A stretch of 48,079 bases of DNA from an uncultured Lamprocystis sp. (lineage in GTDB: Bacteria; Pseudomonadota; Gammaproteobacteria; Chromatiales; Chromatiaceae), in NCBI RefSeq assembly GCF_903933125.1, contig NZ_CAIZIZ010000325.1, positions 1 through 48,079 on the forward strand. Direction: 5' to 3'. Below, one piece after another: positions 1 through 48,079 of the stretch. The translations under genes were made by a program, and so were the position numbers. A model generated the notes under the pieces. It searched no databases and was not told the DNA's origin. It saw only the letters and a list, made by a program, of their open reading frames with translations. Position 1 is the stretch's first letter. Each line of letters starts with the position of its first letter.

Positions 1-15
1 AAAACGACAACGATT

Positions 16-110
<95 letters not shown>

Positions 111-147
111 CGAGACGCCGAAGGCGCTCCCTAATGTGATCGACTGC

Positions 148-1107
<960 letters not shown>

Positions 1108-1189
1108 AATTCGGTGCCTATAAGATAAAAGATGATGACAGCATTGAAGACGGACAAAGGTTCAGAGGGCGCGGCACGGGTGCGCGGCC

Positions 1190-1939
1190 TCAGGGCGCGC
1201 CGGAACCGGCCGCAAGGGCCGCCAGGATCGGCCCCGACCGCTCGGCACAGAAGCCAAGATGCCCTTCGATCTCGGTCATGGTGATCGCTCCCTCCCCCTT
1301 GCCCGCGGCCCAGTTAACCACGAACGCGAGACTCGCGTAACACAGACCCAGCTCGCGGGCCAGAGCGGCTTCGGGCATCCCGGTCATACCCACCAGATCA
1401 CAGCCGTCACGCTCCATCCGCGTGATCTCAGCCGCCGTCTCCAGGCGCGGCCCCTGGGTCACACCGTAGGTCGCATCATCGATCGCGGCAACCCCGGCGA
1501 CCGCGCAAGCGTGCAACAGGTCCATGCGCAACTCCGGGCAATAGGGATCGGTGAAATCCACGTGAGTCACCGCGACCGCGTCGTCATCATGAAAACTCTG
1601 GTCGCGGCCATGGGTGTAATCGATCACTTGATCGGGGACCGCAAAGACCCGCGGACCGAAACGCGCGGTGATTCCGCCGACAGCCGCCAGACCGAGCACG
1701 CGCTGCGCACCGCCGACGTGTAGCGCCCACAGGTTGGCCCGATAGTTGATTCGATGCGGCGGCAACCGGTGACCCTCGCCGTGCCGGGGCAGGAACAAGA
1801 CCCAATGGCCAGCGAGGCGACCGTACACGAGAGGCACAGAGATGGCGCCGAAGGGGGTGTCGAGCGGTTTCACCTCGACAACCTGAAGGCCGGGCAGGCG
1901 CTGAAAACCCGAACCCCCAATGATCGCGAGCAGACCCAT
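1190..1939 (-). CDS. S-methyl-5'-thioinosine phosphorylase (MTAP/PNP family)
   Basis: A nucleoside phosphorylase of the PNP/MTAP superfamily, 249 residues, the usual length. Seen: N-terminal IIGGSGF, the phosphate-site PRHGEGH, HRINYRANLWAL, TYGVTQGPRLETAAEI and VGMTGMPEAALARELGLCYA. The tail VVNWAAG, instead of the TDYDCW-type stretch of methylthioadenosine phosphorylase, points to the methylthioinosine-specific subgroup known from Pseudomonas, which splits MTI after deamination of MTA from polyamine synthesis. I place the start at ATG 1939 because AGAGG lies 5 nt upstream; an in-frame TTG directly before it is less likely. In Pseudomonas the homologue sits beside nagZ; here hpt and a hemerythrin-like gene lie between, all on this strand, so a purine-salvage grouping is plausible. 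Confidence 0.88.
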   Translation of the reverse strand: MGLLAIIGGSGFQRLPGLQVVEVKPLDTPFGAISVPLVYGRLAGHWVLFLPRHGEGHRLPPHRINYRANLWALHVGGAQRVLGLAAVGGITARFGPRVFAVPDQVIDYTHGRDQSFHDDDAVAVTHVDFTDPYCPELRMDLLHACAVAGVAAIDDATYGVTQGPRLETAAEITRMERDGCDLVGMTGMPEAALARELGLCYASLAFVVNWAAGKGEGAITMTEIEGHLGFCAERSGPILAALAAGSGAP

Positions 1940-2061
1940 CAAAACCTCTGGAACGTCACCTGGACAGGAAGGCGAGAGTCTACCTCAGAGACCGCGGAAG
2001 CAAAAAAAACCGGCGCCGCCACGAGCATGGGGCGTCGGCACGGTTTATACCCGTCGTTGTT

Positions 2062-2111
2062 GGTTTCTCGTTTTTCGTAACCCGATGCGTGATGGACAGT
2101 AACGAGAAACC
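2062..2111. repeat. Inverted repeat with 11-bp perfect arms
   Basis: GGTTTCTCGTT at 2062-2072 pairs with AACGAGAAACC at 2101-2111, leaving a 28-nt loop. It lies between the hemerythrin-like gene and the methylthioinosine phosphorylase gene. It could be a weak structured element or a regulator site; there is no poly-T tail typical of a terminator. Confidence 0.6.
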
Positions 2112-2181
2112 GAAAACCCAAAACCGTTCCGTCTAACTGGCGCCGCCGTCGGTCGAACCGCGCGTCGGCAGTCCGAGCGGT

Positions 2182-2625
2182 CTAGATGCGCGTCTCCTGG
2201 AACATCCCGATCTCGACCAGCTTCGGAAAAAGCACCCGCTCCTCACGATCGAGACGCTGCCCGACCATGTCGAAAACCTCATGGGTCTCGGTCAGAAAGT
2301 CTTCGTTGAACGTGTAGTCGCAGTTCTTGAGCCAATGCTTGTGATAATCGTCGAAGGTTTTGCGCAACGGCCGCTCACCGCTGATGAACCCCCAAGCGAT
2401 CGACTTGACCTTGGGATCTTCATGGATCAGCAGGCTGGGGTAGAGTCCGCGATCCTCTTCGGCCAGGTGTCTACGCACTTTTTCGCCGAGATCACAGAGC
2501 AACTCAAACGCGGTCTTGGCATTCGGGCGGATGCGCAGTTGATCCTTGGTCAAGATCGAACGCAGATCATCAATCATCTGCCGGAGTTCCGCATGCGTGC
2601 TGCGATAACCGTCTAGTGTATACAT
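2182..2625 (-). CDS. Hemerythrin-like HHE cation-binding domain protein
   Basis: 147 residues of mainly helical sequence with spaced metal-ligand candidates: STHAEL near residue 11, RRHLAEEDRGLYPSLL near 52-67, YHKHW near 94-98 and a closing DREERVLFPKL. This is the pattern of the HHE/hemerythrin superfamily, which binds a di-iron centre and O2 or NO, or serves in oxidative or nitrosative protection. No extra domain is visible. The start ATG at 2625 has a strong GGAGG 8 nt upstream (complement at 2634-2638). It is flanked on the same strand by hpt (upstream) and the nucleoside phosphorylase (downstream) with gaps of about 200 nt, so it may be its own transcription unit. The ligand set is only inferred from spacing. 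Confidence 0.82.
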   Translation of the reverse strand: MYTLDGYRSTHAELRQMIDDLRSILTKDQLRIRPNAKTAFELLCDLGEKVRRHLAEEDRGLYPSLLIHEDPKVKSIAWGFISGERPLRKTFDDYHKHWLKNCDYTFNEDFLTETHEVFDMVGQRLDREERVLFPKLVEIGMFQETRI

Positions 2626-2822
2626 GAGCCATCCTCCTCGTTATTACTTCGCGAGCGTAAGGGGAAGACACTGCGCTTCCGCGACACCCACGACTCGGCA
2701 CGTTTTCGAAGCGGTGCCGAACAAAGGTCGGAGCACGCGCGAACGTGTTGGCTAAGAAATACCGCAAAATTGCCCTGGAGTCAAAAAGGCCCTATTTATA
2801 TCAGAGTTTTATCGAATACCAA

Positions 2823-3386
2823 TCAACAGTCCTCGACGGCCACGGCGAAGACGCCAGGGACGTTTCGAAAGTAGTTCTTGTAGTCCAAACCGTAGCCGAA
2901 GAGGTAGCGGTCGGGAACCTGGACACCCACGAAATCGGCTTCACAGACATGGGGCCGCCGCTTCTCCACCAGAACCGCGACGTGTATTCCAGCGGCTCCG
3001 TCGTCACGGCAGGCCCGCACGATCGCCTCTAGGGTAACGCCCTCGTCCAGGATATCGTCCACGATCAGCACCTGTTCCCCGCGGATGGCTTCCGTCGGGC
3101 GGTAGTGCCAGACCAACTCGCCGCCGCTGGTCGCTCCCCGGTAGCGGCCAACGTGGACGTGACCCAGCCGCAACTGGAAATTCAGCCGGGGCAGCAGCAG
3201 GCCGGTGGCGATGACGCCCCCGCTCATGACACAGAGCACCAGGGGGTCGGTCCCGGCCAAGCGCTCGCTGATGGCCTCGGCCATGCGGTCGATCGCCTGC
3301 TCCATGGCGTCCTGGGTGATCAGGCACTCGGCACGGTCGGCCACCGCCGTGTAAGTCTCAGGGGAAAGTTTCATAGGTCGATTCAC
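2823..3386 (-). CDS. hpt: Hypoxanthine-guanine phosphoribosyltransferase
   Basis: 187 residues. The PRPP-binding signature VLIVDDILDEGVTL is intact, and the N-terminal LCVMSGGVIATGLLLPRL and the C-terminal PDRYLFGYGLDYKNYFRN (purine-contact region) match the HGPRT family; the enzyme converts hypoxanthine or guanine plus PRPP to IMP or GMP in the cytosol. The GTG at 3386 forms a GTGA overlap with the nagZ stop, so translation is probably coupled; an internal ATG at 3374 (fourth codon further in) is an alternative start without a better ribosome site. Salvage of purines fits the nucleoside phosphorylase encoded downstream on the same strand. Confidence 0.93.
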   Translation of the reverse strand: MNRPMKLSPETYTAVADRAECLITQDAMEQAIDRMAEAISERLAGTDPLVLCVMSGGVIATGLLLPRLNFQLRLGHVHVGRYRGATSGGELVWHYRPTEAIRGEQVLIVDDILDEGVTLEAIVRACRDDGAAGIHVAVLVEKRRPHVCEADFVGVQVPDRYLFGYGLDYKNYFRNVPGVFAVAVEDC

Positions 3387-4459
3387 GTTGATGATGGTGG
3401 GCGGGTGGGGTCGTCGAGCGCCAGATCGAGGGTCGCCAGGTCCTCCAACAGGGCGACCTGACGCACACCCGCCTGCCAGCGCGGCGCTTCGTGCAATCGC
3501 GCGGGTTCGGGGTCACCGCGTCCGTGCATCCTCAACAGGCGTAACTGGCCGGCAGGATCGTGGTGTTCGCGAAACGCTTGGACGATCGCGAGCGCGGCCG
3601 GACGATTGTTGCAGATCAGCAGCATGTCACAGCCGGCGCGCGCGGCCGCCTGGGCGCGTTCCACATAGCCGCCGCCGACATCGGCCGCGGCCATATTGAG
3701 GTCATCGCTGAAGATGACGCCCGCAAAACCGAGACGTCCACGCAACAGGTCGCGCAACCAAACCGCGGAGAATCCGGCGGGCTCTGCCGCCACGCGGGGG
3801 TAAATGACGTGAGCCGGCATCACCGCCTCCAAGCCGTGCTCGATCAGTCGCGCAAAGGGGATAAGGTCATCGGCCAGGAGGTCAGCCAGATCGCGCTCGT
3901 CAAGCGGCAGCGCGGTGTGGGAGTCAGCCGCCACCCCGCCGTGCCCAGGAAAGTGCTTGCCCACCGCCGCCATCCCGGCCTGGCGGACCCCGGAGGTCCA
4001 GGCCGTGGCCAAGTCGACGACCTGGGTCACCCGCGCACCGAAGCCGCGGTCACCGATCACCTGACTGATCCCCCGATCCAGGTCCAAGACCGGGGCGAAG
4101 CTGAAGTCCACTCCCGCCGCCCGTAACTCGGCCGCCATCAACCAGGCCACGTCGGCGCAGGCCGCACAGGCACGCCGCGGGTCGGCGGCATAGAGTGCGC
4201 CAAAACGCCCCGCCGCCGGCAGCCGGGTGAAGCCGTCGCGAAAGCGCTGGACCCGCCCGCCCTCCTGATCCACGCCGACCAGCAGGCGCGGTTCCCGCAG
4301 GGCATGGATCGCCGCGGTCAAACGCCCCAACTGCTCAGGCGAGGCGTAGTTGCGGGAAAACAGGATGACACCGCCCACGGCCGGGTGACGCAGCAACTCG
4401 CGATCCTCGGCGGTCAACTCCGGACCGGCCAAATCCACCATGATCGGACCCAGTGACAT
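3383..4459 (-). CDS. nagZ: Beta-N-acetylhexosaminidase of peptidoglycan recycling
   Basis: A glycoside hydrolase family 3 enzyme that removes GlcNAc from anhydromuropeptides in the cytoplasm. Seen: GPIMVDLAG start, VGVDQEGGRVQRF, the catalytic-loop signature GKHFPGHGGVAADSH and the nucleophile motif FSDDLNMAA. The length of 358 residues is normal. I chose ATG 4459 because GGAGG lies 7 nt upstream (complement 4466-4470); a GTG at 4483 would add eight unconserved residues. The stop overlaps the hpt start by four bases. The C-terminal region after about residue 275 is somewhat divergent, but no key motif is missing. Confidence 0.95.
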   Translation of the reverse strand: MSLGPIMVDLAGPELTAEDRELLRHPAVGGVILFSRNYASPEQLGRLTAAIHALREPRLLVGVDQEGGRVQRFRDGFTRLPAAGRFGALYAADPRRACAACADVAWLMAAELRAAGVDFSFAPVLDLDRGISQVIGDRGFGARVTQVVDLATAWTSGVRQAGMAAVGKHFPGHGGVAADSHTALPLDERDLADLLADDLIPFARLIEHGLEAVMPAHVIYPRVAAEPAGFSAVWLRDLLRGRLGFAGVIFSDDLNMAAADVGGGYVERAQAAARAGCDMLLICNNRPAALAIVQAFREHHDPAGQLRLLRMHGRGDPEPARLHEAPRWQAGVRQVALLEDLATLDLALDDPTRPPSST

Positions 4460-4684
4460 CGCTATGCCTCCTGGGCGCAGCACGCGGCCCGACGCGAACC
4501 CATCGGGACGATGTCAATCGGGGTCTCGATCGGGGCGTAGACACTGGACTCTGGCATCGGTTGGCTCGCGGCGCGGGGCCGGGGACGATCGCCCGGCGCA
4601 AGATCACTTTTTTAACACAGGGCGCTGACCTGGGCCAGCACCCGCAAGTCTGAGCGCCGCATTGCGCCCCGGTTGACCGCCACG

Positions 4685-5590
4685 TCACGGCAACGGCTCG
4701 GCCCGCGTCATGTCGAGCCGGATACCCAGGGGTCCGCGCGGTACCCAGGCCTCGACGATCCCGCGGCCGCGCCGCACCCGCACCGGGACCAATTCTCCGG
4801 ATTCTCCCTGGGTGGTGCCATCGCGCAGTGCGTCGGCGGCGTACATCCGCTCGCCGGCATAGGATTCAATCAGATCTCCCGCCTGGAGTCCGGCCGCCTC
4901 GGCCGCCGAGCCCGGAATCACCGCGGCAACCGCGACCCGGTTGTCCTCACCCGTCAGATACAGATAACGGTCATAGGCAAGGTCGCCGATCTCCTCGCGC
5001 AACGGTCGCGGCTCCCCGCCGAGCTGACCCGACGCCTCGCGATAGCGGTCAGTGCCGATCCAGCCTTCGCGCACCGCCCGATCGCGCAGGGCCAGCCGCT
5101 CCAGCTCCAATCGCGCTTCCTGCCAGATGATGTCCTCCGCAAGCCCGGCGTCGACCCCGGCCGCAACCAGTGCGCTACGCCGCTCATCGGGGGTTCGCGG
5201 CGCGGTCGGGCGGTCCATGCCCGGGTCGCCCGCCGCGATCCGGCCTGCCAGCGTCTGCTCGACCTGGACCAACCGCGCCTGAAGGTCAGCCAGACGCGCC
5301 TCGGCGTCGCGCCAGGCGGCAAGCAAGGTCGCGACCCGCGGATCTGCCGTCGGCTCCGGCGCCGCGGCCACGACTGGAGCTGACGGCACGACCGGCGCAG
5401 ACACGGCCGTGACCTTCATCACCGGTACAGACGCGGGTAGTGCCGACACCGCGGGGGTGCTTTCGGCGGCGGTTGTGCCTGATCGCAAGGCAGGCACCTC
5501 GGCGGAGGCGAGTAATCGGCCGTAACCCAAGGCACCGATGAGGGTCCCAGCGACAAATCCCAGGGCAGTGAGAGTCCAAGTGGGTTTCAT
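4685..5590 (-). CDS. PDZ-domain protein with N-terminal membrane anchor
   Basis: 301 residues. An N-terminal hydrophobic segment (LTALGFVAGTLIGALGYGRLL, split here as TLTALGFVAG plus TLIGALGYG) is followed by an Ala/Pro/Val-rich linker, a predicted coiled coil at about residues 85-112 (ARLADLQARLVQVEQTL), a charged helical region, and a C-terminal PDZ-like module: VIPGSAAEAAGLQAGDLIESYAGERM, then VPVRVRRGRGIVEAWVPRGPLGI. No protease catalytic triad is present, so it is not a DegP-type peptidase; it may scaffold or sense C-termini in the periplasm. It is divergent from ftsH with about 260 nt between them. The specific role is not recognised. Confidence 0.75.
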   Translation of the reverse strand: MKPTWTLTALGFVAGTLIGALGYGRLLASAEVPALRSGTTAAESTPAVSALPASVPVMKVTAVSAPVVPSAPVVAAAPEPTADPRVATLLAAWRDAEARLADLQARLVQVEQTLAGRIAAGDPGMDRPTAPRTPDERRSALVAAGVDAGLAEDIIWQEARLELERLALRDRAVREGWIGTDRYREASGQLGGEPRPLREEIGDLAYDRYLYLTGEDNRVAVAAVIPGSAAEAAGLQAGDLIESYAGERMYAADALRDGTTQGESGELVPVRVRRGRGIVEAWVPRGPLGIRLDMTRAEPLP

Positions 5591-5849
5591 TAGCTTCTAC
5601 TTTAGGTCAGTATTGCGGTTCTGAGACGGTACTTCGATAGTCTGAGAGTGTGTCCGCGACCCTTCGGACAACAGGGTGCGGGCGGACGTTCCTTTCTGAT
5701 CTGTCGGGTCTTTGCGGGCATGACTGTCGCCTAGGCGATCGGTTGGGTTTTCGCCACGTTGCCCCGATGTAGATTGCAAGGCAACTTCACCACGCTTACA
5801 ACAAAACGGCGCGCCGATTCAGCGCACCGAGTGAGGATCGAGACAGGAC

Positions 5850-7772
5850 ATGAATGCGAAATACTTCAACATTTTGCTCTGGGTCGGTGTATCCCTGTGG
5901 TTAGTAATGATGTTCAACGGGATGAGCGCGCCCAGTCAGATCGAGGCACGGAACCTGAGCTACAGTCAGTTTCTGAGCGAGGTGTCCGATGGTGCGATCC
6001 AAGAAGTACGCATCCAGGATCAAACCATCAAGGGCACCCGCACCGATGGCTCGCGCTTCGAGACCTTCAACCCCGATGACCCCGGCCTGGTCGCCGATCT
6101 CCTGAAAAACGGCGTGGTGATTCATGCCGAACCCCCGGCGCAACCCAGTGTCATGGTCCAGATGCTGGTCGCCTGGCTGCCCTTCCTGCTGCTGGTCGGC
6201 GTCTGGATTTGGTTCATGCGCCGCAACTCCGGCGGCGGCGGCCCCGGCGGGATCTTCAGCTTCGGCAAGAGTCGCGCCCGTCAGCACGCGGAAGGCGACG
6301 TCAAGGTGACCCTGCGCGATGTCGCCGGGGTCGAGGAGGCCAAGGAAGAGGTCGGCGAACTGGTCGACTTCCTGCGGAACCCGCAGAAGTTCTCGAGCCT
6401 TGGCGGGCACATCCCGCGCGGCGTGCTGATGGTCGGCCCCCCCGGTACCGGTAAGACCCTGCTGGCGCGCGCGATTGCCGGCGAAGCCAAGGTGCCGTTT
6501 TTCAGCATTTCCGGCTCCGACTTCGTTGAAATGTTCGTCGGCGTCGGCGCCTCGCGCGTCCGCGACCTGTTCGAGCAGGCCAAGAAAAGCGCGCCCTGCA
6601 TCATTTTCATTGATGAAATCGACGCGGTCGGCCGCCGCCGCGGCGCCGGCCTGGGCGGTGGGCACGACGAGCGCGAGCAGACCCTTAACCAACTGCTGGT
6701 GGAAATGGACGGTTTCGCTGGCAATGAGGGCATCATCGTCATCGCCGCCACCAACCGGGCGGACGTGCTCGATCCGGCGCTGCTGCGGCCCGGTCGTTTC
6801 GACCGCCAGGTGGTCGTCGGTCTGCCGGATCTGGCCGGACGCACCGCGATCCTGGAGGTGCACATGCGCAAGGTACCCCTGGCCGAGGACGTGGTCGCCC
6901 GCACCATCGCCCGCGGCACGCCCGGCTTCTCCGGCGCCGACCTGGCCAATCTGGTCAACGAGGCCGCCCTGTTCGCCGCGCGCGCCGGGCTCACCGCCGT
7001 GAACATGCAGATGTTCGAGAAGGCCAAGGACAAAATCATGATGGGCGCGGAACGGCGCAGCATGGTGATGTCCGAGACCGAGAAGAAGCTGACCGCCTAT
7101 CACGAGGCCGGTCATGCCATCGTCGGCCGGCTGGTGCCCGAACATGACCCGGTGCATAAGGTCAGCATCATCCCGCGCGGCCGGGCGCTCGGTGTCACCC
7201 TCTTCCTGCCGGAGCGCGATCGCTACAGCATGAGCAAGCGCCAACTGGAGAGCCAGATCTCCAGCCTGTTCGGCGGGCGCCTGGCGGAGGAGCTGATCTT
7301 TGGGCCCGAGCATGTCACCACCGGGGCGTCCAACGACATCGAACGCGCCACCGCGATTGCCCGCAAGATGGTGACCCGCTTCGGGCTCTCCGACAACCTG
7401 GGGCCGCTGGCCTATGCGGACGAGGAGGGCGAGGTGTTCCTCGGCCATTCGGTGACGCAGCAGCGTCAGATTTCCGCGGATACAGCCCAGTCCATCGACC
7501 AGGAGGTGCGGATCATCATCGACCGCAACTACCGGCGTGCGCAGGACCTGCTCAACGCGAACATGGACAAACTCCACGCCATGGCCGACGCCCTGCTGCG
7601 TTTCGAGACCATCGACCGGGATCAGATCGACGACATCATGTCCGGCCGGCCGGCCCGCGAACCGGTCGAGGACACCGGACCCACACCCCCGCCCCGCGGC
7701 AGCAACCCGGCCACCGGCGGCAAGCCGCTGCCGGAGCCGCCGATCGCCGGACCCAGCGTGCGGGGGATTTAA
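5850..7772 (+). CDS. ftsH: ATP-dependent zinc metalloprotease FtsH
   Basis: 640 residues, full length. Two TM segments (about 5-23 and 104-122) bracket a periplasmic domain; the AAA module has Walker A GPPGTGKT at 196-203, Walker B IIFIDEID at about 251-258, and the second region of homology [20 protein letters not shown]; the peptidase zinc site is HEAGH at 418-422. FtsH degrades short-lived and misassembled membrane proteins. The C-terminus ends in a Pro/Gly-rich tail. Unlike enterobacteria there is no rlmE directly upstream here; the gene is followed by its own strong terminator, so it is probably a single-gene unit. Confidence 0.98.
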
Positions 7773-7826
7773 CCGCAGACCGCCGGGGTCCGATCACCCC
7801 GGCCCGACCGCGCGCAGCAATCACTA

Positions 7827-7850
7827 GGGCCGCTCATGCGGCCCTTTTTT
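7827..7850 (+). terminator. Intrinsic terminator after ftsH
   Basis: Stem GGGCCGC (7827-7833), tetraloop TCAT, GCGGCCC (7838-7844), then six T (7845-7850). It is a textbook rho-independent terminator 54 nt after the ftsH stop. Confidence 0.93.
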
Positions 7851-8089
7851 CTGTGGCGCGAACGCATCGCACTCACCCACCGACCTCGGGGGCAACGCCA
7901 CACCTGAAGAAGGGCCACGGCGCCCGCCCCCGTCACACGGCACATCACGTCAGCCACACACGGACAGACTGCCGGCCCCGGCTGACACGCGCGACATCAC
8001 CCCATTACCCGATACAATGAGGATTCACGCTCGGCAGGCGACCGCCGCTGAGCCTTCTCGGCCCTACGCGCAGCACGCACATCATCAAC

Positions 8090-10507
8090 ATGACCGCAGT
8101 CCGTACGCGTCGATCCTGGTCCGCGCCCACCCTGGTCCACGCGGTCCTCGTCCTCGCCTGTGCCTGGTGGGTCTGGCTACCCGGGCCGGTGCGCGGGGAG
8201 ACCGCGACAGCCGCCGACCGCGCCACCGCCGCTGAGACACCCGCGCCGCGCACGGCCGGCGGACCCATCGCCATCCATGGACGCTCGGACGACCCGCGAC
8301 CACGATCAATGTTCGCGGCCGCGCTCGCGGCCAACCTGATCCTGACGGCCATCGTCCTGGCCGGATATCAGCGGCACCTGCGTCACACCCGCGCCAACCT
8401 GCGGACCGCCACAGCCAGCGCCGAGGCGTTGGAACAGCAACTACGGCAAGGACTCGAATCGCTGGGCGAGGCCCAAGAGACCTTTTGGCGTCTGACCGAT
8501 GCGACCCAGGGCGCGATCATCGTCACCGACGGCGAGGGGCGCGTCACCTACTGGAATACGACGGCCGAGCGGCTGTTCGGCTACAGCGCCACCGAGGCCT
8601 TGGGCAGCGTGATCCACGACCGGCTCGCCCCCCCGGAAAACCCGCACCGACGCGCTAACCGACGGCACCCACTTTTTCTCCAACGAAGAAGGTCCGAGCG
8701 GCGACCGCTCCCATGAGATCGAGGCCCTGCACCGGGACGGCCGACACATTCCGGTCGAGATTTCCGTTGCGTCCATCGCGCACGACGGCCGCTGGGGGCC
8801 ATCAGCATCCTGCGTGACTGCTCCGCGCGACGCCTGGCACAGAACCAGATGCAGCGCATGCAGTCGAGCTTCAGCAACGTGGTGCTCAAGAATCATAGCG
8901 GCATCCTGGTGGTCGACCGCCAGGGACTGATCCGCTTCGCCAACCCGGCGGCCCAGAAATCGCTGGGGCGCAACGCTGCGCAACTGGACGGACTGCCTTT
9001 CGGTCTGCCCAGCATCGGCAGTCAAACGGAACTCGACATCCTGCGTCCGGACGGCAGCTACGGGATCGCGGAGGTCACCGCGACCGAGACCGAATGGGAA
9101 GGCCTCCCGGCTTCCCTGATCATGCTGCACGACATCACGGACCGCAAGCGGGCCGAGGACCAGGTCCAGCACCAGGCCACCCACGACACTCTCACCGGTC
9201 TACCCAACCGGAGTATGTTCCTGAATTGTCTAGAGCAGGCACTGCTGGACGGGCGCCGCCACCGCGAACCGCTGGCGGTTCTCTTCCTCGACCTCGACCG
9301 TTTCAAAGAGGTCAACGACACCCTGGGTCACCGGGTCGGCGACGCCCTGCTCGAGGCGGTCGCCCTGCGGCTCAAGCGCATCCTGGGCAACCAAGACCTG
9401 GTCGCACGCCTGGGCGGTGACGAGTTCACGGTGCTCGCACGACGCGTCGGCTCGGCCAACGGTGCCGGGGAACTGGCGGCGCGGATCAGCACCGCCTTCA
9501 GCACCCCCCTGGACGCGGCCGGTCATCGGCTCTACTCCCGTCCCAGCATCGGCATCGCCCTGTTCCCGGAGCATGGGAACACGGGGGAGACCCTGATGCG
9601 CAATGCCGATACCGCCATGTATGAGGCCAAACGGCGTCCCGGCATCGAAGGCTTCGCCTTCTATCAGCCCGAACAGACGCAGCGCTCCCGCGAGCGCCTG
9701 GATCTGGAAACACGCTTGCGCACCATCTTGGCCGCCGGCGGCCTGCGGCTGCGCTACCAGGCGCAGGCCGATCTGCGCACCGGCCGACTGTGCGCTGCCG
9801 AAACCCTGATGCGCTGTGTCGATGCACAGGGACGGATCCTCCTGCCCGGGCAGTTCATTCCGGTGATGGAGCAGACCGGCTTGATCCGCGAAGCCGGTGA
9901 TTGGGCGCTCGGCGCCGCCTGCATGCAAATTCGCGCCTGGCTGGACCAGCAGTCGACCCACGCGGACAGGCCCGCCTGCACCCCGCCGCCGCTGGCCATC
10001 AATCTATCCGCCGTCCAGCTCGACGACGCGAACCTCCCCGACCGGATCGCGGAGCTCCTCGACCGCTACCGGCTGGCACCCGATCGGCTCGCGCTCGAGG
10101 TCACCGAGAGCGCCCTGATGGACAAGGCCGATCGGGCCCGCACCATCCTCGAACGCCTGACGACACTGGGCGTCAGCTTGCACCTGGACGACTTCGGCAC
10201 CGGTTACTCCTCACTGGCCCTGCTCGGCGAACTGCCGTTCAGCGTGATCAAAATCGACCGCGGCTTCGTCAGCCAGGTACCCGGGTCCGAAAAGCACATC
10301 GGGCTGATCGCGGCCATGATCGCCATGGCCCACCGCCTGCACCTGCGGGTGGTCGCCGAAGGCGTGGAGACCCCGGATCAGTGGGCGCTGCTGCGTCAAT
10401 TAGGGTGCGACATGGCCCAAGGCTACCTGATCAGCCGGCCGCTGCCGCCAGCGGCGTTCGCGCGGCTCTGCATGGGGCATCGCGACCGCCCGGTGAAGCA
10501 CGGCTAG
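8090..10507 (+). pseudogene. PAS-PAS-GGDEF-EAL cyclic-di-GMP protein with two compensating frameshifts
   Basis: Three pieces in two frames make one protein. 8090-~8640 encodes a TM segment, an export-like N-terminus, a second TM and the first half of a PAS domain (TDATQGAIIVTDGEGRVTYWN). About 8641-8795 continues that PAS in another frame (HFFSNEEGP...[19 protein letters not shown]). From ~8796 the first frame resumes: second PAS, GGDEF ([10 protein letters not shown] intact, inhibitory-site Arg absent: GNQD) and EAL. The EAL signature reads AAETLMR, keeping ExLx[31 protein letters not shown] and [11 protein letters not shown] are all present. An extra C near 8628-8643 and a missing G near 8791-8795 explain it. 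Either these are homopolymer sequencing errors and the gene is intact, or it is a recent pseudogene. An internal start at 8849 would still give a PAS-GGDEF-EAL protein. Confidence 0.85.
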
Positions 10508-10567
10508 TCCCTGGTTCCATCGAAACGGTGCGGGCAACCCGCCGTCGTCATTCCGGCAGGATGCCGA

Positions 10568-11455
10568 TCAGCGCGTCGGTCCCGGCAGCGGCGGCAACCC
10601 CGCCGATCCCTGGGGCTCGGCCAGGACAGGCGGCAGTCCCTCCGGCAGAGGCTCCATCCGCGACAGCGCGCCGGGGCGCTCAGCCGCGCGTCGGCGTCCG
10701 CCCAAGTTGCGCCCCAGTTCCTGGAGGCGGCCGTCCAACAGCACCTTCCAGTCCTTGCCCTGGGGCAGCAGCGAGACCACCTCGATGCGCTCACTGGGCG
10801 ACGCGTCGGCAGGGGTCGCGCTGCCGACGGGACCTGGGCCGCCAAGTCCGAGTCGCACCAGCACATGCAATTGCGCGCCCTCGTGCACCACGCCGATGGG
10901 TGTCAGGCTCGTGAAGCGCGGGACGGCGTCCGGCTCCCGCACCGCGATCAGCCGGGCGAAACGCGTCAGAAACTCCCTTGGGTCAGCCGCGGCAGCACTG
11001 TCATAGCCTGCATCACGCCCGAAGGTGGCGTTCAGGAGGTTGCGGTGACCGCGCACCTGCTCGTCCTTCAGAGCGGGCATCACCAGCGCCTTGAAGCGCG
11101 CCATGGCGGCCGGGTGCAGATAGGCCGGGGCGGCGGCAATGCCTTGTTCATTCAGCGCGTTGAGATAGGCCATCGCGACCAGGATCGCGGCCTTCGTGGT
11201 GGCGGCGTCCACCACCGTCGGTCCGCTCGCGGTCACGGCCGGCGACGGCGCCGCACCGGACCCGGCGGCGGCGTCCCGCACCTGCGTGTCGGATCGTGCG
11301 GCCACCGGCGTTTGATCAGACCCCGACCGACCGGCCGCCTGGCCGGCATCGACCGCTTGGACGCCACCATCCGGCACTCCCGTGGCCTCCGCCGCCTGAG
11401 TTCCAACCAACGGCAGCATCAATAACCCCAGCAGGGGCAGCGCATAGCTCAGCAT
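10568..11455 (-). CDS. Exported protein of unknown function
   Basis: 295 residues from ATG 11455, which has GGGAG 8 nt upstream; a longer reading from 11515 would place the signal peptide internally, so I reject it. Residues 1-22 (MLSYALPLLGLLMLPLVG then TQAAEA) form a Sec signal peptide. A Gly/Ala/Ser-rich linker follows, then a conserved-looking domain (KAAILVAMAYLNALNEQGI, YLHPAAMARFKALVMP, FTSLTPIGVVHEGAQLHVLVRL, LLPQGKDWKVLLDG) resembling periplasmic proteins with a DUF-like NTF2-type fold, though I cannot name the family. The Pro/Leu-rich tail is low complexity. It is divergent from the CopG regulator gene. Confidence 0.7.
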   Translation of the reverse strand: MLSYALPLLGLLMLPLVGTQAAEATGVPDGGVQAVDAGQAAGRSGSDQTPVAARSDTQVRDAAAGSGAAPSPAVTASGPTVVDAATTKAAILVAMAYLNALNEQGIAAAPAYLHPAAMARFKALVMPALKDEQVRGHRNLLNATFGRDAGYDSAAAADPREFLTRFARLIAVREPDAVPRFTSLTPIGVVHEGAQLHVLVRLGLGGPGPVGSATPADASPSERIEVVSLLPQGKDWKVLLDGRLQELGRNLGGRRRAAERPGALSRMEPLPEGLPPVLAEPQGSAGLPPLPGPTR

Positions 11456-11638
11456 GAGAGTCTCTCCCGGCGATCGATTCACTGGTGCGGACAGGGCTGG
11501 TTCAACTCGACCCATCGGCCGGACGGTTGGCGGCCGGACGGTTGGTCATCTCCGGCGCTGCGTTCGAATCACTTCCAGAATACCCGATCCGCACGCTCTC
11601 GCGTCCGGAGAAGCACCTACACAGAAACCTGGTGCACC

Positions 11639-11666
11639 TTGACAAGCACCCGTTTAAGCTTAGAAT
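11639..11666 (+). promoter_or_regulatory. Sigma-70 type promoter for the CopG-esterase operon
   Basis: TTGACA at 11639-11644 and TAGAAT at 11661-11666 with a 16-nt spacer. The -35 is a perfect consensus match and the -10 matches five of six. It lies 51 nt upstream of the regulator ATG and abuts the palindrome at 11667. Confidence 0.75.
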
Positions 11667-11684
11667 ACCATCCATATGGATGGT
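11667..11684. promoter_or_regulatory. 18-bp perfect palindrome, probable autorepressor operator
   Basis: ACCATCCATATGGATGGT is a perfect palindrome placed directly after the -10 box, over the expected transcription start. A further half-site GGATGGT occurs at 11700-11706. The position and the RHH/CopG gene downstream suggest that the regulator binds here and represses its own operon. Confidence 0.7.
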
Positions 11685-11717
11685 TAACAGATGTTCTTTG
11701 GATGGTGCATAACGAAA

Positions 11718-12131
11718 ATGAGCGTACACGATATTCGTCCTAAACTCAGCGACACCGAGAAGATCACGATCAATCTCGGACCGGTCGATCTCGGCCAGAT
11801 CGACCTCCTGGTGCAGGAGGGCTTTTACTCCAATCGCACCGATCTGATTCGTACCGCGATCCGCAACCAGTTGGCCAAGCACGCCGATTCGGTTCACCAG
11901 ACGATCGCCCGCAAGAGTCTGGTGCTCGGGATGCAGCATTATTCGCGCGCCGATCTCGAGGCGGTGCAGCGGGCGGGAGACCAACTGCAGATCCAGGTCC
12001 TGGGTCTGGCCAGCATCGGCACCGATGTGTCGCCGGAACTGGCGCTCGCCACGATCGAATCGGTCGTGGTCCTGGGCGCCCTGCACGCCAGCCCCGCCGT
12101 CAAGAGCGCGCTCGCCGGGCGCATCAAATGA
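11718..12131 (+). CDS. CopG/ribbon-helix-helix transcriptional regulator
   Basis: 137 residues from ATG 11718. The ribbon-helix-helix region is about residues 14-52 (KITINLGPVDLGQIDLLV then NRTDLIRTAIRNQLAKH): a beta strand that pairs in a dimer to contact the DNA major groove, then two helices. The C-terminal half (VHQTIARKSLVLGMQHYSR, LGLASIGTDVSPELALATIE) is unrelated to short CopG plasmid repressors and may sense a ligand or mediate oligomerisation. A codon earlier in frame (11691) lies inside the operator region, so is rejected. The esterase gene follows after 21 nt, so the two are an operon. The upstream promoter and 18-bp palindrome imply autoregulation. Confidence 0.85.
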   Translation: MSVHDIRPKLSDTEKITINLGPVDLGQIDLLVQEGFYSNRTDLIRTAIRNQLAKHADSVHQTIARKSLVLGMQHYSRADLEAVQRAGDQLQIQVLGLASIGTDVSPELALATIESVVVLGALHASPAVKSALAGRIK

Positions 12132-12152
12132 CTCAAAAACAGGAAAATCGCT

Positions 12153-13340
12153 ATGAAGATCAATGCAAAGATGCTCTCCGGAATGCGCGAGGCGATGGCC
12201 CGACTGCAGCGGGACGGTCCTGCCGCCGCGACCACCAGCATTCAGCAGACACTCTTTGACCTGATGCCGCGCGGCACGCCGGGTGAACGCGATCCGGCGC
12301 CCCGCGGCCACGGCGACGCGGCCGGCGCGCTTGGCGGATTCGTCCCGGACCTGCTGGCCCGCTTGGGGCTCAGCACGCCGCCGGATGGGTCGCGCTTCCT
12401 ACGCCCCGCCTTCGCACCGCAAGGCGCTGCGCAACCGGACGTCGACGCACCTGCATCGGGCGAGTTTCTCGCCGGCGGCTATACCAATCAAGCCGGTACC
12501 CGTGACTACAAGATCTACATCCCAAGCGCCTACGCGGGTCAGGCGCTGCCGCTGGTGGTGATGCTGCACGGCTGCACCCAGGGTCCGGATGACTGCGCCG
12601 TCGGCACCCGCTGGAATGCCATCGCCGAGGAATGGCCCTGTCTGGTCCTGTATCCGGCGCAATCATCCGCGGCCAACCCGACGCGCTGTTGGAACTGGTT
12701 CAATGCGGATCATCAGCAACGTGACATCGGCGAGCCATCCCTGATCGCGGGGATGACGCGTGAAGTGATCGCGAACTATCACGCCGATCCGGCACGGATC
12801 TACATCGCCGGCCTGTCTGCCGGGGGCACCATGGCCGTCACGATGGGCACCCTCTATCCGGAACTCTATGCCGCGATCGGCACGCACTCCGGCGTCCCCT
12901 ATGCGGCAGCCAGTGACTTGCCGTCGGCCTTGGGTGTCATGCAAAGCGCGGGCGCACCGACCGCGACCCCAGCGGGAGCGGGAACGCCGATCATCGTGTT
13001 CCACGGCGACCGCGACCAAACCGTCCATCCGCGCAATAGCGATCACATCATGAGCCAGTGCGTACCGCCACGAACGCGTGCACAGACGCAGACGCGGCAG
13101 GCCGAGGGGGCTGAGCGTACCTATACGCAGACGATTCACCAGGGACCCGACGGCGCAGTGGTCGCGGAGCACTGGCTGGTCCATGGCGCTGGTCATGCCT
13201 GGTTCGGCGGCGACCGGCGCGGCAGTTTCACCGATGGCACCGGACCCGATGCATCACGTGAAATGATGCGTTTCTTCGCGGCACATGCGCAGCCCAAGGC
13301 GGCGCTTGCCACGGCCCGGAATGAATCCGAACAGGGTTAG
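12153..13340 (+). CDS. PHB depolymerase family esterase
   Basis: 395 residues, alpha/beta hydrolase of the esterase/PHB-depolymerase (CE1-like) family. Seen: oxyanion region VVMLHGCTQ at about 135-143, nucleophile Ser222 in AGLSAGGTM, Asp286 in FHGDRDQTV and His348 in HGAGHAWFGG, a complete triad. The first ~105 residues (two amphipathic stretches and a Gly/Pro linker) precede the catalytic domain and carry no Sec signal, so the enzyme is probably cytosolic or granule-associated; substrate could be polyhydroxyalkanoate or acylated polysaccharide. It is co-transcribed with the CopG-type regulator. Cysteines at about 141 and 148 flank the oxyanion loop. Confidence 0.88.
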   Translation: MKINAKMLSGMREAMARLQRDGPAAATTSIQQTLFDLMPRGTPGERDPAPRGHGDAAGALGGFVPDLLARLGLSTPPDGSRFLRPAFAPQGAAQPDVDAPASGEFLAGGYTNQAGTRDYKIYIPSAYAGQALPLVVMLHGCTQGPDDCAVGTRWNAIAEEWPCLVLYPAQSSAANPTRCWNWFNADHQQRDIGEPSLIAGMTREVIANYHADPARIYIAGLSAGGTMAVTMGTLYPELYAAIGTHSGVPYAAASDLPSALGVMQSAGAPTATPAGAGTPIIVFHGDRDQTVHPRNSDHIMSQCVPPRTRAQTQTRQAEGAERTYTQTIHQGPDGAVVAEHWLVHGAGHAWFGGDRRGSFTDGTGPDASREMMRFFAAHAQPKAALATARNESEQG

Positions 13341-13404
13341 GAACCGTTCACCACCATTCGGGAACGCCTGCGTCTCGGTCGTTGTTCAATTTATCGGAGT
13401 CTCC

Positions 13405-14010
13405 ATGAACCAACCGCTGGTACTCGCGTCCACCTCACCCTTTCGGCACGCCCTGCTGACGCGGCTGGGCCTGCCCTTCATGACCGACTCACCGCAGGTC
13501 GATGAAACCCGACGGCCAAACGAGCCGCCGCAGGTCATGGTCTTGCGCCTGGCGGAGGCCAAGGCGAACGCCGCGGCCCTGCGTCACCCGGACGCCATCA
13601 TCATCGGCGCCGATCAGGTTGCCTGTATCGACGATCTGGTGCTCGGTAAGCCGGGCAACCGCGAACAGGCGATCACCCAACTGGAACGAGCCTCCGGACG
13701 CACCCTGGTCTTCCAGACCGGACTCTGTCTGCTTAACGCCATCACCGGGCGCACCCAAACCCTGGTGGAACCCTTCCATGTGCACTTCCGCCCGCTCACG
13801 CGCCGCCGCATCGAGGCCTACCTCGATCGCGAACAGCCCTATGACTGCGCCGGGAGCTTCAAGTCCGAGGGACTGGGCATTGCGCTCTTCGCCCGCCTGG
13901 AGGGCGACGACCCCAGCGCACTCATCGGTCTGCCCTTGATCCGCCTGATCACCCTGCTGGAGTCCGAGGGGCTGGACCCCTTGGGGGGTAACGAGTCAAC
14001 AACAAGTTAA
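13405..14010 (+). CDS. yceF: Maf-family nucleotide pyrophosphatase (7-methyl-GTP type)
   Basis: 201 residues. LASTSPFRHALLTRLGLPF is the Maf N-terminal signature; GADQVACIDD and the closing CAGSFKSEGLGIALF match the YceF branch, which hydrolyses m7GTP to the monophosphate as house-cleaning of modified nucleotides. The start ATG 13405 is preceded by GGAG 5 nt upstream; readings from further upstream overlap the end of the esterase gene and lack similarity. Neighbours are unrelated; the enterobacterial rpmF/rluC context is absent. Confidence 0.9.
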   Translation: MNQPLVLASTSPFRHALLTRLGLPFMTDSPQVDETRRPNEPPQVMVLRLAEAKANAAALRHPDAIIIGADQVACIDDLVLGKPGNREQAITQLERASGRTLVFQTGLCLLNAITGRTQTLVEPFHVHFRPLTRRRIEAYLDREQPYDCAGSFKSEGLGIALFARLEGDDPSALIGLPLIRLITLLESEGLDPLGGNESTTS

Positions 14011-14022
14011 ACACGAACACAG

Positions 14023-14043
14023 TCGTTGTCGTTGTCGTAATCG
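14023..14043. repeat. Copy of the dispersed TCGTTGTC...GTAATCG repeat
   Basis: 21 bp (reverse complement of CGATTACGACAACGACAACGA) just after yceF. Other copies are at about 10-30, 33402-33423 (same orientation as this one) and 33575-33596 (opposite). Confidence 0.85.
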
Positions 14044-14225
14044 TAGCGCCGCGGACCCTCTCGCACCGCGAGGCTTCACTGTCCGAGTCCGGTTTCGGCT
14101 GACAACACACGCGTACCCCGAAGTGGTCTCATGGATTGCTTCCAAGACGCTGATCAGCGAAGATTTCACCCTGCGTCATTCCGGCGCACGATCAGCGATC
14201 TAAGGCTCGGGGGGGAGTACGGACC

Positions 14226-16112
14226 ATGGCTGCGGCTTCATCGAACACCATCTCGCCACGCGCGTGGCGTCGGCACTGGCTAGCTTATGCGGTTGGGGGC
14301 CTGACGCTGACCGCCATCCTGGCCTTGGGAGGCTGCGGCGGGGGCGAGAATCAGCGCGACGACACCGGCGGATACGAGCCCCCGGCAAGCGGTTACCGCA
14401 CCTCGGGTGAATTTCCGGTCCCGTCGGAAATTGAGCCCAACGTGGACTTCTGGCGCCATGTTTACGGCATCTGGAGCCGCAATCAGGTCGCCTTCCACGA
14501 CGACGAGCACATGGGCGTGATCTACGAAGTGGTGCGTCTGCCGGAAGCGGGCAGTGACGGCTACACCGAATCGCAGAAGGGCTTTGTCCGCTCCCGCCAG
14601 CAGTACCACGAGGACCGGGTGCGTGACCTGGAGCGGCGGGTGACCACGAATCAGCCGCTGAGCGCCCAGGATAAGGAACTTCTAGCCAAATTCGAACGCG
14701 CCGGCGGCACCCGGGCACTCTATGGAGCCGCTGAGCGGGTGCGCAGCCAACGCGGCCTGCGCGAGCGTTTCCGCCGCGGCATGGAAATCAGTGGACGCTA
14801 CGAAAAGTCCTTCCGCGAGATCATGCGCTCCGCCGGCCTGCCGGAGGATCTGGCCTACCTGCCCCATGTCGAGTCGTCCTACCAAACCAACGCCCGTTCC
14901 AGCGCGGGTGCCGCCGGGGTCTGGCAGTTCATGCCGGCGACCGGACGTGTTTACATGAAGGTCAACAACGTGGTGGATGACCGCTACGACCCGATCATCT
15001 CCGCCCAGGGGGCGGCTCGCTACCTCTCCGAGGCCCACAACCGCCTGGGTAGCTGGCCGCTGGCGGTCACCAGCTACAACCACGGTCAAGGCGGCATGGC
15101 GAATGCCAAGGCCCAGCACGGCTACAATTTCGGGCACGTCGTCCGCCACTATAAGGGTAAGTATTTCAAGTTCGCCTCCCGGAACTACTATGCCGAGTTC
15201 CTGGCGGCCCGCGAAGTGGCCGGTAACCCGAGCCGCTACTTCCCCGAGGGCGTGGCCTACGAAAAGCCCTGGTCCAGCGACCGACTGGTGCTGCGCGACA
15301 GCATGCCGGCGGACCACGTGGCGCGGCATTACGGAGTCTCTACCGCCAGCCTCGCCGGCCTGAACCTGCATTGGCGGGAACCCGCCCGTGACGGACGCGC
15401 CAACCTGCCCGCGGGCACCACGGTGTGGCTGCCCGGCGGCAGCATGAGTCGGGTCGCGAGCCAGCCGCCGTCCTATTCCGGATCGGCGCTGGCGTCACGC
15501 ACCGCGCCGCCGCCGACCAAGACCGCGGCGACCGCCATGGCCTTCCAGGCGGTGAGCGCCAAGCCGATCGCGACGGTCGCGTTCCGCGAAAGTGCACGGA
15601 TCGAATCCGAGGACGAACCGCGAATCGCCAAGGCTGAACCCAGGACGGCAATGATGGCACAGCCGGCTCCCAGGCCCCACTCCAAGGTCGCCAAGACTGC
15701 GCCCAAGTCCCTACCGGTCAAAGAAATCCAGGCCAGTCCGCCGCCCAAGGCCGCGAAGGCTGAGACCAAGACCGCAAAGACCGATGGAAACAAGGCGAAA
15801 GCCGCGACCAAAACAGCCAAGGCAGAGGCGAAGCCAACGAAGACCGAGCCCAAGGTCGCCAAGGCGGCGGCCAAGACCACCAAAGAGGCGCAAACATCCA
15901 AGTCCGGGGGCACGCCGGCCAAGGCGGAGCCGAAGACCGCGCAGGCAGACAAGTCAGCCAAGACCAAGGTGCACGTCGTCAAACCCCAGGAGACCCTGTT
16001 CCGGGTCGCCAGCGGCAACGGACTCTCGGTCGCAGAACTGCGTAAGCTGAACAAGATGGGACCCAACGACAACAGCATCCGCCCGGGACAGAAGCTCAAG
16101 GTCGGCAGTTGA
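14226..16112 (+). CDS. mltD: Membrane-bound lytic murein transglycosylase with LysM, MltD-like
   Basis: 628 residues. A lipoprotein signal ends in LALGG-Cys37. The SLT domain spans about 190-330: LPEDLAYLPHVESSY carries the catalytic Glu216, followed by AGAAGVWQFMPATGR, and YNHGQGGM. A LysM-like stretch lies at about 355-398 (GVSTASLAGLNLHW, PAGTTVWLPGG) and a clear LysM at 580-628 (VHVVKPQETLFRVASGNG, IRPGQKLKVGS). Between them, about 470-575 is a Lys/Ala/Thr-Pro-rich spacer of KAEPKTAK-type repeats, probably spanning peptidoglycan. It cleaves murein glycan strands to 1,6-anhydro products, the substrate pathway of NagZ. The start ATG has GGAG 8 nt upstream. Confidence 0.93.
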   Translation: MAAASSNTISPRAWRRHWLAYAVGGLTLTAILALGGCGGGENQRDDTGGYEPPASGYRTSGEFPVPSEIEPNVDFWRHVYGIWSRNQVAFHDDEHMGVIYEVVRLPEAGSDGYTESQKGFVRSRQQYHEDRVRDLERRVTTNQPLSAQDKELLAKFERAGGTRALYGAAERVRSQRGLRERFRRGMEISGRYEKSFREIMRSAGLPEDLAYLPHVESSYQTNARSSAGAAGVWQFMPATGRVYMKVNNVVDDRYDPIISAQGAARYLSEAHNRLGSWPLAVTSYNHGQGGMANAKAQHGYNFGHVVRHYKGKYFKFASRNYYAEFLAAREVAGNPSRYFPEGVAYEKPWSSDRLVLRDSMPADHVARHYGVSTASLAGLNLHWREPARDGRANLPAGTTVWLPGGSMSRVASQPPSYSGSALASRTAPPPTKTAATAMAFQAVSAKPIATVAFRESARIESEDEPRIAKAEPRTAMMAQPAPRPHSKVAKTAPKSLPVKEIQASPPPKAAKAETKTAKTDGNKAKAATKTAKAEAKPTKTEPKVAKAAAKTTKEAQTSKSGGTPAKAEPKTAQADKSAKTKVHVVKPQETLFRVASGNGLSVAELRKLNKMGPNDNSIRPGQKLKVGS

Positions 16113-16201
16113 TCCAGACCCCCGGCCGCCGGAACGGCTGCTGAGCCGTTCCCCGCCGCGCGTGCGCGTGGTGCGCTCGCGGCGACCAGCGAGGCACTGC
16201 C

Positions 16202-16903
16202 ATGGCACACGCAACTGAGGCAACCGTCCCGCGCCTGGACGAGACGTCCTATCGGGACTACCGTCTGGTACCGGTTTACCGGCATACTACAGCCGTCCAG
16301 CGCGCCGCGGCCATCGCCTTCTGGTTCAAGCACAGGGCGCTGACCGAGTCCTGCCTGGCCGAACGCCGCAGCCATGAACTAGTCTACCTGGCATTGGCCG
16401 AGGACGAACGGATTGCCGGACTCACCTCGGTCAGTCTGGGTCGGCGCGGGACTGACCGACGTAGTATCTATGATCTGCGCATCTTCATCGCGCCCGATGA
16501 TCGGGTCGCCTATCTGATGCGCGAACTCACCAATCGCACCCGTGATCTACTGCGCGAAGACAGCCGCACCACCCCGGCGAGCGGGATGCGACTGGTCGCC
16601 GACAACCCAAAGCTGCATCGACCCGGTCTGCGCCGCTATCTTGAACGCCAAGGCTACTGCCCGCGGGGCCGCAACCGCCATGGCATTGACCAGTGGTTCG
16701 CCGCCTTCGATCCAGATCCTCCTCCCACCGACTCCGACCAAGGACCCCCCCATGAAGCCCATGCCGCTGCAACTGCGCAAAGACCAGGAGCGCCGTCTAC
16801 TCGCCGGACATTGCTGGATCTACAGCAACGAGGTGGACACCGCGGCCACCCCCTTGAAGGATCTGGCGCCCGGTCAGGCGGTGGAGGTCCGCAGCGACCA
16901 TGA
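16202..16903 (+). CDS. GNAT-like acetyltransferase family protein, C-terminus probably frameshifted
   Basis: The first ~180 residues resemble a divergent GNAT fold (AFWFKHRALTESCL, LVYLALAEDERIAGLTSVSL, LRIFIAPDDRVAYLM, ADNPKLHRPGLRRYLERQGY, GRNRHGIDQWFAAFD); acceptor unknown. ATG 16202 has GAGG 7 nt upstream. The last ~50 codons run over the start of rlmI by 152 nt and are compositional noise. One extra C in the C7 run at 16745-16751 would end the protein at GPPP with a TGA overlapping the rlmI ATG as ATGA, so I suspect an indel or sequencing slip there. Confidence 0.65.
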   Translation: MAHATEATVPRLDETSYRDYRLVPVYRHTTAVQRAAAIAFWFKHRALTESCLAERRSHELVYLALAEDERIAGLTSVSLGRRGTDRRSIYDLRIFIAPDDRVAYLMRELTNRTRDLLREDSRTTPASGMRLVADNPKLHRPGLRRYLERQGYCPRGRNRHGIDQWFAAFDPDPPPTDSDQGPPHEAHAAATAQRPGAPSTRRTLLDLQQRGGHRGHPLEGSGARSGGGGPQRP

Positions 16904-17948
16904 CCGCTGGATCGGCCACGGCTATGTCAATCCACACTCGCTGATCTGCGCCCGGCTGGTCAGCCGGGACCATGCGCGTCCGCTGAGCCCGGCACTCTGG
17001 GTCGCGCGGCTCCACAACGCCCTGGCGCTGCGCGAACGGCTCTACCGACGCCCCTTCTATCGCCTGGTCTTCGGCGAAAGCGACGGCCTGCCGGGGCTGA
17101 TTGTCGACCGCTACGGCGACCTGCTCTGTGTCCAACTCACCACGGCCGGGATGGAGCGGGTCCGCGGCGAGATCCTCGCCGCCCTGGAACAGGTGCTGCG
17201 GCCCAGCACCATTCTGCTGCGCAACGACACGCCGATGCGCGAACTGGAGGGCCTGACCCAGGGGGTCGAAGCCGTTCTGGGCGATCCGGCGGACGACCTG
17301 ATCCTCACCGAACAGGAAATCGATTTCCAGGTCGCCCCGCGGAGCGGCCAAAAGACGGGCTGGTTTTTCGATCAGGCGGAAAATCGCGCCCGCCTGGCCC
17401 GGTTTGGCGTTGGCGCGCGGGTCCTTGATGTCTGCTGTTACACCGGGGCCTGGGGACTGCGCGCGGCGGCCCTTGGCGCGGACGAGGTCACCTGCGTCGA
17501 CAGCTCACTGAACGCCCTGGAGCGGGTCGCGGCCAACGCCGAGCGCAATCATCTGGGCGAGCGGGTTCACCCCGTCCAGGGCGACGCCTTCGAGGTCCTG
17601 CGCGGACTGCGCGACGACGGGCGGCTGTTCGATACGGTCATCCTGGACCCCCCAGCCTTCATCAAGCGCCGTAAGGACGAGAAGGAAGGTCTTCAGGCCT
17701 ATGCCAGGCTCAACCGGCTCGGCATCGAACTCCTGGCGCCGGGCGGGCTCCTGGTCACCTCCTCCTGTTCCTTCCACATGGATCGTGACACCTTCCTGCG
17801 TACCGTCGGACAGGCCGGTCGGCGGGCCGGACGCTTCCTGCAACTGCTGGAGACCGGTCAGCAAGGACCCGATCACCCGGTGCATCCGGCAATCCCGGAG
17901 ACCGCCTATCTCAAGACCCTGTTTCTGCGCGTGCTGCCGGGCATCTAA
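16752..17948 (+). CDS. rlmI: 23S rRNA m5C1962 methyltransferase
   Basis: 398 residues. An N-terminal PUA domain (LRKDQERRLLAGHCWIYSNE, GQAVEVRSDHDRWIGHGYV) precedes a class I SAM-dependent methyltransferase: motif I VLDVCCYTGAWGLRAA, then EVTCVDSS, GDAFEVLRGL, ILDPPAFIK and SCSFHMDRD, whose Cys is the likely catalytic base of the RlmI/COG1092 family. It methylates 23S rRNA. The ATG at 16752 overlaps a TGA in an alternative frame of the upstream gene (ATGA). A second ATG at 16761 is possible. Confidence 0.93.
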   Translation: MKPMPLQLRKDQERRLLAGHCWIYSNEVDTAATPLKDLAPGQAVEVRSDHDRWIGHGYVNPHSLICARLVSRDHARPLSPALWVARLHNALALRERLYRRPFYRLVFGESDGLPGLIVDRYGDLLCVQLTTAGMERVRGEILAALEQVLRPSTILLRNDTPMRELEGLTQGVEAVLGDPADDLILTEQEIDFQVAPRSGQKTGWFFDQAENRARLARFGVGARVLDVCCYTGAWGLRAAALGADEVTCVDSSLNALERVAANAERNHLGERVHPVQGDAFEVLRGLRDDGRLFDTVILDPPAFIKRRKDEKEGLQAYARLNRLGIELLAPGGLLVTSSCSFHMDRDTFLRTVGQAGRRAGRFLQLLETGQQGPDHPVHPAIPETAYLKTLFLRVLPGI

Positions 17949-17979
17949 ACCGCGCCCAGCGCGGTACGCGATGTTTTTG
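17949..17979 (+). terminator. Probable intrinsic terminator after rlmI
   Basis: ACCGCGC (17949-17955), CCA loop, GCGCGGT (17959-17965); five T at 17975-17979 lie 9 nt beyond the stem, so termination may be weak. Confidence 0.5.
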
Positions 17980-18125
17980 GATGGGATCGGCTCCGGCAGA
18001 TTCGACGATTGCTGGAGCTGGCGCGGTTTACAACGCGACATTGTTTCCAACCAGCCGGTTAGCTAGAATTCCGTTAGTCGTTTCTAGTTCAGGTGCGCCC
18101 TGACACACCCTTCAGGATCCAAACC

Positions 18126-18713
18126 ATGCCTGATCGCTTAGCCCAGAACGCTCGCTTGCCGTCCGTGGGCCGCGCCGCGCCGATCGGAAACCGCAGGCTC
18201 GGCCGCGCGCTCGCCGCGACCCTTGCCATGATCGTTGCCCTATTGTTCGTTGGTTGCGGCGGGGAAACCACGAGCCAGGCCAACTATGCCGATCGCGTGG
18301 TGGTCAAGAAGTCCGAACGCAAGATGCAATTACTCAATCGCGGCAAGGTGCTGCGTGAATACCGCATCGCCCTCGGCGATAATCCGCGGGGTCACAAGAT
18401 GCGTGAAGGCGACGAAAGCACACCGGTCGGCGATTACCTGCTGGATTGGCGCAACCCACGGAGCAATTACTACAAATCGATCCACGTGTCTTACCCCAAC
18501 GAGCGGGATCGTGCACTTGCCAAGCTGCTTGGCGTGGACCCGGGCGGCATGATCATGGTGCACGGAATGCCCAATCACATCCGCTCCGAAACGGTCAGGG
18601 CGGAGTACCGCAGACGCGACTGGACCAATGGCTGCATCGCCGTCCAGGACCACGAGATGGACGAGATCTGGCGGTTGGTGCGCGACGGCACGCCCATCCG
18701 CATTCAGGAATAG
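18126..18713 (+). CDS. L,D-transpeptidase (YkuD) lipoprotein
   Basis: 195 residues from ATG 18126, with AGGA 8 nt upstream; a GTG at 18093 is less likely. A basic N-region and hydrophobic core end in a lipobox, LLFVG-Cys44, so it is probably anchored to a membrane facing the periplasm. The YkuD domain follows: VVVKKSERKMQLLNRGKVLR, IALGDNPRG, TPVGDYLLDW, MVHGMPNHI and RDWTNGCIAV with catalytic Cys170. Enzymes of this family make 3-3 peptidoglycan cross-links or attach proteins to murein. It sits two genes from the LysM transglycosylase, though not in an obvious operon. Confidence 0.9.
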   Translation: MPDRLAQNARLPSVGRAAPIGNRRLGRALAATLAMIVALLFVGCGGETTSQANYADRVVVKKSERKMQLLNRGKVLREYRIALGDNPRGHKMREGDESTPVGDYLLDWRNPRSNYYKSIHVSYPNERDRALAKLLGVDPGGMIMVHGMPNHIRSETVRAEYRRRDWTNGCIAVQDHEMDEIWRLVRDGTPIRIQE

Positions 18714-19185
18714 ACGGGCCGTCTCTCTTGAGCGAATAATCCGGCCCCACTTGGATAGGGGGATTTGGGGACAGGATGCTTAAACCAAGTTTAACATCCG
18801 ATTATTTGTCTCTTGATATCATTAGCTTATAGCGGAAAAAATCGGTCAGTGGCACTACAGCCGTGAAATTTTGTGAAGCGGGACGATTCAGACAATCATT
18901 TTTCACCTCCGCCATGGCCCACAGCGCCACCGACTCCACGCCCAAGCGGCGCGGGCGGCCGAGGAGCAGCCCGAAGCCAAATACGCGGCGCACGCAGTTG
19001 GGGCCTGCCCGGATTCTGATCGCTTCAACAGGGTGTCTCTGCGCTGATCGTGGCCCAAGGCTTGACCGTTATGGCGACCGCCGCCCATGCCCGACTGCGT
19101 CTTAAGCCCGTCGGCTGGGAGCCATGTGTCCCAGCCGACGGCGCGGGCTCAGGCCAGGAATAGCGCTATCGTTACCTCACCGCTC
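18714..19185. other. Intergenic stretch with a strong 13-bp hairpin
   Basis: No convincing gene. 19108-19120 (CCGTCGGCTGGGA) and 19129-19141 are perfect inverted arms around an 8-nt loop, with no T tract, on the boundary between plus-strand and minus-strand gene sets; a bidirectional structured barrier is possible. A short plus-strand reading near 18914-19010 contains TPKRRGRPRS, reminiscent of the N-terminus of TetR regulators, but has no ribosome site and quickly loses similarity. Confidence 0.5.
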
Positions 19186-19284
19186 TTATGGGCGGAAATT
19201 GCTGTAGGCGCCGCCAGCGCGGTCATAGGTGTTCAACAGATCATCCTGCACGATCCACGCGACACCGTTGTCGGCTATCCCTCG
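19186..19284 (-). pseudogene. Vestigial C-terminal tail of a third paralogue
   Basis: Directly beyond the TAG of the gene at 19285-20073 and in the same frame, codons read DNGVAWIVQDDLLNTYDRAG then GAYSNFRP and TAA at 19186-19188. The end of the intact neighbour reads DNGIAHITQDDFGNTYDRVG then GPYSNFKP. So about 28 codons of a diverged copy remain, with the rest lost, consistent with recombination or deletion between tandem paralogues. Confidence 0.8.
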
Positions 19285-20073
19285 CTACGGCTTGAAGTTG
19301 CTGTAGGGCCCGCCCACACGGTCGTAGGTGTTGCCGAAGTCGTCCTGCGTGATGTGCGCGATGCCGTTGTCCGGCGTGAGGACCAGGTCCCGTTCGAGCA
19401 CCGGCGCCCGGAACTTCCAGCCTGGGGGAAGCGTCAGGCGGCTGCCGAGTGTCGGGAGCTCGTCGAACTTCTGATCTGGATGGGTGATGAGGCTGAAGGA
19501 CTTCATGGCCCACGAGTTGCCCTCCGGATCATCCAGGATGAATACCTGCTTGCCCTTGTCGAAGCCGAACTTGGTGTGGCGCCCAACCGTGATGTTCTTG
19601 TAGTCGCCGCCTCCCGGTTTGAGACTGAGACCCTTCAGGTCCAACCAGTTCACCCAGCGCGCTTTCATGCCGCCAAAGTCCAACTCCTTGCCCATCTCGA
19701 CCTCGATCCAGTCAAGTGTCCACATGCGGGGACCGTTCTTGAACGAGGCAAGCACGTGATACTGGTCCTTGAGCTCATTGACGTCGACCTTGTCCAGCAG
19801 CGCGGCGGGACATGAATCCCCGGTGGTGGCGCCGCCGTTGAGACCGTAGGTGTTGTAGACGTTCGCAGTGAGATCCTTGGTGATCGCATTCCCGCCGATG
19901 AGGAACATCTCGGTGTAGCGGTGACCACGCGTGTCCTTGAAGGTGAACGGCTTCGCGTCAGCGCCATCGTTCGGCAAGGTCACGACCAGCCGGGGATACA
20001 GGACGATGGCGGCGACGACGATGAGGGCGACGACGATGCCGAGCGCCCACTGGATGTTCTTGCTCATGTTCAT
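19285..20073 (-). CDS. Membrane-anchored exported protein, paralogue A, function unknown
   Basis: 262 residues. Residues 9-27 (WALGIVVALIVVAAIVLYP) form a signal anchor. The rest has no recognised domain but shares a layout with the protein at 20186-20986: a WTLDWIEVE/WTWDEFWVYE segment, a KGKQVFILDDPEGNSWAMKS/KGTRVYLLDLPDGKVLVMQS segment, LPPGWKFR followed by a V-L-x-R-(D/E)-L motif, and a terminal TQD(D/E)F-NTY signature. The start ATG 20073 has GGAG 5 nt upstream. It lies among DUF1254 genes on the same strand, so a common exported complex or pathway is possible but unproven. Confidence 0.75.
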   Translation of the reverse strand: MNMSKNIQWALGIVVALIVVAAIVLYPRLVVTLPNDGADAKPFTFKDTRGHRYTEMFLIGGNAITKDLTANVYNTYGLNGGATTGDSCPAALLDKVDVNELKDQYHVLASFKNGPRMWTLDWIEVEMGKELDFGGMKARWVNWLDLKGLSLKPGGGDYKNITVGRHTKFGFDKGKQVFILDDPEGNSWAMKSFSLITHPDQKFDELPTLGSRLTLPPGWKFRAPVLERDLVLTPDNGIAHITQDDFGNTYDRVGGPYSNFKP

Positions 20074-20185
20074 GGTTCTCCACCTGTTAAAAAGCCATTG
20101 CGAAAGAGTCCGATCTTGCCTTCATCACGCTCTTGCTTCGACCTGCCGGTCGCGAGGGCCGCCGCCGTTGCGACGCCGATGGCGC

Positions 20186-20986
20186 CTATGGCACGTAGTT
20201 GCAGGCCGCGTCGTAGCCGCACCCCTGGTAGGTGTTGTTGAACTCATCCTGCGTCACCCAGGCCAGGTGGTTCGGCGCCGGCGGCTGGACGGTCAGTTCG
20301 CGGTCGAGCACCTTGGTGCGGAACTTCCAGCCCGGCGGCAGTTGCTTGAACTGGCTGCCCAGGTCCTTGAGGTTGGCCGCTGTCTCGCCTTTGTTCGTGA
20401 AGTTGGTCCAGGACTGCATGACCAGCACCTTGCCGTCGGGCAGGTCGAGCAGATAGACCCGGGTCCCCTTCTTGAACAGGTACTTGTTGTTGCGACTGAT
20501 CTGGCCGGGGTGGTAGTGGCCGGCGCCGACCGCCTTCTTCATCACTTCCACCGGCACGACACCCATATAGGCCATCTTGACCGGCCCGAACTGCTTTTCC
20601 TCGCCGACCTCGTAGACCCAGAATTCGTCCCAGGTCCAGTAACGGGTGGGGTTGAGCCAGGCGTCTCTAGCGCCGTTGTCCTTGATGATCTGCGCCTTGT
20701 CCTTCTCGATCTGGGCGAACTGTTCAGGCGTGCAGTGGTCGATGCCGGTCGGGTTGTAGAAGTCCGCGACCGCGTTCTCCATGGAGGTCCCGTAGAACAG
20801 CCCCACCTCGCAGAACTGGTAGTTGGGCCCGGTCGCGTGGAGCTGTTTGCCGGGGATGAGGTGCTGCTTCTGTTGCGCGGCCATGTTCTGCTCGGCGGTG
20901 GCGCAGGCGCCGATGAAAGCGGCAGCCGATACGGCGGCCAGTACGGCCAGGCGGCGAGCTGTCTTTCCGACATGTTTCATTGGCAT
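20186..20986 (-). CDS. Exported lipoprotein-like protein, paralogue B, function unknown
   Basis: 266 residues from ATG 20986 (another ATG six bases on). A signal with AAVSAAAFIGAC suggests a lipobox, so outer- or inner-membrane anchoring is likely. The mature part is homologous to paralogue A: YWTWDEFWVYEVGEE, KKGTRVYLLDLPDGKVLVMQ, QLPPGWKFRTKVLDREL and AWVTQDEFNNTYQG. The C-terminus carries a Cys pair (QGCGYDAACNY) absent in A. No catalytic motif was recognised. It lies 112 nt upstream of A on the same strand, consistent with tandem duplication and one transcription unit. Confidence 0.75.
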   Translation of the reverse strand: MPMKHVGKTARRLAVLAAVSAAAFIGACATAEQNMAAQQKQHLIPGKQLHATGPNYQFCEVGLFYGTSMENAVADFYNPTGIDHCTPEQFAQIEKDKAQIIKDNGARDAWLNPTRYWTWDEFWVYEVGEEKQFGPVKMAYMGVVPVEVMKKAVGAGHYHPGQISRNNKYLFKKGTRVYLLDLPDGKVLVMQSWTNFTNKGETAANLKDLGSQFKQLPPGWKFRTKVLDRELTVQPPAPNHLAWVTQDEFNNTYQGCGYDAACNYVP

Positions 20987-21061
20987 CTTCTCTGCTGTTG
21001 AATGTTGCGTCAGCACCTTGGTGCATCGGCTTGGAACCTGGGCGCCCGGGACGCGGTGGCT

Positions 21062-22483
21062 TCACTGCACCTTCTTCACCGGCGGCAACTGGTAGCTGCC
21101 GTCGAGCATCGCTTCCTGCGGCCAGAAGTCGCGCACCGTGAGGTTAAACGGGCCGCTCCCCGGCGCCGGCAGCCAGTTGGCTTCCTGGTCGGCGCCCGGC
21201 GAGGCGGACTGGATGTAGATGTCGAGCGACCCGTCGGCGTTGCGCTTGAGCGGCATCCAGGACGCGAGGTTGTAACGCTTGATCAAGTTGGGCACGTAGT
21301 AGCCGGCAGGGTCGTACATCGACACCGACCAGCCGACGTGCGTCGGTGGCGTCCGCCCCGGCTCGAAGTGCAGCAGATAGCGGTTGGCGGCGTCCAGCGG
21401 CTTGCCGTCGCCATCGTCGAACGCGGTCGGGTACGAGATGTCCACCGGCTGGATGCCGCCCAGGCCGATCAGCGCGATGCCGGCCCGCGTCTCGTAGTCG
21501 GTGCCATAACTGGCAAAGTCCTTCGGGATGACGATCCAGCCGTTGACGGTCTTGAGCTTCTTGACGCCCTTTTGCAGCAAACCGAAGGCGTCCATTGCAC
21601 GCTGCAGGCCCTTCGCGGTGTCGGGATCGACCTTCGCGATGTCGAAGTCCTGGCCGGGCACGATGCCCAGCGTCTTGAGTTTCGCGACCATGGGGGCATC
21701 GGCGGGCGCTGGCGGGTTGTCCTTCATCAGCCGCGCCATACGCCCGAAGAAGGCGCCGGCGTCCATCTTCTGCACCAGCACGGTGGGCGGTGTCTTGGTG
21801 TCGGCGCCTGACGCCACCGGCACCGCGGCGGGCGGCCGGTAGGGCTTGCCCCAGGCCGAGAGCGGCGTCAGCTTGTATTGCCTTTGCAGTGCGTTGACCA
21901 CGGCGTAGTCCTTGGGTCCGTTGGCCTGCATCTGGCCGTTGACCCACACGAAGCGCGTCGGCGAGCGGTAGACCTGCTTGAGATTGGCCGGCGGGGTGCC
22001 CTGCCAGCGCGGGCCGGCGATCAGGAAGCTCTGCGCGGTGGTGCCGGTGGTGCGCGGGCCGATCGATGCGAAGACGTTGCTCCACAGGTCGAACAACGCG
22101 ATCACATAGTAGCGCCCGCCGGTGTCGGGCACCGAGAGCACCAGCGGCTCAGCGTCGAGGTCGGCCCAGGAGCAGGCGAACAGCGTGTCCAGGCCGGTGC
22201 GCGGCACGGCGCGAAACGATGCGTCCGGGTACTGCGTCATGACCGAGAACTGGTTCACCGGCGCGGTGAATTCGCCGGCGTTCGGCGCCGCGGTGGCGGC
22301 CTCCTTGGTGAGGTCCATCACGACGAGCGGGAAGCCGTAGACATAGGCCTGCACGCCGTAGAGCCAGTCCTCGCCCTCCTTGACCAGTCCGCAGCCGGCG
22401 GCAGCGGCGAGTAATGTCGCGCCGGCAAGCGCCAGCGCCGGGCGCCGCCGGCGTGGCGCGAGTACGTTCGAGCGAGCGACCAT
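21062..22483 (-). CDS. DUF1254/DUF1214-domain lipoprotein
   Basis: 473 residues. The signal ends in a lipobox (TLLAAAAG-Cys31). The N-terminal half is DUF1254 (YGVQAYVYGFPLVVMDLTKE, NQFSVMTQYPDASF, LDTLFACSWADLDAEPLVLS, GRYYVIALFDLWSNVFASIG) and the C-terminal half DUF1214 (HVGWSVSMYDPAGYYVPN, LDIYIQSASPGADQEANWLP). These two-domain proteins are common in proteobacteria; no biochemical function is firmly assigned. The ATG directly follows the TAG of the upstream DUF1254 gene with zero spacing, so the pair is translationally linked. Sequence divergence from that neighbour shows an old duplication. Confidence 0.85.
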   Translation of the reverse strand: MVARSNVLAPRRRRPALALAGATLLAAAAGCGLVKEGEDWLYGVQAYVYGFPLVVMDLTKEAATAAPNAGEFTAPVNQFSVMTQYPDASFRAVPRTGLDTLFACSWADLDAEPLVLSVPDTGGRYYVIALFDLWSNVFASIGPRTTGTTAQSFLIAGPRWQGTPPANLKQVYRSPTRFVWVNGQMQANGPKDYAVVNALQRQYKLTPLSAWGKPYRPPAAVPVASGADTKTPPTVLVQKMDAGAFFGRMARLMKDNPPAPADAPMVAKLKTLGIVPGQDFDIAKVDPDTAKGLQRAMDAFGLLQKGVKKLKTVNGWIVIPKDFASYGTDYETRAGIALIGLGGIQPVDISYPTAFDDGDGKPLDAANRYLLHFEPGRTPPTHVGWSVSMYDPAGYYVPNLIKRYNLASWMPLKRNADGSLDIYIQSASPGADQEANWLPAPGSGPFNLTVRDFWPQEAMLDGSYQLPPVKKVQ

Positions 22484-24027
22484 CTAGGGCACTCTCGTGA
22501 CCGGCGGCGGCGTCCAGGTGCCGTCGAGGATCGATGGCGCCGATTGCTTCGGCGCATAGATACGCATCACGAGTTGGAACTTGCCCTTGGGCGCCGGCAG
22601 CCAGTTGGCCTCTTTGTCCTTACCCGGCGACTCGGCTTGCAGGTAGAACTCGACCGATCCGTCCGCGTTGGCGACGAGCCTGTCGCGCTGCGCCAGATCG
22701 TAGCGGTCGATCGCGTTCGGCACGAAGAAGAAGTCGCCGTCGTACATCGTGAGCGACCAGAACGCGTCGGCCGGCGGCAACTTGCCCTTCTCAAACCGGA
22801 CCATGTACTTGTGCCTCTCGCCGTCGTATTCGTCGCCGCTTGCGTCCTTCTGCGACAGCGGATAGACGGCGTCACCGGGGCGGTTCCAGCCGGGGCCGAG
22901 CAGGTTGGCCATGCCCCGAGTCAGATAGTCGGTGCCAAAGTTGCCGACACCCTTGGTGAAGTAGAGCCAGCCGTTGGTGGTCTTCTGCTCCTTAAGGTGC
23001 AGGCCCATCTCCAGCAGGGCGAGCTTGGGGACCATCCGGATCGCCTCCCGGTCCAGGAACCCGAGCTTCTCCGGGTCGAATGCCTGGCCCGGGACCAGGC
23101 CGATCCTGGCCATGCGCTCCACCATGGGCGCGTCCTGTACCGTCGGTGGATTGGTCTTCATCAGCTCGGCGAGGCGTTTGAAGTAGTCGTCGATGTCCAG
23201 CGCATTGACCTGTTTACGCACCGCGGTCTTCATGTCGAACCCCCGGTCCACATTGCCCGGCGGCGGCGTGTAAGGCTTGCCGTAGGCGCTCAAGGGGACG
23301 ACCGCGAACTGGTCCTGCAGGGCATGGACGGCCTGGTAGTCCTCCGGGGTGCCGGTGCTGTAGATGCGTCCGAGGAGCCACACCAGGCCGGTGGGCGACT
23401 TTACCTGCGTCGCCCCCTTGGGCAAGGGCCCCGACCAGCCCGGACCCGTAATGGCGTAGGTCTGCGCTTCGCCGCCCGTGGTGTAGGTGCCGGCCACCGC
23501 GATGACCTCCGACCAGCCGTCGAGCAGGGGCGCGATGTAGTACCGATCCCCCATGTCCGGGATGCTGAGGATCGCGGGCTCCGCGGAGACGTCGAGCCAA
23601 GCCTCCGTATACAGGGTGTCGGCGTTAGGTGCGGCGCAGCAGTGGTTGTCTACCGCCGGGTAGCTGCGCATCCGGATCATCTGCCCCATGGGGGCGTGCT
23701 CGGCATCCGGTTCGGCCACATTGGTCTGCTGCCGGTAACTTCTCAATAAGTCACGGCAAGCCCACGGGCTACCCTTGGAGAAACATAGACTTGCGGAGCC
23801 GCATCGGCTGTTTGCCGCGGGTTATTGAGAAGTTACTGCTGCCGGCGCGCCATGTCGAAGGTCACCAGGGGATAGCCGAAGATATAGGCGTCGGTGGCGA
23901 TCTTGATCGCCTCCACCGCGCCCAGCCGCCCGGTCTCGGCCGCGCCGGCGGCGAGCGATAACGCCGCCAAGACCCCGCAGCACAGTGCGGCGGCTAAGCG
24001 CTTGATCGATATCATCATGGTTTTCAT
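22484..24027 (-). pseudogene. DUF1254/DUF1214 gene split by a MITE-like insertion
   Basis: The N-terminal piece (24027-23833) has a signal peptide (CCGVLAALSLAAGAAE) and DUF1254 start (ATDAYIFGYPLVTFDMARRQ) and stops at TAA on the element edge; the remainder (from 23746) continues TNVAEPDAEHAPMGQMIRMR to a complete C-terminus (FWSLTMYDGDFFFVPNAIDR, KDKEANWLPAPKGKFQLVMR). Removing 110 bp (element plus one target copy) restores MARRQQTNVAEP in frame, about 477 codons. A TTG at 23746 inside the element could start the distal part, but that product would lack the signal peptide, so export is probably lost. Confidence 0.88.
23735..23836. mobile_element. 102-bp MITE-like element with 15-bp TIRs and 8-bp target duplication
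   Basis: Perfect terminal inverted repeats GTAACTTCTCAATAA (23735-23749) and its complement (23822-23836), flanked by direct duplications TGCTGCCG at 23727-23734 and 23837-23844. No coding capacity. Ends in GTAA and an 8-bp duplication are typical of IS66-type transposition, so the element may be mobilised in trans by such a transposase; that assignment is inference. Confidence 0.93.
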
Positions 24028-24060
24028 TCGGTGTCCTGCGACAGGGCGGCCGCAGCAGCG

Positions 24061-24396
24061 CTAGCGGCCGCGGTTGCCGACGGCACCCGGCTGGTTGATG
24101 CCGGGATCCCGGTGAACATTACCGGCCGCGCCGGGTTGGTTGATACCGGGGTCTCTGCCCGCTTCAGGATGAACATTTCCAGCCGCCCCGGGCTGGTTGA
24201 TGCCGGGGTCGCGGTGTACGTTGCCGGCCGCGCCCGGCTGATTGACGCCGGGGTCGCGGTCGGCACCGACGGGGCCGTGGTTTCCGACTTCGCCCGGCTG
24301 ATTGATGCCGCGGTCGCGTGCATGCAGCCCGGTGGAAACACTGGCCACCATGACCCCAAGGCACAGCGCGGCAGTCACGAGTTTGGTTGCTTTCAT
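24061..24396 (-). CDS. Small exported repeat protein with GINQPGAAGN units
   Basis: 111 residues: a Sec signal (LVTAALCLGVMVASVSTGLH) then repeated units of RDPGINQPGAAGNVH type, about five in a row, the first and last diverged (RDRGINQPGEVGN, GINQPGAVGNRGR). Units are 11-16 residues and hydrophilic, suggesting an extended periplasmic or surface peptide, perhaps metal- or polymer-binding; no domain family recognised. DNA repeats make copy number likely to vary. It is just upstream of the split DUF1254 gene on the same strand, 33 nt away. Confidence 0.75.
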   Translation of the reverse strand: MKATKLVTAALCLGVMVASVSTGLHARDRGINQPGEVGNHGPVGADRDPGVNQPGAAGNVHRDPGINQPGAAGNVHPEAGRDPGINQPGAAGNVHRDPGINQPGAVGNRGR

Positions 24397-24595
24397 CGGC
24401 AGGCTCCTATGAGTGATTAAGAGACGTTCGCTTTACCACGGCGCCGAGCCACCCGGTCTGCGTCGCATTGGCGGCGAGCGGTCATGCCGCCAGCGCGGCG
24501 GCGCTGCGCTTGTACGCTTTCATCCGTGTCGCGACGCGCCATGGGTTTCCGAAAGCCTGCGCAGGCAGGGCAGTTGCCCCGCTCGGCGAGGCGGA

Positions 24596-24949
24596 CTATT
24601 TCTTCAAGTCCTCGACCGCCTTCTGGTCTGCCGCCGCCTTGCCTTCCATGCCGCCCGCAACCGCGGCGGCGTCGACCGACTCCTGGGTCTTCAGCTTGGC
24701 GGCACGCTCATTGGCCGCGGTGGGGTCGGCTTTGGCCTTGGCCCGCGCCGCGGCGGCCTCTTGCGCCAGCTTGTCCGCCTGGCTTTGAAGGGTGTCAGCC
24801 TCCTTCTGTTCCGCGGCGGCGCCGGTGGTCACCGCGTCCGCCTTGGCGGCCGCCGCATCCTTTTCCTTGTAGGATTCCGCGGCAACGCTCCCGGCCAGGA
24901 CGATCACAATGGCCGCAGTGGAGGTGACGATCAGATGTCTGAGATTCAT
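24596..24949 (-). CDS. Small periplasmic alanine-rich coiled-coil protein
   Basis: 117 residues. Signal peptide (LIVTSTAAIVIVLAGSVAAE), then an almost uninterrupted charged helix rich in Ala, Lys, Asp and Glu (QKEADTLQSQADKLAQEAA, ARAKAKADPTAANERAAKLK), with heptad-like spacing. It resembles small periplasmic coiled-coil proteins in general and matches no family I can name. It is part of the minus-strand exported-protein cluster; gap of about 200 nt to the GINQPGAAGN gene. Confidence 0.7.
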   Translation of the reverse strand: MNLRHLIVTSTAAIVIVLAGSVAAESYKEKDAAAAKADAVTTGAAAEQKEADTLQSQADKLAQEAAAARAKAKADPTAANERAAKLKTQESVDAAAVAGGMEGKAAADQKAVEDLKK

Positions 24950-25012
24950 TTGCGTGTTCTCCGATGTGTCAATGGTTGAGGGCGCCGCATTTCGGCGAGA
25001 TACGACGAGATG

Positions 25013-25060
25013 CTAACTGAAGCCCATGGCTAGCAAGGTGAATGCGATTGGTCGGTTCAT
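25013..25060 (-). CDS. 15-codon mini-ORF, likely relic of a signal peptide
   Basis: ATG at 25060 with GGAG 6 nt upstream begins MNRPIAFTLLAMGFS and stops. The sequence looks like the start of a Sec signal peptide, so this may be the stump of a deleted exported protein or a short leader. Unproven. Confidence 0.3.
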   Translation of the reverse strand: MNRPIAFTLLAMGFS

Positions 25061-25115
25061 CAGTGACTCCTGCGTGCGGTTGAAGACCATTGCCTGACCA
25101 AGATGCGCCGGTGGG

Positions 25116-25658
25116 TCAACGCAAACCGACACCGCGTCCCCCGCGTCCGACACCATGGAAGCCGGGGCCGACGCCGCCCCCCACGCCGATCCAGTCAATG
25201 AACAGCGCGGTCGCCCCGCCTGACTTGGGCATGGGGCCTTCGATCAGCTTGTAGTTGTACACGATGTCATTGCCCTCGACGACCGGATGGCTGATCTCGA
25301 CCACCGCCAGGGCGTTCTCTTTGCCCCCGGGCTCATAGACCGACAGCGTGGCGTTGGGCGGGTCGTTACTGAAGTTGTCCTTGCCGGCACTCGCCGTCCA
25401 TTCCTCCAGATAGGCCGGCATGGCGATGTGTCCGGCGATGCGCACCGGGCGATCCGAGAAATAGACGGTCTGCTGGCCGACATTGACCAGACGCAGGGTC
25501 TTGTCGTCGGCCTTCAGATCGTCGGCGGTCTGCACGAACATCAGTTGCGGCTTGGGCTCCTGATGCTCTGCCGCACTGGCCAGAGGCAAACCGGTGGTGA
25601 GTGGGACGGCGGCCGTCAGCATCACTGCGGCAGCCAAGAATTTGCGTGTCGTCGTCAT
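25116..25658 (-). CDS. Exported protein with YFSDRP motif
   Basis: 180 residues. Signal peptide (FLAAAVMLTAAVPLTTGLP, LASA cleavage), then LMFVQTADDLKADDKTLRLV, QQTVYFSDRPVRIAGHI, NFSNDPPNATLSVYEPGGKE, ALAVVEISHPVVEGNDIVYN and GGATALFIDWIGVGGG, ending in a Gly-rich tail. I recognise this as a conserved exported family that travels with DUF1254 genes in proteobacteria, but no function is known to me. The predicted fold is a beta sandwich from the strand spacing (inference). It is on the same strand as the cluster. A start closer to the signal (ATG 25658) is well placed. Confidence 0.78.
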   Translation of the reverse strand: MTTTRKFLAAAVMLTAAVPLTTGLPLASAAEHQEPKPQLMFVQTADDLKADDKTLRLVNVGQQTVYFSDRPVRIAGHIAMPAYLEEWTASAGKDNFSNDPPNATLSVYEPGGKENALAVVEISHPVVEGNDIVYNYKLIEGPMPKSGGATALFIDWIGVGGGVGPGFHGVGRGGRGVGLR

Positions 25659-25766
25659 GTGTGAGCCTCTTTAAGCATGTGTGCGAGTCGAGTACCCAGG
25701 GGATCGGCCGGTCTCGTCAATTCGGGTCGAACCTGAACCTGGATCCGGGATAACCAAAGAAACACC

Positions 25767-26083
25767 TCACCAGCGGAATCCCAGGCCCAGGCCTGGACCA
25801 CTGAAGGTGACATCGACGTCACCCTCGTCGAATTGGTACGAGAGGGCGCGCCAGGCGAGGGTGACTTCACCCCAGTCGAAGCGGTAACCCAGTCCCAGGA
25901 TGGCCTGCCAGGTCCAGTTCGACGAGCCGGCCCCGATATCGGCGTAGAAGGGCATGAACCATCACTGGGGCTGGCGTCGGTGGCGGCAGCCCCGGCCATG
26001 GAACCCAGTGCGGCGAGCACCGCGGCCCCGGCCGCAAGCGGTTCGCGCAGGCGCAGGGCGAGTGGTCTGCGAGTGTGACTCAT
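25767..26083 (-). pseudogene. Outer-membrane beta-barrel protein remnant
   Basis: ATG 26083 begins a signal peptide (LAAGAAVLAALGSMAGAAA), then the frame is lost near 25955; in another frame the last ~60 residues of a barrel follow (FYADIGAGSSNWTWQAILGL, GYRFDWGEVTLAWRALSY, FSGPGLGLGFRW with terminal aromatic). Together they are far shorter than such a porin-like protein (usually ~200+ residues), so a large internal deletion plus frameshift is inferred. The 12-G tract lies just 5' of the ATG. Confidence 0.7.
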
Positions 26084-26089
26084 CTGTTT

Positions 26090-26101
26090 CCCCCCCCCCC
26101 C
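26090..26101. repeat. C12 (G12 on coding strand) homopolymer
   Basis: Twelve C on the plus strand, six bases upstream of the ATG at 26083; a minus-strand reading from ATG 26122 passes through it in frame as four glycines and then the downstream start. Such tracts slip readily and can switch translation on and off. Confidence 0.9.
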
Positions 26102-26244
26102 GTTCGCTTGGTTGTTCGGCAATGCCGCGATCGGTCCGTGACCACCGGCGGACCCCAGTGCTCATCCCCGGCGCTCACCTGCCGCGCCCCGGATTCTGGA
26201 TGATTCGGCAGCCGGACCGATAGACATTTCGCGACATTCCTCCA

Positions 26245-28746
26245 CTATCCCGCTGGGCTACTGGGGCTCGACGCCGGCGAATCCAGCAGGCGCGCCTCGC
26301 GTTGGGGAAAGGGGAAGCTCAACCCGGCCGCATACACCGCATCGTAAACGGCCGCCGCGAGATCGCTCTGCACCTGGTTTGCGGTGAAGTAGTCCGTCCA
26401 GGCCCGGAGCTCGAAGTTGATCGCACTGTCTGCATAGCCCTTGAACAGGCACCGGGGCGGCGGGTCTTGCAGGACCTGGGGATGGGCTCGCGCCACACCT
26501 TCGAGTAACCCGATCACCTCGGTCGGCGCCGCGCCGAAGCTCAGGCCCACCGGGAGATCCAGGCGCCGCTGCTGATCGCTCAAGGTCCAGTTGGTGACCT
26601 GCCCGGTGATCAGTTGGGCGTTGGGGATGATGACCTCCGACCCCTGCGCGGTGCGCACGATGCTGGCGCGGATGCCGATACGCCGCACCCGACCCTGCAA
26701 GTCCCCCACCTGGATCGCATCGCCGACATTGACCGGGCGCTCGAACAACAGGATCAGGCCGGAGACGAAGTTGTTGACCACGCTCTGCAGGCCAAAACCG
26801 ATACCCACACCCAGGGCCCCCGCCAGCACGGTCACCTGGGTCAGGGTCACCCCCAACAGCCCAAGGGCCAGAAAGAAGGCGATGGCGAGGATCCCGTAAT
26901 GGACGACGCTGGAGGCGGCATAGGACAGGCCGGCGGCAACCCCCACCCGTGGGTAGACCTCTTCCTGGAGCACGAAGCGGATCAGGGCCGACAACAGATA
27001 GGCCACCACCAGGGTGGCAACGAAGGCCAGGATGTCCCCGGCGGAGGTGCTGAAGCTGCCCAAGGCGTAGCGGGTACTGAGCAGCGTGTCGGCATGGGCC
27101 AGGGCGGGCTCCCACAGACCGAGGTAATTGAGGTAGCGGATCCACCAGCTCAGCACCGCCAGTCCGACAAGCAGTTGGTGCGCTCGCGCCTCGACCAGTG
27201 CCAGGTGGTGCTGCGCCATATGCAGGCACCGCAGGGGCCAGACACGCAGGGCATAGGCCGTCACCGCGGTCGCCACCGCGACCGCCGCATACAACCACAG
27301 GCCCTCGACGGCCCCCACCAGGATCGCCGGCGTCGTCAGGCGCGCCAGCCGCAGATAGCCCAGGAGACTGGCGAACGCGCCCAGCGCCAACCCCGCCAAC
27401 AGCCCACCGGCCAGGACCCGCCGCAGCGGCGGTGTGCCCGGGCTGGCGGGCGCGTCCGTCGGCACTCGCCGTCGCTCGCGGGCGAGCCACCAAGCCAATA
27501 GGGTAACCCCGGCGACCGACTCCACGAACACGATGGCCTGGTCCAGGAGCGCCGGTATGCCACCGAAGGCGTGGCGCAAGGTATCCAGGGCGAACAGTGC
27601 TCCGACGGTATAAAGTGCCGGGGCCCAGCGGGGGCTGACCACCGGGCGGGCGATCAGGATGATCGGCACCAGCGCCAGGGCCAGGAACAGTTGCTTCACG
27701 CTCGCGGGCGTCGGGGCGGTGACCACCGTGGCGACCATCAAAGCGAGCAAGGCGGCGGCGGCGATGGGCCGATTCACGACCGGCGCGATCCGGGATACGT
27801 TACGACCGGCGGCGGCCCAATCGTCCACCTGGCCGCGCGCCGCCAGCAACGCGCCGAGGGCCACGATGAACAGACCGAGGTGCAGCGGCATCAGTTTGGA
27901 CGGCTCCCGCAGGTACGCTCGCCAGTCCGTCCGATAGGCATCGACGACCTGGGACCAGCGGGTGGGCAGGGCCGCCCGTGCCTGGACCCACAGGCTGGGG
28001 CTCCACAGCGGCAGGTTATCGCGTGCCAGAACGCCCCCCACGGCGCCCTGTTGGAGCCTGGCGATCCTGGCCCTGGCCGTCTCGCAGCGCACCACCTCCA
28101 GGGCGATCCTGGCCTGAAGATCCAGTGTCTTGTCGCGCTGTGCCTGAACTCCTGGCAGGGCTGCGTCGATGGCGCCCAGAGTCGCCTGGACTTGTTGCAG
28201 GAGCGGCGCCGGGGCCTTCGTCATCTGACCCCCATCGCGGGTCAGCGCCCACCGCTGCTGGAGGGTGTCGAGCCGATCGCGCGACTGCTGGAGCCGGGTG
28301 ACGCGGGCCGATACCAGGTCGAGCCAGGCGGTCAACTGGATCTGCTTGGCCCGCAACAGATCGTCCTGGGCCTGGAGCGTTTCGAGCGACGGGTGCTCGC
28401 CGAGCAGGGCCTCGGTGCGCTCCAAGGCGGTGCCAAGGTCCGCGCTGGCGGTGGTCAACGCCGCCTGGATGAGCTCCGCCTCGGGACTAGGCAGGGTGTG
28501 TTCCGCATCGATGCCGAGCAGGCGCGCCACCTCGGTGGCATTCGGGGCTATCTGCTCGATGGGAATTGCCGCGGGCGGGGCGTCCGCCGCCGGGACAAGG
28601 GTGCACCACAGGGTGAGGGCTGCGGCCAGCCAGGCGGCGGCTAAGACCGGCGAGCGGGAACTCCGGGGTCGGTGGCCCGGACATCGCAACCCCGCCAATC
28701 CTGCCCCTGACGCCCGCCAGGCCACCATCAATGCACGTAGACGCAT
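26245..28746 (-). CDS. Large MscS-superfamily mechanosensitive channel protein
   Basis: 833 residues. A signal-like start (LAAAWLAAALTLWCTLVP) leads into a periplasmic coiled-coil region (about 60-250: QIQLTAWLDLVSARVTRLQQ, LDLQARIALEVVRCETARAR), then about ten hydrophobic helices and a C-terminal MscS domain: pore helix LAGALGVGIGFGLQSVVNNF, FERPVNVGDAIQVGDLQGRV, IGIRASIVRTAQGSEVIIPN and GQVTNWTLSD. Architecture matches large MscK/MscM-like channels that release osmolytes under hypo-osmotic shock. The AraC-type regulator stop lies 10 nt upstream, so both may be one transcript. Confidence 0.92.
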   Translation of the reverse strand: MRLRALMVAWRASGAGLAGLRCPGHRPRSSRSPVLAAAWLAAALTLWCTLVPAADAPPAAIPIEQIAPNATEVARLLGIDAEHTLPSPEAELIQAALTTASADLGTALERTEALLGEHPSLETLQAQDDLLRAKQIQLTAWLDLVSARVTRLQQSRDRLDTLQQRWALTRDGGQMTKAPAPLLQQVQATLGAIDAALPGVQAQRDKTLDLQARIALEVVRCETARARIARLQQGAVGGVLARDNLPLWSPSLWVQARAALPTRWSQVVDAYRTDWRAYLREPSKLMPLHLGLFIVALGALLAARGQVDDWAAAGRNVSRIAPVVNRPIAAAALLALMVATVVTAPTPASVKQLFLALALVPIILIARPVVSPRWAPALYTVGALFALDTLRHAFGGIPALLDQAIVFVESVAGVTLLAWWLARERRRVPTDAPASPGTPPLRRVLAGGLLAGLALGAFASLLGYLRLARLTTPAILVGAVEGLWLYAAVAVATAVTAYALRVWPLRCLHMAQHHLALVEARAHQLLVGLAVLSWWIRYLNYLGLWEPALAHADTLLSTRYALGSFSTSAGDILAFVATLVVAYLLSALIRFVLQEEVYPRVGVAAGLSYAASSVVHYGILAIAFFLALGLLGVTLTQVTVLAGALGVGIGFGLQSVVNNFVSGLILLFERPVNVGDAIQVGDLQGRVRRIGIRASIVRTAQGSEVIIPNAQLITGQVTNWTLSDQQRRLDLPVGLSFGAAPTEVIGLLEGVARAHPQVLQDPPPRCLFKGYADSAINFELRAWTDYFTANQVQSDLAAAVYDAVYAAGLSFPFPQREARLLDSPASSPSSPAG

Positions 28747-28756
28747 CAGCCGTTAC

Positions 28757-29824
28757 TCAGACGAGGGCATTGGCGGCGCGCCAGGCCAGCGGCGCGGTCC
28801 CGGACCAGCGCCGGAAGGCGCGGTTGAAGGCGCTGGGTTCAGTGTAGTCGAGTGCTGCTGCGATCTGCGCCACCGGCAGGCGGGTATCGCGCAGGAGCTG
28901 GCGCGCCATGTCGTAGCGCGTCACCGCGATCAACTCCTTGAAGCTGGTGCCCTGGTCCCGCAGGCGACGGTTCAGGGTGCGGGGATGGATAGAAAACAGC
29001 TTCGACACCTCCTCCAGGGAGGTCTCCGTTTGACCGGCACCGCCGACCAGCAGCCGGCGCAGCACGCGCCGCAATGGGTCGACGAAATCGCTACCGCCCT
29101 GTTCCGAAAGGGCGAGAATCTCCTGCATGGTCTGCTGATAGAGCACGGGGTCGGCGTCGTGCAGTGGGCGGTCGAGCCAAGCCGCGGCGAAGGCCACCGC
29201 GTTATGCTCGGCGCCAAACCTCAATCCGGTGCGGTAGAGGCGCTGGTAGGGCTCGCTATCGACGGGCCGCGGGCGGCACAGCCACACCTCGCTCGCCTGC
29301 CACCCTGGACCGGTCAGACCTTGCAAAATCCTGTAGATGATCGCCAAGGCGGCGTCATAGATTTGCTCGGTACCGGGGACCTCGGCCTGGTAGATCGTAT
29401 AGCCCAACAGCGCCCGGTCGCCGCTGACCCACAGTGCGGGTACGGCTCCGCGGTCATGGATATGCAGAAACAGAATGATGTTGCGCAGGGCGGTGCCGAG
29501 ATCGGGAGCATGGCGCGCAAGGTGCCCCAGGGCTCCCAGCACGGCCAGGTCTTGCCGCTCCCCGATCAGGAGTCCCAGATGAGGGCAACCGGTCCGGGTC
29601 GCGCACTGGGCAAGGAACCGGCCCCCGTCGGCAAAGGCGATGGTGTTCTCCGGGTCGGCGAAGAGGGCTGGGTCAAGCCGGGCCTCCGCGATCAACTGGC
29701 CCGGATCGTGGCCCATCTCCCTCAGCAACGCCGGTACCACGAGGAGCGGCGCCATGCGCACGCAACCCTCGTCCAAGAGGGCGAGATCGGCCAATGCGTG
29801 GCGACGGGCAGGGGATAGGCGCAC
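28757..29824 (-). CDS. AraC-family transcriptional regulator (Arabinose_bd-like N-terminus)
   Basis: Up to 355 residues. The N-terminal domain (LLVVPALLREMGHDPGQLIA, LDPALFADPENTIAFADGG, CPHLGLLIGERQDLAVLGAL, ALGHLARHAPDLGTALRNII) is the type found in OruR/ArgR-like AraC regulators; the C-terminal HTH18 region has VSKLFSIHPRTLNRRLRDQG and ALDYTEPSAFNRAFRRWSG. GTG 29824 opens the reading frame; ATG 29755 (24th codon) better matches the family start, and I consider it equally likely. It is adjacent to the channel gene, possibly its regulator. Confidence 0.88.
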   Translation of the reverse strand: MRLSPARRHALADLALLDEGCVRMAPLLVVPALLREMGHDPGQLIAEARLDPALFADPENTIAFADGGRFLAQCATRTGCPHLGLLIGERQDLAVLGALGHLARHAPDLGTALRNIILFLHIHDRGAVPALWVSGDRALLGYTIYQAEVPGTEQIYDAALAIIYRILQGLTGPGWQASEVWLCRPRPVDSEPYQRLYRTGLRFGAEHNAVAFAAAWLDRPLHDADPVLYQQTMQEILALSEQGGSDFVDPLRRVLRRLLVGGAGQTETSLEEVSKLFSIHPRTLNRRLRDQGTSFKELIAVTRYDMARQLLRDTRLPVAQIAAALDYTEPSAFNRAFRRWSGTAPLAWRAANALV

Positions 29825-30000
29825 CGTGGGATCGCTCCGGATGGCAAGTGGTAATTCCCTGTTCGTTTACCCTGTCTGTCGCGAAATGGCAAGGGCCCCG
29901 CGGATTGACATGCCATTGGTCAGCCAAGGGCTGGCGCTCAAGGCCGCGGTTCAGCGGCAGCGCGGTGTGTATCAATTGTCAGCCATAATCACCGCCCGCT

Positions 30001-30470
30001 CTAGTTCGCGGTCGCCGGATTTCTTTTAGCCGGTGGTGCCGACACGACTCTGGCGCCGACGTCCTTCAGCAATCGCTTGAACTCGGGCGAGTCCATGAGG
30101 ATCGTTCCGGCCGCCGCGCGTAGGCGATCGACGGCCTCGGCGGGCAGCACAAACGACGTCGGCTGCTGATTCAGATAGTCCCGTTCCGCCTTGTCCTTCA
30201 GCATCGGGAACGACACGTCGATGGCGTAGATCTCGGCATCGGGAACGCGCAACGCAGCGGCGACCGCCGGGTTCTTGTTGGTCGCGAAGGCGGCCGAGTT
30301 GCGAATCCGACGTAACGTCTGCCACCTCGCCGCCGTGTCTCTCAGCAGTTTGATGGCCTCATAGGAGACGGCGTCGATCGGCGCGCCGGCGCGGCCTTGC
30401 GCAGAACGTCCGCGGTGCCGGGCAGGCTCTCGGACTGGTTCCAGTTGGTCGGCTGTCGAGCGCCTTGCCG
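30001..30470 (-). pseudogene. Remnant of a patatin-like phospholipase (C-terminal part)
   Basis: 30384-30001 encodes DAVSYEAIKLLRDTAARWQT, AEIYAIDVSFPMLKDKAERD, LNQQPTSFVLPAEAVDRLRA and DSPEFKRLLKD, the C-terminal signature of exported bacterial patatin-like phospholipases. Just upstream, in another frame, TNWNQSESLPGTADVLRKAA joins it, so a frameshift lies near 30385-30400. The catalytic GxSxG and DGG parts are not visible. This is a broken gene. Confidence 0.6.
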
Positions 30471-31258
30471 TCGTACCCCAGGTGACCCGAACTCCGGCAG
30501 GACTGCCATCAGGTGCTCGCGCAGCGTCGCGATCATCCCGGTCACCATCCCCAGCGTTTCCTCCAATTCGATGACGTTGGCGAGACAGCGCAAGAAATTC
30601 CAACTCCCGGGCACCGCTGCGTGGGCCGCGTCCGCCGCCGCAGAGGCGATGGTCATCCGCCCCGTGTCGGCGTCCGGTACCAACTGCACCAGGGGATTCT
30701 TCTGGGTCGGACCCAGCCCGCCGGCAACCACCGGTGCCGGGAACCGCTTGCCTGGCCACCGTGGCGCACGCGCGCGACCGGTCCGACCACACTCCCGCCA
30801 CCCGCCAGGGCGGCACAGTGCAACCCCTGGCCAGGGCAAACTCACCCCGCAACAGCCAACGCCAGCGCCCACCGGTGCTGACGCCGCCCGATGTCAGCCG
30901 GCAACAGGGTTATGCTTCAGGGCTGGGCACGCGGCGCGCACCTTGCGGAAGGCCTCCTGTTGTTGCTAGTCTGTCCGCTATGCCAGGTGAGGCGAGCGGG
31001 GCATGGAGCACGAGTGGGCGACTGGTCATCGCCTCGCTATGCTGATTGGAGTGAATGGCAATTGCCCACGCGGGGTGACGGCGGTCTGGGCGTCCCACTC
31101 GACATGCGCTCTACCCCCAAATGTATCGACGGCTATCGAGCCGGTGAAAGGATCCAGTTGGTGGTTTTACGCGCACCCTGTGGGTGAAGAATCAGGCGGA
31201 ATTAGGGCGATTGCCGCCTTGCCCCCGACACCCTAATCGACGCTGGGCCTCCTGGCGA
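30471..31258. other. Region without a recognisable intact gene
   Basis: On the minus strand, an open stretch at about 30480-30870 has a helical piece (GSWNFLRCLANVIELEETLG, MVTGMIATLREHLMAVLPEF) that could be part of another decayed gene; it does not match the patatin fold. From 30870 to 31258 I see no gene. 31201-31207 (ATTAGGG) and 31231-31237 form a short inverted repeat downstream of the HAD gene. Confidence 0.4.
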
Positions 31259-31960
31259 TCATGCCACGGACTCGCCCCGCGGCTCCAGCCCGAAGGCATT
31301 GAGAACCCGGACACACAACTCCTGCGGGGTCCGCGCGATGACCTCGGCCGGAATGCCGTGCCGCGCGGTCAGCCGATCGAAATCCTCGAAGCCATAGGAC
31401 ACCATGAAGGGATACATGCCCGCACCCACGGCGGCCAGGTAATCCTTAGCCTCGTCGCCGCACGCATAGGCCCGGGCGGGATTGACGGCAAAGCGCGTGC
31501 GCAGGTCGCGGAACGCGGTGAGCTTCTCCTCGCTCAGCGGCAGATGCACAACAAAATCGAAACGGCCCGGATCGAACCCCTGACGGATAAACAGGCGCTC
31601 CAGGGTCAGCACGGGCTCGCGGGTGATGTTACGGGTGACGATCCCGATGCGCAGGTCCGGCTGTTGCGTGAGCTGCTGCATCAGATCCCTGATCCCGGCA
31701 TAGAGCTCGGCCTGCTCGCGGTAGACGTCGGTCAGGGTGTCGATCAGCCGGGAGCGCTTGCGACCCGCGATCTGTTTGCGCAAATTGCGCGGAAACTCCT
31801 TGAGCCCCCCCAAATATTTGAACATGTTACGGCGTTTCTGGAAACGCACGAGCGGCCCGATGTCCATGCCGTGGAGGGCAAAGGTCTGGTCGATGGCGCT
31901 GAAGGCATCAATGGTGGTGCCGTCGGCGTCGAGGATCACCAGGCGGTCGTTGCTGTACAT
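31259..31960 (-). CDS. HAD-superfamily hydrolase
   Basis: 233 residues. Motif I VILDADGTTIDAF gives nucleophile Asp and acid-base Asp two residues on; motif II IGIVTRNITR; motif III KLTAFRDL; motif IV ACGDEAKDYLAAVGAGM. The helical cap (about 20-95: FQKRRNMFKYLGGLKEFPRN) is of the subclass I phosphatase type. Likely a cytosolic small-molecule phosphatase; substrate unknown. The start ATG 31960 has only a weak ribosome site. It is convergent with nothing obvious; ackA lies upstream on the same strand with a terminator between. Confidence 0.85.
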   Translation of the reverse strand: MYSNDRLVILDADGTTIDAFSAIDQTFALHGMDIGPLVRFQKRRNMFKYLGGLKEFPRNLRKQIAGRKRSRLIDTLTDVYREQAELYAGIRDLMQQLTQQPDLRIGIVTRNITREPVLTLERLFIRQGFDPGRFDFVVHLPLSEEKLTAFRDLRTRFAVNPARAYACGDEAKDYLAAVGAGMYPFMVSYGFEDFDRLTARHGIPAEVIARTPQELCVRVLNAFGLEPRGESVA

Positions 31961-32037
31961 ACTGGTCGGGTCCGGGGAGCAGGATATGCCGCCGCGTATT
32001 GTCCCCTTATGCCCGTCATCTTGTCACCGTTGAACCG

Positions 32038-32062
32038 AAAAAAGCTGTCGGCAGCCAGCTTT
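32038..32062 (-). terminator. Intrinsic terminator of ackA
   Basis: On the minus strand AAAGCTG, an 8-nt loop and CAGCTTT lead into further T residues (T6 in all). It lies about 75 nt after the ackA stop. Confidence 0.75.
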
Positions 32063-32070
32063 CCCCCGGA

Positions 32071-32136
32071 CAGCCCCTTGTGTACGGGCGGGTTTGAAAC
32101 CCGCCCCTACGTCCGGTTATCACGTCCGACGGCCAT
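32071..32136. repeat. REP-like repeat copy 1
   Basis: 66 bp containing a hairpin (GGGCGGGTT, TGA loop, AACCCGCCC at 32086-32106) followed by CTACGTCCGGTTATCACG and TCCGACGGCCAT. A second, diverged copy in the same orientation lies at 36116-36182. Both sit immediately 3' of a minus-strand gene stop (one and five bases away), as palindromic units often do. Confidence 0.8.
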
Positions 32137-32137
32137 C

Positions 32138-33352
32138 CTAACCGCCCCCAGCCTCAGACACCGCCGCCAGCGCCTGGCGGGCGATGGCCAGTTCCTCGTT
32201 GGTGGGGATGACCAGGACCCGCACCCGGCTGTCCGCCGCGCTGATGGTCCGCTCGCCCCGTGCGGAGGACTGGTTGGCACCCTCGTCCAGTCGGATTCCC
32301 AGATTCTCCAGCCCCGTGCAGGAACGGCGGCGAATGTTCGCATCGTTTTCGCCGATGCCGCCGGTGAAGACGATGGCGTCCACCCGACCCAACTCGGCGT
32401 AGTAGGCGCCGATGTATTTCTTAATGCGCTGCGCGGTGATGCCGATGGCCAGTTCAGCAGCGTCATCACCATCGGCCGCCCGCCGTTGAATCTCACGCAT
32501 GTCGTTGACTCCGCACAGCCCGAGGAGTCCGCTCTGGCGGTTCAGGAGATCGTCCAGCGCCGGTTCGTTCAACCCCAGTTGATCGGCGAGGTAGAACAAA
32601 ATCGCGGGGTCGATATCCCCGCAGCGGGTTCCCATGACCAACCCCTCCAGCGGCGTCATCCCCATGGAGGTGTCGATGCTGCGCCCGGCACCAATGGCCG
32701 TGGCACTGGCCCCGTTACCCAAGTGCAAGGTGATCAGGTTGCACTGGTCGAAGGCCAACCCCAACACGGCGGCGGCGCGTTCCCCGACATAGTGATGGGA
32801 GGTGCCGTGAAACCCATAGCGCCGCACCCGGTAGCGCGTATACAGATATTCCGGGATGGCGTAGCGATAGGCGGTGCGCGGCATGGTTTGGTGGAACGCG
32901 GTATCAAAAACCGCCACCGAGGGCACCTGCGGAAAGAGCCGGCGCGCCACCAGGATCCCGTCAAGATTGGCGGGATTGTGTAGAGGCGCCAGCGCCGACA
33001 TCTCGCGGATCGCCTCGACCACGGCGTCATCAACCACCGTCGGACGGTGAAAACGCTCGCCGCCATGCACCACCCGATGGCCGATAGCGGCCAACTCGGC
33101 CAAATCGGCCAGCACGCCGGCCGCCCGCAATCCGGCGATGATGTGGTCGATACCGTCCTGATGGCTGGGGATGGCGATGCCCTGCCTGCCGGTTTGCACA
33201 GGCCCATCCGGCGCTTGCCAAGTGTATTCGACCTCTCCTTCGGCCTCACCGATCCGGGAGACGACACCGGAGGCAATCACCTGCCAGCCCGAGCCCTCGA
33301 AGAGCTGAAATTTGATGGATGAACTACCGGAGTTCAGGACCAGAACCTTCAT
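32138..33352 (-). CDS. ackA: Acetate kinase
   Basis: 404 residues from ATG 33352 with AGGG 8 nt upstream; upstream codons cross a repeat and are rejected. VLVLNSGSSSIKFQLFEG, IGHRVVHGGERFH, AVFDTAFHQTMP, HLGNGASATAIGAGRSIDTS, GMTPLEGLVMGTR and IVFTGGIGEND are the full acetokinase signatures. It interconverts acetyl phosphate plus ADP and acetate plus ATP in the cytosol. pta lies upstream on the same strand with a 315-nt gap holding an inverted-repeat element, so the two may be separately transcribed here. Confidence 0.97.
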   Translation of the reverse strand: MKVLVLNSGSSSIKFQLFEGSGWQVIASGVVSRIGEAEGEVEYTWQAPDGPVQTGRQGIAIPSHQDGIDHIIAGLRAAGVLADLAELAAIGHRVVHGGERFHRPTVVDDAVVEAIREMSALAPLHNPANLDGILVARRLFPQVPSVAVFDTAFHQTMPRTAYRYAIPEYLYTRYRVRRYGFHGTSHHYVGERAAAVLGLAFDQCNLITLHLGNGASATAIGAGRSIDTSMGMTPLEGLVMGTRCGDIDPAILFYLADQLGLNEPALDDLLNRQSGLLGLCGVNDMREIQRRAADGDDAAELAIGITAQRIKKYIGAYYAELGRVDAIVFTGGIGENDANIRRRSCTGLENLGIRLDEGANQSSARGERTISAADSRVRVLVIPTNEELAIARQALAAVSEAGGG

Positions 33353-33401
33353 GTCGATTACCCTAAGCAACGCGTCAGAAATAAGTGAACCAACGGATAC
33401 A

Positions 33402-33596
33402 ATCGTTGTCGTTGTCGTAATCGGAGAACGATGCAATTCGTGATCATCGTTCCAGCCGGCCGCAGACGGTCCGCACCGCGGACGGTAACACCCTGATCTG
33501 TCAGGCCCGCTGTGCGGACCAACGGCCGCGCAGATCGCAAGGTGGCCGGGTTGATGACCAATGCCTCATAACCTCGATTACGACAACGACAACGAC
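33402..33596. mobile_element. 195-bp element bounded by inverted 22-bp repeats between pta and ackA
   Basis: Left end 33402-33423 and right end 33575-33596 are inverted copies (21 of 22 positions) of the window's dispersed TCGTTGTCGTTGTCGTAATC repeat. The interior has no gene. Layout is MITE-like, but no clear target duplication is seen, so it might simply be two separate repeat copies. Confidence 0.55.
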
Positions 33597-33667
33597 GGAC
33601 GCAAATGCGCTTCCTAATGGACTCGTCTCGCTTATTCGTGAACGGTCCCTAGGGCGCGGTTGGCGGC

Positions 33668-35827
33668 TCAACCCGGCTCGCGCTGCACTTGGGCTTTCAC
33701 TTGCACCAGAGCATCCGTCGTCACGCAAGCCGCTGATCGAGACCCGTCAGTCTGGGCCTGAATCGCGGTGATGGCGACGGTGTTGACGATATCGGTTACG
33801 GTGCAGCCGCGACTCAAATCGTTGACCGGCTTCTTGAGGCCCTGCAAAATCGGCCCGATCGCCACGGCCCCGGAGCTGCGCTGAACCGCCTTGTAGGTGT
33901 TGTTGCCGGTATTGAGATCCGGGAAAATCAGGACCGTCGCGTGCCCTGCGACCTTGCTCTCCGGCATCTTGGACGCGGCCACCCCGGGGTCCACCGCGGC
34001 GTCGTACTGGATCGGACCTTCGATCGCGATGTCCAGGCGCGACTCCCGAACGATGCGCACCGCCTCGCGCACCCGGTCCACGTCCTCGCCCTTACCGGAG
34101 GTTCCGCTTGAATACGACAGCATGGCAACCCGCGGTTCAACGCCGAAGGCGGCGGCCGTCTCCGCGGACGAAATGGCGATATTCGCGAGTTGTTCCGCGT
34201 TTGGGTTCGGATTGATTGCGCAGTCCCCGTACACCAGAACCCCGTTCGGCAGGCACATGAAGATGACGCTGGACACGAGTTTGGTGCCCGGCTTGGTCCG
34301 GATGGTCTCGAACGCGGGCCGGATGGTGTGCTGAGTCGTGTGGGTCGCCCCCGAGACCATGCCGTCGGCATCGCCCGCGTAGACCATCAGGGTGCCGAAA
34401 TAGCTCACGTCCACCAGAGCATCGTTGGCCATCTCCTCGGAGATCCCCTTGTTCTTCCGCAGTTCGTAATAGATCCGGGCATAGCGCTCACGATCCGGGG
34501 AAACGGACGGATCGATGATCTCGATCCCTTCGAGCTTGAGACCGAGGTCGGTAACTCGCCGCCGAATCCGCTCCGGGTTGCCGAGCAGCGTCAAGTCAAC
34601 CACCGAGCGGAGGGTCAGAATCTCCGCGGCACGCAGGATGCGCTCGTCGCCCCCCTCCGGCAGGACGATCCGGCGCCGGTCGGCCTTGGCCCGACGGATC
34701 AACTGATACTCGAACATCAATGGCGTAATCCGCCCGGACTGGCTCCCGCTGATCCGTGCGCGCAGGTCGTCCACGTCCACGTTGGACTCGAAGGCCCCCA
34801 GGGCCGTAGCGATCTTGCGCTCATCGCTGGGCATGATGGTCGCCTGGATACGGTTGACGTCCAGCACCGTGTCGAAGGTATCGGTCGGTACGCTCAGGAT
34901 CGACAGCTTGGTACGCTCCAAGCCGGAGATCACGCGCTGCAGACTGGGCGCCGGGCGCAGACCGCCGGTCAGCAATAGCCCCGCAACCCGCGGACAGGAG
35001 ATTGAAGCGTCGGCCGCCAGACACGCCAGGATGATGTCGGAGCGGTCACCGGGAGTGATGATCAGACAGCCGTCCTCGACATTATCCAGGAAGCCCGCCA
35101 CCTCCATCGCGCCGACCTTGAAGGTGGCGACCGCCTGATTCAGGCTTTCACCCTCACCGCGCAGACACTCCGCCCCCAGGGCCTGGGCCACCTCACCCAT
35201 GGTCGGCATCCCCAGGGCCGGGTCTTCCGGGATGATGTAAACATGCTCGTTCGCCAGCATCAGGGCGCGGATTCCCGCCTGCACCTCGGCCACGTGCTCC
35301 GGTGCGATCCCGTTGATGAAGCTGACGAGGAAGTCCCCGCCGCGATTGCGCATCGACGTGTGGGCCTGCTGCAGGGCGCGCAGGCACATATCCGGATTGC
35401 GCCGGAAGCCCTTGACTACCAGCACCAGGGCGCAGCCCAGATTGTTCGCCAGATCGGCGTTGAAGTCGAACCCGAGCGAAGGCACCTGCTCGTTGAAGTC
35501 AGTCCCGGCGCACACCACCAGGTCGCACGACTCCTTGAGCAAGGTGAATTTGTTGAGGATCAACTCCAGGAGATCATCGTAGCGGCCGGCCGCGACCAGT
35601 TGGCCCGCGGTCTGGGCGGTGCAGCCGTAGAGCATCTCCGGCGGGGATGGCAGGTTGTAACGGCCGCGGACCAGGTTGGTCAGGTTATCCTGCTCCACCC
35701 CCGCGGCGACCATCGGACGGAAAAACCCCAGGCGGAGATTCACCGTCGACAACATCTCCATGAATCCCAACACCACGGCCGACTTGCCACTGCCAAAACT
35801 GGCGCCGGCGATATAAACGCTTTGCAT
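33668..35827 (-). CDS. pta: Phosphate acetyltransferase, long form
   Basis: 719 residues. The N-terminal P-loop/cobyrinic-acid synthase-like region (VYIAGASFGSGKSAVVLGF) and the middle DRTGG domain (TPGDRSDIILACLAADASIS) precede the catalytic PTA_PTB domain (about 395-710: RRIVLPEGGDERILRAAEIL, YAGDADGMVSGATHTTQHTI, VFGDCAINPN-like VYGDCAINPNPNA, MLSYSSGTSGKGEDVDRVRE, EGPIQYDAA, LIFPDLNTGNNTYKAVQRSS, GPILQGLKKPVNDLSRGC). It converts acetyl-CoA and phosphate to acetyl phosphate and works with ackA downstream. The long form carries regulatory N-terminal domains as in enterobacteria. Confidence 0.97.
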   Translation of the reverse strand: MQSVYIAGASFGSGKSAVVLGFMEMLSTVNLRLGFFRPMVAAGVEQDNLTNLVRGRYNLPSPPEMLYGCTAQTAGQLVAAGRYDDLLELILNKFTLLKESCDLVVCAGTDFNEQVPSLGFDFNADLANNLGCALVLVVKGFRRNPDMCLRALQQAHTSMRNRGGDFLVSFINGIAPEHVAEVQAGIRALMLANEHVYIIPEDPALGMPTMGEVAQALGAECLRGEGESLNQAVATFKVGAMEVAGFLDNVEDGCLIITPGDRSDIILACLAADASISCPRVAGLLLTGGLRPAPSLQRVISGLERTKLSILSVPTDTFDTVLDVNRIQATIMPSDERKIATALGAFESNVDVDDLRARISGSQSGRITPLMFEYQLIRRAKADRRRIVLPEGGDERILRAAEILTLRSVVDLTLLGNPERIRRRVTDLGLKLEGIEIIDPSVSPDRERYARIYYELRKNKGISEEMANDALVDVSYFGTLMVYAGDADGMVSGATHTTQHTIRPAFETIRTKPGTKLVSSVIFMCLPNGVLVYGDCAINPNPNAEQLANIAISSAETAAAFGVEPRVAMLSYSSGTSGKGEDVDRVREAVRIVRESRLDIAIEGPIQYDAAVDPGVAASKMPESKVAGHATVLIFPDLNTGNNTYKAVQRSSGAVAIGPILQGLKKPVNDLSRGCTVTDIVNTVAITAIQAQTDGSRSAACVTTDALVQVKAQVQREPG

Positions 35828-36115
35828 TGTTACACCTCAACAATAAGGAAGACGGCAACGCGGGGCGGACGGACCCTCGCGATGCTGCACTGCAACAATT
35901 GTCGCACGCGGACCCACCGGGCGACGAGCACTGTTCGCGTCCGCACGTTACAAAGACACGGCGGGTCCGCACGCTGTCAGGTTCCTGCGGACTTCAGCAA
36001 CTCGAGCAATCGACAGGGGCGCTCCGCGACCTTGTTCATTGGATCACCGGAGACGAACAGGCTCACCGTCCCGTGAGCCGGAACCTGCATGTAGCCTTCG
36101 CACCGGATAGCCAGA
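35828..36115. other. Non-coding stretch between pta and the DUF4160-DUF2442 gene
   Basis: No gene supported. It holds the pta upstream region and a 7-bp stem-loop (GGCTCAC at 36060-36066, GTGAGCC at 36073-36079). Confidence 0.5.
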
Positions 36116-36182
36116 CAGACCCTTGGTGTCAGGGCGAGTATTAAACCTGCCCTTACGTCCGGTGATCACGTTCGACGGCTAT
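36116..36182. repeat. REP-like repeat copy 2
   Basis: 67 bp aligning with 32071-32136 (shared ACGTCCGGT.ATCACGT.CGACGG core). The hairpin is degenerate here (AGGGCGAGT, AACCTGCCCT). Copy ends five bases before the stop of the DUF4160-DUF2442 gene on the minus strand. Confidence 0.75.
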
Positions 36183-36187
36183 AAACG

Positions 36188-36676
36188 TCAGGGGAGATCC
36201 TCACCATGCTGCCAAAGCTCGTGTTCGCTGAGATCGATATCGGCATTCCAGGAAACCGCGTACCCGCCCTGCTCGACCGCAACCCTCCCGAAGAGCGACT
36301 GATCTCTCAGTGGCGCAAACACCTCGTCATCGAGCAGAGGGGTGACGTCGTAGCGCTTGCGCCGCCCATCGGTGAAGGTCACGATCAAGCAATGGTTGGC
36401 CAGGGGCTCGACACTGACGATACGGGGCATACGCATCACATTGAGGGCTGTTTGCGCGCCTGAGTCTTCCACCGGATCTTCCACGGCCTGGGTCAGTGTG
36501 GCCCATTCAACGACCAGACTCTTCGCCCGGACGGGTAGGTGGCCGGCGATCATTTCCAGTGTCTCGACATCGAACAGGGCGTGGTCATCGCCGCAAATGA
36601 CATGGAAATGGGGTGGCGAATGGTCGCCGGCGTACTGCTTGATCAGAATTCCATAGGGTCTGGCGATCTCTGGCAT
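36188..36676 (-). CDS. DUF4160-DUF2442 fusion protein
   Basis: 162 residues from ATG 36676. Residues 1-75 are DUF4160 (MPEIARPYGILIKQYAGDHS, PPHFHVICGDDHALFDVETL) and about 82-160 DUF2442 (PRIVSVEPLANHCLIVTFTD, VTPLLDDEVFAPLRDQSLF, YAVSWNADIDLSEHELW). Usually these are two small neighbouring genes of suspected toxin-antitoxin type; here they are one ORF with a linker QAVEDPVEDSGAQTALNV. The gene is downstream of the STAND gene by about 130 nt on the same strand. Function unproven. Confidence 0.8.
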   Translation of the reverse strand: MPEIARPYGILIKQYAGDHSPPHFHVICGDDHALFDVETLEMIAGHLPVRAKSLVVEWATLTQAVEDPVEDSGAQTALNVMRMPRIVSVEPLANHCLIVTFTDGRRKRYDVTPLLDDEVFAPLRDQSLFGRVAVEQGGYAVSWNADIDLSEHELWQHGEDLP

Positions 36677-36810
36677 GTGCTCAAATCTCGTGTTACCGGG
36701 TCGGCGCGAGCCCTGCAGTGGTGGCCGCGACGCCAACTCGGATCGCACACAACGCTGAAGCGTCGGCGCTTGAAGGGGTCGTCTCGCGATTGGACCGGAC
36801 ATCGCGCTGT

Positions 36811-39309
36811 TTATTCGAGGTCACGGGCGTCCGTGACCAGCCGGAAGCTGCTGCCGCCCATCCGATCCTCAGGCAGGCCATCGAGGCGGAAATCGGCACG
36901 CGAAAAGCCCATGTTAACCCGCCAGGAGCCGCCGCGCAGAACTCGCGACTTATTCGGATCCGCGGTGACGATGCTGGGTTTGTCATACCGATTGCGACAC
37001 CATTCCCAAGTGTTGCCGGCCAGGTCATAGACACCATGGGTGCTGCGGCCCGCGGGATACATGCCGACCGCGGTGGCACGGCCCACCCCGCCTTCATCGG
37101 TGTTCGCATGGTCCTCACGCCAATCCCTACCCCAGGGATAGATAAATCCGGGACGCGCGCCCTGCGCCGCCCATTGCCACTCCCACTCGTCCGGCAGGCG
37201 GATCTCATAACCCATGCGCGCACTGAGCCAGCGGCAAAAGGCCGTGGCCTCGAACCAGCAGACATAGGTGGCCGGATAGTTGCCGTGACGGCGCATGGCA
37301 CCGCTCACCGGGGGGCTCTGACGCAGGTTTTCCCACCACCGGGGAGAGTCGAATCCGTCCTCGGCGTTCAGAAAGGTCTGAAATTGGCATTGAGTCACCG
37401 GATAGGCCGCGATCCGGAACGGCGCGACGGGGAAGAGTCCATGCCCCTCGATCCGTACCTCCCCCGCCGGAATCCGGCACCAACGGATGGACGGGAGGCC
37501 CGCCGCCACCCCGACCCCAGGCCGCGGATCACCGATCTGGGCGAGCCGCAAGCCGATTTCCTCGCGTTGGACCGGCTCTACTCGCGAGCACAACAGCTCA
37601 CTGAGCAGCCACTCGGCCTCCGGGGTCAAAAACGCGGCAATGTCGAGGTTGCGCTCCAGGTCATCGAGCAGACCGGCCTCGGCCAGCAAGACACGGGATG
37701 ATTCCAGGATCTCGTGGCGCCAGCGCAATTCCGGCGGGTAGCCGATCGCGGCCCAGGTACGCGCCTCCACGTCGATCAGCGCCTGGGTGGTCAGGGCCTC
37801 GCGACGGCGCTCGATCCAGTGGCGCAGGGCCGGCCACTCTTGCAACAGGGATTCGTGGACAAACTCGACCGTCCCGTGCTCACCTTCGCCGATCCGCACC
37901 AGTCGAGTGTCTTGCGCCGCCAGCGCCCGCACCAAGGCCGCGAGCTGCGGATTCTCGGCGAGTTGCCGCCATTCACCGCGCCGCCGGGCCACGGTGCCAT
38001 CCTCGGTCACCGTCAGCAGCCGTGCGAAAAGACCGGGCAGGGCGCGCTGAGCCGCGGCTCCGGCGCGTTCGAGCGCGCGCTCCGCCCGCCTGGCGATCAC
38101 GCTCTTGAGCCCATCCAGGCGTTGTTCCTCGTAGACGTCCAAGGCCATACGCCCGACCGATCGACTCTGGTCGTACAATTCCTTCAGGGTATCGGCCATC
38201 AGCGCCAGACCGCCGGACTGCGTGGTCACGTCGTGCAGGAGGCGCGTGACCAACGCGGGCTCGATCTGCATCGGCGCACCCAGTTCGACTTCGGTCAACG
38301 GCCCCAGGATCATCCGCTCCAGGGCTGGCCGGGTCGGCGGCGCCAGACAGTAAAGCCCGCCGCCATTGAGGATGCGCGTGAGGTCCGGCAGCGCGCAGCA
38401 GCGGTGCATCAGGTCCGCCCGCAGGGTACCGAGCACCCGCAGCCGCGGCAACTCGAGCGCATCGACCAGCATTTCGAGAAACTCCTCCGCCAGCTCAGGG
38501 TGAACCGTGGTGAAGAACTCTTCGAACTGGTCGATGATCAGCAGCCAGCAGGCCGCCGCGGGGCGCTCGGCCAGACAGCGCTCCAGCAGGTCGGACAGGG
38601 CTTCGGCGCCGTAACCCTTGAGCGCCGCCGCCTCGGTCGGCGCGTCGAAAGCGGGCGCCCCGGACTCGCGCGCCAGCCCATGCGTCAGCGCCAGGAAGGG
38701 ATCGCCCCCTTTACCGGCCGGAAACATCATGCTGACTTGCCAGGCCCCGGCCTGAGGCACCCGCGGCAGGTCCCCGGCCGCGAGTCGCGCCCGCACGCCG
38801 GCCCGCACCAGGGACGACTTACCGCAGCCGAGCACCCCGGAGACCAGCGTCAACCGCGGACCCGCGGGGGCCGTCAGTCGGCGCAGGAGATCGCGAGTCT
38901 CGGCACGGCGACCGAAGAAAATCGGCGCCTGCCAGGCTTCCAGCGGCACCAGTCCCGGGTAGGGCTCCTGTTCCCAGCGTGATCGATGAGCGCCGCCTCC
39001 CGGCGCCGCGCGTTCGGCCGCGAGCGCAGCGGCAATCTCACTCAGGAGCCGCGACCCTCCCGCCCCGCCGGCCCCCAACTCGCGCAGGTTCTCCACCAGT
39101 GCGCCGGCTCCCACGCCGCCGCCCGCGGCAAGGATCAGATCGATCAGCAGGTCCGCCGCCGCCTCCGCAGTCGGCGGCACGCGCGCCGGGTCCGCGGGGG
39201 TGAGGTCCCAGATCAGATCGGCGAACAAGGCACGGCGGGCGTCGGCACCACGCCAGCGCGGCAGGCCGACGAGCAACTCGCGCAGGCTGTGGCGGATGTT
39301 GATGTGCAT
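36811..39309 (-). CDS. EAD-like - STAND NTPase - FGE-sulfatase domain protein
   Basis: 832 residues, three parts. Residues 1-85 (HSLRELLVGLPRWRGADARR, LLIDLILAAGGGVGAGALVE) resemble the small helical effector-associated domains that recruit partners by homotypic contact. Residues 125-580 are a novel-STAND ATPase: FFGRRAETRDLLRRL, Walker A GVLGCGKSS (158-166), Walker B WLLIIDQFEEFF (about 255-266), LGTLRADL, and winged-helix-like VHESLLQEWPALRHWI. Residues 605-832 are a formylglycine-generating-enzyme-like domain: WCRIPAGEVRIEGHGLFPVA, YPVTQCQFQTFLNA, LPDEWEWQWAAQGARPGF, YPWGRDW, GNTWEWCRNRYDKP, VLRGGSWR. The FGE catalytic Cys pair is not apparent, so this part is probably a sensor or ligand-binding fold. 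It fits the STAND conflict-system class; no separate effector gene is adjacent. Confidence 0.88.
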   Translation of the reverse strand: MHINIRHSLRELLVGLPRWRGADARRALFADLIWDLTPADPARVPPTAEAAADLLIDLILAAGGGVGAGALVENLRELGAGGAGGSRLLSEIAAALAAERAAPGGGAHRSRWEQEPYPGLVPLEAWQAPIFFGRRAETRDLLRRLTAPAGPRLTLVSGVLGCGKSSLVRAGVRARLAAGDLPRVPQAGAWQVSMMFPAGKGGDPFLALTHGLARESGAPAFDAPTEAAALKGYGAEALSDLLERCLAERPAAACWLLIIDQFEEFFTTVHPELAEEFLEMLVDALELPRLRVLGTLRADLMHRCCALPDLTRILNGGGLYCLAPPTRPALERMILGPLTEVELGAPMQIEPALVTRLLHDVTTQSGGLALMADTLKELYDQSRSVGRMALDVYEEQRLDGLKSVIARRAERALERAGAAAQRALPGLFARLLTVTEDGTVARRRGEWRQLAENPQLAALVRALAAQDTRLVRIGEGEHGTVEFVHESLLQEWPALRHWIERRREALTTQALIDVEARTWAAIGYPPELRWRHEILESSRVLLAEAGLLDDLERNLDIAAFLTPEAEWLLSELLCSRVEPVQREEIGLRLAQIGDPRPGVGVAAGLPSIRWCRIPAGEVRIEGHGLFPVAPFRIAAYPVTQCQFQTFLNAEDGFDSPRWWENLRQSPPVSGAMRRHGNYPATYVCWFEATAFCRWLSARMGYEIRLPDEWEWQWAAQGARPGFIYPWGRDWREDHANTDEGGVGRATAVGMYPAGRSTHGVYDLAGNTWEWCRNRYDKPSIVTADPNKSRVLRGGSWRVNMGFSRADFRLDGLPEDRMGGSSFRLVTDARDLE

Positions 39310-39499
39310 CGCAGCAGTTCCTTGGAACAGACAGGGCCGGAGAGAGCGCAGTGGCGGATAAGGACGCGCATCTTAGTCGTTTGTCACCCTCGCTGTCCGC
39401 GCCGGGCGGACCAAGCCGCCGAAAGTCCCGATGAAGGTCGGCAAACACTTGTATCGATTACGGGAGTCGCGCTATCTTTCGCAGCTTCGCCTATCTGTC

Positions 39500-39537
39500 A
39501 AGGCGGTTTCCGCGATCAGGAACCGCCTTTTCGTTTT
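39500..39537 (+). terminator. Orphan intrinsic terminator upstream of argD
   Basis: AAGGCGGTT (39500-39508), a short inner stem, AACCGCCTT (39521-39529), then TTTCGTTTTT. It points toward argD, 53 nt before its start, and no plus-strand gene ends here. It could attenuate argD-argF, or end a short RNA started upstream. Confidence 0.75.
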
Positions 39538-39589
39538 TCAGGACGCCGCCCGCCGGGTGTCCCAGCGCCGATGAGGCAGGGCCTGCGCC

Positions 39590-40768
39590 ATGAGCGAACC
39601 CTTGATGATGACCTACCAACGCCTGCCGGTGACCTTCGATCACGGCGCCGGCGTCTGGCTATGGGATGAGAACGGTAAGCGTTACCTGGACGCCTTGGCC
39701 GGCATAGCCGTGTGCGGACTCGGCCACGCCCATCCGGCGGTGCGCGACGCCTTATGCGAGCAGGCCGGGCGCCTGGTGCACACCTCCAACATCTATCGCA
39801 TCGCGGAGCAGGAGCGCCTGGGTGCAATGCTCACCGCCTTGTCCGGAATGGATCGGGTGTTCTTCGGCAACTCCGGTGCCGAGGCCAACGAGGCGGCGAT
39901 CAAGCTGGCGCGCCTGCATGCCCATCACCGCGGCATCGAGAATCCCGCCATCCTGGTCATGGAGAACAGCTTCCACGGCCGCACCTTGGCGACCCTGAGT
40001 GCGACCGGCAACCGCAAGGTGCAGGCCGGCTTCGAACCGCTGGTACAAGGGTTCGTCCGCGTGCCTTACGACGACCTGGCCGCGGTGGAAACCGCCGCCG
40101 CCAACCGTAAGAATATCGTCGCCATCCTGGTCGAACCGATCCAGGGTGAGGGCGGCATCAATATCCCCGCGGACGGCTATCTGCCTGGCCTGCGCGCCAT
40201 CTGTGACCGTGAGGGCTGGCTCCTGATCTGCGACGAGATCCAGACCGGGATCGGCCGCACCGGCCGGATGTTCGGCTTCCAGCACACCGGCATCATCCCG
40301 GACGTCATCACCCTGGCCAAAGGCCTCGGCAACGGCATGCCGATCGGCGCCTGTGTCGCCCGCGGCGCGGCGGCCGAGGTCTTCGCGCCCGGTTCCCACG
40401 GCTCCACCTTCGGCGGTAACCCGCTGGCCTGCCGGGTCGCCAGGGCGGTTCTGGAAACCATCGCCGCCGCGGATCTGGTGGCCCATGCCGCCGCGCGCGG
40501 TGCCGCGCTGCTCAGCGCCTTGCGTGAGGCACTGGCCGGGATCCATGGCGTCGTCGCCCTGCGCGGACGCGGACTGATGCTCGGCATCGAACTCGACCGG
40601 CCCTGCGGCGCCCTGGTTGGTCTGGCCCTGGAAGAGGGCCTGCTGATCAACGTCACCGCGGAACGGGTGGTCCGACTCCTGCCTCCCCTGATTCTCGACG
40701 AGCCGGAGGCCGCCCACTTGGTCACGGGTTTGAGTGCCCTGATTAAGCGTTTTCTTGGGGCCCACTAG
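39590..40768 (+). CDS. argD: Acetylornithine/succinyldiaminopimelate aminotransferase
   Basis: 392 residues, class III PLP aminotransferase. [80 protein letters not shown] and the PLP lysine Lys244 in [15 protein letters not shown]. It makes N-acetylornithine from N-acetylglutamate semialdehyde, feeding argF which follows on the same strand after 64 nt. ATG 39590 with AGGG 9 nt upstream; ATG 39608 is a possible shorter start. Confidence 0.96.
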
Positions 40769-40832
40769 GGGCTCGAACCGGTGTCGCGCACCCATGGCGC
40801 GCACCCGATCCCATGCGGAGAATGGATCACCG

Positions 40833-41759
40833 ATGCCAGCTACCCCGACCGCCTGTCGGCACCTCCTGTCCCTGTTCGACCTGAGCCCCGAGGAAGCGCG
40901 CACCCTGCTCGCCCGCGGTACCGAATTGAAGGCCATGCGGCGCCGTGGCGAAGACTATCGCCCGCTGCGAGACCGGACCCTCGCGATGATCTTCGAAAAA
41001 TCATCGACCCGCACCCGCGTCTCGTTCGAGGCGGGAATGGCTCAATTCGGCGGCCATGCCATCTTCCTCTCGCCGCGCGACACCCAACTCGGCCGCGGCG
41101 AGCCCATTGAGGACGCCGCGCGGGTCATCTCACGCATGGTCGATGCGGTCATGATCCGCACCTTCGACCAGGAAACAGTCGAGTGTTTTGCGGCCCATTC
41201 CGTGGTCCCGGTCATCAACGGCCTGACCAACCGCCTGCACCCCTGCCAATTACTCGCCGACATGCAGACCTACTTCGAGCACCGCGGCGATATCCGCGGT
41301 CGCCAGGTGACCTGGATCGGCGACGGCAACAACATGTGCCAGTCCTACATGGAAGCGGCGCGGCTGTTCGATTTCTCCTTGCGCATCGGCTGCCCCGCGG
41401 GTTTCGAACCGGAGGCCCAACTGCTGAGCGCGGGCGCCGACCGCTTCACGGTGGTGCACGACCCGCTGGAGGCCGCCCGCGGTGCCGACCTGATCGCCAC
41501 CGACGTCTGGGCCAGCATGCACCAGGAGGGCGAACTGGAGAACCGCCTGGACCTGTTCTCCCCCTTCCAGGTCACCGACGCGGTGATGGCAGCCGCGGCG
41601 CCGGACGCGCTCTTCATGCACTGTCTGCCCGCCCATCGGGGTGAAGAAGTCGCCGCCTCGGTCATCGACGGACCCCAATCCGTGGTCTGGGACGAAGCCG
41701 AAAACCGGCTGCATGTGCAGAAGGCGCTGCTGGAGTTCCTGCTCGTGCCGGGGCACTGA
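40833..41759 (+). CDS. argF: Ornithine carbamoyltransferase
   Basis: 308 residues. The carbamoyl-phosphate site SSTRTR (57-62), [51 protein letters not shown] and the ornithine/phosphate motif [12 protein letters not shown] are intact. It condenses ornithine and carbamoyl phosphate to citrulline. ATG 40833 is the family start; a longer frame from 40755 overlaps argD. argD precedes it directly, a common arrangement. Confidence 0.97.
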
Positions 41760-41834
41760 GTCCAACCGGATCGAACCGGATCGAACCGGATTCAACCCGC
41801 GAATACAACATCGCTCGCGCACCGAGAACGCCCA

Positions 41835-42515
41835 GTGAGACTACCCGCGCCATTCGTGCTGTGCCTTTACGCAGCACTCTTGACCCCGCTCCCGGCCCAG
41901 GCGGAGACCCGTTATGTCACGGACCAAATTGAAAGCACGCTACGCACCGGCGAGAGCACCCGCTTCAAAATCCTGAAGATGCTGCCGAGCGGCACGCGCG
42001 TCGAGGTACTGGACGTCAACCAAACCACCAAATACGCACGGGTCCGCACCGCGGACGGCGCCGTGGGTTTCGTGCCGGAAGCGCAACTCCAGAGCGAACC
42101 CGCCGCGCGCAGCCGCCTCGCCGAACTGGAGACACGCCTGGCCGAACTGCAGCAGGAGCCGGACGCACTCGCCGCCCGGCTCACCAAGGTCCAGAACGAA
42201 CACGGCGCTCTGCAATCCGGCTATCAGACGCTGGAGCGGGAAAAGCAGTTACTGGAACAGCAATTGGCGACCATCCGCCACGCCTCCGCCAACGTCATGG
42301 ACATCACCACCGATCGGGAGCGCCTGCGCCTCCAGGTTGCCAACCTCACCCGCGCCCGTGCCGACCTGGAACAAGAGAACCGCGATCTCAAGAACCAGAC
42401 CAACCTGCGCTGGTTCCTGATCGGCGCCGGGGTCCTGATCGGCGGCATCCTGCTTGGGCTGCTGCTGCCGCATCTGCGGCTGGGGCGGCGGAAGAGTAGC
42501 TGGGGATCGTTGTGA
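41835..42515 (+). CDS. ygiM: SH3b/coiled-coil membrane protein of the TIGR04211/YgiM type
   Basis: 226 residues. Signal peptide (LCLYAALLTPLPAQAE), bacterial SH3 region (YVTDQIESTLRTGESTRFKI, LPSGTRVEVLDVN, YARVRTADGAVGFVPEAQL), a coiled coil about 93-190 (RLAELETRLAELQQEPDALA, LEREKQLLEQQLATIR), and one C-terminal TM (WFLIGAGVLIGGILLGLLLP) with a basic cytosolic end. The layout is that of YgiM. Initiates at GTG 41835 with a weak ribosome site; the 75-nt gap after argF holds three AACCGGATCG-type decamers. Confidence 0.9.
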   Translation: MRLPAPFVLCLYAALLTPLPAQAETRYVTDQIESTLRTGESTRFKILKMLPSGTRVEVLDVNQTTKYARVRTADGAVGFVPEAQLQSEPAARSRLAELETRLAELQQEPDALAARLTKVQNEHGALQSGYQTLEREKQLLEQQLATIRHASANVMDITTDRERLRLQVANLTRARADLEQENRDLKNQTNLRWFLIGAGVLIGGILLGLLLPHLRLGRRKSSWGSL

Positions 42516-42597
42516 GGTCGGCCTGCCATGATCGCCGTTCCGGCGAAAGTGACCGCCCGGATTTGTCCACAGATGTCACAGATGTTCACAGATGAAG

Positions 42598-42623
42598 AAA
42601 AACATGAGGCGAAATCGCCTCAT
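42598..42623 (-). terminator. Hairpin with T tract in minus orientation
   Basis: ATGAGGCGA (42604-42612), 2-nt loop, TCGCCTCAT (42615-42623); read on the minus strand it is followed by G then five T. No minus-strand gene runs into it, so it may serve as a bidirectional end for ygiM. Just before it three ~10-bp CACAGATGT units lie at about 42568-42595. Confidence 0.5.
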
Positions 42624-42910
42624 AACACACGAACGGTGCAACGAGGAACGGCGCGCAAGAGCTTGACAATCCGGCAAAGCCTTGATCCAATTCAGGAAAG
42701 GTGACGAGTTATGGTGGTTCGTCCGCCTAAATGCAGTCTTAGGCGCCACGTCTTCATAGCTAACTTGCGAAACAATCGGTTGTTTGATGCGAATATATTT
42801 GGACGTATGCGCGTTTAATCGGCCGTTCGATGATCAGAAACACATCCGCGTACGCCTCGAGTTACTCAAGAAAACGGCGACCGAATCGCAAATTGTAGCA
42901 ATCTCGCAGT

Positions 42911-42976
42911 TCCGGCGACAGTTTACTTAATTCCCGCTGGTTACAGATACCAAATTGAGTAAGCTGCCCCCGAAAC
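42911..42976 (+). repeat. Left direct repeat flanking the restriction-modification island
   Basis: About 66 bp (TCCGGCGACAGTTTACTT ... TTGAGTAAGCTGCCCC) matching 45958-46024 in the same orientation at close to 88% by eye. The two bracket about 3.0 kb of A+T-richer DNA holding the methyltransferase and endonuclease. Confidence 0.85.
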
Positions 42977-43017
42977 TGGAAACCCTTACCCGACGCGGAC
43001 TTACACCCAGCAAGAGA

Positions 43018-43111
43018 CGCCGAGCTTTGCTCGGCGCTATAACTTTCGCTTCAAAAGCGAGCGCGCGCCACGGGCGTTGTGCTAACTTGTCATCTGGGGC
43101 GCGCGCCGCTT
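43018..43111 (+). other. Structured DNA/RNA upstream of the methyltransferase gene
   Basis: Three inverted repeats: 43018-43025 with 43029-43036 (8-bp stem, TTT loop); 43046-43051 with 43055-43060; and 43055-43069 with 43098-43111 (14 pairs, bulges). The second and third share 43055-43060 and exclude each other. Could be a transposon or recombination end, or a leader RNA of the methyltransferase gene. Confidence 0.6.
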
Positions 43112-43294
43112 GGCCTTGATCGTAAATCCACTGAGACCTACTGATTCATGTGGGCGAGGGCTCGCAAGGCCATGTTCTGCAATGGGTAGGCGACCCTAGG
43201 GCCGAACGATGTGGGCGGAATTATGATCAAGGCCCGCCGCTTTAAGCTGAACGTTGGGCACCATATCTCGCTAGTCCGGAGTACACTCTGTTCC

Positions 43295-44647
43295 ATGTCT
43301 AACCATGCCCCAGAAAAATATCGTGTGCTTTCCCTTTTCTCCGGAGGAATGGGGCTAGACCTTGGGCTTGAAAGTACTGGTCGCTTCAGAACAGTTGCTT
43401 GCATTGAAAAGGAGTCAGCTTTTTGCGAAACCATCCGGCGAAACAGAGATACAGGCAGACTCCCGAGAGACTTACAGGTTATCGAAGCGGACTTATCAAG
43501 GTTGGATCCAGCGTCAACGCTTGAAGAGCTTGGACTCGAAAAAACTGCGATAGATGTTGTCGTCGGCGGCCCACCATGCCAATCGTTCAGTACCGCTGGA
43601 AGGCGCGGAACAACGCAAGATCCTAGGGGAACTTTACTATGGGACTTCCTGCGATTTGTGTCTTATATAGAGCCAAAGTTTTTCCTTATGGAAAACGTCC
43701 GTGGCCTTCTTTCAGCCGCATTAAAGCATCGCCCGATTGCCGAGCGTCCCGAGAAAGGCGGTTTGCCACTTGCTGAAGAAGAAGAGCCGGGCTCAGTTGT
43801 TCGTTTATTCGCTAAAGACTTGTCTGCGGTAAATGGCGGTTATCATTTGGATATATTTGAGGTGAATGCCGTCAACTACGGTGCACCACAGCTTAGAGAA
43901 CGGGCACTTTTTATTGGTAGCAAATTTGGAGAGCAAGTTGAGTTTCCGGCACCTACACATGGTCCCATCGAAAAGGATGAGATTCAAGGAGATCTGTTTG
44001 AGACTCCGCGTCTTATGCCGTGGCGGACTTTAGGCGATGCTTTGAATGGTTTAGAAGATCCAGATCCGAAAATTATGGACTTTAGTCCCCGTAAGAAGAG
44101 TTTTCTCGCAATGGTTCCAGAGGGTTCAAATTGGCGTAGCCTGCCTGAAGATGTTCAGAAGGAATCAATGGGACGCGCATGGCATGCTAAGGGAGGCCGG
44201 TCTGGTTGGTGGCGAAGATTGACTTTTGATCTTCCTTGTCCAACGTTAGTCACGATGCCTAACCATGCAAGTACATCGCTCTGCCATCCCAAAGAAACAC
44301 GAGCTTTGTCGATTCGGGAATACGCCCGTATCCAAGAGTTTCCGGATGACTGGTTATTTAGTGGCACGTTATCTCAGCAATATGCTCAGGTCGGAAATGC
44401 CGTACCGACTCGCTTAGGGCGAGTCGCAGGTCAGGTAATTGCGGAGGCCCTTGATAGAGTACTAATAGAAGGCACCCCGGCTAACATGATGAACTGCTTT
44501 GAGCCACGCATCGTTTATTTACAGTCGCACATACGTACCCGCCAGTGGTTTAAAGCGGGAGAGACTTTAATCTGGGAAAAAGGCGATGGGAACGAGAGAA
44601 TACGATACTCTAAGCCGAAAACCGTCCGAAAGCTTAGATGTGTGTAG
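43295..44647 (+). CDS. C5-cytosine DNA methyltransferase (type II R-M)
   Basis: 450 residues from ATG 43295; earlier in-frame ATGs add a leader without similarity. Motif I VLSLFSGGMGLDLG, motif IV GGPPCQSFS with nucleophile Cys95, motif VI MENV at 132-135, motif VIII QLRERALFIG, motif IX-X TRALSIREYARIQEFPDDW and VGNAVPTRLG. The variable target-recognition region lies between VIII and IX (about 215-350). It protects host DNA at the site cut by the endonuclease encoded 3 nt downstream. Codon use is A+T-rich against neighbours, a sign of transfer. Confidence 0.95.
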   Translation: MSNHAPEKYRVLSLFSGGMGLDLGLESTGRFRTVACIEKESAFCETIRRNRDTGRLPRDLQVIEADLSRLDPASTLEELGLEKTAIDVVVGGPPCQSFSTAGRRGTTQDPRGTLLWDFLRFVSYIEPKFFLMENVRGLLSAALKHRPIAERPEKGGLPLAEEEEPGSVVRLFAKDLSAVNGGYHLDIFEVNAVNYGAPQLRERALFIGSKFGEQVEFPAPTHGPIEKDEIQGDLFETPRLMPWRTLGDALNGLEDPDPKIMDFSPRKKSFLAMVPEGSNWRSLPEDVQKESMGRAWHAKGGRSGWWRRLTFDLPCPTLVTMPNHASTSLCHPKETRALSIREYARIQEFPDDWLFSGTLSQQYAQVGNAVPTRLGRVAGQVIAEALDRVLIEGTPANMMNCFEPRIVYLQSHIRTRQWFKAGETLIWEKGDGNERIRYSKPKTVRKLRCV

Positions 44648-44650
44648 AAC

Positions 44651-45622
44651 ATGGCACGAGGTCATCCCGGTCTACCACGCGCTCAGAATCGAACACTGTC
44701 TCGGCAACGCTTGCTCGGACAGCTACAGCAGATTGACAACGATCATGAGCATCGAGCAAGAGTGTTGCGCCTTGAGAATTCGTTTCGGAACAAGATTGAA
44801 ACACATATATCCTCACTTCCGGCTCAAGATGCAATTTTCCAGAAATTTAACACTAGCCCTTACGTACTACTGATACACGCGCGTCAACGAGGCTATTCCA
44901 AAGTCAGCGAACTTGAGGGCGACATTCTTCCGGCAAAGCAGTTCTCGTCCATGGAAACGTCTGCCGGCCGGATGGTTGAAGAAGTAGTTCTTCCAGAATA
45001 CGGCTGGGAATGCGTTGCTAGCGAAATGCACACATCAAATTCGGCTTTGGACGGTAAGCGTTTGGAAACAAGCGTTTACCACCTTGCCACGTTAAAGAGC
45101 GGACCTCGATGCCTGAATGACGAAATGAGCGAGAATTTTGCCGATGCAGTCCTTGCCAACTATGCATCTTGGTCTAATGAATCAGGCCGAACTAGAATTG
45201 ATTTTACATATGGGGTGCTGTACGGAACAGAGAAACTCTCCAACAAGAAAGACTGGCACATACTGAGGAATATTGATCAGAAATTCGGCGCTGATCTGAC
45301 AGTTTCTCCAGATAGCCAATGGACCTGCCAATTTGTCAAAAATGGTGTAACAGTTGATGTGACTATACGAATTGGCCTCGATTGGTGGCATCATTTGGGA
45401 GGTGAGTTTTGCTTCATCGAAGTATTCACGGCGCTAATTCGAGCCTGCGTAAACGTCGGAATTTCCGATTCAAACAGTTATGTATACACGATTAGCGATT
45501 TGAACGATATCGTTTCGACGTACTGCATTCGTGAGGACTACAACGTCTCGTTGCTACAGCGAAGTCAGCTTCCGTGGCTTTTCTTAATGGCCAGACATTT
45601 CTGCGATGAACTCACTGATTGA
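44651..45622 (+). CDS. Type II restriction endonuclease, PD-(D/E)xK-like
   Basis: 323 residues, starting 3 nt after the methyltransferase stop. A core FSSMETSAGRMVEEVVLPEY, SALDGKRLETSVYHLATLKS and GPRCLNDEMSENFADAVLAN carries D134, E139 and K149 in the pattern of the KSGP-type PD-(D/E)xK enzymes (EcoO109I/PmeII-like), though the residue before the lysine is Leu/Thr rather than Glu. The specific recognition site cannot be read from sequence. The C-terminal ~120 residues are unrecognised. The PmeII-like assignment is tentative; pairing with the methyltransferase makes restriction function likely. Confidence 0.78.
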   Translation: MARGHPGLPRAQNRTLSRQRLLGQLQQIDNDHEHRARVLRLENSFRNKIETHISSLPAQDAIFQKFNTSPYVLLIHARQRGYSKVSELEGDILPAKQFSSMETSAGRMVEEVVLPEYGWECVASEMHTSNSALDGKRLETSVYHLATLKSGPRCLNDEMSENFADAVLANYASWSNESGRTRIDFTYGVLYGTEKLSNKKDWHILRNIDQKFGADLTVSPDSQWTCQFVKNGVTVDVTIRIGLDWWHHLGGEFCFIEVFTALIRACVNVGISDSNSYVYTISDLNDIVSTYCIREDYNVSLLQRSQLPWLFLMARHFCDELTD

Positions 45623-45687
45623 AAATCGAGCCCAACACGCCCTTCAAGCCGGGACTAATAGGGGACAGACCAGAATGGCGTTAAGTT

Positions 45688-45731
45688 ACGATTACGGTGA
45701 CAGTTTACTACGATTACGGTGACAGTTTACT
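45688..45731. repeat. Two tandem 22-bp repeats
   Basis: ACGATTACGGTGACAGTTTA with CT, twice in a row (45688-45709, 45710-45731). The GACAGTTTACT part also opens the flanking direct repeats at 42911 and 45958. Confidence 0.9.
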
Positions 45732-45785
45732 AAATGCATTCTTTACTTGATTCCAGAACCGAGAAAAGCATAAAGAATGCCTCCG

Positions 45786-45890
45786 GCGTAGGGACTTCGG
45801 TAGCCCGACGCCCCCGCCACAGACCCGGACGTGCAGTTTTCCCGCATCCGGTTCCTCGGTCGTACTCGCTTTCGCGCGAGTGCGAGGTTT
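45786..45890 (-). ncRNA. Fragment resembling a group II intron RNA
   Basis: Read on the minus strand, GGAACCGGATGCGGGAAAAC then CTGCACGTCCGGGTCTGTGG and GGGGGCGTCGGGCTACCGAA is very like the conserved CCGGATGCGGGAAA..CACGTCCGG RNA segment of bacterial group II introns. No reverse transcriptase gene or complete ends are seen, so it is a remnant. Confidence 0.45.
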
Positions 45891-45957
45891 CATGCGAGTT
45901 CCGGGGACAGTTCATGAGTTCCGAGTTCCGAGTTCCAGTTCCGCCAGTTCCGCCAGT

Positions 45958-46024
45958 TCCGGGGACAGTTTACTTATCTCCCCGCTGGTTACAAATACCG
46001 AATTGAGTAAGCTGCCCCAGAAAT
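45958..46024 (+). repeat. Right direct repeat flanking the restriction-modification island
   Basis: About 67 bp (TCCGGGGACAGTTTACTT ... TTGAGTAAGCTGCCCC), partner of 42911-42976, same orientation. Preceded by short TTCCGAG/TTCCGCCAG tandem units. Confidence 0.85.
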
Positions 46025-46033
46025 CGTAACAAA

Positions 46034-46345
46034 ATGATTGACCTACCGTACTCACTCATTATTGAAACGACTGATGAGCCGGATTTCTTCAGCTATTTTT
46101 CGCCAGATCTTCCGGGTTTCTCCGGCGTAGCTCACTCAGTCGAAGGCTGCATCTACCAGGCAAGGCTCGGGATGCTGGAACATATTGATCTCTTGCGGGG
46201 GGTAAATGGGCCAAGCTCAATTGAAGTTTCCTCTGCGTGCCGGGTTTTATTGAGCCTGCCCCTTATCCTCGCTGAACCCGGCAATGACTCGCACAAAGAC
46301 ACGAAGCACACCCAGAAAAACGGATCATCGAAAGCGTCGGGCTGA
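46034..46345 (+). CDS. HicB-like antitoxin-family protein, degenerate C-terminus
   Basis: 103 residues. The first ~60 (MIDLPYSLIIETTDEPDFFS, YFSPDLPGFSGVAHSVEGC, IYQARLGMLEHIDLL) match the partial-RNase-H-like HicB fold. The tail SLPLILAEPGNDSHKDTKHT does not look like the usual DNA-binding end, suggesting a 3' frameshift or replacement. No HicA toxin gene is adjacent, so it is orphaned. Confidence 0.65.
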   Translation: MIDLPYSLIIETTDEPDFFSYFSPDLPGFSGVAHSVEGCIYQARLGMLEHIDLLRGVNGPSSIEVSSACRVLLSLPLILAEPGNDSHKDTKHTQKNGSSKASG

Positions 46346-46416
46346 TCACCGCGCGAATAACCGGTGCGACTGACCTATCGCGTTGAAAATCTTTCGCCAC
46401 CGACGGAGCCCACGCC

Positions 46417-46977
46417 ATGCACCAACCCGCACTGAAGCAAGACCGCTTCACCTACGGCGACTACCGCCGCTGGCCGGACGATGAACGCTGGGAGTTGATC
46501 GACGGTAGGGCCTACGACATGTGCCCGGCCCCGAGCCGGGGTCATCAGGCGATGGTGGTCGAGTTGGTCAGACAGATCGGCAACTTCCTGGTCGACAAAC
46601 CCTGCGAGATCTATGTCGCACCCTTTGACGTGCGTTTGCCGAAGGCCAAGGAAGCCGACGACCAGGTGGACACCGTGGTCCAGCCCGACATTGCCGTAAT
46701 CTGCGACCCCGAGAAGCTCGACGAGGCCGGCTGCCGCGGTGCGCCCGACTGGGTGGTCGAGGTCCTGTCCCGCCGCACCGCCGCCAAGGACCAGGGCGAG
46801 AAGCGCGACGCCTACGAACGGGCCGGCGTCCGGGAATACTGGCTGGTCCACCCCACCGACTGCACCCTGATGATCTACCGCCTCGCGGACGGTGCCTACG
46901 GCCGCCCCGAGGTCAGGCCGCTCCTCGGCGAGACGGCGGTCGGGGCCATCGCCGGGCTCACTGTCATCTGGCCCTGA
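46417..46977 (+). CDS. Uma2-family (DUF820) putative endonuclease
   Basis: 186 residues. FTYGDYRRWPDDERWELIDG, PSRGHQAMVVELVRQIGNFL, DTVVQPDIAVICDPEKLDEA and GAPDWVVEVLSRRTAAKDQG then EYWLVHPTDCTLMIYRL are the Uma2 family signature with the D...E.(S)xR/K restriction-like core. Most are of unknown target. It is back to the G+C-rich composition of the surroundings. ATG 46417 supported by the family N-terminus. Confidence 0.88.
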   Translation: MHQPALKQDRFTYGDYRRWPDDERWELIDGRAYDMCPAPSRGHQAMVVELVRQIGNFLVDKPCEIYVAPFDVRLPKAKEADDQVDTVVQPDIAVICDPEKLDEAGCRGAPDWVVEVLSRRTAAKDQGEKRDAYERAGVREYWLVHPTDCTLMIYRLADGAYGRPEVRPLLGETAVGAIAGLTVIWP

Positions 46978-47205
46978 TTCGGCGTACCCGGCCCCGCATC
47001 GTTGACGAAGGATGGGGCCGTCGGCGGGGCTGATGGTCGATGCGCTACGCTTATCCACCACAAAACCGGCGCCGCTGTAGGGTGAATAAGGCGCGCCGCA
47101 CGGTGTTTGGGAGCCGGCACATCGGTCGTGCGCGCCACATCCACCAAGGATCGCCCCAGAAGACCGTGGTGGAAATGGGCTGGTGTCGCGTACGACGGCC
47201 TCGCG

Positions 47206-48078
47206 TCAGGACGTTATCGTTTCGTCCTGTTCCACATAACGCGTCAGGAGCCCCAGCCCGCCATCGCCGCCGACCCGCGGGATGCACACCCGCCAGCCGG
47301 CACCGGGTGCGACGGTCAGGGACTCGCCCTCCAAGGTCTCCATGTGTTCGAGCCGGAAACGCCGGTTCCCTGTCGGGGTGAGCAGATGCAGCTCATCGCC
47401 GACGGCGAAGCGGTTTTTGACCTCGATCGCCAGCCAATCCGGACGCGCCGCCGCGTCCGGCGCGATGACCTCACCGACAAAGATTTCCCGATCGGTGCGC
47501 GACACCCCATCAGCATAGTTCTGAATCTCGGCTGCGGCATGGCGGCGGTAAAACCCTTCCGTGTAGCCACGGTTGGCCAGACCCTTCAGTTCGGCGAGCA
47601 GTTCGCGGCGGAAACCGCGTCCGGCGAGTGCGTCGTCGATGGCCGCCCGGTAGACCTGGGCCGTCCGCGCGGCGTAATAATGTGACTTGGTCCGGCCCTC
47701 GATCTTCAGGCAGTCGATCCCCATGGCCACCAGCCGATCGACATGCGCCACCGCCCGCAGGTCGCGCGCGTTCAGGATGTAGGTTCCGTGCTCGTCCTCG
47801 AAAATCGGCATGGTGTCGCCGGGCCGCTTCCCCTCGGTGAGCAGATAGACATCATCCGCCCGCGGGTGCCGATTCTGACCGCCCCCGCACTGCCCCGCCT
47901 GGTCCGCCGGCGCATCGGCCAATCCATCGTCCGCCGCAGCGGACGCATCCAACTGGTATTCCCAGCGACAGGCGTTGGTACAAGAGCCCTGATTGGCGTC
48001 ACGGTGGTTGAAATACCCCGAGAGCAGGCAGCGCCCGGAGTACGCGATGCACAGCGCGCCATGCACGAAGACTTCCAA
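47206..48078 (-). CDS. trhP: Peptidase U32-family tRNA hydroxylation protein, 5' end beyond the window
   Basis: The last 290 residues of TrhP/YegQ, the prephenate-dependent tRNA U34 5-hydroxylation factor. EVFVHGALCIAYSGRCLLSG, YFNHRDANQGSCTNACRWEY (Cys cluster), EDEHGTYILNARDLRAVAHV and IDCLKIEGRTKSHYYAARTA are present. The N-terminus is missing because the gene runs past position 48079. The variable linker (DADQ-Gly rich, about residues 45-75 here) is normal for the family. Confidence 0.92.
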   Translation of the reverse strand: MEVFVHGALCIAYSGRCLLSGYFNHRDANQGSCTNACRWEYQLDASAAADDGLADAPADQAGQCGGGQNRHPRADDVYLLTEGKRPGDTMPIFEDEHGTYILNARDLRAVAHVDRLVAMGIDCLKIEGRTKSHYYAARTAQVYRAAIDDALAGRGFRRELLAELKGLANRGYTEGFYRRHAAAEIQNYADGVSRTDREIFVGEVIAPDAAARPDWLAIEVKNRFAVGDELHLLTPTGNRRFRLEHMETLEGESLTVAPGAGWRVCIPRVGGDGGLGLLTRYVEQDETITS

Positions 48079-48079
48079 C

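What the first reader, a model, noticed from the sequence alone, without database searches (positions are those of the whole stretch)
42911..46024. Restriction-modification island between direct repeats
Two ~66-bp direct repeats bracket an A+T-richer methyltransferase-endonuclease pair, with hairpin-rich DNA at the left and 22-bp tandem repeats and a group II intron-like remnant at the right. This looks like a portable unit that could excise by recombination between the repeats.
Basis: partly seen in the sequence, partly recalled or inferred. Interest (0 to 1): 0.6.

Follow-up and report, generated by a model that had tools for sequence, protein, structure and literature searches.

The report
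Restriction-modification gene cassette in broken integron
A pair of DNA-defence genes in a purple sulfur bacterium sits in the wreck of an integron, a gene-collecting platform, and not between recombining repeats; such defence cassettes are a known kind of thing.

Summary
The flanking repeats are a dispersed family (17 matches on 12 contigs of this genome). The methyltransferase-endonuclease pair is an integron gene cassette. Left to right: SH3 gene; attI/leader (42604-~42737); REP-like repeat; reversed group IIC-attC intron remnant; attC1 (43037-43259, split by a 123-bp inverted-repeat element with an 8-bp target duplication); cassette (GTTGGGC, C5 methyltransferase, EcoO109I-family endonuclease, GCCCAAC); truncated attC2; second intron remnant; repeat. 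An attC covariance model built without the window finds attC1 (63 bits) and arrays beside integron integrases in two sister species, one of them Candidatus Thiodictyon syntrophicum. Eight of 53 endonuclease relatives tested also have an attC start just after the stop codon. Two sister species share the SH3-attI junction, lack the endonuclease, and carry other sequence after attI. No integron integrase lies on this contig, and no match in this genome passes the family cut-off. Type: new member of a known kind. The boldest open reading: integrase-less attI platforms are filled in trans.

The parts
41835..42515 (+). SH3-domain protein gene, left chromosomal flank; same neighbour of the leader in sister genomes G002 and G005
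42604..42737 (+). attI/leader of the genus's integron; conserved TTGACA at 42663 facing the cassettes; in about half of the copies a G|TTRRRY-like crossover follows the conserved block
42738..42744 (+). CTTAGGC, crossover-like start of a lost first cassette (consensus GTTRRRY, first base changed)
42909..42976 (+). dispersed REP-like repeat, copy 1
42981..43040 (-). 5' end remnant of a group IIC-attC type intron, inserted inside R'' of attC1, opposite to the genes
   Evidence: insertion rule from PMC7923331 passages
43037..43259 (+). attC1 of the native family; interrupted by the element 43112-43234
43112..43234 (.). 123-bp inverted-repeat (MITE-like) element with 8-bp target duplication CGCCGCTT (43104-43111, 43235-43242)
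43253..43259 (+). R' box GTTGGGC; the R-M cassette begins at 43254
43295..44647 (+). C5-cytosine DNA methyltransferase, 450 aa, motifs present
44651..45622 (+). Type II restriction endonuclease, EcoO109I family, 323 aa
45630..45651 (+). attC2, left half only (R'' GCCCAAC and L''-like), then cut off by repeat sequence
45689..45732 (+). two 22-bp tandem copies of a GACAGTTTACT repeat-type unit
45783..45890 (-). 3' end remnant (domains V/VI) of a second group IIC-attC type intron, preceded by GCCT (45779-45782), the probable start of a third attC (inference)
45956..46023 (+). dispersed REP-like repeat, copy 2

Best explanation
The R-M pair is an integron gene cassette stranded in the decayed remains of a chromosomal integron array of a Thiodictyon-group purple sulfur bacterium. 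Inferred history: an attI/leader lacking an adjacent integrase lies behind the SH3 gene; IntI recombination put cassettes beside it, including this one of about 2.4 kb (TTGGGC-MTase-REase-GCCCAAC...attC2). Two group IIC-attC introns entered neighbouring attC sites, a MITE-like element split attC1, and repeat sequence replaced the rest of attC2 and most of the introns. The pair presumably still methylates and restricts DNA as an ordinary Type II system, but the cassette can probably no longer be cut out. Shown here: attC identity, left cassette boundary, enzyme families, cassette state in some relatives, different sequence after attI in sister species. Well supported but partly inferred: attI. 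Inferred: right boundary in the window, order of events, loss of excision, enzyme activity.
For: attC model R1 (9 seeds, window not among them) scores window 43037-43128 at 63.2 bits, E 3.8e-17. The same model finds eight sites beside a full-length intI in G004:C79 and nine listed sites beside the 'integron integrase' of plasmid pTs485 of Ca. Thiodictyon syntrophicum; 7 of 8 genus genomes match, the own one in 23 places (the tool scored 150 of 1673 candidates there). With the element and one TSD copy left out, attC1 matches the native consensus at 79 of 85 aligned positions. 8 of 53 REase relatives have RYYYAAC within 30 nt of the stop, about 1.2 expected (my estimate); L090 and L130 carry full attC hairpins there. 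The cassette label is clustered on the REase tree: 2 changes, shuffled mean 8.5, 0 of 500 shuffles as low. The leader shares a contig with intI pieces or attC sites, in the expected orientation, on 11 of 22 contigs, the window's included (hand tally). 10 of 19 distinct leader sequences are followed within 14 nt by GTTRRRY with at most one mismatch, against 368 of 5000 random 14-mers. The REase is in 1 of 210 genomes of the order, the own one.
Against: attC2 is only a half site, so the right boundary rests on R'' plus the relatives. The window's attI crossover has C for G, and 9 of 19 leader sequences lack a crossover within one mismatch; five of these share one other continuation, GCTAGGA. Of six loci with an intI over the cut-off that I fetched, only two showed attC sites of this model; three of the other four have under 600 bases of contig on the 5' side of intI, but G006:C691 has 1.4 kb and none. 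attC seeds were found with a window stretch as bait, though the matching bait covered the left half only. In four of the eight relatives (L085, L086, L103, L120) only R'' after the stop is clear. The model does not find the attC sites of the relatives tested (L085, L086, L089, L090, L103, L130), so the cassette's own attC is of another type. The window is from a 589-contig draft. The right flank is not the neighbour of the left one in G002 or G005, so that side is also rearranged.
Confidence: 0.93

Rival explanations
1. One reading: an island that excises by homologous recombination between the two 66-bp direct repeats.
For: The repeats are real, in direct orientation, about 3 kb apart.
Against: 17 matches on 12 contigs (two on C170 overlap, the arms of one palindrome); same-strand pairs also on C499 and, as partial matches, on C225; the flanking copies are hardly closer to each other than to others; repeat units sit at both sides of a Y1 transposase on C225 and next to one on C588; the cassette boundaries lie inside the repeats and match attC boundaries in distant relatives.
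Confidence: 0.03
2. A REP/RAYT or composite transposon moved the R-M pair; attC resemblance is incidental.
For: Repeat-type sequence directly abuts attC2 and the intron remnants; two Y1_Tnp matches in this genome carry the same repeat close by.
Against: Only MTase and REase were identified between the repeats; attC1 at 63 bits, the leader, and cassette borders in 8 of 53 relatives are not explained.
Confidence: 0.02
3. The pair came by ordinary horizontal transfer and only later landed by chance beside an integron remnant.
For: Most relatives (45 of 53) have no R'' within 30 nt of the stop; attC2 is incomplete.
Against: Both borders (GTTGGGC before the MTase, GCCCAAC seven bases after the stop) fit, and the nearest kin on the tree carry the same R''.
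Confidence: 0.04

Closest known systems
R-M systems as integron gene cassettes
   Same: A paper on phage integrons states that some bacterial R-M systems lie in integron gene cassettes (PMC9892861, passages); type II restriction genes are reported to be smaller in integrons (PMC12409362, passages). Here the pair is compact, with 3 bases between the genes and no vsr match in the window.
   Different: Here the array is decayed, with no integrase in cis, and the family is EcoO109I-like.
CALIN (cluster of attC sites lacking an integrase)
   Same: attC without integrase; CALINs are proposed to be degraded integrons (PMC9024848, passages).
   Different: Only one attC by model plus one or two half sites, below the two-site threshold given there; an attI is kept.
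Group IIC-attC introns in cassette arrays, e.g. truncated copies in hypersaline arrays
   Same: Inserted in R'' on the bottom strand, opposite to the genes; a truncated copy is described in an array with toxin-antitoxin genes (PMC7923331, passages).
   Different: Only two end fragments survive, one on each side of the cassette.
EcoO109I restriction endonuclease (1wtd, 1wte)
   Same: All 44 aligned REases match Pfam RE_EcoO109I at E up to 0.01 (best 3e-9); the structure model aligns to 1wte at Z 12.3 over 189 residues, 4.2 A.
   Different: The window protein itself scores 20.9 bits, just under the 22.5 cut-off; 17% identity; the residue two before the invariant K149 is T or A in the 48 of 49 rows with a letter there, not D or E.

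Membership tests
Integron gene cassette | Preceded by G|TTRRRY of an attI/attC | tested here: met
   GTTGGGC 43253-43259 at the end of attC1
Integron gene cassette | Own attC after the last gene (R'' RYYYAAC ... R' GTTRRRY, hairpin) | tested here: inconclusive
   R'' GCCCAAC and an L''-like stretch are there; the other half is missing. Relatives L090 and L130 have the whole site
Integron gene cassette | Excised and integrated by IntI | not testable with these tools
   needs a recombination assay
Complete integron | intI beside attI | tested here: not met
   no intI match on contig C325 among the 18 of the own genome; none over the family cut-off, and one piece is cut by a contig end
Complete integron | attI with cassette crossover and outward promoter | tested here: inconclusive
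   leader is conserved, lies between intI pieces and attC arrays elsewhere, has a conserved TTGACA; crossover within one mismatch in 10 of 19 leader sequences, one base changed in the window. Promoter activity not tested
CALIN | at least two attC, no integrase | tested here: inconclusive
   one attC by model, one half site, one inferred from GCCT before an intron end
Type II R-M, EcoO109I family | MTase with C5 motifs next to REase | tested here: met
Type II R-M, EcoO109I family | REase in family PF14511 / EcoO109I fold | tested here: met
   44 of 44 members match at E up to 0.01; the window protein alone is under the curated cut-off; the three Foldseek hits at E up to 0.001 and the top two VIA rows are EcoO109I
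Type II R-M, EcoO109I family | RG^GNCCY recognition | not testable with these tools
   methylome or digestion needed; site of EcoO109I from PMC7337904 passages
Group IIC-attC intron | inserted in R'' of attC bottom strand, opposite to cassettes | tested here: met
   left remnant abuts AAC of attC1 R''; same junction in G007
Group IIC-attC intron | complete ribozyme with reverse transcriptase | tested here: not met
   only end pieces match in the window
REP/RAYT repeat | short palindromic dispersed repeat linked to a Y1 transposase | tested here: inconclusive
   17 dispersed matches; 2 of 16 Y1_Tnp matches have the repeat close by, the 12 Y1 loci fetched by the tool have none within their flanks, 2 were not looked at

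The most novel reading that the evidence does not exclude
attI platforms without their own integrase are scattered through these genomes and are loaded in trans by an IntI encoded elsewhere (another integron or a plasmid such as pTs485). At the SH3 locus the integrase-less junction is the same in the window, G002 and G005, yet the sequence that starts at the attI crossover differs in each: a lost cassette then the R-M pair, a PIN-like gene fragment, and a 337-aa gene with a truncated native attC. If the junction is older than the split of the three, genes were exchanged after the integrase was gone in cis.
Probability: 0.35. Interest if true: 0.65.

Novelty: new member of a known kind. Interest (0 to 1): 0.42.

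Why it matters
It replaces a plausible but wrong mobility model (repeat-mediated excision) with one that can be tested. One R-M family appears with cassette borders in contigs assigned to Pseudomonadota, Acidobacteriota and Cyanobacteriota (mostly metagenome bins, so the assignments need care; a full attC after the pair was seen only in the first two). It also describes integrons with their own attI and attC types in the Thiodictyon group; a search for papers holding both 'Thiodictyon' and 'integron' in the held library gave none. The shared integrase-less attI with different content in three sister species offers a natural test of loading in trans.

Tried and rejected
Repeat-mediated excision: rejected, see rivals. 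A single group II intron split by the cassette: rejected, because both remnants are reversed and the 5' end lies left while the 3' end lies right, so they belong to two introns. attC arrays beside four own-genome intI pieces by a bare RYYYAAC...GTTRRRY pattern: a few hits in two of the four contigs that I took for chance, none in the other two; the model later found no site in those four contigs either. A loose core pattern was useless. Reading 43112-43234 as the attC stem itself (my first idea, note): rejected, it is a separate dispersed element. Other members of that element showed no clear 8-bp target duplication. Integrase-like genes near the 54 relatives: two weak hits, L087 and L113, not followed. 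Promoter and terminator scan of 42900-43320: none found (attI itself was outside that stretch). HicB-like ORF at 46034: Pfam E 0.1, under the cut-off. Viral contigs: three relatives, none with R'' in the 30 nt after the stop. Plasmid records: one with a weak REase relative. Sequence search of the REase against solved structures: nothing for the single protein, one irrelevant weak hit for the profile. The excised or empty form could not be looked for: no reads.

Rows dropped before counts: one search tested 53 of the 54 relatives (L128 ends inside the gene and was not entered). The tree has 49 rows, the window and 48 of 54 relatives; left out were L124, L126, L127, L128, L131 and L135. One search aligned the window and 43 of the 54. 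One search counts each distinct leader sequence once (19), so copies with the same leader but other continuations, such as L238 (GTTGGAC), are not counted apart. The lists were cut by the tool, so the tally of leader contigs with intI or attC (11 of 22, made by hand; only prints it) is a lower bound. Five of the 28 leader matches cover 36 bases or fewer.
Full report
OBSERVATION. The window lies on contig C325 of a 7.1-Mb, 589-contig genome. The sister genome G007, same genus in the tool's grouping, holds plasmid NZ_CP020372.1, pTs485 of Candidatus Thiodictyon syntrophicum, Chromatiaceae. The two repeats (42909-42976, 45956-46023) are real and 90% alike. The C5 methyltransferase (43295-44647) and endonuclease (44651-45622) are open frames. 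G+C is 49-51% there and 56-71% in the other 1-kb steps.

THE REPEATS. A search of the own genome with the left repeat gives 17 matches on 12 contigs, 8 of them over nearly the whole repeat. Two on C170 overlap and are the arms of one palindrome; same-strand pairs occur on C499 and, as short matches, on C225. The best full copies elsewhere are 88% and 87% identical, close to the 90% between the two flanking copies. A Y1-type transposase on C225 has repeat units on both sides, and one on C588 has one next to it; the 12 Y1 loci fetched by the tool had none. I read them as REP-type repeats (inference). They do not define the island.

ATTC1. Own-genome hits to window 43060-43111 look like integron attC sites: RYYYAAC, a GC-rich hairpin, GTTRRRY in several, three of them 1-2 kb apart on C123. 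Nine were aligned and made into a covariance model without the window. It finds window 43037-43128 with 63.2 bits, E 3.8e-17. The control is external: the model finds 8 sites at 891-6686 of G004:C79, where a full-length intI lies at 8406-9350, and nine listed sites on pTs485 beside its annotated integron integrase. Against this, four other fetched loci with an intI over the cut-off (G006:C329, G001:C31, G006:C691, G005:C315) gave no site; three of them have under 600 bases of contig on the side where an array would lie, G006:C691 has 1.4 kb. 7 of 8 genus genomes match, 23 places in the own genome. The window site is cut by a 123-bp element, 43112-43234, with inverted ends and an 8-bp duplication CGCCGCTT; related elements are dispersed. 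Without it the site matches the native consensus at 79 of 85 aligned positions; the best of 1000 random window stretches scored 14.0 against 61.5.

THE CASSETTE. GTTGGGC (43253-43259) closes attC1, 35 bases before the MTase ATG; GCCCAAC (45630-45636) follows the REase stop by seven bases. Of 53 REase relatives tested, 8 have RYYYAAC within 30 nt after the stop, seven of them GCCCAAC; I estimate 1.2 by chance. L090 and L130 have whole attC hairpins there, L089 one with a single R' mismatch and L092 a truncated one, by eye. In the other four only R'' after the stop is clear, though L103 also has an attC-like hairpin ending in GTTGGGC just before its MTase. They are on contigs assigned to Pseudomonadota, Acidobacteriota and Cyanobacteriota. 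On the REase tree the label needs 2 changes, against a shuffled mean of 8.5; nearest to the window are L085 and L103, both with R''. The other 45 relatives tested are not cassettes by this test, so only part of the family travels this way. A vsr gene lies close after the REase in 5 non-cassette relatives (L094, L097, L106, L117, L138; L106 on the other strand) and in none of the eight with R'', in line with the report that integron-borne systems are trimmed (PMC12409362, passages).

THE ENZYMES. The MTase matches PF00145 and TIGR00675 well over cut-off. The REase scores 20.9 bits against RE_EcoO109I, just below its cut-off, but 44 of 44 family members match that model at E up to 0.01. Its structure model (mean pLDDT 88) has EcoO109I as the only strong solved neighbour: Z 12.3, 189 residues, 4.2 A, next unrelated row 5.9. 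D134 and K149 are invariant, while the residue two before K149 is T or A, so the usual acidic partner must come from elsewhere, perhaps E102 or E110 (inference). EcoO109I cuts RG/GNCCY (PMC7337904, passages); a related site is a guess for this enzyme.

THE INTRONS. Left of attC1, 42981-43040 is, reversed, the 5' end of an intron that in G007 sits in an attC in the same way; that intron matches Rfam group-II-D1D4-6 with 114 bits. At the right, 45783-45890 is, reversed, the 3' end (domains V and VI) of such an intron, Rfam 34 bits, below gathering; 45742-45890 is 89% identical to the G007 copy and its edge. Their order shows two introns. Published group IIC-attC introns enter R'' on the bottom strand, against the genes, and a truncated copy is described (PMC7923331, passages).

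ATTI AND THE SISTER SPECIES. Conservation with G002 runs from 40001 through the SH3 gene to 42732; with G005 to 42639 and then, after extra sequence, over 42604-42732; in the five other genus genomes it stops at 42505-42513. The last 130 bases are a leader with 28 matches in 4 of 8 genus genomes, 23 of them over 86 bases or more. It shares a contig, in the expected orientation, with intI pieces and/or attC sites on 11 of 22 contigs, the window's included (hand tally). After the conserved block, 10 of 19 distinct leader sequences continue with GTTRRRY at no more than one mismatch (3 exact), against 368 of 5000 random 14-mers; six have two mismatches, five of these the same GCTAGGA, and three have three. 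From position and crossover I take it as attI; the 9 without a good crossover are unexplained. In the window the crossover reads CTTAGGC. The SH3-to-leader junction is the same in the window, G002 and G005, with no integrase between. After attI, G002 has a broken PIN-like reading frame (by eye; no Pfam match) and G005 a 337-aa gene (weak nucleoside deoxyribosyltransferase match, under cut-off) followed by the left half of a native attC, cut off by another repeat (by eye). Neither genome has the REase; it is in 1 of 210 genomes of the order. So the platform is shared and the cargo differs. The right flank (Uma2, U32 peptidase) lies 112 kb away in G002 and on another contig in G005, so that side was rearranged.

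MECHANISM. Most likely: IntI-made insertion of the cassette, decay by introns, MITE-like and repeat sequence, and survival of the two genes. Excision now is unlikely, as attC2 lacks its right half and attC1 is split (inference). No intI match in this assembly passes the cut-off; one piece runs into a contig end.

NOVELTY. R-M cassettes, CALINs, IIC-attC introns and EcoO109I-like enzymes are all known. Paper searches for integron with restriction-modification, with anti-phage defence, with restriction endonuclease and methyltransferase, and with Thiodictyon gave general statements in the passages I read and no title on this locus (listings, most papers not opened). The open point is the shared attI without integrase but with different cargo.

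Noticed in passing
L141 (G005:C151) 2475-3488: First gene after attI at the orthologous locus is a 337-aa protein with a weak nucleoside 2-deoxyribosyltransferase match, followed by a native attC half cut off by a GGGGTCAGG repeat; possibly another defence cassette.
   Followed up: partly
G000 contigs C234, C509, C378, C13: intI remnants with internal parts missing (C234, C509, C378); G000:C13 and G002:C100 intI pieces stop at a contig end at the same profile position (186), as if a repeat interrupts both.
   Followed up: partly
leader copies in L173, L234, L239, L241, L245: Five distinct integron leaders continue with the same GCTAGGATTCACCC sequence instead of a GTTRRRY crossover; perhaps a fixed first gene or a changed attI.
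   Followed up: no
L103 6657-9600 (Leptolyngbya sp. PCC 6406): A close kin REase is interrupted after residue 219 by two transposase genes (DDE_Tnp_1 and IS66).
   Followed up: partly
window 47017-47154: A sequence of about 140 bp repeated many times in sister genome G002 (over 30 listed matches) and found in other sister genomes.
   Followed up: no
window 46034-46345: HicB-like antitoxin fragment by eye, Pfam E 0.1, below cut-off.
   Followed up: partly
REase residues 134-149: Invariant D134 and K149 but T/A instead of an acidic residue two before the lysine across the family.
   Followed up: partly
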